Part shown: piece after piece, positions 1-36,525 of the stretch
Position numbering within the stretch: position 1 is the first letter of the stretch
Layout of the letters: every line of letters begins with the position of its first letter
DNA from: Candidatus Wolfebacteria bacterium RIFCSPLOWO2_01_FULL_45_19
GTDB taxonomy: Bacteria > Patescibacteriota > Minisyncoccia > UBA6257 > GWB1-45-9
Direction of reading: 5' to 3'
DNA length: 36,525 nucleotides
NCBI GenBank assembly: GCA_001793855.1
Contig: MGIR01000001.1
Location: forward strand, 181,384-217,908
Notes under the pieces: generated by a model
Database searches by the model: none
Seen by the model: the letters and a program-made list of their open reading frames with translations, nothing else
Told to the model about the DNA's origin: nothing
Translations under genes and position numbers: made by a program

Positions 1-13
1 GCAAGAAAACGAT

Positions 14-1162
14 ATGCAACCGGACGTTTTCGCGAGTTTATCGGCAGGAATGTCCAGAAACGCCATTATAAGCATGGTGAAAGAACATGGCTTAAAGAAA
101 ATGGTCATTGCTCCTGGCATTCTTTTTGAAAAGAAAAAGCGGTACATGGAAGAACAATCTGGTGGCCTGCTTGAAATAATGCGGCCGCTGTGGGGCATAA
201 AAGCCATAGGCGGACTTCATGAGCATAAGTGCTTTATCAACGAGGTCGTCAACGCCATGAAAGGAAAAAGCTTGATGACGGTTCCGATGGGAATATTGCT
301 ACTCGGAGCTCCGGGCACCGGTAAAACCGTTTTCGCCCAGGCAATCGCTTATGAAGCCGGCATTCCGTTCGTGCTGATGAAAAACACCAGAGAAATGTGG
401 GTAGGACAATCCGAGCGGAATTTGGACTTTTCTCTTGAATTAATTTCGGCAATGGCTCCGGTAATTGTTTTTGCGGACGAAATCGACCAGGACTTTCAAA
501 ATCGTTCAACGATGTTTGATAACACCGGCGTCAATAACCGCATACAGGCGCAGTTGTTCCGGTTTATGTCGGATACCGACCTGCGTGGCAAAGTTCTGTG
601 GGTTGCGGCGACAAACCGCCCGGACCTGCTTGATGACGCGCTGCTTCGCGAAGGAAGATTTGACGACCACATTCCTTTCTTTCCGCCGTCATGGACGGAA
701 CGCGTGGAAATCCTTGAAGCCATACTGTATAAAATGAAGGTTCAGGCGAATGCTATCCATGAACAATTTAAGTGGAATCTCAATAAAGAAACCGTCAAAA
801 GATTCGGATGGAAAACACATTGGCATTTTGAAAACGACCGGCTAAAGAAATGCGATCCGGATACGCATCTTATGGGTACGGAAGACGAAGACGAAATTCC
901 ATTTACCGGAGCGCAAATTGAATCCCTTATCCGCAAGGCAAACGCCAAGGCGTCGCAAAGCAGCGAGATTTTGGAAGAAAAACATTTGCAGTGGGCGCTG
1001 GAAGACACACCTCCTCCGATAAACATTCTTTCGTACCGTGAAATGACAAATATGGCGATGCTCTTTTGCAATTCATTGCGCTTTATTCCAGAAGGAAAAT
1101 GGCGCGAAAGAGCGGCTCGCCTTAGAACTATGGCGCAAACAAGAACAAGAACGACGATATAA
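14..1162 (+). CDS. AAA+ ATPase (COG0464-like); 5' end probably outside the window
   Basis: Walker A GAPGTGKT, Walker B VIVFADEID, sensor/arginine region ATNRPDLLDDALLREGRFD. The frame stays open to the left edge (codons for QEND precede the first ATG), so the protein is likely N-terminally truncated. Confidence 0.85.
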   Translation: MQPDVFASLSAGMSRNAIISMVKEHGLKKMVIAPGILFEKKKRYMEEQSGGLLEIMRPLWGIKAIGGLHEHKCFINEVVNAMKGKSLMTVPMGILLLGAPGTGKTVFAQAIAYEAGIPFVLMKNTREMWVGQSERNLDFSLELISAMAPVIVFADEIDQDFQNRSTMFDNTGVNNRIQAQLFRFMSDTDLRGKVLWVAATNRPDLLDDALLREGRFDDHIPFFPPSWTERVEILEAILYKMKVQANAIHEQFKWNLNKETVKRFGWKTHWHFENDRLKKCDPDTHLMGTEDEDEIPFTGAQIESLIRKANAKASQSSEILEEKHLQWALEDTPPPINILSYREMTNMAMLFCNSLRFIPEGKWRERAARLRTMAQTRTRTTI

Positions 1163-1177
1163 CTTCTCGAAAATCCC

Positions 1178-1202
1178 GCCCCGTAAAATACGGGGCTTTT
1201 TG
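1178..1202 (+). terminator. Rho-independent terminator after the AAA+ gene
   Basis: gccccgt-aaaat-acggggc (7-bp stem) followed by ttttt. Confidence 0.8.
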
Positions 1203-1203
1203 T

Positions 1204-1232
1204 TTGCTAAAAATAAAGTTTAATGCTATAAG
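1204..1232 (+). promoter_or_regulatory. Candidate sigma70-type promoter for the 1271-4710 gene set
   Basis: TTGCTA - 17 nt - TATAAG with extended TGC upstream of the -10. Lies between the AAA+ terminator and the next CDS. Confidence 0.5.
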
Positions 1233-1270
1233 TAATTCAGAAATTTGACAAAAGAGAAGGAGATAACGGC

Positions 1271-2989
1271 ATGAAATTTAAAGGATGTGTTGAAATTCAG
1301 TGGGATAAATGTCGCGAAAAAGATGTTCCCAGAATAAAGAATATTCTGCCCATTTTTGAGTGGTTTTCCAAAATTGCCAAAGTAAGAATCATTGTTAACG
1401 TCCCGCGCGGTTATGCCAAGAAAATCAAAAGCGAAGACGACAAAACCGTGCACATTCACGTTAACGCCTGGCCAAAAGCCCGCGCAATCAATCACATTTT
1501 TCATTCCGGCACGCTTTTCTGGACTAAAAGTCCCAAAAATCTGCGAATGTTTGAACCGATAAATCCCGTTGCTTCATTCGGAATATTCGTAAACGCTCCC
1601 GAGCCGCGAGCAACCGCATTCGTAAGCGAAAAAAATATATGGCTTATGTTTGACTGCCTTAACGACGGCTGGAAAAAAGAAAATCTCGCAAAAATTCTGT
1701 TCTTTACGCTGTATCTTGCGATGCAACACGCGGTTAACCTGGATGGACGCCTTATCGCGCGTCTTGTCAGAAAAAATTTTTTGGAACAGAGAAACGAAAT
1801 TGGCCAAAAACTTCGTTTATTTCTTGAAGAAAATTACATCGGCGGGATAAAAGAAGTTTCAAATACTTTGGCTAAAAGCGCCGAGAATATTGAAAAAGAA
1901 AAGAAGGAGTTTTTAAAACTGCTCAATGAAGAAATTGACATTGAAACCATGCTTGAATACGCAAAATCAGGCACGGACAGAAACGAACTTGCCAAAAGCT
2001 TCCATCTTATTCTAAACCTGGACGGCGTGGAAACCGTTGAAGTCGACAGCGCCGGATTGATAATCGTCAACACAAAGGTCATTTTTAAAACTCCAAACGC
2101 GGAAGGACTTGAGTCAACTCATTTTGACATCGGTAAATTTGAAATCAGAATTGACCCGAGATTAAAGGATCGTTCTGGCATTCACTTCCATCAGGATAGA
2201 TACGCCGGAGAATATTATCACGGCTATGCCAAAGAAAAAGAAACATGCTTCGGACAATCTGTGTCAGACGGACTTAATCACATAATGAACAAGCACATGC
2301 AGGACTTGAACATTGTTGCGATAGTGGAACTATGTTTATCCTTTCTGAGAAAAGAAAGTAATATTCCACAGAAGCGCTTTCTGGAGAATGTGCCGGCTCC
2401 GGAAAACTACGCCTCGCCGGAAGCCATGGATGAGGCAAAAAAAAGATTTATTGAAGCCATGGAAAATGCCTTTTACAATCGGAAAACTCTTGTCCTGCAA
2501 TCCGAACTGGATTCTCTTAGAAAAGAAATAACCGATAAACAAGCGGTTCTTATGGGTATGCGCCGCGAATTTAAAGATACGCGAGATTTTCACCAAAAGC
2601 TTGGAAAAGAACTGCGAATTGCCGAACACAAAGCCGAAAAAGAACTTGATAAACTCGCGAACGATCGCGATGTGGTATGTGTTGAAAAAAACGGCCCATT
2701 GATTGAAATTTATCTTTCCGTTCCAAAATTGTTTGACGCGTGCGTTATCATGAAACCAAACGGTCACCCGCGCCTGTTGTGTTCATTGTCATCGGATAAA
2801 TCCCGCAAAGGCGTTTTTGACCCAAGTCTCAGCCAAAGTATAGAACTTAGTGACGCGCAAATGATAAAACTGCAGCGCGACGGCAAAATTCACGAATTTA
2901 TTTCTTTGGTTAAGCAGTTTCTGACGGAACTGGCGGCAAAGCAAGAAAATGAAAGGAGACGGCGCGATGCGGAAAATATCTACAACTGA
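1271..2989 (+). CDS. 572-aa uncharacterised protein with candidate E2-like (UBC-fold) region and a coiled-coil segment
   Basis: Long ORF with SD-like agaaggaga. Region FEIRIDPRLKDRSGIHFHQ...KETCFGQSVSDGLNHIMNKHMQDLNIVAIVELCLSFL resembles a His-rich strand / Cys / amphipathic helix layout of bacterial E2-like proteins. Neighbours are E1-, JAMM- and Ubl-like. Confidence 0.55.
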   Translation: MKFKGCVEIQWDKCREKDVPRIKNILPIFEWFSKIAKVRIIVNVPRGYAKKIKSEDDKTVHIHVNAWPKARAINHIFHSGTLFWTKSPKNLRMFEPINPVASFGIFVNAPEPRATAFVSEKNIWLMFDCLNDGWKKENLAKILFFTLYLAMQHAVNLDGRLIARLVRKNFLEQRNEIGQKLRLFLEENYIGGIKEVSNTLAKSAENIEKEKKEFLKLLNEEIDIETMLEYAKSGTDRNELAKSFHLILNLDGVETVEVDSAGLIIVNTKVIFKTPNAEGLESTHFDIGKFEIRIDPRLKDRSGIHFHQDRYAGEYYHGYAKEKETCFGQSVSDGLNHIMNKHMQDLNIVAIVELCLSFLRKESNIPQKRFLENVPAPENYASPEAMDEAKKRFIEAMENAFYNRKTLVLQSELDSLRKEITDKQAVLMGMRREFKDTRDFHQKLGKELRIAEHKAEKELDKLANDRDVVCVEKNGPLIEIYLSVPKLFDACVIMKPNGHPRLLCSLSSDKSRKGVFDPSLSQSIELSDAQMIKLQRDGKIHEFISLVKQFLTELAAKQENERRRRDAENIYN

Positions 2990-3617
2990 TATAAAGTTTC
3001 TGTTTGAGCCCGAAACTATGGCGGATCTTTTACTTGCGGTCCACCATAACCCAGTTGAAATTTCAGGGCTGGCCAAAGTTCAAAAAGAAAACGGTCTGTT
3101 ATATGTCGTCAGGAGTGAACCGGAAATTTTTGAACAAGAATGCGGAATGTCATTTACGGACTTTGATATTAAGACATACCATTCGTGGCATTCAAGAATG
3201 CTAAAAGAAAATTACCTTCAAGAAATTTCCGAAATGCGGCTGTGGTGGCACAGCCATGTCTGGGGCAACGTTTATTTCAGCGGCACAGATAAAGATACAA
3301 TCAGTTCCTTCGGAAGAGGATTTGAAGAATGGTGGGCTTCGCTGGTTTTAAACAAATACGGCGAGTTCTGCCTCTGGCTCAATACAAAACCGGAATGGGA
3401 ATATCCGTTCCAAATTGATGAAATCGGGTTCACGCGCGAAATTGAAATGGAAGAGTTTCGGAGTATTATGGTTGAACGCAGCCATGGCATAAAAACCGCT
3501 ATAGAGAAAAAAGTGCGCGTAAAACAACTGGCGCTTTACGAGTCCATAATTTCCGGACTTTTCAAGCCAAAGAAAGAACCGTTTTGGGACAATGAGCCGC
3601 ATAGGAGGCGGTTATGA
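2967..3617 (+). CDS. JAB/MPN (JAMM) family metalloprotease, candidate deubiquitinase-like / Ubl-processing enzyme
   Basis: WWHSHVWGNVYFSGTD fits JAMM HxH-x7-SxxD. ATG at 2967 is preceded by aaaggaga SD; ORF-track start is 2949. Confidence 0.8.
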   Translation: MRKISTTDIKFLFEPETMADLLLAVHHNPVEISGLAKVQKENGLLYVVRSEPEIFEQECGMSFTDFDIKTYHSWHSRMLKENYLQEISEMRLWWHSHVWGNVYFSGTDKDTISSFGRGFEEWWASLVLNKYGEFCLWLNTKPEWEYPFQIDEIGFTREIEMEEFRSIMVERSHGIKTAIEKKVRVKQLALYESIISGLFKPKKEPFWDNEPHRRRL

Positions 3618-4378
3618 ACACAAAAGAACTTACCATAATCGGCGCCGGAAGTTTGGGAAGCTCTTTTCTCTCCGCGGGATTAATTTGCGGAAAAATGTCG
3701 GAAACGCTCGGATTTCGACGCATCTACATATACGACTTTGACAAAGTTGAGCCGCGCAATCTTCTAAACCAAATGTACAGACCGAAAGACGTCGGCGAAT
3801 CCAAGATATCGGCAATTGAAAACATCATTCAGCAATTCAGCGAATCAAAAATAATCCCAAAAAACGAGAAGGTCGGGCCGAAAAGCAATTTAAGCGGAGT
3901 AATCGTCACGCTTGTGGACAATATGGACGCGCGCAGGCAAATTTTTGAACTCTGTCGCTATCGCGCTGACATTCCGTATTACGTTGATGCGAGAACGGGC
4001 CTCAACGAGGCATACGTTGTCGCTTTTGACCCTCGCGACCCGGATTGTGTTGAAAGATATGAAAGAACGCTGTATCCTCAATCTGAGGCAGTGCAAGCGC
4101 CTTGCGCCGATTCCAGAAGCATACCAACGCTGTGGAGCGTTGCCGGCGTAGTTCAGGAATGCTTGCGCCTATTCAAAAAAAAGCCGCAAAACGCCGCTTT
4201 GGCCGATAAGGCGACCGCATTTATCGCGGCGACAATCGGCAAAGTTCTTGTTCGTTTTAAAACCCAAAAAGTGCGCGATACCGAAGAATTTCTTGAAACA
4301 ATTATAATTTTTAACGACCTTCCGTACTTGAAAACGCAAAAACTTTATCTGCATACCCAATCGCTTAAAAAAACTTGA
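3614..4378 (+). CDS. ThiF/MoeB/E1-like ATP-dependent adenylating enzyme
   Basis: N-terminal IIGAGSLGSSF Rossmann GxGxxG, IYIYDFDKVEPRNLLNQM...GESK as in the ThiF/E1 family, late Cys in AVQAPCADSRSIPTLWSVAGVV. Overlaps the JAMM gene by 4 nt; aggagg SD. Confidence 0.82.
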   Translation: MNTKELTIIGAGSLGSSFLSAGLICGKMSETLGFRRIYIYDFDKVEPRNLLNQMYRPKDVGESKISAIENIIQQFSESKIIPKNEKVGPKSNLSGVIVTLVDNMDARRQIFELCRYRADIPYYVDARTGLNEAYVVAFDPRDPDCVERYERTLYPQSEAVQAPCADSRSIPTLWSVAGVVQECLRLFKKKPQNAALADKATAFIAATIGKVLVRFKTQKVRDTEEFLETIIIFNDLPYLKTQKLYLHTQSLKKT

Positions 4379-4395
4379 TCTGAAAGAGGTGCGAC

Positions 4396-4710
4396 ATGAA
4401 AGAGAAGCAGAACGAAGACCAAACGCAAGAACAAGAAGCGAAGAACGAACTTGAACACACTCTCGGAATAATGGCGACTTGGTTTAAGGCAAAACTGCCC
4501 GCCGGAGCGCGACTTTCCGACTTGGTTCAAAAACTTAAAGAAGAAGCGACGGAGCGAGGACTTCATGATTTCAACATTCACGAATATCTAATGCGGCTTA
4601 ACGACGTTGACGTTGAATTTGACCAAAATGGAAAACTGAAAGAAGATCCGGTTTTGACCGAATCGTCCGTTTTATCGCTGGTGGTAAAAAAACTTACCGG
4701 CGGAAATTAA
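4396..4710 (+). CDS. Candidate ubiquitin-like (beta-grasp) modifier with C-terminal -LTGGN
   Basis: 104 aa. C-terminal EDPVLTESSVLSLVVKKLTGGN has the 'DxxL..gs.l.lv.k..GG' pattern of ThiS/MoaD/Ub-like folds. Lies directly after the E1- and JAMM-like genes. Confidence 0.65.
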   Translation: MKEKQNEDQTQEQEAKNELEHTLGIMATWFKAKLPAGARLSDLVQKLKEEATERGLHDFNIHEYLMRLNDVDVEFDQNGKLKEDPVLTESSVLSLVVKKLTGGN

Positions 4711-4720
4711 ACAACATCAT

Positions 4721-4750
4721 CCCCCGTAAATTATCGGGGGATTTCTTTTT
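4721..4750 (+). terminator. Rho-independent terminator closing the Ubl-like gene set
   Basis: cccccg-taaattat-cggggg followed by atttcttttt; overlaps the convergent gatB 3' end. Confidence 0.7.
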
Positions 4751-6206
4751 CAATCAAACGTTTCAGCGCTTCGGGATTGCCCCGCCCTTTTAGCTCGCGC
4801 ATCGCTTGGCCGATTAGAAATTTAAGAGCGTTTACCTTGCCTTTTTTGAAATCATTTACCGCTGAAGAATTTTCCACGAGTATTTTATGAATAACCGGCA
4901 ATATCGCGGACTCGTCGGAAATCTGCTCCATCCCCTGCTCTTTAATTATATTTTCCGGGTCGCCGCCAGATTCAAACATTTTAAGCAATAAATCTTTGGC
5001 GATGCGGCTTGATATCTTTTTTGAATGCGCCAAAACGGCAAGATGCGCGAAATCTTCAGGAGTAAATTTGAGGTCTTGAATCGCCATTTCATTTTGTTTA
5101 ATCAATCCGCGCAAATCGCTTGTAAGATAATTGAACGCAATTTGTGTGATAGCGGTATCGTCGGTAAATGTTTTAGCTTCGGAAACAGCGGCTTCAAAAA
5201 AATCAGCAAGCGCCGGCTCAATTGCAAGCGTTTCCGTTTGTTCCGGCGACAATAAGTATTCTTTTTCAAAACGACGCCGTTTTTCTTCGGGAAGCTCCGG
5301 AATTTCCAATTTGAGCTTTTCTAAGTCAAATCCGTCAGTCGACGGAGTCAAGTCAAGCTGTGGCAAATCCGGTTCGGGAAAATAACGATAATCGTGCGCC
5401 TCCTCTTTTGAACGCTGGGCCTTTGTTATTCCCTTAACGTCGTCCCAGCCGCGCGTTTCCTGTTTAATTTTTTCTCCTTTTTCCAAAAGCTCAACCTGTC
5501 GTTTAATTTCATATTCAATAGCATCGTGAACCGCCTTAAAAGAATTAATGTTTTTAACCTCCACCTTCGTGCCTAGAACAGGTTCGTTTATCGAACCTGT
5601 TCGGCCGACCAATCCTCTGGATTGGTTTAGACCCTCTTTTTTTACAGACACGTTTGCTTCTATTCTCATCAATCCTTTTTCCATGTCAGCGTCCGACGCG
5701 CCAAGATATTTCAAAATCAACTGCAATTCTTTGGCGAATAAAACCGCCTCATCGGAACTCCGTATGTCCGGTTCGGTTACAAGCTCCATTAACGGCACCC
5801 CGGCGCGGTTAAAATCAACCAAACTGCCAACTTCGTGAACAAGCCGCCCCGCGTCTTCCTCAAGATGTACGCGCGTTATTCTGACTCCGCGCAATTCCCC
5901 TCCGCTGATTAACGGCATATCGTACTGTGAAATCTGATAATTTTTCGGCAAATCCGGATAAAAATAGTTTTTGCGGTCAAATTTTGATTTTTTTGCCGGT
6001 TTTCCTCCGAGCGCCATTCCAACTTTAAGAACATACTCAACGGCTTTTTTGTTTATAACCGGCAGAGTGCCCGGATGCCCAAGACAAATCGGGCATACAT
6101 TCAAATTGGGATGCTTCTCTTCCGGATCATTGCGACAATCGCAAAACATCTTGCTCCGCGTCTTCAATTCGGCGTGAATTTCAAGTCCGATAGTTGGTTT
6201 ATACAT
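4731..6206 (-). CDS. gatB: Asp-tRNA(Asn)/Glu-tRNA(Gln) amidotransferase subunit B
   Basis: MYKPTIGLEIHAELKTRSKMFCDC, GVPLMELVTEPDIRSSDEA, EVKNINSFKAV; full-length GatB architecture. Confidence 0.97.
   Translation of the reverse strand: MYKPTIGLEIHAELKTRSKMFCDCRNDPEEKHPNLNVCPICLGHPGTLPVINKKAVEYVLKVGMALGGKPAKKSKFDRKNYFYPDLPKNYQISQYDMPLISGGELRGVRITRVHLEEDAGRLVHEVGSLVDFNRAGVPLMELVTEPDIRSSDEAVLFAKELQLILKYLGASDADMEKGLMRIEANVSVKKEGLNQSRGLVGRTGSINEPVLGTKVEVKNINSFKAVHDAIEYEIKRQVELLEKGEKIKQETRGWDDVKGITKAQRSKEEAHDYRYFPEPDLPQLDLTPSTDGFDLEKLKLEIPELPEEKRRRFEKEYLLSPEQTETLAIEPALADFFEAAVSEAKTFTDDTAITQIAFNYLTSDLRGLIKQNEMAIQDLKFTPEDFAHLAVLAHSKKISSRIAKDLLLKMFESGGDPENIIKEQGMEQISDESAILPVIHKILVENSSAVNDFKKGKVNALKFLIGQAMRELKGRGNPEALKRLIEKEIPR
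5576..5626. repeat. Two adjacent hairpins inside the gatB coding sequence
   Basis: gaacaggttcg-tttat-cgaacctgttc (5576-5602, 11-bp arms) and accaatcc-tct-ggattggt (5608-5626, 8-bp arms), within the extra peptide LNQSRGLVGRTGSINEPV. Confidence 0.75.
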
Positions 6207-6220
6207 ATTAATTAAGATTA

Positions 6221-6260
6221 TAACAAAAAAAACCCTCTGTTAAATAATCTTGAGGGTTTT
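6221..6260 (-). terminator. Terminator downstream of the Nudix gene
   Basis: 9-bp stem aaaaccctc/gagggtttt (6229-6237 / 6252-6260) with a minus-strand T-rich tail. Confidence 0.65.
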
Positions 6261-6755
6261 GAATAATGGATGCATTGCCGGTTCAAGTCCGGGATTCCGT
6301 TTCCATGCATCGTCGCTGTTTGTCGCCTCCACGATTTTTGGCATATTTTCGTCGGACAATACAAGACCTAATGATTCTACAAAATCCTCCAATTTTTCGG
6401 CAAGGCCGGAAACTTGTTGTCTATCCGTCCAAACATACGTTTTTACTTCTTCGTCAGATGGCTTTATGACGCCACTCCAGCTTTCTGCTTCAAACACGGT
6501 CCAATCGTGATGTGTTCCGCCTTCCCGCTTACATGGATTATTCAGGCGCAATTTCACCTTTTCAATCAGTTTCGTGGCTGCCAATCCGACTTCTTCACCT
6601 AGTTCTTTTTTTGCGGTCGTTATTTCATCATCACCATCCTGATGTCCGGCCGGCAAAGCAAAGCCGGGATTGTATGCCTTGCGTTCAATAAGAAGAATTT
6701 TGTCGCCGTTGCGAACAAGAATCGCGACGCTTTTGTTGTCGCATTTTTTAGCCAT
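6240..6755 (-). CDS. Nudix hydrolase
   Basis: LPAGHQDGDDEITTAKKELGEEVGL Nudix-box-like motif. MAKKC start chosen; the ORF-track start at 6773 would overlap the upstream gene. Confidence 0.85.
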   Translation of the reverse strand: MAKKCDNKSVAILVRNGDKILLIERKAYNPGFALPAGHQDGDDEITTAKKELGEEVGLAATKLIEKVKLRLNNPCKREGGTHHDWTVFEAESWSGVIKPSDEEVKTYVWTDRQQVSGLAEKLEDFVESLGLVLSDENMPKIVEATNSDDAWKRNPGLEPAMHPLFKTLKII

Positions 6756-6765
6756 ATCGCGCCCA

Positions 6766-7191
6766 TTAAGCAAGTCGTTTTACAAGCTCGTCAGGAGTCG
6801 GAACAACTTCGGTAAAAAGAATATCGCGACAAATTTCGCCGCCTTGATGAAACGCCTTCTCCGGTTCAAGGGCATAAATTATCATATTTTTGCCGTGAGC
6901 AAAACCAAGTTCAAGCGTGGTATTAACTCCGAGATATCCGCTTTTGTTGTAAATATAGCAAATATCCGCCTTGCGTATTCTGTCAAAATGCTCGTGAACA
7001 AGCGCTGGAATTTGTTTGCGGTAAGAATAAGCCGCCAGCCGAATCCGTTCAGGCGATTTGAGAAATTTCTTCGGCCTGCGCTCAAAATTGGGCTCAAAAA
7101 CAATAGATACTCCCAACGCCTTTAAACTGTTGGAAAAAGCCCTGATTTCGTCTTTATACCTCTGCGAACCGCAAATAACCACTGACTTCAT
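6766..7191 (-). CDS. Nucleoside 2-deoxyribosyltransferase-like (Rossmannoid) protein
   Basis: MKSVVICGSQRYKDEIRAFSNSLKALG...ADICYIYNKSGYLGVNTTLELGFAHGKNMIIYAL pattern; adjacent to the Nudix gene. Confidence 0.6.
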   Translation of the reverse strand: MKSVVICGSQRYKDEIRAFSNSLKALGVSIVFEPNFERRPKKFLKSPERIRLAAYSYRKQIPALVHEHFDRIRKADICYIYNKSGYLGVNTTLELGFAHGKNMIIYALEPEKAFHQGGEICRDILFTEVVPTPDELVKRLA

Positions 7192-7380
7192 ATCATCACT
7201 TTAACGCATGCTTTTTAATCTCGTCAAGTGTGTCTTCAAGAACGACGCTTAGCAAACGCCTGCCATCAATGAGACTGTGGATAAGTTTTGATGTACAGTC
7301 AGTTTTGAGATACAATTAAAATATGAATAAAAAGCTTATTTTTCCGATTATATGGAAGGGTCAATATTGAACTCTGGAAT

Positions 7381-8391
7381 ATGTACTCTGGTCAAAAAGG
7401 ATTTACGCTGATAGAGCTCCTTATTTATATTTCAATTTTTGCCGTGGTGCTTACGGCTTTTATGGCCGTGTTCGTGCAAGTTCTCCGCGTGCAAAACCGC
7501 CAAACCGCCACTACGGAAGTTATAAACCAAGCGCAGTTCCTGACACAGCGCATCCAGCAGTTGGTGCGCCAAGCCGATGCCATAAACATTCAAACTGGAA
7601 CAACCACGCCGACTCTTGTTCTTGCTTTCGCTTCAAGCTCGCTAAATCCGACAACCATACGCGAGATTAACGGCAAAGTAACGCTCCAGCAAGGAACAGG
7701 AGCCGAACTGGAATTGAGCAGTGACAAAGTAATAATTAACCAGCTAAATTTCTCAAAATGTTCCTTGCCGACCGACGAAGAACCGTTCAGGGGCATGGTT
7801 TTTATCAATCTTAAACTTTCCTACGATTCCGGCGGAAATCCTCAATTGGATTTTTCGCAAGTCGTCAGGTCTTCCGCAACGCCGTTGCGCTATAAAGGCG
7901 GCACGGATACCGGTACCGGCTGCGCGCCTCCGGGCTTGGAGGGCGGCGGCGCAAGCGAAACCACAAACATTGATTCCACTTTTAAATATGCCTGGAGCGA
8001 TTATGTCGGTTGGCTTGATTTTCGCGCATCCGGCGGAGATGTTATAGTGGCAAGCTCAACGGTTACCGGCAAGGCATGGAATAGCAATATCGGGTGGATT
8101 TATCTGGATTGCACAACGCTCGGCAGTTGCGCGGTGAGTTTCGGTGTAACAAACGACGGCAACGGCACTTTAGCCAACTATGCCTGGAACGATGAGGTCG
8201 GCTGGCTTAGTTTTAACTGTTCAGATGAATCCTGTACTCCTGTTGATTACAAAGTAACCATTAATACAACGAACGGCGATTTCTCCGGATGGGCATGGAA
8301 CGACAATATCGGCTGGGTGTCGTTTAATTGCGTGAACACCGACACTTGCGGCACGGCAAGCTACAAAGTAAACACCACTTGGAGACCGTAG
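7381..8391 (+). CDS. Type IV pilin-like / pseudopilin with C-terminal Trp-rich repeats
   Basis: GFTLIELLIYISIFAVVLTAFMAVFVQVL prepilin N-methylation motif. Four C-terminal copies of (A)W(N/S)(D/S)xxGW(I/V/L). Confidence 0.88.
   Translation: MYSGQKGFTLIELLIYISIFAVVLTAFMAVFVQVLRVQNRQTATTEVINQAQFLTQRIQQLVRQADAINIQTGTTTPTLVLAFASSSLNPTTIREINGKVTLQQGTGAELELSSDKVIINQLNFSKCSLPTDEEPFRGMVFINLKLSYDSGGNPQLDFSQVVRSSATPLRYKGGTDTGTGCAPPGLEGGGASETTNIDSTFKYAWSDYVGWLDFRASGGDVIVASSTVTGKAWNSNIGWIYLDCTTLGSCAVSFGVTNDGNGTLANYAWNDEVGWLSFNCSDESCTPVDYKVTINTTNGDFSGWAWNDNIGWVSFNCVNTDTCGTASYKVNTTWRP
7987..8331 (+). repeat. Protein-level repeats of AWNDxIGWxSFxC type in the pilin-like ORF
   Basis: YAWSDYVGWLDF, AWNSNIGWIYLDC, YAWNDEVGWLSFNC, WAWNDNIGWVSFNC. 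Confidence 0.85.
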
Positions 8392-8814
8392 TTATACCAC
8401 CTCTAGTCCCATTGACTTCGCGGTGCCTTCTATGATTTTCATCGCGGCTTCAACGCTGTTAGCGTTCAAGTCCTCCATTTTTCGTTCAGCTATTTTTCGC
8501 ACGTCTTCACGCGTAACCCTGCCGGCTTTTGTCTTTGGCGTATCGCCGGAACCCTTTTCTATGCCAGCGGCCTTTTTGAGTAGTGCCGACGCGGGCGGGG
8601 TTTTCAGTTTAAAAACAAAACTCCGGTCTTCATAAACGGTTATTTCAGCCGGAACTATGTCGCCAGTCATCGTTTTGGTGGCGTCGTTAAATTGCTTACA
8701 GAATTCCTGGATATTTACGCCGTGAGGACCCAAAGCCGTCCCAACTGGAGGCGCCGGATTCGCCTGCCCTGCCGGAAGCTGAAGTTTTAAAGTTGTCTTA
8801 ATTTTTTTAGCCAT
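8392..8814 (-). CDS. rplK: 50S ribosomal protein L11
   Basis: [41 protein letters not shown]. Confidence 0.98.
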
Positions 8815-8904
8815 AATTTGTTAATTCAAAATGTAAATATCAAAATGAAAAATGACAATGTAAAATTAAACCATTTTAACATTTTAATCTATAATTTTAC
8901 ATTT

Positions 8905-9462
8905 TTATATCTTCTGTACCTGCAATGAATCCATCTCCACCGCCGTATCACGACCGAAAATCGGAACAAACACCTTCAACTTGCCGCGCTCTTCATCAAC
9001 CTCGGAAATCTTACCTTCATAGTCGCGAAACGGTCCATCTATTATTTTTACCACGTCGCCTACTTTAACTTCTATGTTGAATTTAATTTCTTCTCCAGTC
9101 CCCATTCTCGCCATCAGCGAACCTATTTCTTCCTTGGAAAGTGGGACCGGAGTGGAATTGTCCGTTCCGACAAAACCCGTGACGCGCGGGGTGTTGCGAA
9201 CCACGTACCACGAATCTTCGTCCAGAATCATTTCCACCAGAACATAACCGGGATAAATCTTTTCTTCGATCGTCCTTCTTTTGCCGTTCTTGATGCGAAT
9301 TTTCTTTTCTTTCGGGACGATTATGTTGAATATTTTATTATTCATCACAAGCGACTCCACGCGCTGTTTTAAATATCTCGCTACCGCGTCTTCGTACCCC
9401 GAATAAGTGTGTATAGCGTACCATTCTTTTTCCGCTTTTTTTGTTCCTGTAGTTTTTACCAT
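8905..9462 (-). CDS. nusG: Transcription termination/antitermination protein NusG
   Basis: WYAIHTYSGYEDAVARYLKQRV, YPGYVLVEMILDEDSWYVVRNTPRVTGFVG, C-terminal KOW GDVVKIIDGPFRDYEGKI. Confidence 0.98.
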   Translation of the reverse strand: MVKTTGTKKAEKEWYAIHTYSGYEDAVARYLKQRVESLVMNNKIFNIIVPKEKKIRIKNGKRRTIEEKIYPGYVLVEMILDEDSWYVVRNTPRVTGFVGTDNSTPVPLSKEEIGSLMARMGTGEEIKFNIEVKVGDVVKIIDGPFRDYEGKISEVDEERGKLKVFVPIFGRDTAVEMDSLQVQKI

Positions 9463-9472
9463 GCTTTGTATT

Positions 9473-9655
9473 TTATAGTATTGTTTTTATTGCTGAAGTG
9501 AGAAGATAATCAATAAAACCCAAAAACGCCGCTGTTACAAGCGACATAATTATCACTATCATCGTGAGACGCATTGTTTCACGGCGATTGGGCCAATTAA
9601 CCCGTTTCAACTCTTGCCGCGCTTCTTTAACAAATGTCTTGGATTTTTCCAGCAT
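9473..9655 (-). CDS. secE: Preprotein translocase subunit SecE
   Basis: FVKEARQELKRVNWPNRRETMRLTMIVIIMSLVTAAFLGFIDYLL; upstream of nusG. Confidence 0.95.
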   Translation of the reverse strand: MLEKSKTFVKEARQELKRVNWPNRRETMRLTMIVIIMSLVTAAFLGFIDYLLTSAIKTIL

Positions 9656-9756
9656 GATGATAATCCTAATCTACGAATTTATCCTAATGCTCCGAATATA
9701 TTTGTGGTATTCGGATATCATTTGTGGATTTGGATTATATAGAAGCGTATCAATTT

Positions 9757-9785
9757 TTGACTTAAGTGTCAACTCGGATTATCAT
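9757..9785 (+). promoter_or_regulatory. Candidate promoter for the CorA-like gene
   Basis: TTGACT - 17 nt - TATCAT ending 12 nt before the inferred ATG at 9798. Confidence 0.5.
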
Positions 9786-9797
9786 AGGAATAATCTG

Positions 9798-10709
9798 ATG
9801 GAGACATTGAAATGCGGAAAAATAGAATGGGTTCACATAGAAAATCCGAGCAAGAAAGACATGGAATTTTTGAAAAAGAATTTTAATTTTCACCCCATCA
9901 TACTTGATGAGCTCCTACAACCGTCAACGCGTTCCCGCGTTGAACGCTACAACCAATACCTGTTCATGCCCTATCATTTTCCCGTTTATGATAGAACGAT
10001 TAAAAACTCAAGACGCGCCGAAATTGATTTCCTGATTACAAAAAACAGCGTTATTACCGTCAGCTACGAACGGCTGGAGGCGGTTCAAAATATGCGCGGC
10101 GCTTTGCTAAATAACGCCTCAATGCACGTCCGTGTGAAAAGCCAAGGCACCGGACTGCTCGTTTACTATCTAATTCAAGAAATAATAAATTTTTCGCTGA
10201 GACAGCTACGCCATGTCCAGGAAAAAATAGAATCTGTAAACTCACAGCTTTTCAAAGGAACGGAAGACGAACTGCTCGGATATATTTCTCATTTAAAAAG
10301 CGACGTTCTTGAATATCAAATCGTTACCCGCCCCCAGCAAATTATTCTTGAATCCCTTCGCGAAATCGGAGAAAAATTTTGGGGTCTGAAAATGAAAGTT
10401 TATCTCACCGACCTGACCGGAGACTTTATGAAGATAATACAACTGATTGAGCTGCACAAAGAAGCGATTGATGGGCTGGAAACGACAAACGCCCAACTGC
10501 TAAACGTCAAAACCAACAAAGTTATGCAGCGTTTCACGGTTCTGGCGTTCTTAACCTTTCCGCTTATGCTACTCGTGGCGCTTCTCGACATAGACGCCAT
10601 ATCGCGGTCAATGCTGGGCGGCCCTTATGATTTCTGGATAATTTTCGGAGGCGTAGCGATAATAGTCGCCGTTATGTCAATTTATTTCAAGAAAAAAGGA
10701 TGGTTGTAA
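9798..10709 (+). CDS. CorA-like divalent cation transporter family protein lacking a recognisable GMN motif
   Basis: IEWVHIENPSKKDMEFLKKNFNFHPIILDEL...; C-terminal two-TM layout. ATG 9798 preferred because the ORF-track start at 9564 runs antisense through secE. Confidence 0.8.
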   Translation: METLKCGKIEWVHIENPSKKDMEFLKKNFNFHPIILDELLQPSTRSRVERYNQYLFMPYHFPVYDRTIKNSRRAEIDFLITKNSVITVSYERLEAVQNMRGALLNNASMHVRVKSQGTGLLVYYLIQEIINFSLRQLRHVQEKIESVNSQLFKGTEDELLGYISHLKSDVLEYQIVTRPQQIILESLREIGEKFWGLKMKVYLTDLTGDFMKIIQLIELHKEAIDGLETTNAQLLNVKTNKVMQRFTVLAFLTFPLMLLVALLDIDAISRSMLGGPYDFWIIFGGVAIIVAVMSIYFKKKGWL

Positions 10710-12118
10710 TATATAACACGCTTACCGGTAAAAAAGAAAGGATGAAACCGCCCAAGCCGGGCAGGCAAAAAAAACCTTTGCGGTTGTTTGTGTGTGGGCC
10801 CACCGTTTACGATTATTCTCATCTTGGCCATGCCCGCACCTATCTCGCTTTTGATACCATTGTAAATTATCTTCGCCACAGAGAATTCCTCGTTTTTTAC
10901 CTTCAAAACATCACCGATATAGACGATAAAATAATTGAACGCGCCGTTGAAGAACGAAAAAACCCGAAAGAGCTCGCAGTTTTTTTTGAAAAAACATACT
11001 ACCAAGATATGAAAAGCCTGGGGATTAAAAGCGTTAATAAATACGAACGCGCGAGCGACCACATACAAGAAATACAAAGCCAAATATCGCGTCTGTTTAA
11101 AAAGGGATACGCCTATCAGACCAAAAACGGGGTATATTTCTCGGTAAAAAAATTCAAAAATTACGGCATACTTTCCCGCCAAAATCTTGATGAATTGCGG
11201 CACGGCTGGCGCATTGAACCGGATCTCGAAAAAAAAGACCCGCTTGACTTCGCGTTATGGAAATTTATTAAACCTAATGCGAAAGAACTTTTTTGGCCTT
11301 CGCCGTGGGGAGACGGTCGTCCCGGTTGGCACATTGAAGACACCGCGATTGCCGAGGCAATATTCGGAAAATTGCAATACGAATTGCACGGCGGAGCAAT
11401 TGATTTAAAATTTCCTCATCATGAATCCGAAATAGCGCAAGCCGAAGCGATCAGCGGCAAAAAACCGTATGTTAAAATATGGCTCCATACCGGCGTTTTG
11501 CTGGTTGAGGAAGAAAAAATGTCCAAGAGCTTGAGAAATTTCATAACGATAAGAGATTTTCTCAAGCGGCATCCTGTCGCGGTTATGCGCGTGGCGTTTC
11601 TGCGCCATCATTACCGTTCGCCGATAAATTACAATCAAGGATTCGTGATTCAAGCCGCGAACGCCCTCAATTCCATACTGGAATTTTTAAGCAAACTAAA
11701 TCTCATAAAGAAGAACGGGGCCGTCGGAAGCATGACGCGCGAAAAAATTGAAACCGCGAAAAAAGAATTCTACGCGAAAATGGACGAAGATTTTAACACG
11801 CCCGAGGCCCTGGCCGCGCTTTTCAAGCTTATCGGCGGTTTTCAATCCCAAATTCAAAGTTTGAACAAAAAAGAGGCGATTTTAATAAAAAACACCGTTG
11901 TTAAACAACTCAGAATACTGGGGGTTAAACCGCCTTCGTCCTCAATGCCTCCAAACATTCGTTCGTTGATAGCCGCGCGAGAACGCATCAGAGCCAAGCG
12001 GGAATTTTCGCGCGCAGACCACTTGAGAAAAAAAATTGAAACGTTAGGATATATGGTAGAAGATACGCCAATGGGACCGGTCGCGTGGAAAAAAATGGTG
12101 CCGGATTATAATCAATAA
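10700..12118 (+). CDS. cysS: Cysteinyl-tRNA synthetase
   Basis: FVCGPTVYDYSHLGHARTYLAFD, DLKFPHHESEIAQAEA, KMSKSLRNFI. Confidence 0.97.
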   Translation: MVVIYNTLTGKKERMKPPKPGRQKKPLRLFVCGPTVYDYSHLGHARTYLAFDTIVNYLRHREFLVFYLQNITDIDDKIIERAVEERKNPKELAVFFEKTYYQDMKSLGIKSVNKYERASDHIQEIQSQISRLFKKGYAYQTKNGVYFSVKKFKNYGILSRQNLDELRHGWRIEPDLEKKDPLDFALWKFIKPNAKELFWPSPWGDGRPGWHIEDTAIAEAIFGKLQYELHGGAIDLKFPHHESEIAQAEAISGKKPYVKIWLHTGVLLVEEEKMSKSLRNFITIRDFLKRHPVAVMRVAFLRHHYRSPINYNQGFVIQAANALNSILEFLSKLNLIKKNGAVGSMTREKIETAKKEFYAKMDEDFNTPEALAALFKLIGGFQSQIQSLNKKEAILIKNTVVKQLRILGVKPPSSSMPPNIRSLIAARERIRAKREFSRADHLRKKIETLGYMVEDTPMGPVAWKKMVPDYNQ

Positions 12119-12144
12119 GATCACAAGTTTTTTAGTCTAAAACA

Positions 12145-13497
12145 ATGCCACAAACTCCAAATATAAAACTGCCTCCCCAGGACTTGGAAGCCGAACATTC
12201 GGTGCTTGGTGCTCTTTTGATAAACAAAGACGCCATTTTCAAAATAACTGATTTTCTCACGCCGGAAGATTTTTATAAAAACAGCCACGCGATCATTTAT
12301 GAAACAATAATTGGACTGTTTGAAAAACGCGAACCTATAGATATATTAAGCGTTACGTCGCGTCTCAAAGAAAGGGACTTGCTCAAAAAAGTGGGCGGCT
12401 CTGCTTATTTGGCGGAGATGATAAATTCCGTTCCTTCCGCGGCGCATATTGAACATTACGCCAAAATAGTCCGAGAGAAAAAAATCCTGCGCGACCTTAT
12501 CTCAACGTCAGCGGAAATAACAGAAAACGCGTTCAATCACGGCGGCGACTTGGACGAAGTTCTAGACAAAATAGAACAGAAGGTCTTCGCCATATCCCAA
12601 AATTCACCGGGACAAAAATTTTTCCATATAGGCGACGAGCTTCCGTCGGCTTACGAACGCATAGAAAAAATACACAAAGGAGACGTCGGTTTCCGCGGAG
12701 TTCCAAGCGGATTCATTTCTTTGGATAATTATCTTTCCGGATTCCAACGCGCGGATTTGATCATATTGGGCGCGAGGCCATCGCTCGGAAAAACTGCTTT
12801 CGCTCTGGACATAGCCAGGCACGTCGCCGTCCACGAAAACAAGCCGGTGGGCATTTTCTCGCTTGAAATGTCGCGCGACCAGGTAATAGACCGCGTAATA
12901 GCCGCGGAAGCCGGCGTTTCTTTGTGGGAACTTCGTTCCGGTCGCCTCAAAAACGAAATGGACTTCCAGATGATTCAGCAAGCGCTTGACCGCCTATCCG
13001 CGGCGCCGCTCTACATCTACGACGTTCCATCAATGAATATTCTCCAAATGCGCTCAATGGCGCGCCGCCTTCAGTCAGAAAAGGGGCTTGACTTGCTCGT
13101 CGTTGACTATCTCCAGCTTATCTATCCACGCACCAATTTCGAAAGCATGGTTCAACAAGTTACAGAAATATCCCGCGGACTTAAATCGCTGGCTCGCGAA
13201 CTGAACGTACCCGTACTCGCTATTTCACAGCTTTCGCGAAACGTGGAACAACGTGAAATTAAAATCCCTCGCCTTTCCGACCTTCGTGAGTCCGGCTCAT
13301 TGGAACAAGACGCGGACGTAATACTTTTCATATATAAAAAAAGCGATAGCCGCGCCGCGACTGCGCCGGAAGAAGACTTTACCGAGATTCTTATAGCAAA
13401 ACATCGCAATGGACCGCTCGGCAGTGTTAAACTGAAATTTGACACGGCTACGGTTAAATTTATGAATGTGGACAGGAAGCACGTTGAAGAAATATGA
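12145..13497 (+). CDS. dnaB: Replicative DNA helicase DnaB
   Basis: PPQDLEAEHSVLGALL, LIILGARPSLGKTAFALDIARHVA, VVDYLQLIYP, SLEQDADVILFIYK. Confidence 0.98.
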   Translation: MPQTPNIKLPPQDLEAEHSVLGALLINKDAIFKITDFLTPEDFYKNSHAIIYETIIGLFEKREPIDILSVTSRLKERDLLKKVGGSAYLAEMINSVPSAAHIEHYAKIVREKKILRDLISTSAEITENAFNHGGDLDEVLDKIEQKVFAISQNSPGQKFFHIGDELPSAYERIEKIHKGDVGFRGVPSGFISLDNYLSGFQRADLIILGARPSLGKTAFALDIARHVAVHENKPVGIFSLEMSRDQVIDRVIAAEAGVSLWELRSGRLKNEMDFQMIQQALDRLSAAPLYIYDVPSMNILQMRSMARRLQSEKGLDLLVVDYLQLIYPRTNFESMVQQVTEISRGLKSLARELNVPVLAISQLSRNVEQREIKIPRLSDLRESGSLEQDADVILFIYKKSDSRAATAPEEDFTEILIAKHRNGPLGSVKLKFDTATVKFMNVDRKHVEEI

Positions 13498-14090
13498 TTC
13501 CTGAGCCGATAAAAAAGTTTGTTAATCTGATTGCGCAACTTCCGTCCATCGGCCCGCGTCAAGCAACGCGACTCGCTTTTTATTTAGTCGGGCTGGGCAA
13601 GGCGCAAATAAACGAACTTGCGTCGGCGATAGACGCGCTCAAAAACCTAAGAACATGCAAGGATTGTTTTTTTGTTTATACTTCCGGGGACGCTCTTTGT
13701 TATGTCTGCTCTGACGCGAGACGCCATAAGGACGTTATAATGATTGTTGAAAAAGAAACAGACCTTATATCAATTGAAAAAACCAAAAAATTCAACGGCC
13801 GCTATTTCGTGCTCGGAGACCTTAAAAAAAACGGAGCGCTTGATACGATTCAAAAACTGCGTCTTAACTCTTTGAAAATTCAGATTAAAAACGGCGGCGG
13901 AACCGCGAAAGAAATAATTCTTGCCATAAATCCGACCACTATCGGCGATTTGAACGCAGAACTGATAACGCGGGAACTGAACGATTGCGCTCAAAAAACA
14001 ACCCGCCTCGGACGCGGCCTGCCGACTGGAGGAGAAATAGAATTCGCCGACGAAGAAACATTGAGCGCCGCTCTGGAACGAAGAAGTTAA
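13494..14090 (+). CDS. recR: Recombination mediator RecR
   Basis: IAQLPSIGPRQATRLAFYL, zinc motif CKDCFFVYTSGDALCYVC, Toprim-like C-terminus LGRGLPTGGEIEFADEETLSAAL; 4-nt overlap with dnaB. Confidence 0.96.
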   Translation: MIPEPIKKFVNLIAQLPSIGPRQATRLAFYLVGLGKAQINELASAIDALKNLRTCKDCFFVYTSGDALCYVCSDARRHKDVIMIVEKETDLISIEKTKKFNGRYFVLGDLKKNGALDTIQKLRLNSLKIQIKNGGGTAKEIILAINPTTIGDLNAELITRELNDCAQKTTRLGRGLPTGGEIEFADEETLSAALERRS

Positions 14091-14096
14091 CGAAAT

Positions 14097-14274
14097 TTTT
14101 CGCGGGTCCTGCCGCCAGTTTTGCTCGCAGACACGCTATCTCCGACCCCAGCGTGGTCGGAGCGCTCGCTCTCGGCCTCGCTCCCGAGCACATAAAATTC
14201 GTTTATGTGCTCGGACCATGCCCGCTCGGCCTGCGAGACGGTCTGCTCGCAATAACTGGCGTCACCCGCGAAAA
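14097..14274. repeat. Nested inverted-repeat element 1
   Basis: ttttcgcgggt/acccgcgaaaa (14097-14107/14264-14274), cgccagtt/aactggcg (14113-14120/14254-14261), gcagac/gtctgc (14127-14132/14241-14246), hairpins ctccgacc/ggtcggag (14140-14147/14155-14162) and ccgagcacataaa/tttatgtgctcgg (14184-14196/14202-14214). Confidence 0.8.
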
Positions 14275-14282
14275 TCCATAAT

Positions 14283-14432
14283 ATGCGCGCCGCCTGTGTT
14301 TCTTGAGGAAACTCTCGGAAGCGAAAAAGCTTGGTCTTTTGCGAAGCAAAAGTTTTTCGCTGAGAGCGTAGAGGCGGCTTACCGCTGGAGTAAGCCGACC
14401 TCGGTTCCGAGAGGAATACAGGCGGCGCGCAT
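14283..14432. repeat. Nested inverted-repeat element 2, T/cruciform-like
   Basis: 15-bp outer stem (14283-14297/14418-14432), 9-bp stem ctctcggaa/ttccgagag (14312-14320/14405-14413), inner hairpins agcgaaaaa/tttttcgct + cttttgc/gcaaaag (14320-14361) and gagg-cggcttac/gtaagccg-cctc (14371-14402). Confidence 0.85.
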
Positions 14433-14435
14433 TGT

Positions 14436-14807
14436 TTATTGTTTTGCCCAGCGGACTATCTCGCTTATGTCGTCCGGGGATTTTGGATAAAAGATAGGAA
14501 GATCTTTTTGCTGTTTTGCCCATTCTATTTCACGTCTGGCGCCGAGCGATTTTTCCCAATTTGGCATCGCCAAAACGGCGTTGGCGCTACGTTTTAAAAA
14601 TTCAAAATCAAGCTCTTTATAAAATTCTTCTACAGCGCTTGCTTTATCCTGAAAGTGCTCGGTATGATTGTGCGCGCAGAAAAAACCCACACCGGCGTTT
14701 GCAAGCGCGATTTGATATTTTTCAGCTTCTCTTATATTCTTTTCTATTTCTTCTCTGTTGCCACTGCCGAAATATGGTCCGGCAATAAATACGATTTTAA
14801 ACGGCAT
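14436..14807 (-). CDS. Nucleoside 2-deoxyribosyltransferase-like / DUF4406-like protein
   Basis: [50 protein letters not shown]...[19 protein letters not shown]. Overlaps the rplU stop. Confidence 0.6.
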
Positions 14808-15114
14808 TTATTTTTGTAATTTCCAATTCCGTAAAATGCTGGCGATGCCCTTTTTTCTTGCGGTAGCGCGTTTTGGAATGGTATCTAAAGACGATTTTCT
14901 TTTTGTCTCTCCCCTGCTTTAACACTTTTACCTCAACTGAGGCGCCATCAACATACGGCTGGCCAACCTTAACATTTTCGCCATTCACCACGAGAAGAAC
15001 TTTGTCAAATTTAAACTCGGCGCCTTCTGCCTCCGGCAATTTTTCAATTCTTATTTTTTGACCAACGGAAACTTTATACTGCTTCCCGCCAGTTTCAATT
15101 ACCGCGAAATTCAT
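14797..15114 (-). CDS. rplU: 50S ribosomal protein L21
   Basis: [26 protein letters not shown]...[22 protein letters not shown]. Confidence 0.96.
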
Positions 15115-15197
15115 AGCTAAAGATTACCTTGCATTTGCGTTTTCGTCAAATAACGGGTAAAAAGAAGTCAGTAACTTTTATAAATTAAGGGGCGCGA

Positions 15198-16289
15198 ATG
15201 GCAAAGTATAGCTATCTAATTTGCGGAGCGGGAAGCCAGGGCAGAGCCATTGCCTATCGTTTGGCGCGATTTCCAGATACCGCCCGGATTATGTTGGCGG
15301 ATATAAGCGAAACCGCCCTAAAAGAAGCCGAGGATAAAGTTGGCCGTGATACTTCTCTTGTGGAATTTGAATTCTTTTGCGGCAATCCGCTCAAAATATC
15401 GTATTTAGAATTGGCAAAATACGACATCGTTATTAGCGCGCTTCCGACAAATTTAAATTACAATCTGGCTAAGCTTTGCCTGAAATCGGGAGTTAATTAT
15501 TGCGACCTTGGAGGGAATCTCGCAATTACGAAAAAATTGCTGCGCTTAAATAAAAAAGCAATTGAAAAAAAGTTAAGCTTTCTTGTTGAATGCGGAATTC
15601 AGCCTGGCGCTGGAGCCGTTCTTGTTAAGGTGGGGTGCGCGACTATGAAAACTGGCGCCAAAATTGATAAGATTTTCATTTATGTAGGCGGACTTCCGCG
15701 TAATCCTGGAAAATATCCGTATTATAAAAAACTTTTCAATTTAAAAGGACTGCGCGACATACTTTATGAACCGGCATTGATTTTAGAAAACGGAAAACCT
15801 TGTTTTGTAAATCCTATAAAAGAAAAAGTGGAGAAATTCACAATCGAAAATATCGGAGAATGCGAAGCTTTGACGACTGGCGGCCTGGGTCTGCTTCCCT
15901 ATAATTTCAAAGACAAAGCGAGAAGTATGCGAGAAAAAACCTTGCGTTGGCCCGAATTTTGGACTTTCGCGAAAAATACGCCGAAAAAGGATTTTATAAA
16001 ATCCTTTGAAGCGCTTTCCGCGCGCAATGATCCCGATTTCACTTATCTTGAAATTCAAGTCATAGGCAGTTTTGAAGAGAAAGAGGTTTCAGTTATTTTA
16101 AGCTTGTACTGCGAATCGGATGAGGTATTCACGAGTATGGAAAAAACGACTGGTTTCTCCGCGGCGCATATGGCTAGATTAGTCGCTCAAGGAAAATCGG
16201 CATACGGAGTTTTACCGCCGGAAGAAGCTCTGCCGTTAAACGAAATATTTTTGGAGCTGAAAAAAAATTTTAATATTAAAACCCGCTAA
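15198..16289 (+). CDS. Saccharopine dehydrogenase-family protein (lysine 6-dehydrogenase-like)
   Basis: YLICGAGSQGRAIAYRLARF Rossmann N-terminus; SALPTNLNYNLAKLCLKSGVNYCDLGG; LVECGIQPGAGAVL. Confidence 0.85.
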   Translation: MAKYSYLICGAGSQGRAIAYRLARFPDTARIMLADISETALKEAEDKVGRDTSLVEFEFFCGNPLKISYLELAKYDIVISALPTNLNYNLAKLCLKSGVNYCDLGGNLAITKKLLRLNKKAIEKKLSFLVECGIQPGAGAVLVKVGCATMKTGAKIDKIFIYVGGLPRNPGKYPYYKKLFNLKGLRDILYEPALILENGKPCFVNPIKEKVEKFTIENIGECEALTTGGLGLLPYNFKDKARSMREKTLRWPEFWTFAKNTPKKDFIKSFEALSARNDPDFTYLEIQVIGSFEEKEVSVILSLYCESDEVFTSMEKTTGFSAAHMARLVAQGKSAYGVLPPEEALPLNEIFLELKKNFNIKTR

Positions 16290-16310
16290 AATTTAAGCGG
16301 GTTTATTTTT
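16278..16310. terminator. Bidirectional terminator between convergent genes
   Basis: aaacccgct/agcgggttt (16278-16286/16296-16304) with T-rich tails on both strands. Confidence 0.75.
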
Positions 16311-17007
16311 TATAAATAACATCCTTCCTTTCCACAACAATCTTCCATCCGGCGCGCTTGGCATAACGATATAATTTCGAATTTGGATTGAAAGCAATCG
16401 GCTTGTCAACCATTTTAAGAAAGGCGATATCTGTTTCCGTATCCCCCACCCCGACTGAATTTCTTAACGTCAAGCCGTTTTTTTCAACTGCTCTTTTCAA
16501 AATTCTTGCTTTATCTCTTATCAATTCTGAATATAAAGTTCTTCCCGTGAAGCGCCTTTCCGACCCGACTTCATAAACCCAGCCATAAACTTTGTTAAAG
16601 CCAAGCTCTTTCGCAAAACTGTCAACTATTTCTTTAGGCGAATGAGAGATAGCAAGGAGATAATAATTTCTACGCCTTAATTCACCAATTAAATCGCGCG
16701 TATATCTATACACTCTTTTTTTGTGAAACGAAACGACTTTTTTCGCCACCTTCAAATATGTCTTCTTCGGAACTCCCTTAATGTGTTTTTCAAAAGCAAA
16801 AATAACGCGGTCTATAAAATCCCGGTAATTGCCTCTGCGGTGTAGCCACTTGCGATACGCATTAACATAAATGGAACGCACATTTGGCGGAAAAACGCCC
16901 TCGTTAACCAACGCTTCGGTTATTTCAATCAAAAAACTGGAACGAAAAATCGTCCCGTCAATGTCAAAAACAGCAACTTTTCTGAAAGTTCTTCCTTGCT
17001 TTTTCAT
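16303..17007 (-). CDS. HAD-superfamily hydrolase, SerB-like (HAD-IB)
   Basis: VAVFDIDGTIFRSSFLIEITEAL, LLAISHSPKEIVDSFAKELGF, VGVGDTETDIAFLKMV. Start moved from ORF-track 17064 to MKKQGR. Confidence 0.88.
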   Translation of the reverse strand: MKKQGRTFRKVAVFDIDGTIFRSSFLIEITEALVNEGVFPPNVRSIYVNAYRKWLHRRGNYRDFIDRVIFAFEKHIKGVPKKTYLKVAKKVVSFHKKRVYRYTRDLIGELRRRNYYLLAISHSPKEIVDSFAKELGFNKVYGWVYEVGSERRFTGRTLYSELIRDKARILKRAVEKNGLTLRNSVGVGDTETDIAFLKMVDKPIAFNPNSKLYRYAKRAGWKIVVERKDVIYKK

Positions 17008-17064
17008 ATAACAATGATACGGCAAATTGTGCTTTTTACCAATTTCAGCTATAATAATAAACAT

Positions 17065-18567
17065 ATGGCATCATTTATTCCATCTATTCCGTCAATTTTC
17101 GGCAAAAAAGCCGCGAAAATTCTGTTTATATCGCCAGAAGCCGCGCCGTTCGTTAAAGTAGGTGGCTTGGGCGAAGTAATGCGCGCCCTTCCCAAAGCTC
17201 TGCGCGAGCTCGGTTATGACGCGCGCGTTTTAACTCCAAAATACGCCTCAATGAACCTTGAGAACTTTCCTTTGACAAAAATATACGAAGGGCTTGAATT
17301 CGTTCCGGAAGAACTAGATCCGCACGGTCTATTCGTCTGCAACGTCCTTCAAAACGAAAGCGAAGAAGATGTAGTCGCATACTTTCTGGAAAATATGGAG
17401 TATTTTGAAAAACGCGCGAATGTTTACGGTTACGCGGACGACACCGTGCGATGGGTTCTCCTATGCAAGGCCGCGCTTGAATTCATAAAACAATCCGATT
17501 GGGTGCCGGATATAATTGTGACCAATGACTGGCAAACCGGCTTCCTTCCGGATTTTCTCAAGCACTCGTACCATCAGCACCGCAAACTCTCCGGAATCAA
17601 AACCATGTTCATAATCCACAATCTCAATTTTCAGGGAATGTTCGACCACCGATTTCTTTCGGAAACGGATTACGACTCGGGCCAAGCGGCGATTCCGGAA
17701 TTAGGCGATCCGAATATTTTAAAACTGAACGGCATGCGCCGCGGCATTATGTGGTCGGACCTCATAGTAACCGTTTCGCCGACATACTCTAAAGAAATAT
17801 TAACTACGGACTTCGGAGAAGGATTAAACGAACTGTTGAAAGAAAAACGCTCCGTGCTTTTCGGCGTTTTAAATGGAATTGATTACGACATATATAATCC
17901 GCAAAAAGACAAACTTATACCGCATCCTTTCTCTTACAATAATTTGGAAAAAAGAGCGTTAAACAAAACGGCCCTGCAGGAAAAATTCAATCTTAAAGTT
18001 GACCCGAGAAAATTTGTAATCGGAATCGTCTCACGGATGGACGAACAAAAAGGATTTGAACTGATAATGCAAATATGCAATCCCCTTTTCGAAAATGTTG
18101 ATTTTCAAATGGTAGTCGTCGGCGGAGGCGACAATAAATACCGCCTTTTTTTCCAAGAAATGGAAAAAAAATATCCGGGGCGATTTGGCGGCCACTATTT
18201 CTACGATGAAATTCTGCCGCGCCTGGTTTTTGCCGGAGCTGACGCGATACTTGTGCCCTCGCGCTTTGAGCCGTCAGGATTAGTGCAAATGGAGGCGATG
18301 CGTTACGGCGCCATACCGATTGTCCGTCACGTAGGTGGCCTTGCCGACTCCGTGCGCGATTTTGATGGCGAACAAGGAGATGGATTCGTTTTTAACAATT
18401 ACGACCCATACGCGCTTCTTGTGGCAATAGTCAGAGCAAAAGAAACATTCAGCAACAAAAAAACTTGGACAACAATAGTAAGTCACTCCATGCAAAACGA
18501 TTTCTCGTGGAAAAAATCCGCGCAGGACTACGATAAACTATTTAACATACTACTTGATAAAAAATAA
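17065..18567 (+). CDS. glgA: Glycogen/starch synthase (GT5)
   Basis: ILFISPEAAPFVKVGGLGEVMRALPKALRELGYDARVLTPKY, NDWQTGFLPDFLK, PSRFEPSGLVQMEAMRYGAIPIVRHVGGLADSV. Confidence 0.93.
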   Translation: MASFIPSIPSIFGKKAAKILFISPEAAPFVKVGGLGEVMRALPKALRELGYDARVLTPKYASMNLENFPLTKIYEGLEFVPEELDPHGLFVCNVLQNESEEDVVAYFLENMEYFEKRANVYGYADDTVRWVLLCKAALEFIKQSDWVPDIIVTNDWQTGFLPDFLKHSYHQHRKLSGIKTMFIIHNLNFQGMFDHRFLSETDYDSGQAAIPELGDPNILKLNGMRRGIMWSDLIVTVSPTYSKEILTTDFGEGLNELLKEKRSVLFGVLNGIDYDIYNPQKDKLIPHPFSYNNLEKRALNKTALQEKFNLKVDPRKFVIGIVSRMDEQKGFELIMQICNPLFENVDFQMVVVGGGDNKYRLFFQEMEKKYPGRFGGHYFYDEILPRLVFAGADAILVPSRFEPSGLVQMEAMRYGAIPIVRHVGGLADSVRDFDGEQGDGFVFNNYDPYALLVAIVRAKETFSNKKTWTTIVSHSMQNDFSWKKSAQDYDKLFNILLDKK

Positions 18568-18569
18568 AT

Positions 18570-20060
18570 ATGTACTGGGCCAATTTTTTGCATATCTATC
18601 AGCCTATTGAGCAACAACCGGATATTTTAGAAGCCGTTGTCACGCAAAGCTACCGTCCGATTATAAACGGCTTAAAAAAGAACAAACGCGTTCGTCTTAC
18701 CCTCAACATAAACGGAGCGCTTTTGGAACTTTTCGACAAATACGGTTTCAGGGATTTAATAACAGACCTTCGCGATTTAGGCCGTGATGGCCGGATTGAA
18801 TTTACCGGGTCTGCCAAATATCACGCCCTCCTGCCGTTTCTTGAGGAAAAAGAAATGGTCCGGCAAATTGAAAACAATAACGAAACCGGAAAATTTTTTC
18901 TCGGCGAGGGATGGAAACCCACGGGTTTTTTCCCTCCGGAAATGGCTTATTCAAAAAAAATACTTCCCGTCGTTGAACATTTTGGATTTAAATGGATTAT
19001 TCTTGACGAAATCGCTTTCAATGGCAGAACGGAACAGGTTGATTATAAAAAAATTTATAAAATAGAAGGTTCCGGTCTTTATGCCATTTTCCGGGAGAGA
19101 CGACTTTCAAATCTCATAATGAGCGCTATGGTCAGGTCCGAAAAAAGCCTGCTTGAAACAATGAAAAGGGATTTGAATGGCGGCGGATATTTCGTTACGG
19201 GAATGGACGGCGAAACGTTCGGACATCACCGTCCGGGATTGGAAAATATGCTGTTTGAAATTTTTTCCTCAAAACATTTTAAATTGATAAAACTTTCCGA
19301 AATTTTTGACTTTTTCAAAGAAACGGAGCAAGTCGTTCCGGTTAAATCAACATGGGCTTCAAGCGAAGAAGATATGGAGCGAGGAATTCAATTTCTTTCA
19401 TGGTCTGATCCTGATAATATTATCCACAAATGGCAATGGGAACTGACCAATTTGACGCTGAAAGAACTCTACGCAATGCGTAAAAACGATCCGTCTTTCG
19501 CGGAAATAAGAAACAAAATGGATTCGGCGCTCGCCTCCGACCACTTTTGGTGGGCGTCAGCAAAACCATGGTGGAGCTTGGAAATGATTGAGGCGGGCGC
19601 CTATCGCCTGTTGAACGTTATACGCGGTATTCCGGGCGTTTCCGAAAGCAATCTTGAACGAGCCGGCAAACTTTATGAGGAAATTGTCTCCACGGCTTTT
19701 GAATGGAAACGCAGCGGAAAAATATATGAAATGATGATGGGAGAAAAACAACGGGTGAAAATTCCTTTTAAGGAACGGGCTTTGGAAAAAGGCGGCGGTG
19801 AAGCAGGGGTCTATCACGCGTTTTTAGATATGATGGAAAAACTTGAAAAAGAAGCTACGAAAATCGGCGAATACGAAAAGGCAATACTTTGGCGAGACGC
19901 GATACATAAAATAAAAAACAAGCAGGATATCTACGATGCCGTTCACGCGATTGACCTTTTGCGCCTGGAAATTCCTCATGAAGAAGTTGAAAAAATGCTG
20001 GATAAATACACCGAACGATACAAAAAAATTCGAGGCGGACAACCGGAACAGCGAGGATGA
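18570..20060 (+). CDS. Glycoside hydrolase family 57 protein
   Basis: MYWANFLHIYQPIEQQPDILEAVVTQSYRPIINGL, GWKPTGFFPPEMAYS, TGMDGETFGHHRPG. Confidence 0.88.
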   Translation: MYWANFLHIYQPIEQQPDILEAVVTQSYRPIINGLKKNKRVRLTLNINGALLELFDKYGFRDLITDLRDLGRDGRIEFTGSAKYHALLPFLEEKEMVRQIENNNETGKFFLGEGWKPTGFFPPEMAYSKKILPVVEHFGFKWIILDEIAFNGRTEQVDYKKIYKIEGSGLYAIFRERRLSNLIMSAMVRSEKSLLETMKRDLNGGGYFVTGMDGETFGHHRPGLENMLFEIFSSKHFKLIKLSEIFDFFKETEQVVPVKSTWASSEEDMERGIQFLSWSDPDNIIHKWQWELTNLTLKELYAMRKNDPSFAEIRNKMDSALASDHFWWASAKPWWSLEMIEAGAYRLLNVIRGIPGVSESNLERAGKLYEEIVSTAFEWKRSGKIYEMMMGEKQRVKIPFKERALEKGGGEAGVYHAFLDMMEKLEKEATKIGEYEKAILWRDAIHKIKNKQDIYDAVHAIDLLRLEIPHEEVEKMLDKYTERYKKIRGGQPEQRG

Positions 20061-20974
20061 GCATATTGAAGAATTTTAAAACCCTAACTAATCCGAAGGG
20101 GGTGGAAAAAATATTAAACGAGAACCGAAAATTTATCTGGGGCGAAAAAGAGCGCGCCCACGCCATGCGCGTTTCCATCACACAGTCGTATCGCGACACG
20201 CGCAGTTATAATCTTGCCGCCCGTTACGATTTTCGCTTAAAACCGTCGGCGGGCGCCAAAAAGAGGCATTCTATTTTCGCGCTCTCCCACTCAGACGGAC
20301 GGAAAAAATATGCTCACGCTATGAACGACATAATTTTCCGGCATTTTCTAGGCGCGCAAAAACAAATAACCGTGCCGCGTCCATATAAATATGTGGAACG
20401 GTATCGTTTGTTTCTTCTCGAATATATTAAAGGAAGTACGCTCGCGAGCATTCTGGTCAAAGAAAAAAGTCCGCGAACAAACCATCTTATTTCTTTAATG
20501 GACTGGTTGGCGCATCTTCATGGCGCGAAAGTTCATCCAAAAATTAAGCGACGTATTAATTTTTACCATCTGGAACATAATATAAAAGTTCTGAAAGAAA
20601 GAGGTCATAAAGACGCTCTCGCTTTTGAAAAAAAATTCAAGCGTATTAAAAAACAAATGAAACTATGGAGAAAATCGCATGGAACGACCGTCGTTCATGG
20701 GGATTTCAATCCTTCAAATGTTATTATAAAAGGAAACAGCATCGCGGTGGTGGATTTTGAAAACGTATATGTTGGCGATTATTTAATTGATGCCGCGAAT
20801 ATGCTTTCATACATAATAATGATATTGCGAGATACCGGAGCAAAAAAACAGTTTATGCGCCTCTATCAAGAAAACAGAGGCAAGCTCACCCCGTCGGAAA
20901 AAAGACGGTTTTCGTTATACGTTGATTATTTTTCTTTATTATTTAAAACACATCCTTTAGTATGGGGAAAATAA
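20057..20974 (+). CDS. APH-fold phosphotransferase (aminoglycoside phosphotransferase/kinase superfamily)
   Basis: TTVVHGDFNPSNVIIKGNSIAVVDFENVYVGDYLIDAANML catalytic loop and Mg-binding region. ATGA overlap with the GH57 gene. Confidence 0.82.
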   Translation: MSILKNFKTLTNPKGVEKILNENRKFIWGEKERAHAMRVSITQSYRDTRSYNLAARYDFRLKPSAGAKKRHSIFALSHSDGRKKYAHAMNDIIFRHFLGAQKQITVPRPYKYVERYRLFLLEYIKGSTLASILVKEKSPRTNHLISLMDWLAHLHGAKVHPKIKRRINFYHLEHNIKVLKERGHKDALAFEKKFKRIKKQMKLWRKSHGTTVVHGDFNPSNVIIKGNSIAVVDFENVYVGDYLIDAANMLSYIIMILRDTGAKKQFMRLYQENRGKLTPSEKRRFSLYVDYFSLLFKTHPLVWGK

Positions 20975-22335
20975 AGATTTTTATCGCCGCGGCGGAGGCG
21001 TCTCCGCTCGCCAAAGTCGGCGGGTTGGCCGACGTTATCGGCTCATTGCCAAAAACATTATCAAAGCTTGGAGTTCAAATTACGATTCTCCTGCCAAAAT
21101 ACAAAACTATTGACGAAAAAAAATTTAAACTGATTAAAACCAAAGAAACCGTTAAAGTCGCATTCGGCGGAAACACTGAGACGTTGCCGTTGTGGCGGAC
21201 AACTTTGCCGGACAGCAAAGTTCCGATAATTCTTTTTGAACATAAATCATGGATTAGTCGCGGTGGCATATATGCGACGCCAAGCGCGGAACCGAGCGGA
21301 CACGAATCCGAACTGCAACGTTTTGGAGTTTTTTCATCAGCGATAGCGGAATATGCGTCAAAAAACGGGGACTCTTCAACAATACTTCATTGCAACGATT
21401 GGCATGTCGCGCTTGCGATTCCGATTATGCGCGGTCTGCTCAGAAATAAAAAGGTTCACGCCCTTATTACAATCCACAATCTCGCTTACCAAGGAATATA
21501 TTCAGAAAAAATCGCGCTAAAAATACTCGGAAAGGATATTTTTTCAATTATTCCAAAACAAGCGAAAAACAAAGGCAATATAAATCTCTTTGCTTCCGGC
21601 ATACTAGCTTCTAATTGGACGTCAACGGTCAGCCCGACATACCGCGAAGAAATCTTAAAACCCGAAAATGGGGCGGGGCTTGATTGGGCGCTTCGCGCCA
21701 AAAAAAATAAATTCGTCGGTATTCTTAACGGTATTGATTACAAATCGTGGCCGCCGCAAAAACGCTTCAAAACTGAGAAAGCTTTCTTGTGCGGAATGGT
21801 TTCCAGAATCGCGGAACAAAAGGGGTTTGATATTCTTCTACCGGCAATGCTTGATGTTTTAAACAAAGACAAACGCATTAAATTCACGATTCTTGGAGTA
21901 GGAGAACCGCTTTACGTGGCCAAACTAAAAAAATATACTAAACAATTTGCTGGACGAGTAACATTTATAAATCGTTTTGACGAAGCCGCCGCTCAAAAAA
22001 TTTACGCGAATTCCGACGCATTTCTAATACCGTCTCGATTTGAACCCTCCGGCCTCGGACAAATGATTTCAATGCGGTACGGAACTTTGCCCATCGCGCG
22101 AGCTACCGGAGGATTAAAAGATACCATCAACAACTTGGAAGACGGATTTTTATTCGGTCCGTATAGCAGGCAAGCGCTTGCGGATTGCATATTGCGCGCG
22201 GCAAAATTGTTTTTTAATAATCCGAAAAAATGGAACGCTATGCGAAAAAACGCGGCAAGAAAAGATTTTTCATGGAAAAAATCCGCTCTGGAATACAAAA
22301 AGCTATTCAGCGAAATTCTCCAACACAAGAATTAA
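20962..22335 (+). CDS. glgA: Second, divergent glycogen/starch synthase (GT5)
   Basis: IFIAAAEASPLAKVGGLADVIGSLPKTLSKLGVQITILLPKYK, HCNDWHVALAI, PSRFEPSGLGQMISMRYGTLPIARATGGLKDTI. Confidence 0.92.
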   Translation: MGKIKIFIAAAEASPLAKVGGLADVIGSLPKTLSKLGVQITILLPKYKTIDEKKFKLIKTKETVKVAFGGNTETLPLWRTTLPDSKVPIILFEHKSWISRGGIYATPSAEPSGHESELQRFGVFSSAIAEYASKNGDSSTILHCNDWHVALAIPIMRGLLRNKKVHALITIHNLAYQGIYSEKIALKILGKDIFSIIPKQAKNKGNINLFASGILASNWTSTVSPTYREEILKPENGAGLDWALRAKKNKFVGILNGIDYKSWPPQKRFKTEKAFLCGMVSRIAEQKGFDILLPAMLDVLNKDKRIKFTILGVGEPLYVAKLKKYTKQFAGRVTFINRFDEAAAQKIYANSDAFLIPSRFEPSGLGQMISMRYGTLPIARATGGLKDTINNLEDGFLFGPYSRQALADCILRAAKLFFNNPKKWNAMRKNAARKDFSWKKSALEYKKLFSEILQHKN

Positions 22336-23134
22336 AAACACCTACTTGCGAATTATAAACGCGTATTTGTTCGCGCAAGTTTTCCAGAATTAAGTTATAT
22401 TGCGACACAAGCTCGTTATATTCATTAACATTCCGGCTATCTCCGCGCCGCTTATTTAATTCGTTTTCAAGCATCTTAAGTTCAATTTCCAGATTTTCAA
22501 TTGTCTGACGCAATACCGCGTCTGGCTGGGAACATACGGCTGCCGAAACGCCAAAAATCTGAACTGCGAGCCATGTCTGCCTGCCTTCAAACATTCCCCT
22601 GCCCACGGCGGCGCCTATTCCCAAATATTTTGGGTGCAAAATGTTGGCGCGATGTCCCGGACTATCCATCCAAACCTGAACCAACGCCGCGTCATTCTCA
22701 AAATTTCCCAGGGCCAAATTTTCTCCTATAATCAAAAATTCAAATCCTGCTTCAGACGCGAATTTTGCCGCATCAGTTCCGTCCGCCGCTACATGCGCGA
22801 AATACTGTCCAAAGAACATATCTTGCAGCTTTGCCGCGGCCGCCGAGTTAAGCAGAGCATTTTCTGACAAAGGCAACAAGCCATTTTCAGCTCTTTGCGA
22901 ATTTGTTTGAAAAATTACGCCAAAACGCGTAAGGGTTGACGCGGGCGACGGCGATGATATTTCCCTTCTTAGCGGCGGCGGCGAAATTACGTTACGCGGC
23001 ATTTCTTCCGAAATTATCTCCGATATCGGCGGAACATCGTTTGCCGGAAATTCCGGCGACTGCGCGCCAAAATAAAAAACCACCGCAGTCGCGACAATAA
23101 ATAAGGCGAATAAAAATTTCAACAAAAAAACCAT
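22307..23134 (-). CDS. CAP/SCP-domain secreted or membrane-anchored protein with C-terminal coiled coil
   Basis: N-terminal TM; FAHVAADGTDAAKFASEAGFEFLIIGENLALG...VQVWMDSPGHRANILHPKYLGIGAAV. 3' end overlaps convergent glgA by 29 nt. Confidence 0.88.
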   Translation of the reverse strand: MVFLLKFLFALFIVATAVVFYFGAQSPEFPANDVPPISEIISEEMPRNVISPPPLRREISSPSPASTLTRFGVIFQTNSQRAENGLLPLSENALLNSAAAAKLQDMFFGQYFAHVAADGTDAAKFASEAGFEFLIIGENLALGNFENDAALVQVWMDSPGHRANILHPKYLGIGAAVGRGMFEGRQTWLAVQIFGVSAAVCSQPDAVLRQTIENLEIELKMLENELNKRRGDSRNVNEYNELVSQYNLILENLREQIRVYNSQVGVFNSCVGEFR

Positions 23135-23135
23135 T

Positions 23136-24821
23136 TTACTTCGGATTTACATAAGACATCGCGGTCTTGATGTCCATATTCGTTTTTTTACCCGGATTGA
23201 AAATGTTTAGCGGATCAAAAATTTTTTTAGTTTCAACAAAAAGCTTTACGACTTCCTTTCCGAACATTTTTTCCAGATATGGTGTCCGTATAAGCCCATC
23301 GTTATGCTCGGCGGTAATGGAACCATTGTATCGCAAAACCAAATCATAGACCTCTTCCGACAATCGCGGAATGACGGCGCGAACTTGTTCGTCTTTTAAA
23401 TTCATAAGCGGGATAATATGAAAATTGCCGTCACCTGGATGGCCGGCGATCGTATAAATCAATTTATCTTTATATTTATCCAGAATTTCATTCAGTTTAG
23501 GCAAAAACTCGGGCAAATATTTCGGCTGAACAATGAAATCGTCTATAAACGGCGCGGTTGATTTGCCACCTGCATGCTCTCGCAGAAGTCTGAAACTTTG
23601 TCTGCGTATAGTGAAATATTTTTCCGCCTCTACCTCGTTTCTTGTTATTTTTATCGGAAATTTAAATTTCAAAACCGCTTTCTTAAACCGCGTCAAACGT
23701 TCTTCCAGTTCAACCTTATCGTCCGAAGTAAAAGAAATCATCAGCACAAGCTTGGGTACGCCGCCACGCAAAAGCATCAATACATCCGGCAAAAACTGAA
23801 AAGCGAGTTTAAGAACATTGCCCCCCATTATTTTAAAAATTTCGGGAAAATAACGAAGAGCAACACGAAATGTTTTGTCGTCATACGACTCCAAACTCTC
23901 CGGCTTGAATTTCAAAATCTCAACCACAATATCCGCCAGCGGACGCAAATCGCTTAAAAAAACTACCGCGAGGCGCGAATATTTTTTTACAGGCACAAGC
24001 CGCAATTTAGCTTCGGTAATCAAGCCAAGCGTTCCCTGAGAACCGATTAAGAGCTTCGTAAGGTCGAAATAACCAATAAAGGGCTTCGTAAGGTCTAAAT
24101 TTGAAGGCGACCATATATTCCACAAAGCATATCCGGCGGAATTTTTGGATACATTCGGGCGCGCTTTCTGAATCAATGCCTTATTTTTATCTATCAATCT
24201 CCAAAGCTCGCGATACAAATCGCTCTCAAATCCCTTTTCTTCCATTTTTTTGAAAAACTCGGACTTGGAAAGTGGTTTTATAATATGCTCTTTTCCGTCG
24301 CTAAGTACAACTTTGAGTTCTTGAACGTAGTCCTCAGTTTTTCCGTAAGCAAGCGTTTTTTCTCCCCCGGAATTATTGGCAAGCATTCCGCCGACGGCGC
24401 AAATGTTTTTTGAAGCCGGATAAGGCGGAAACATTAATCCCTTCTTTCCCAATTCTTTTTCAAAATCACGATAATACACGCCGGACTGGACAACGACGTT
24501 ACCTCCGTCGGACGAAACAACTATTTTTTTGATTTGATTAAAATAACGGGTAAATTCAACAACAACGGAATCGCCCAAAGGACCGCCGGTCATATCCGTT
24601 CCTCCGGAGCGCGCCGTTAAGTTAATGCGCCGCCCTTTTTTGTTTTGAGCATCCGCGAATTTAACCAAATTCCCCACATCTTCTGCGTCTTTGGGAAAAA
24701 CGACCACTTTCGGTTTTATTTTGAAAAGGGAATAATCCTTGCTGTATTTTTCAAGCGTTTCCGAGTCATCAGCAACATCTCCTTTTAAAAAAGATTTGAT
24801 TTCTTCTTTAAGCAAAGCCAT
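23136..24821 (-). CDS. FAD-linked oxidase, GlcD-like (FAD/FMN-containing dehydrogenase)
   Basis: RRINLTARSGGTDMTGGPLGDSVVVEFTRYFNQI, FDLTKLLIGSQGTLGLITEAKLRLVPV, IYTIAGHPGDGNFHIIPL, C-terminal DPLNIFNPGK. Confidence 0.92.
   Translation of the reverse strand: MALLKEEIKSFLKGDVADDSETLEKYSKDYSLFKIKPKVVVFPKDAEDVGNLVKFADAQNKKGRRINLTARSGGTDMTGGPLGDSVVVEFTRYFNQIKKIVVSSDGGNVVVQSGVYYRDFEKELGKKGLMFPPYPASKNICAVGGMLANNSGGEKTLAYGKTEDYVQELKVVLSDGKEHIIKPLSKSEFFKKMEEKGFESDLYRELWRLIDKNKALIQKARPNVSKNSAGYALWNIWSPSNLDLTKPFIGYFDLTKLLIGSQGTLGLITEAKLRLVPVKKYSRLAVVFLSDLRPLADIVVEILKFKPESLESYDDKTFRVALRYFPEIFKIMGGNVLKLAFQFLPDVLMLLRGGVPKLVLMISFTSDDKVELEERLTRFKKAVLKFKFPIKITRNEVEAEKYFTIRRQSFRLLREHAGGKSTAPFIDDFIVQPKYLPEFLPKLNEILDKYKDKLIYTIAGHPGDGNFHIIPLMNLKDEQVRAVIPRLSEEVYDLVLRYNGSITAEHNDGLIRTPYLEKMFGKEVVKLFVETKKIFDPLNIFNPGKKTNMDIKTAMSYVNPK
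24041..24100. repeat. 30-bp in-frame near-perfect tandem duplication in the FAD-linked oxidase gene
   Basis: 24041-24070 versus 24071-24100 identical at 26/30 positions by eye; encodes LDLTKPFIGY-FDLTKLLIGS. Confidence 0.85.
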
Positions 24822-24861
24822 TGAAAAAATTATAGCATTAAAAAGAGACCCGGTTAAGGTC

Positions 24862-25521
24862 TCAATTGTGCTTGCGCGTTTGTTTTATCCTTGCCAATTC
24901 ATGATTTGAATAAGCCGGTTCGTCTGTAATTTCACGCTTAATGCAAAAATATGGCGGCAATTTGACTTGTTTGTTTATGTGCCGAAGCTCAATCTCAAGT
25001 ATGTAAAGATTCGGCGGATTGTGAAATGCGTCAAGTTCAAAATATTGATTTTTATACAAAAAACAATATCTGGTCTTAACGATTGTTTTTGTATCTCGCT
25101 CTTTGAACGTGGATAAACGAAGGTATTCTTCTTTGCTTATGCGCTTTTCGATTTCGCACTTCCTGCCATGCCCAAGTTTGTATTTTTTGGTCTTGTAATA
25201 AACGTGGAATTCTCCGACTGAGCATTTTCTTATTCTGCATTTATCGTCTCTTTTTTTCGAGGCTCGTATATAAATCTGTTCTATGTAGATTTTAATCGCG
25301 TAACGCAACGCGCCTTTGGCAAAATCCGGAGGTTTGCTAAGCAAAAACCTTCGTTCAATCTCTTCGTGCTTCTCTTCCGGACATCCAAACACATCCGCGG
25401 CTAAACGCCGTATTTTAAACCCCATCCTAGCCAAAACTACCGGCAAAAATTTAACGGTTTCAGAATGCATTGCGCTAGAATCGCCGAAAGTAATCGTTTC
25501 TGTCTTGGTCGCGTCAGCCAT
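24862..25521 (-). CDS. CYTH-domain protein (triphosphate tunnel metalloenzyme superfamily)
   Basis: HEEIERRFLLSKPP, then KRISKEEYLRL...IVKTRYCFLYKNQYFELDAFHNPPNLYILEIEL. Start set at MADATK rather than 25647. Confidence 0.7.
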   Translation of the reverse strand: MADATKTETITFGDSSAMHSETVKFLPVVLARMGFKIRRLAADVFGCPEEKHEEIERRFLLSKPPDFAKGALRYAIKIYIEQIYIRASKKRDDKCRIRKCSVGEFHVYYKTKKYKLGHGRKCEIEKRISKEEYLRLSTFKERDTKTIVKTRYCFLYKNQYFELDAFHNPPNLYILEIELRHINKQVKLPPYFCIKREITDEPAYSNHELARIKQTRKHN

Positions 25522-25633
25522 TCTAATTGTCTTTTTCAATGTCCAGTAACTATTGTAGCGAAAGTTGAAATTTAAACAAGGCAGTGATATGCTCACGGCA
25601 GCAAGTTTAAAACAAGCTCGGAAAGGAAACGCG

Positions 25634-26722
25634 ATGCTGGAAACCATAATTGAAGATAAAAATCTCCTTCAAAAACTTATCGGCTTTGGAACGTCCGCGG
25701 CGTATCTTTCCGACAAAAAAGAGATTGAAAAACTATGGAGAGAAAAAATTGATTCCGCCAACCTCCAATTTCCAAAACGCTTAATCCGCCACATTCCTGC
25801 CGCGGCGCTGATTTTTGGATTAAACTTTTTCGCCCGCAAATTTATATCCGGAAACGGACTTAAAAAAACTCTGAAAACAATTGAGCGCTGCCGCAGGAAA
25901 GGATTTTCAGTCAATCTTGATATTCTGGGCGAAACGGTTCTTTCTGAAAAAGACGCGGAGCGTTATCGCGACGCTTATGTTTCCTTGATTAAAGACATCG
26001 GGCCTCGGCTCCTTCACGGCGAACTTTCGATTTCCTTGAAATGTTCCGCGCTTTATTCGCAGGCAAATCCGTGCGCTCCAGAATTTTCCGCGAAAAAAAT
26101 CGCGGAACGCGCGGCTCTGATTTTTGAAGCACTCGCTTATTTCGGCGGCCATGCTTATTTGGACGCGGAAGAATATCATTTTAAAGAAATTTACTTTGAA
26201 GTTTTCAAACGACTGTATTGCGAATACGGCAGTTCAGTAAGAACAGTGATTCAATCCTATTTGAAAACCGCAGACGACACGCTTTATCGACTAACACGGA
26301 TTAACAAAACGGCTGATCCTATCTGGATTCGTCTTGTTAGAGGAGCTTATTGGGATTTTGAATGTTTTCTTGCGGAAAAACACGGCTGGTCTGAGCCGCC
26401 GGTGTTTAAAGAAAAAGCCGACACGGACTATAACTACAGATATCTCTTCCGGAAAGGATTGGAGCTGGGGTTTGTTATGGTAGCCGCGACTCACAACGCA
26501 GAAAGTCTGGAGAGTTTTGCCGGGCTTTCGAGAGAAACGCAAATGCTTTACGGTCTTGGCGAAAAACTCGGCGCCACTATTATCCGCAGAAAAATTCCGG
26601 TTAGAATCTATATGCCGATTCTGTACCCAGCAGGAAACTTGACCGATGGCATTGCTTATCTTTTGAGACGAGTCAGCGAAACCCAGTCGTCGTTTATCTT
26701 GAAAACTCTGAAGGAGGCGTAA
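25634..26722 (+). CDS. Proline dehydrogenase
   Basis: YLDAEEYHFKEIYFEVFKRL, TVIQSYLKTADDTLYRL, IWIRLVRGAYWDFE, VAATHNAESL. SD ggaaagga before ATG 25634; ORF-track start is 25565. Confidence 0.88.
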   Translation: MLETIIEDKNLLQKLIGFGTSAAYLSDKKEIEKLWREKIDSANLQFPKRLIRHIPAAALIFGLNFFARKFISGNGLKKTLKTIERCRRKGFSVNLDILGETVLSEKDAERYRDAYVSLIKDIGPRLLHGELSISLKCSALYSQANPCAPEFSAKKIAERAALIFEALAYFGGHAYLDAEEYHFKEIYFEVFKRLYCEYGSSVRTVIQSYLKTADDTLYRLTRINKTADPIWIRLVRGAYWDFECFLAEKHGWSEPPVFKEKADTDYNYRYLFRKGLELGFVMVAATHNAESLESFAGLSRETQMLYGLGEKLGATIIRRKIPVRIYMPILYPAGNLTDGIAYLLRRVSETQSSFILKTLKEA

Positions 26723-26723
26723 A

Positions 26724-28274
26724 ATGGACTCTCGCGGATTCAAAAATGAACCCCAAATTGATTGGACCATTGAAACAAATCGCGTCACGATGCTGGAAGC
26801 TCTTGGCACAGTGGCAAATAATTGCGGGGAATATCCATTTTTAATTGGCGGCAAAGCTTTTCGCGGAGAACAAAAAATCGAGTCATTTGACCCCGCCGAT
26901 AACCGGCGCTGTGTCGGAATAGTCAACGTGCCTGGCGAAGAACAAATTGAGCTTGCAGGAAAAATCGCATTGCAAGCCGTTGTTCCGAATGCGGAAAAAA
27001 GAATTGAAATTCTGAAAATAGCCGCTTCAAAACTTCGCGATAAAAAGTTCGAGCTTGCCGCGTGGATTGTCTATGAAGTGAGTAAGCCGTGGAACGAAGC
27101 GCTTGCTGAAATCAACGAAGCAATTGATTTTTGCGAACTTTATGCCATTGCCGCAGCGGCGTACATGGAAAAGAAAAAATACCAGGGATGGATTTGCGCC
27201 GAAGAAAATTTCATTTTTTGGAGAAGCCGCGGGCCGACTGCCGCGATTTCAACCTGGAACTTTCCTGTTTCGCTTTCTGTTGAAAAAATAGCGGCTTCTT
27301 TCGCGGCCGGCTGTCCGATTTTGTACAAACCCGCGGAACAATCCCCCGTCACCGGATGGAAGGTTGTTGAATGCTTTCTTGAATCAGGCGTTCCGGAAAA
27401 TATGCTCGCCTATCTTCCTGGCAGAAAAGAAGTTGGCGCGGCTCTTGTAAAATCTCCGTATATCTCGCAGATTACTTTTACGGGCTCGCGCGAAGTCGGA
27501 GAAAAAATCAAAAGAGAGGCCTCGCGCTATCCCGGTAAATTCGGAATAAAAGAAGTTGACGCGGAAATGGGCGGGAACAATCCGATTATTGTTTCAACTT
27601 CCGCGATTCTTGACCTTGCGATCAAAGGAATTGTTGAGTCCAAATTCGGTTTTAACGGTCAGAAATGTTCCGCGCTTCAACGCTTGATTGTAATAGGAGA
27701 TCGACCGGAGCTTAAACAAAAACTTGTTGAAGCGGCGGCCTCGCTTGAATTCGGACATCCAGAAAATCCGCGATACAGGCACACGGCGCTCATAGACAAA
27801 GAGGCATTTAGCCGGTACAACACGGGAATCACCGATTTGGAAAGATTCCGGCAACCGGTTTTCAAACGCTATTCTCTGACGCAAGATAACGGTTGGTTCG
27901 TTTGTCCTGTGATTTTTGACGGAGTGCCGAACCACCGTATACAAAGAGAAATCTTCGGGCCCGCGCTTTTCATTCTGCGAACGGAAAATTTTCAGGAAGC
28001 GGTCTGTATCGCGAACGATACCGATTATGCCCTGACTGCCGGCGTGTATACCGAATACTACAGCGAAATCCACTACGCGCTTGAACACCTGAAAGCCGGA
28101 AATCTGTATATCAATCGTAAAATTACCGGCGCTGTCGTCGGCCGCCAGCCGTTCGGAGGATTCAAATATTCAGGAACCGGCGGAAAAAAAGTCGGACTTG
28201 TCGAACGTCTGGAATTTTTTATGGTTCCTGTAAGCACATCAATAAACAAAGAACGCCACGGCGTATTGGTTTAA
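26724..28274 (+). CDS. Aldehyde dehydrogenase, probable delta-1-pyrroline-5-carboxylate dehydrogenase
   Basis: ITFTGSREVGEKI, catalytic Cys region KFGFNGQKCSALQRLIV, GRQPFGGFKYSGTGGK; immediately follows proline dehydrogenase. Confidence 0.88.
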   Translation: MDSRGFKNEPQIDWTIETNRVTMLEALGTVANNCGEYPFLIGGKAFRGEQKIESFDPADNRRCVGIVNVPGEEQIELAGKIALQAVVPNAEKRIEILKIAASKLRDKKFELAAWIVYEVSKPWNEALAEINEAIDFCELYAIAAAAYMEKKKYQGWICAEENFIFWRSRGPTAAISTWNFPVSLSVEKIAASFAAGCPILYKPAEQSPVTGWKVVECFLESGVPENMLAYLPGRKEVGAALVKSPYISQITFTGSREVGEKIKREASRYPGKFGIKEVDAEMGGNNPIIVSTSAILDLAIKGIVESKFGFNGQKCSALQRLIVIGDRPELKQKLVEAAASLEFGHPENPRYRHTALIDKEAFSRYNTGITDLERFRQPVFKRYSLTQDNGWFVCPVIFDGVPNHRIQREIFGPALFILRTENFQEAVCIANDTDYALTAGVYTEYYSEIHYALEHLKAGNLYINRKITGAVVGRQPFGGFKYSGTGGKKVGLVERLEFFMVPVSTSINKERHGVLV

Positions 28275-28280
28275 AAACAA

Positions 28281-28306
28281 AAGCAGCTCTTGAAGGCTGC
28301 TTTTTT
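28281..28306 (+). terminator. Rho-independent terminator after the proline operon
   Basis: aagcagc-tcttgaag-gctgctt followed by tttt. Confidence 0.75.
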
Positions 28307-28320
28307 GCGCCAAAAGTTAA

Positions 28321-28494
28321 CTATCGCGAATCCGGAACCGGCTCTGTCGGGCCGATAACCGAAGGAGGGCCGGTTGGGCCGATAAAATCAGATTGTGGAG
28401 GCGCTTCAACGGTCTGAGACCTCATAAGCGCGAAAACCAAATAAATCAAAACAACCAAACCGACCACGACAGCAGGCCAGGAAAATTTATTCAT
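28321..28494 (-). CDS. 57-aa single-pass membrane protein with Pro-rich tail (not in supplied ORF track)
   Basis: Manual translation: MNKFSWPAVVVGLVVLIYLVFALMRSQTVEAPPQSDFIGPTGPPSVIGPTEPVPDSR. ATGA overlap with the upstream glycosyltransferase stop. Confidence 0.65.
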   Translation of the reverse strand: MNKFSWPAVVVGLVVLIYLVFALMRSQTVEAPPQSDFIGPTGPPSVIGPTEPVPDSR

Positions 28495-29765
28495 TTTTTA
28501 TTTTGTTTCAAAACCGCGTTGTACGCGTCAAGATTTTCCTTAATATAACGAGGTCTTAAAAATTTTTTCACGACCTTTTTTTGGGCCGCTTTACCTATTT
28601 TGGCCGCCAACCCTGGGTTTTTTATAAGTTTAATTATCAAACGCGATGCTTTTTTGGCATCGGAAACGATAAAGCCGTCTTTCCCGTTTTTAATCTGAAA
28701 TCGTATTCCGCTCGCGTCTCCGCCAATAACCGCCTTACCCTTCCACATCGCCTCTGTCACGGTCAATCCGAAACCCTCTCTTGTTGATTTTTGCAAAATA
28801 ACGTCGCTTGCCGTCTGAACCGCGTTAACAAACATATCATTGCCGATTTCAACAAACCGGCGCGGGTCGCTAAAAAGATGGATGTCAGGATCGCCTTTGG
28901 CGTGTCTTTTAACCGTCTCAAAGTATTGAAGCGCTTCCGGGTCGTCGTATGCCTGAAAAATACCGACCAGCAGAAGCTGTAAATCCGGAATTTTGTTCTT
29001 GGTGCGATAGTATGCGTCTATAACCCCCATTGGGTCTTTCCAGGGGTCAAAACGCGAAACTTGCGCGATAATAGGGCGGTCGGGATGAATATTGAACTGC
29101 ATCAATATCTCGCGAGCTTCTTCAACCGAAATACGACGGTTCTTTTCAGAAAAAGGGTCTATGGACGGCATAATTACGTGAATCTTCTTTTTTGAAAACC
29201 AAGACGGACTATATTCATCTCCGCTTACTATTAACGCATTATATCGCTCCAAAAACGGCCGCAAAAACTCAATAGTGTTCGCGCTGGGCGTGGAAGTATC
29301 TATGTGCAATCGGAAAATTCTCGGTACTTCACTTGGAATTTCACATCCGACGACAAGCGGTTGAGGGTCATGAATCACAATTAAATCAGGGCTGTTTTTT
29401 TTCAAAAACGGTACAATGCTTTTCGCGATACGATAGCTTTCGACAAGGTACGCGCGCTGTTCTTTGCCGCTTAAAAAACCGGCCTTGCCCTGAAGAAGAT
29501 TGTGTATTTTTTTCGTTATCTGAAAAAATTCTTCTTTCGGCCTGATAACCAGCCATCGTGAATCGATTTTTAAACTCCTTTCCAAAGCCACTTGCCCTTT
29601 TAGCATTTCTGCGACTCCGCCTCCTTTCTCCGTGGAGTTTATGTGAAAAACCCGCTTACCCTTAAGATGCGTGGCCGCCAAAATAGCGCGCTTAACTCCG
29701 GCTTTATCAAGATGTCGGTAAGCGCCGATAGATTGCGGCAATATTTTTATTTCTTCAAATACCAT
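28491..29765 (-). CDS. GT4 glycosyltransferase, trehalose synthase (TreT)-like
   Basis: KRVFHINSTEKGGGVAEMLKGQV, IHDPQPLVVG, FRLHIDTSTP, KSTREGFGLTVTEAMWKGKAVIGGDASGIRFQI. Start set at MVFEEIK. Confidence 0.85.
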   Translation of the reverse strand: MVFEEIKILPQSIGAYRHLDKAGVKRAILAATHLKGKRVFHINSTEKGGGVAEMLKGQVALERSLKIDSRWLVIRPKEEFFQITKKIHNLLQGKAGFLSGKEQRAYLVESYRIAKSIVPFLKKNSPDLIVIHDPQPLVVGCEIPSEVPRIFRLHIDTSTPSANTIEFLRPFLERYNALIVSGDEYSPSWFSKKKIHVIMPSIDPFSEKNRRISVEEAREILMQFNIHPDRPIIAQVSRFDPWKDPMGVIDAYYRTKNKIPDLQLLLVGIFQAYDDPEALQYFETVKRHAKGDPDIHLFSDPRRFVEIGNDMFVNAVQTASDVILQKSTREGFGLTVTEAMWKGKAVIGGDASGIRFQIKNGKDGFIVSDAKKASRLIIKLIKNPGLAAKIGKAAQKKVVKKFLRPRYIKENLDAYNAVLKQNKK

Positions 29766-30528
29766 TGATTGTTGCATATCTCCAACTACCGAACTGGTCG
29801 CGGTAAAAATCATATTTGCCGTAATTATATTTCTTCAGTATCCGTTCAACGTCGGGTTTTTGCTCCGAACCAAATTCCATATATAATTTTCCATTGGAAT
29901 TTAAATGAGCTAGTGCGTCTTTTAAAAATTTATCAATAAAAATTAAGCCGTCTTTACCGCCGAAAACCGTACCGGCCGGCTCCCAGTCCAAAACCGATTG
30001 CTGAACTTCTTTTTTTCGCGCTTCCGCTATATAGGGCGGATTCGCGAAAATATAATCGTAAGAGCCGAAAATATTTGAAAAAACATCGGACTGAATAACG
30101 CGGTTCTTTTGTTCTTCGATTCTTAAGTTATTTAGTTTGAGATTTATTTTTATTTGTTCAAGAAACGCGCTTTCTTTTTCCGCGAAATCCATGGTTATGT
30201 ATGGCACATGTTTTAAAACCGCTATACCAACGCATCCGGAACCGGCAAACACATCCAGACAGCTTAAGTTCTTCCGTCCTTTGGTTCTTGAGTCGTCTAA
30301 CGTGTCATCTATCGCCTTTTCGGTCCAATATTCCGTTTCAACGCGGGGAATAAGAGGACGCAAAGAAAGGTCTATTTTGCATCCGGCGAATTCAACAAAT
30401 CCTATCACGTAATCAACCGGCTCGCCGATATTCAGCCGCTCAACGTCTTTTTTAACCGCGCCGCGGTTTCTGGCGGTTACGCGTCCGCCGTATTTCTCGC
30501 CGACAAGCCATTTTGTTTCCTGCTCCAT
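29755..30528 (-). CDS. prmC: Release factor glutamine methyltransferase-like (HemK/PrmC)
   Basis: CLDVFAGSGCVGIAVLKHVP, FANPPYIAEARKKEVQQSVLDWEPAGTVFGGKDGL. Confidence 0.87.
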   Translation of the reverse strand: MEQETKWLVGEKYGGRVTARNRGAVKKDVERLNIGEPVDYVIGFVEFAGCKIDLSLRPLIPRVETEYWTEKAIDDTLDDSRTKGRKNLSCLDVFAGSGCVGIAVLKHVPYITMDFAEKESAFLEQIKINLKLNNLRIEEQKNRVIQSDVFSNIFGSYDYIFANPPYIAEARKKEVQQSVLDWEPAGTVFGGKDGLIFIDKFLKDALAHLNSNGKLYMEFGSEQKPDVERILKKYNYGKYDFYRDQFGSWRYATINGI

Positions 30529-30548
30529 TTCTATATAATAACAAAAAC

Positions 30549-31505
30549 ATGGTAAAAAATGCTATCGTGGTTTTGCTTACCGTAATTGCCGCGGTCTCAA
30601 TCGGCCTTATTTTTATTTTTTATTCGTTCTTTAGCGCGCCGCAAATAAGAGCCGAGGCAGAATGGTTTGTGGTGCCTCAAAAAACCGAACGAGATGAAAC
30701 CATAGCCAAATTATACGGCGAAGGATTTATAAAAAGCCGGACCGCTATGAACGCGGTGCTTTACTTAAACGGCGTAGGCGACGAAGTCCGGCCCGGCGGA
30801 TATTCCGTTTCAAAAAGCATGAACGTTTTTAAAATCGCCGCCGCTCTCAACCAAGCGCCGGACCAGAAATGGGTAGTTTTGTGGGAGGGTATGCGAAAAG
30901 AAGAAATGGCCGAACTGCTTGCCAAGTCATTTAAGTGGGACGAAAAAAACTTAAACGATTTTATTAATGCCTATGATGAAGGCGTTTATTTTCCTGACAC
31001 GTATCTTGTCCCGAAAAACGAAAGCGGCAAAGAAATGGCGCGAAGAATGTTCAACAGATTCAACGAAAAAATAACTTCGTATACTGCGGAATTAACTGAA
31101 CAAAACATAAGATTAGACACGACAATTAAAATAGCGTCGCTTATACAACGCGAGGCATCTGGCAAAGAAGACGCGCGCTTGATATCGGGCATAATATGGA
31201 ATCGTCTTCTTGTGGGAATGAAACTTGATATTGACGCGACAATCCAATACGCGCTCGGAAACGCCGAGAACGGATGGTGGCCGACGGTACGCTCGGAAGA
31301 CAGACGCGCTGAATCACCATACAACACTTATCTTAATGCAGGCCTGCCGCCCGCTCCGATTGCGAATCCCGGCATTAACTCAATAGAGGCGGTACTATTT
31401 CCGGAAAAAACCGACTGCTTATTTTATATTCACGCAAACCGACAAACATATTGCTCCGCGACTTATGACGGACATCTGGACAACATAAAACGGTATCTTA
31501 GATGA
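30549..31505 (+). CDS. mltG: Endolytic transglycosylase MltG (YceG-like)
   Basis: IASLIQREASGKEDARLISGIIWNRLLVGMKLDIDATIQYALG, SPYNTYLNAGLPPAPIANPGINSIEA. Start at MVKNA. Confidence 0.94.
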   Translation: MVKNAIVVLLTVIAAVSIGLIFIFYSFFSAPQIRAEAEWFVVPQKTERDETIAKLYGEGFIKSRTAMNAVLYLNGVGDEVRPGGYSVSKSMNVFKIAAALNQAPDQKWVVLWEGMRKEEMAELLAKSFKWDEKNLNDFINAYDEGVYFPDTYLVPKNESGKEMARRMFNRFNEKITSYTAELTEQNIRLDTTIKIASLIQREASGKEDARLISGIIWNRLLVGMKLDIDATIQYALGNAENGWWPTVRSEDRRAESPYNTYLNAGLPPAPIANPGINSIEAVLFPEKTDCLFYIHANRQTYCSATYDGHLDNIKRYLR

Positions 31506-32206
31506 AATCTCTTAACATTGTTTATGAAGACGATGACTTTGTGGCGGTAAATAAGCCAGCGGGAATGTTAACGCATCCCACTTCTTCGGAACGCAAAAAC
31601 ACGCTTGTAAACTTTCTGGTTGAGCGCTGTCCCGAAATGAAAAACGTGGGCGACGAACCGGACGTACGACCTGGAATACTCCACCGCCTTGACCGCGACA
31701 CGTCAGGTTTAATACTCGCAGCCAAAAACCAAAAGGCTTTTTTATTTCTGAAAGAGCAATTTCTTAATAAATCCATTCTCAAAAAATATCTGGTTCTGGT
31801 GGAGGGAGCCCCAAAACAAAAAACAGGCATAATTGAATACGCAATACGCCCGTCAAGGAAAAATTGGTTGAAAAAAGTTGCGGTCAAAACGCAAGTTGAC
31901 GAAAATAAAAAATCGGTGCGAACGGCAAAAACGGAATACAAAATACTTAAGAGCTTCGGGGAAAAATACGCCTTCCTTGAAGTAAGACCGTTTACGGGAC
32001 GCACGCACCAAATCCGCGTGCATCTATCCGCTATAGGACATCCGATTGTCGGAGACGCTTTATATGGCGCGAAAGAAAAAACGCTGAAACGCCCGTTTTT
32101 GCACGCTTATTATCTACAATTCATCCGCCCGAACGGAATGCCTATGGCTTTGGAAGCGGATTTGCCAAAAGACCTTCAAAATTTTTTAGACATTATTGAC
32201 AAATAG
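31502..32206 (+). CDS. RluA-family pseudouridine synthase (RluD-like)
   Basis: DDDFVAVNKPAGMLTHPTS, GILHRLDRDTSGLILAAKN, GRTHQIRVHLSAIGHPIVGDALYG. Confidence 0.95.
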   Translation: MKSLNIVYEDDDFVAVNKPAGMLTHPTSSERKNTLVNFLVERCPEMKNVGDEPDVRPGILHRLDRDTSGLILAAKNQKAFLFLKEQFLNKSILKKYLVLVEGAPKQKTGIIEYAIRPSRKNWLKKVAVKTQVDENKKSVRTAKTEYKILKSFGEKYAFLEVRPFTGRTHQIRVHLSAIGHPIVGDALYGAKEKTLKRPFLHAYYLQFIRPNGMPMALEADLPKDLQNFLDIIDK

Positions 32207-32225
32207 CTGCCAATCGTGATATATT
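32196..32225 (+). promoter_or_regulatory. Candidate promoter for the secreted protein gene
   Basis: TTGACA - 18 nt - TATATT. Confidence 0.55.
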
Positions 32226-32255
32226 CCAAAAAGCATTTTAACTTGAGGTGCGCTC

Positions 32256-32762
32256 ATGTTCGTCAGATCGCTTGTCGCTTTCTTCGCTGTTTTTTTTCTG
32301 TTTGCGATTGGGCAAAGCAATGTCTACGCGAAAAATCCAAACCAAGTGCCGCAATATAAAAGCTGGCAAAGCGAACTAGAATTGACTAATACAGTTCCTA
32401 ACCGCGTAATCGTCATACGCCGGTATGTTGGACCGCCGCCAGACCCATCGGTTATCCATGACATGAATGATTTAATCGCAACATACGCGCTCGGTTCATC
32501 CATGCCGTCACTGCTTGTATGGTTTAGGACGGCCATTAACGGCCAAGATGCCTATGTGCGGCTTTACCGCATAGAGAACGATTCCTGGGTGTTCGTGGAT
32601 GCCGCATATTACAACAAAAACGCAGTATGGACTGGAGTTCCTATCATGGTTTTTTCGCCGAATTCCGAGTTCGGAAAACTTTTCAGTGAACTTTTCTGCG
32701 GAGATGCGGAAAACTGTGTTTTGAAAGTTCCGACAATAACCTTTGTATCGGTTCCGAAATAA
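32256..32762 (+). CDS. Secreted/periplasmic protein of unknown function
   Basis: N-terminal signal peptide MFVRSLVAFFAVFFLFAIGQSNVYA; no motif recognised. Confidence 0.7.
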   Translation: MFVRSLVAFFAVFFLFAIGQSNVYAKNPNQVPQYKSWQSELELTNTVPNRVIVIRRYVGPPPDPSVIHDMNDLIATYALGSSMPSLLVWFRTAINGQDAYVRLYRIENDSWVFVDAAYYNKNAVWTGVPIMVFSPNSEFGKLFSELFCGDAENCVLKVPTITFVSVPK

Positions 32763-33090
32763 ACGGAGCCGTTTTTGTTTAAAGAAAAACAGGGTTTCGC
32801 CGTCAAGAAATTCTTGCACCCCGCCGAGCTTATATAAATAAAAGCTGATGGCTGTATTGGTGGGTTGAAATCTTAACGACTTGCCCTGCTTTCTTAAAAC
32901 ACTAGTGCTGCTAATATAAAAACACTTAATTTACACATACCCGTCTGCAGACAGGCGCTTATAAACCAGCAATTTTTATATACGCAGTTTTCAGGATACA
33001 AAATCTTGGCATATCAAGTCAATAGGCCAGCTGTGGACAACTCACTGAATATTCTAAAAGATAAAGACCTTGGCGCGCTTAATGCCGCGC

Positions 33091-33501
33091 TTAGCGGCAT
33101 ATTTTATTTCCGGTTTGAATATTATTTTTTTTAACCCAGCCGGCATTCACTTCCAGCGCATAACGGACTGGTTGGGGCGGATAAAACGCTTCGGGATAAC
33201 TTTCCGGCAGAACATTCTCCATTGCTCCGATAATTTTCATATCTTCTCCGAGCCAAACAATATCTAACGGAAAATTCATATCTTTCATCCAGTAACCGTA
33301 TGAGCCGGGCGTTTCGTGAATAAACAGCATGCCTTCGTTTTCATCCAAAACTTCCCTGCCCGAAAGCCCCAGTTGGCGCGCTTCCGGAGTATCGGCGATT
33401 TCAACTTTAACTTCAACGCACTCCCCTCTTTTCTCCAAAAACAAAGAAGCCGACAAGCCCGCCGCTACAACTCCCGCCAAAATTATAACGGGTATTTTCA
33501 T
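33091..33501 (-). CDS. DUF192 family protein
   Basis: ADTPEARQLGLSGREVLDENEGMLFIHETPGSYGYWMKDMNFPLDIVWLGEDMKIIGAMENVLP...ALEVNAGWV. Confidence 0.93.
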   Translation of the reverse strand: MKIPVIILAGVVAAGLSASLFLEKRGECVEVKVEIADTPEARQLGLSGREVLDENEGMLFIHETPGSYGYWMKDMNFPLDIVWLGEDMKIIGAMENVLPESYPEAFYPPQPVRYALEVNAGWVKKNNIQTGNKICR

Positions 33502-33545
33502 CCCGTGATTTTAACATTTTCCAAAGCCAATGCGCCAACCGGCAC

Positions 33546-33574
33546 TTGATTCCGACGCCGTAAAAAAGTAAAAT
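33546..33574 (+). promoter_or_regulatory. Candidate promoter for tRNA-Asn
   Basis: TTGATT - 17 nt - TAAAAT, 16 nt before the tRNA 5' end. Confidence 0.5.
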
Positions 33575-33590
33575 AAAACGAGTAAATCAT

Positions 33591-33662
33591 TCCCCGGTAG
33601 CTCAGCGGTAGAGCGGCGCCCTGTTAAGGCGACGGTCGTAGGTTCGATCCCTACCCGGGGAG
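33591..33662 (+). tRNA. tRNA-Asn (anticodon GTT), CCA not encoded
   Basis: TCCCCGG/CCGGGGA acceptor, D-arm gctc..gagc, anticodon loop ctGTTaa, T-arm gtagg-ttcgatc-cctac. Confidence 0.93.
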
Positions 33663-33710
33663 CTCACAACAAAAAATACCTCGTACGAGGTATTTTTTGT
33701 TGTGAGCTCC
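33659..33710. terminator. 52-bp perfect palindrome overlapping the tRNA-Asn 3' end; likely bidirectional terminator
   Basis: ggagctcacaacaaaaaatacctcgt|acgaggtattttttgttgtgagctcc, centre 33684.5. Confidence 0.85.
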
Positions 33711-33764
33711 ACACCCTGAACGAAATCCGAACGCATTTTCGGGAAACCCCCGACGAATGAAGCC

Positions 33765-33974
33765 GCCCCGCCGCCGCTCGCTGACACTCGCTGCACCACA
33801 GAAAAATACTCTTTGCTCTTTTCATTTTGCGCGTGCCGGATTTCTTTTTCTCCTAATGAAAAGAGTATTTTTCTGTGGTGCTTTGCTTTGACAAGCAAGC
33901 GGCGGGGCTGGCCTCTATTTTTTGCAAGAACACGGCGGAATTCCCCCCACACCCCCCTTCCGCCGTGTTCTTGC
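33765..33974. repeat. Nested inverted-repeat element 3
   Basis: gccccgccgc/gcggcggggc (33765-33774/33899-33908) enclosing 21-bp gcaccacagaaaaatactctt/aagagtatttttctgtggtgc (33793-33813/33861-33881) and ttgctt/aagcaa (33883-33888/33893-33898); followed by 17-bp gcaagaacacggcggaa/ttccgccgtgttcttgc (33924-33940/33958-33974). Confidence 0.85.
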
Positions 33975-34001
33975 GGGGACGGACGGAATTTTTGGCGGAG
34001 G

Positions 34002-34739
34002 TTAAAACAATGATCTGCGATCCTCTCCCAATCTTTGCAAATACTCGTTCACATAAAAATAATCTGGTTCGCTTTTGACTGCCCGTGTACGAATTTCCCA
34101 CTTCGGATCCTGAGAGTCGTTTTTGTTAAAAAGAATAAGACCAATTCCAAAGCGAGCGCACAATGATTCAATTCTGCCAGTATCGGCTTCTTTTGGAACG
34201 GCTAAATAAACTTTGTGGCTAAAAATTTTATAGGCACACGCTTGGCCAAAAGCGGTGATAAGCTGATTTGCATCGGTTTTAATTTCTGCACTGATAATTT
34301 CAACAGGTGGACGAACAGCATCAGCCTCAGAAAATTTGTATACTCCGAACACATCAGGTGTTCCCCATCTATCACCAAATTTGTTTCCGCCTAAAGATAT
34401 GGCCTTGGTGCATTCCTCTAAATCCTGCACTAGATAATCAGCAAATGATTGATAAAATGATGTTTCTTTCGGCAAATGGAGGTTATTGCTAACATCTGGT
34501 TTCCTTTCTGTTACCCCCTCCGCATATTTCTTCAGTACAAATAATCCTCTCTCTGGTTTTATTATCTGCTCATTTTTCTTATCCAAATCCCAAATTGTAC
34601 CGTGTATGGTATTTGGAGGAACATCAGGAAGAAATTCGGCAAGTTTTCGGAAAAGATCAGAGTATCTAACGCCACCTGGATTACTTTCCAGCACCTCCAA
34701 TGCTTTTTTTGTAATTTTTTCTCGTTGAGTCTCTGCCAT
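34002..34739 (-). CDS. wHTH (HARE-HTH-like) + PD-(D/E)XK nuclease-like protein
   Basis: N-terminal ALEVLESNPGGVRYSDLFRKLAEFLPDVPPNTIHGTIWDL; nuclease-like WGTPDVFGVYK...VEIISAEIKTDANQLITAFGQACAYKIF (D...ExK). Confidence 0.7.
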   Translation of the reverse strand: MAETQREKITKKALEVLESNPGGVRYSDLFRKLAEFLPDVPPNTIHGTIWDLDKKNEQIIKPERGLFVLKKYAEGVTERKPDVSNNLHLPKETSFYQSFADYLVQDLEECTKAISLGGNKFGDRWGTPDVFGVYKFSEADAVRPPVEIISAEIKTDANQLITAFGQACAYKIFSHKVYLAVPKEADTGRIESLCARFGIGLILFNKNDSQDPKWEIRTRAVKSEPDYFYVNEYLQRLGEDRRSLF

Positions 34740-34749
34740 AATTAAGTTG

Positions 34750-35346
34750 TTATTTTCCTTTCACGGCATCCAAAATAATTTTGGAAACCTGCTTTTCTCC
34801 TTTCGGTGCTAAAACTATCTCATTTTGGGCGTTATACCTATTCTTATCAATATGTCCATCGCGAATTTTGTTGGATAATATCGCAATAAAAGGAGATTTG
34901 GCCTTGATATGACTTGCTTGAAATGCCTCTTTCAATTTTTCAAAGGGTGTCGCCGGATTACCAAGTCCAACCTCAAATAAAAAAGCAAGAACGAGTAAGG
35001 CATCACCAGAGGAAAAACGTCCAGCTTTAAATATTTGAGGGGAATCTCCTTTTATGCCAAACAGGTCAGAATTTCTAAGCTGACTTTCGTCAATCTCAAG
35101 CCGCCGGGCTACACGACTAATCGGATCATCGGAGGAGGTGGTGATAGATGACGCCGGGGTTGTTGATAAAGTAGTTTCAGCGGCTTTAATGCTTGCGCCG
35201 CCAAGCTTTTTGATCCTTTTATCAACTTTCTCGACTTGCTCTAGCATACTTTCAATTGCCTCGCCCAAACTTGAAGCTTCGGCCTCTGATGTAAGGGTTA
35301 GCTTGAATATTGGCAGATCAACTTTTAGTTCTATATTAACCTTCAT
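34750..35346 (-). CDS. 198-aa protein of unknown function, possible C-terminal wHTH
   Basis: Complete ORF with tight spacing to neighbours; MKVNIELKVDLPIFKLTLTSEAEASSLGEAIESMLEQVEKVDKRIKKLGG...; no family recognised. Confidence 0.65.
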   Translation of the reverse strand: MKVNIELKVDLPIFKLTLTSEAEASSLGEAIESMLEQVEKVDKRIKKLGGASIKAAETTLSTTPASSITTSSDDPISRVARRLEIDESQLRNSDLFGIKGDSPQIFKAGRFSSGDALLVLAFLFEVGLGNPATPFEKLKEAFQASHIKAKSPFIAILSNKIRDGHIDKNRYNAQNEIVLAPKGEKQVSKIILDAVKGK

Positions 35347-35372
35347 AGCTATATCATATTAAAAATTAATCA

Positions 35373-36092
35373 TTATTTCAAGTCTCCTATAATCTCATTA
35401 TAGCGGGCTTGGCCCTCATCAGATAATGTCCATTTTTTGTTTTTTGAATCAAGGTAGAATAGATGTTTATACCAATTTCCCAAATTTTTGTTTATGACCC
35501 CAACCGAGGGTATAATTCGCGCTCCTTTCTGCCTTAAAAAATCTTGAACATCCTTGGCGCTTGCTATGCTCCCTTCTCCAACTGCTACGACAATTAAATT
35601 GATTTGCTCTTTGACTTTATTGATTGAGAAACTTCGCTTATTGTTGATGGGCTGTTCGACATCAAAAAGCATTTCCCCGCTTCTTAAAAGATTCCGCGAT
35701 TCAATACTAAAAAGGGTATCCACGATAAATTCAACGACATCATAAAATTCTTTGATTTTTGTATCGGTTATAGTTTTAGATGCTTCTTCGTGATAAAAAT
35801 CACATCGCAATCCATAAAAAAATTCTACCCTTTCCCAAGTATCTTCATCAAAAATATCCTTAGTTTGTTTTTTTACTACCTTATGAACTTGCTCTCTGTG
35901 TTGTAAATCTTCCTTTTTAACTCTTATCTTCTTTACCTTACTTAAATAATCCTTAAATGCGATTTCCAACGCATTGTCTAAAATAATCAACGCGATGCGA
36001 TTTTTATGTTCAATATTGGTTTCTAAAACTAACTTAACTGTAATTAAGTTATCAATAATTCCTGAAACCCACGGCTTAATAATTGTTTGCAT
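35373..36092 (-). CDS. HEPN-like domain protein with possible C-terminal wHTH
   Basis: All-helical N-terminal half with RX4H (FFYGLRCDFYHEEASKTI); C-terminal QDFLRQKGARIIPSVGVINKNLGNWYKHLFY. Confidence 0.55.
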   Translation of the reverse strand: MQTIIKPWVSGIIDNLITVKLVLETNIEHKNRIALIILDNALEIAFKDYLSKVKKIRVKKEDLQHREQVHKVVKKQTKDIFDEDTWERVEFFYGLRCDFYHEEASKTITDTKIKEFYDVVEFIVDTLFSIESRNLLRSGEMLFDVEQPINNKRSFSINKVKEQINLIVVAVGEGSIASAKDVQDFLRQKGARIIPSVGVINKNLGNWYKHLFYLDSKNKKWTLSDEGQARYNEIIGDLK

Positions 36093-36095
36093 ATT

Positions 36096-36524
36096 TTAAC
36101 TTGATGTTTCGAAAATCTTTTTTACAAATTTTGTTCGCGCGTAAAACGCACGACTTATTGATCCATGCCCCGCTCCCTTTGTTCTTGCCTGTATCCATTT
36201 CCCATCCTTTCCGGTTAAACTCTTAAATCCTTTTGTAATAAGCTTGTGCCGTATGAAATCATAATCCGTTTTTATCTCTTGGATAAGCTCGTCTGTTTCG
36301 GAAAAGTCCAAGCTCGTAACTTTCAGTAATTCTGCTTTTCCCGAATTTGTACCGTGCCACATCACAGCACAAAAAACGATGGTTTTGAGCTTTGCCCAGA
36401 CATGACTTTCAAAAAACGAGTGGGCTTTCAATTCTGCAGGATTGATCATTGTTATTGCCATTGTTTCTTTTGGCACGAGTTCGTTTTTTACATAATGAAA
36501 AGCAACTGACTTGAGTTCGTAGGT
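36096..36524 (-). CDS. Sau3AI/MutH-like restriction endonuclease, partial (cut by right edge)
   Basis: Frame is open to the edge and reads TYELKSVAFHYVKNELVPKETMAITMINP...FFESHVWAKLKTIVFCAV...GKWIQARTKGAGHGSISRAFYARTKFVKKIFE; ExK (ELK) and LQxRxK-like/afYl.Ft pattern of the MutH/Sau3AI family. Confidence 0.7.
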   Translation of the reverse strand, partial: TYELKSVAFHYVKNELVPKETMAITMINPAELKAHSFFESHVWAKLKTIVFCAVMWHGTNSGKAELLKVTSLDFSETDELIQEIKTDYDFIRHKLITKGFKSLTGKDGKWIQARTKGAGHGSISRAFYARTKFVKKIFETSS

Positions 36525-36525
36525 A

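Follow-up and report, generated by a model that had tools for sequence, protein, structure and literature searches.

Bacterial relatives of the ubiquitin cascade, such as CBASS Cap2/Cap3, Bil and Bub, have been connected mostly with defence and with regulation, and it is an open question if any of the bacterial E1/E2/Ubl systems delivers proteins to a protease. A protein tag does feed an AAA-powered chambered protease in the Pup-proteasome and archaeal SAMP/Urm1-proteasome pathways; Pup is not a beta-grasp protein and uses PafA, and the archaeal tags use the 20S proteasome. The operons of types 6a–6e described by Iyer, Burroughs and Aravind in 2006 (PMC1779556) cluster separate genes for an E1, a JAB peptidase, an E2-like protein and a Ubl with a C-terminal glycine, and their links to protein stability (ClpS, SmpB) were called tantalizing but uncertain. 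Bil (BilABCD) and Bub follow a four-part logic of Ubl, E2, JAMM and E1, in which the BilABCD JAMM trims the Ubl (PMC11354881, a review). The FtsH ternary conflict systems (Kaur et al. 2020, PMC7159879) combine an FtsH-type AAA, a full Ubl-conjugation set and a JAB with vWA, MoxR, a RING E3, an EAD1-Ubl-E2 fusion and a caspase-like effector; ClpP is not listed among their components.

The cluster analysed here lies in the window (the whole 36,525-nucleotide stretch of DNA, from a very small, uncultured bacterium) and encodes an AAA+ unfoldase (AAA), an E2-like protein (E2L), a JAMM/JAB metallopeptidase (JAB), an E1 and a Ubl. Beyond the window edge, directly upstream of the AAA gene and with a four-base overlap, stands a gene for a divergent ClpP-type serine protease, which the original prediction, made from the window, had to miss. 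Among the 2006 operons the nearest is type 6d, but types 6a–6e as described are without ClpP or AAA. Compared with Bil and Bub, the cluster has a single-domain Ubl, an unfused 254-aa E1, an E2 core within a long coiled protein and the adjacent AAA and ClpP; neither a multi-domain Ubl of the BilA type nor a BilD-type E1, in which an inactive adenylation domain accompanies an active one, is present. Among the genes flanking the complete clusters we recognised no vWA, MoxR, RING E3, EAD1 or caspase-like effector; these flanking genes were judged by eye and not all profile-scanned. Unlike in the Pup and archaeal pathways, E1, E2-like protein and JAB are here linked to ClpP. Phage-borne Ubl/E2-like/JAB/E1 cassettes, found in IMG/VR contigs, crAss-like and Flavobacterium phages, share a JAB next to an E1, a small GG-ending Ubl and a PH...CxG motif in their E2-like protein; neither an AAA nor a ClpP homologue of the cluster kind was found alongside them. 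The cluster does not qualify as a PRTRC system: its E1 scored 45.3 bits, against a TIGR03736 cut-off of 144.75, and none of the surrounding ORFs was recognised as ParB-like. We found no ClpP-linked E1/E2/JAB/Ubl cluster in the open-access literature searched, which did not extend to subscription journals or bioRxiv.

Architecture of the locus

The ORF listing and the sequence of the window agree that the four + strand ORFs of the conjugation cluster are present and correctly read. The features are as follows:
2..1162, + strand: C-terminal part of the AAA+ unfoldase (Pfam AAA 6.6e-30; frame continues upstream of the window)
1178..1203, + strand: intrinsic-terminator-like hairpin (1178-1196) and T-run in the AAA/E2L gap (hairpin scan)
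1204..1232, + strand: weak extended -10 promoter-like site, TTGCTA-17-TATAAG (sequence)
1271..2989, + strand: E2-like protein E2L, 572 aa (ORF, alignment, AlphaFold model)
1964..2386, + strand: predicted E2-like core of E2L, residues 232-372 (invariant Cys/Gly, AlphaFold topology, hhalign)
2967..3617, + strand: JAMM/JAB metallopeptidase, 216 aa (HxH-x7-S-x2-D motif, Prok-JAB, PDB match)
3614..4378, + strand: E1/ThiF-type adenylating enzyme, 254 aa (ThiF 1.5e-16, profile matches, alignment)
4396..4710, + strand: predicted ubiquitin-like modifier Ubl, 104 aa (AlphaFold model, profile matches, Gly-Gly)
4719..4742, no strand assigned: terminator-like hairpin 3' of the Ubl gene, common to the convergent gatB (hairpin scan)

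The AAA ORF at position 14 represents only the C-terminal two thirds of its gene, which starts beyond the window edge, at L007:8651 (G000:C1:180650), on the far side of a 10-N assembly gap. The original prediction was right in placing an AAA+ ATPase next to the conjugation genes and wrong in treating it as complete, since the window edge cuts the gene. The E1 frame (3614-4378) overlaps the JAB frame (2967-3617) by four bases at the JAB stop. We place the JAB start at the ATG after AAAGGAGA, giving 216 aa; the ORF listing has an earlier ATG at 2949.

The promoter and terminator predicted at 1204-1232 and 4721 both exist as sites. The promoter-like site is weak; it consists of TTGCTA (1204-1209), 17 nt and TATAAG (1227-1232), with TG before the -10, and was not listed by a promoter scan with a stricter rule; terminator-like hairpin matches were about as frequent in shuffled sequence. 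The hairpin of the AAA/E2L gap is also found at the same place in genomes G183, G803, G906, G933 and G037, that is, between the ClpP-AAA and conjugation genes of six of the seven clusters, and is missing from the 11-bp gap in G098. Given its position 3' of the AAA gene, the cluster probably consists of two adjacent units, ClpP-AAA and E2L-JAB-E1-Ubl, and co-expression of the two is therefore not shown.

Components of the cluster

All motif residues of JAB are in place: E31 and H95-x-H97-x7-S105-x2-D108 (motif codons 3249-3290), with HxH-x7-S-x2-D kept in 7/7 orthologues. JAB matched Prok-JAB at 0.039, and its best PDB match was an archaeal Rpn11 homologue (E 0.023). A weak resemblance to crAss-like phage proteins (E 0.09) was not used as evidence. 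The E1 is one minimal 254-aa adenylation domain (Pfam ThiF 1.5e-16) without rhodanese or E2 fusion; it carries the ATP loop GAGSLGS and a Cys164 within PCA (codon 4103-4105) that is invariant in the alignment, and its profile matches NEDD8 E1 and UBA5. A search of the window genome with E1 gave no second match.

Ubl ends in LVVKKLTGGN, that is, Gly-Gly followed by a single residue (N). The AlphaFold model (pLDDT 84.6) shows a disordered N-terminus followed by a beta-grasp, Foldseek matched it to Ub-like chains, and the family profile matched MoaD (7e-6), SAMP2 and Urm1. Gly-Gly is present in 6/6 cluster Ubls, followed by 0 to 6 further residues. As modelled, then, Ubl is a beta-grasp modifier with a C-terminal Gly-Gly. 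No credible family was obtained for Ubl or E2L in Pfam, NCBIfam, PHROGs or PADLOC, and JAB likewise had no PADLOC match.

E2L has an N-terminal alpha/beta region, long helices, a central UBC-like core and a C-terminal alpha/beta region. The predicted topology of the core is a helix, four strands, a catalytic loop that carries H317 and Cys326 (codon 2246-2248), and further helices, and its Cys and Gly are invariant in 23 sequences. The core profile aligned to E2 in hhalign with P=2.1e-4 and the catalytic Cys in register, and 0/100 column shuffles scored as well. The E2 reference consisted of three E2 sequences, and the significance depends on including phage sequences, the phage and cellular cores being homologous (hhalign P 7e-15): without them, the seven cellular cores gave no significant E2 match (P 0.7). 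A PDB profile search with the core returned nothing real, and a phage search with E2L gave no match. L004 (E 1.9e-4 to E2L) was set aside as probable coiled-coil similarity. We predict from the model that the centre of E2L is E2-like, with an invariant Cys326 whose catalytic role is inferred.

These results bear on what had been proposed for the four proteins. The JAMM and E1/ThiF assignments, with the quoted motifs HSHVWGNVYFSGTD, GAGSLGS and DFDKVEPRNLLNQ all present, and the reading of the 104-aa protein as Ubl-like hold up on the evidence above. For the 572-aa protein, an E2-like nature is backed by core topology, invariant Cys and the E2 profile match and left undecided by Foldseek, which with the whole model matched long helices only and did not recognise the E2 core.

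The AAA protein (655 and 629 aa in full-length orthologues) belongs to the classic clade, and to the FtsH/PAN/Cdc48 clade. It contains a Walker A (GAPGTGKT), a pore-loop-like MWVGQSERN, a Walker B (DEID) and an Arg-finger region (LLREGRFD); an N-terminal half formed by a dead AAA domain was unsupported at the depth examined. The C-termini (RTRTTI, KPKLS, STRIV, FSSGK) lack an HbYX motif, and no ClpP-docking loop was identified. Classic-clade AAAs are not known to partner ClpP. The upstream protease is of the ClpP family (Pfam PF00574 8e-29; PDB matches 8e-22), and in 4/4 cluster ClpPs the triad keeps Ser and His and has Glu at the Asp position. Given that the window genome encodes a separate canonical ClpP on contig C7, the cluster ClpP is a specialised second copy.

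Conservation and genomic context

The order AAA-E2L-JAB-E1-Ubl recurs in genomes of other families of the Parcubacteria class. The window genome, G183 and G803, members of different families, have all six genes, ClpP-AAA-E2L-JAB-E1-Ubl. G906 carries ClpP-AAA, an 88-aa ORF and E2L-JAB before the contig ends, and G933, G037 and G098 have the five genes from AAA to Ubl, with a Lon_C fragment (1.4e-8) directly upstream of them at the contig start in G933. ClpP thus adjoins AAA in four of the seven clusters, and the two reading frames abut or overlap in 4/4 pairs. The cluster-ClpP profile matched Ubl-containing clusters only, with none at the loci of more distant AAA paralogues of the class, which were rejected as cluster relatives because they lie in other contexts without ClpP. 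Also rejected was an AAA match in G557, from another class of the phylum, which has no Ubl genes there.

Recurrence of the gene set, in unchanged order, in other families of the class shows that the cluster is not a chance arrangement. Neither of the refuting conditions set beforehand came about: the 104-aa protein models as beta-grasp, a UBC fold in the 572-aa protein is not ruled out, and homologues are co-located in all clusters found. Together with the genes and motifs, this supports the original prediction of a compact Ubl-conjugation cluster. The distribution is patchy (2/244 genomes of the order; 1/28 and 1/8 in two families), a pattern suggestive of an accessory function, for instance in defence or in protein turnover under stress, with targets and trigger undetermined. 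Related modules without AAA or ClpP occur in the same class. Viral scans with AAA and JAB profiles did not turn up a virus with the entire cluster, and a plasmid search with E1 gave no match.

Possible functions of the cluster

With moderate confidence, we consider the locus best explained as a Ubl-conjugation module that brings along an ATP-dependent protease of its own. JAB would trim off the residue that follows Gly-Gly in the Ubl precursor; the E1, judging by its conserved motifs, would adenylate the Ubl C-terminus and take Ubl on Cys164; and Ubl would pass to Cys326 of the E2L core, other regions of E2L probably binding substrate. Ubl would be attached to a target, from which JAB might also remove it, and the AAA would engage the conjugates and feed the divergent ClpP. 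That the cluster performs conjugation is well supported, although covalent conjugates are inferred and there are no biochemical data; coupling to ClpP is untested and is inferred from conserved gene order alone. We see about an even chance that a beta-grasp tag, attached by E1 and E2-like proteins and edited by JAMM, sends proteins of Patescibacteria to AAA-ClpP in an analogue of the ubiquitin-proteasome system. In one relative, a Lon-type protease possibly takes the place of ClpP. Against the protease-linked module stand the triad Glu, a ClpP gene adjacent in only 4/7 clusters (with one Lon_C fragment besides), the hairpin between the two units, an AAA of a clade without known ClpP partners and with no docking loop identified, the lack of an E2 match by Foldseek or by the cellular cores alone, and the modules of the class that do without AAA or ClpP.

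Conjugation could instead serve signalling or regulation, for example by reversibly modifying AAA or ClpP as Cap2/Cap3 do the CBASS cyclase. The apparently separate transcription of the two units would suit this, as would the modules of this type that lack AAA, found both in the class and in phages, but ClpP beside AAA in 4/7 clusters and the Lon-type fragment are easier to reconcile with degradation than with a fixed regulatory target, and we regard signalling as rather unlikely. A dedicated, abortive anti-phage system, with conjugation to sense or mark phage proteins and ClpP-AAA as effector, is somewhat unlikely in our judgement: patchy distribution and a weak similarity of AAA to IetA speak for it, whereas the closely viewed clusters lie amid housekeeping genes (gatB, infB, holA) and not in defence islands, and no regulator or toxin gene was recognised in the cluster. 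Such a defence would use the same mechanism as the protease-linked module, differing in purpose alone.

The coupling to ClpP is also challenged by a proteasome-family (PF00227) gene pair elsewhere in the window genome (G000:C6:2478-3964), which could partner an AAA of the FtsH/PAN/Cdc48 clade and leave ClpP incidental. We find this improbable, as HbYX is missing from the AAA C-termini, the ClpP and AAA genes abut or overlap in four genomes, and no Pup ligase (PafA family) was matched in the window genome. The ThiF- and MoaD-like profiles of E1 and Ubl could further suggest a sulfur-carrier or cofactor pathway (ThiS/MoaD/CysO-like) with ThiF and JAMM; such pathways have no place for E2L, AAA and ClpP, the expected small-molecule synthesis genes are absent from the neighbourhood and E1 has no second match in the genome, and we consider this reading very improbable.

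Conserved tagging genes beside an unfoldase and ClpP suggest a ClpP-based equivalent of the ubiquitin-proteasome system in bacteria. Because several families with very small genomes keep the conjugation genes next to a dedicated unfoldase and ClpP, six small genes make the question of protease feeding by a bacterial E1/E2/Ubl system testable. If the coupling is true, the pairing of tag, unfoldase and chambered protease can also be assembled on ClpP.

Gene content of the locus

The original prediction, a ubiquitin-like conjugation operon adjoining an AAA+ ATPase gene, was supported and could be extended beyond the window. All four conjugation genes are present as described. At the window edge, the AAA ORF represents only the C-terminal part of a gene for a classic-clade AAA+ unfoldase (AAA), which starts at L007:8651, in the region upstream of the window edge, and contains a 10-N assembly gap between that start and the window part. 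It is directly preceded by a divergent ClpP-type protease gene, the two overlapping by four bases; neither this gene nor the beginning of AAA is visible in the window.

L007:7890-8654 (G000:C1:179889-180653 in the window genome), ClpP-type protease (ClpP), 254 aa, directly before AAA, outside the window
1271-2989, + strand, E2-like protein (E2L), 572 aa
2967-3617, + strand, JAMM peptidase (JAB)
3614-4378, + strand, ThiF-type protein (E1)
4396-4710, + strand, ubiquitin-like protein (Ubl), 104 aa, C-terminal LTGGN

Elsewhere in the window (16996-22335), two glycogen/starch synthase-like ORFs flank a GH57-like protein, as read by eye only from the translations.

Identity of the components

The AlphaFold model of Ubl (pLDDT 84.6) has the beta-grasp order and matched Ub-like chains in Foldseek, including a bacterial E1-E2-Ubl complex (8tyz), while the family profile, which takes in phage members, matches MoaD (7e-6), SAMP2 and Urm1. 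Gly-Gly is present in all six cluster Ubls, with 0 to 6 further residues after it. E1 matches ThiF (1.5e-16) and, in the PDB search, NEDD8 E1 and UBA5, with Cys164 invariant in the alignment. The JAMM motif of JAB is complete in 7/7 clusters, and its best PDB match is an archaeal Rpn11 homologue (E 0.023).

E2L is long and mostly helical. Its central core is predicted to comprise a helix, four strands, a loop bearing Cys326 and further helices, and this predicted order is that of an E2. This Cys and the Gly two residues on are shared without exception by 23 sequences of cellular and phage origin, which had been cut around this very motif. Cellular and phage-type cores match each other (P 7e-15), and their joint profile matches canonical E2s (P 2.1e-4; best of 100 column-shuffled E2 profiles, 0.036), with catalytic Cys and HPN motif aligned; the canonical profile consisted of three E2 sequences. 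The match of the cellular cores alone to canonical E2s was not significant, Pfam gave no match for E2L, and Foldseek with the whole model was uninformative.

The cluster ClpP is recognized by PF00574 (8e-29) and by PDB matches down to 8e-22. Aligned to an E. coli ClpP sequence, it retains the catalytic Ser and His, with Asp replaced by Glu in 4/4. The window genome encodes a second, canonical ClpP on contig 7.

Distribution and organization of the clusters

The complete ClpP-AAA-E2L-JAB-E1-Ubl order also occurs in two genomes of families other than that of the window genome, Candidatus Yanofskybacteria RIFCSPHIGHO2_01_FULL_44_24 (G183, L063) and Parcubacteria RIFCSPLOWO2_01_FULL_48_18 (G803, L062). 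G906 carries ClpP-AAA-[88-aa ORF]-E2L-JAB before its contig ends, and G933, G037 and G098 carry AAA-E2L-JAB-E1-Ubl. A Lon_C fragment (PF05362, 1.4e-8) opens the G933 contig (L083:2-547), 150 bases upstream of AAA, in the place taken by ClpP in other clusters; no peptidase gene adjoins the cluster in the contig sequence examined for G037 or G098. The clusters of G183, G933 and G098 have ClpB/AAA_2-like genes beside them, and that of G037 has a similar ORF; several of these ORFs apparently lack a good Walker A motif.

L006:7295-8761, ClpB/AAA_2-like ORF
L083:6236-7603, ClpB/AAA_2-like ORF
L085:1164-3948, ClpB/AAA_2-like ORF
L084:10059-11459, ClpB/AAA_2-like ORF

The clusters are rare and scattered: the JAB profile found one in 2 of 244 genomes of the order, and the AAA profile in 1 of 28 genomes of one family and 1 of 8 of another. 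More distant AAA paralogues within the class have no adjoining ClpP or Ubl genes; those in L088-L096 form a separate conserved neighbourhood, often near ORFs beginning MGGGGSYYDRDV.

Six of the seven clusters have a hairpin with T-rich sequence directly 3' of AAA, and the window has a second hairpin beyond Ubl; in G098 the AAA-E2L gap is 11 bases, without a hairpin. This arrangement is most naturally taken as a pair of neighbouring units in the same orientation, [ClpP-AAA] and [E2L-JAB-E1-Ubl], and not as a single operon, an argument that rests on hairpin position and recurrence since terminator-like matches in the window are no commoner than in shuffles.

Possible coupling to proteolysis and relation to known systems

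Judging from the parts of the cluster, E1 and E2L would conjugate Ubl, with JAB as the processing and removing enzyme. Conjugation may be coupled to proteolysis through the neighbouring AAA and ClpP, an inference from gene order that needs experiment: AAA adjoins the conjugation genes in 7/7 clusters; four of these have ClpP next to AAA, and a fifth has a protease of another family there. Because five of the seven first came to light with the AAA or E2L profile, the AAA count is not free of ascertainment. The ClpP step in particular needs experiment, because no ClpP-docking loop was identified in AAA and classic-clade AAAs are not known as ClpP partners. An alternative partner could be encoded elsewhere in the window genome, where two proteasome-family genes are adjacent on contig 6:

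L118:2478-3964 (G000:C6), proteasome-family gene pair, PF00227 7.8e-22 for one gene and 7e-4 (weak) for the other

However, an HbYX motif is missing from the AAA C-termini, and the window genome yielded no match to the Pup ligase family.

Iyer et al. 2006 (PMC1779556) had predicted clusters of E1, E2, JAB and Ubl genes, with only uncertain links to protein stability. In the open-access literature (subscription journals and preprints were outside the search), the nearest AAA and Ubl combination found was the FtsH ternary conflict system (PMC7159879); no vWA, MoxR, RING or EAD1 part of that system was recognized in the present clusters. In BilABCD (PMC11354881), Ubl and E1 each have two domains, unlike those described here. 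An E1-seeded search of the class also recovered related modules without AAA or ClpP, and G803 has both module types. The second-type Ubl/E2L/JAB/E1 module occurs in L061, L114, L116, L117 and L059, with no adjoining AAA or ClpP; its E2Ls have hydrophobic N-terminal stretches, and several look membrane-anchored. Many IMG/VR phage contigs (L013-L057, L005) carry JAB beside E1, frequently accompanied by an E2-like protein and a small protein that ends in GG; relatives from Flavobacterium phages bear the annotation thiamine biosynthesis protein.

The conjugation module by itself adds a new member to an already known kind, and its novelty as a variant lies in the retained association with AAA and ClpP. 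There is a reasonable chance that this is the first bacterial ubiquitin-type tag feeding a ClpP protease.
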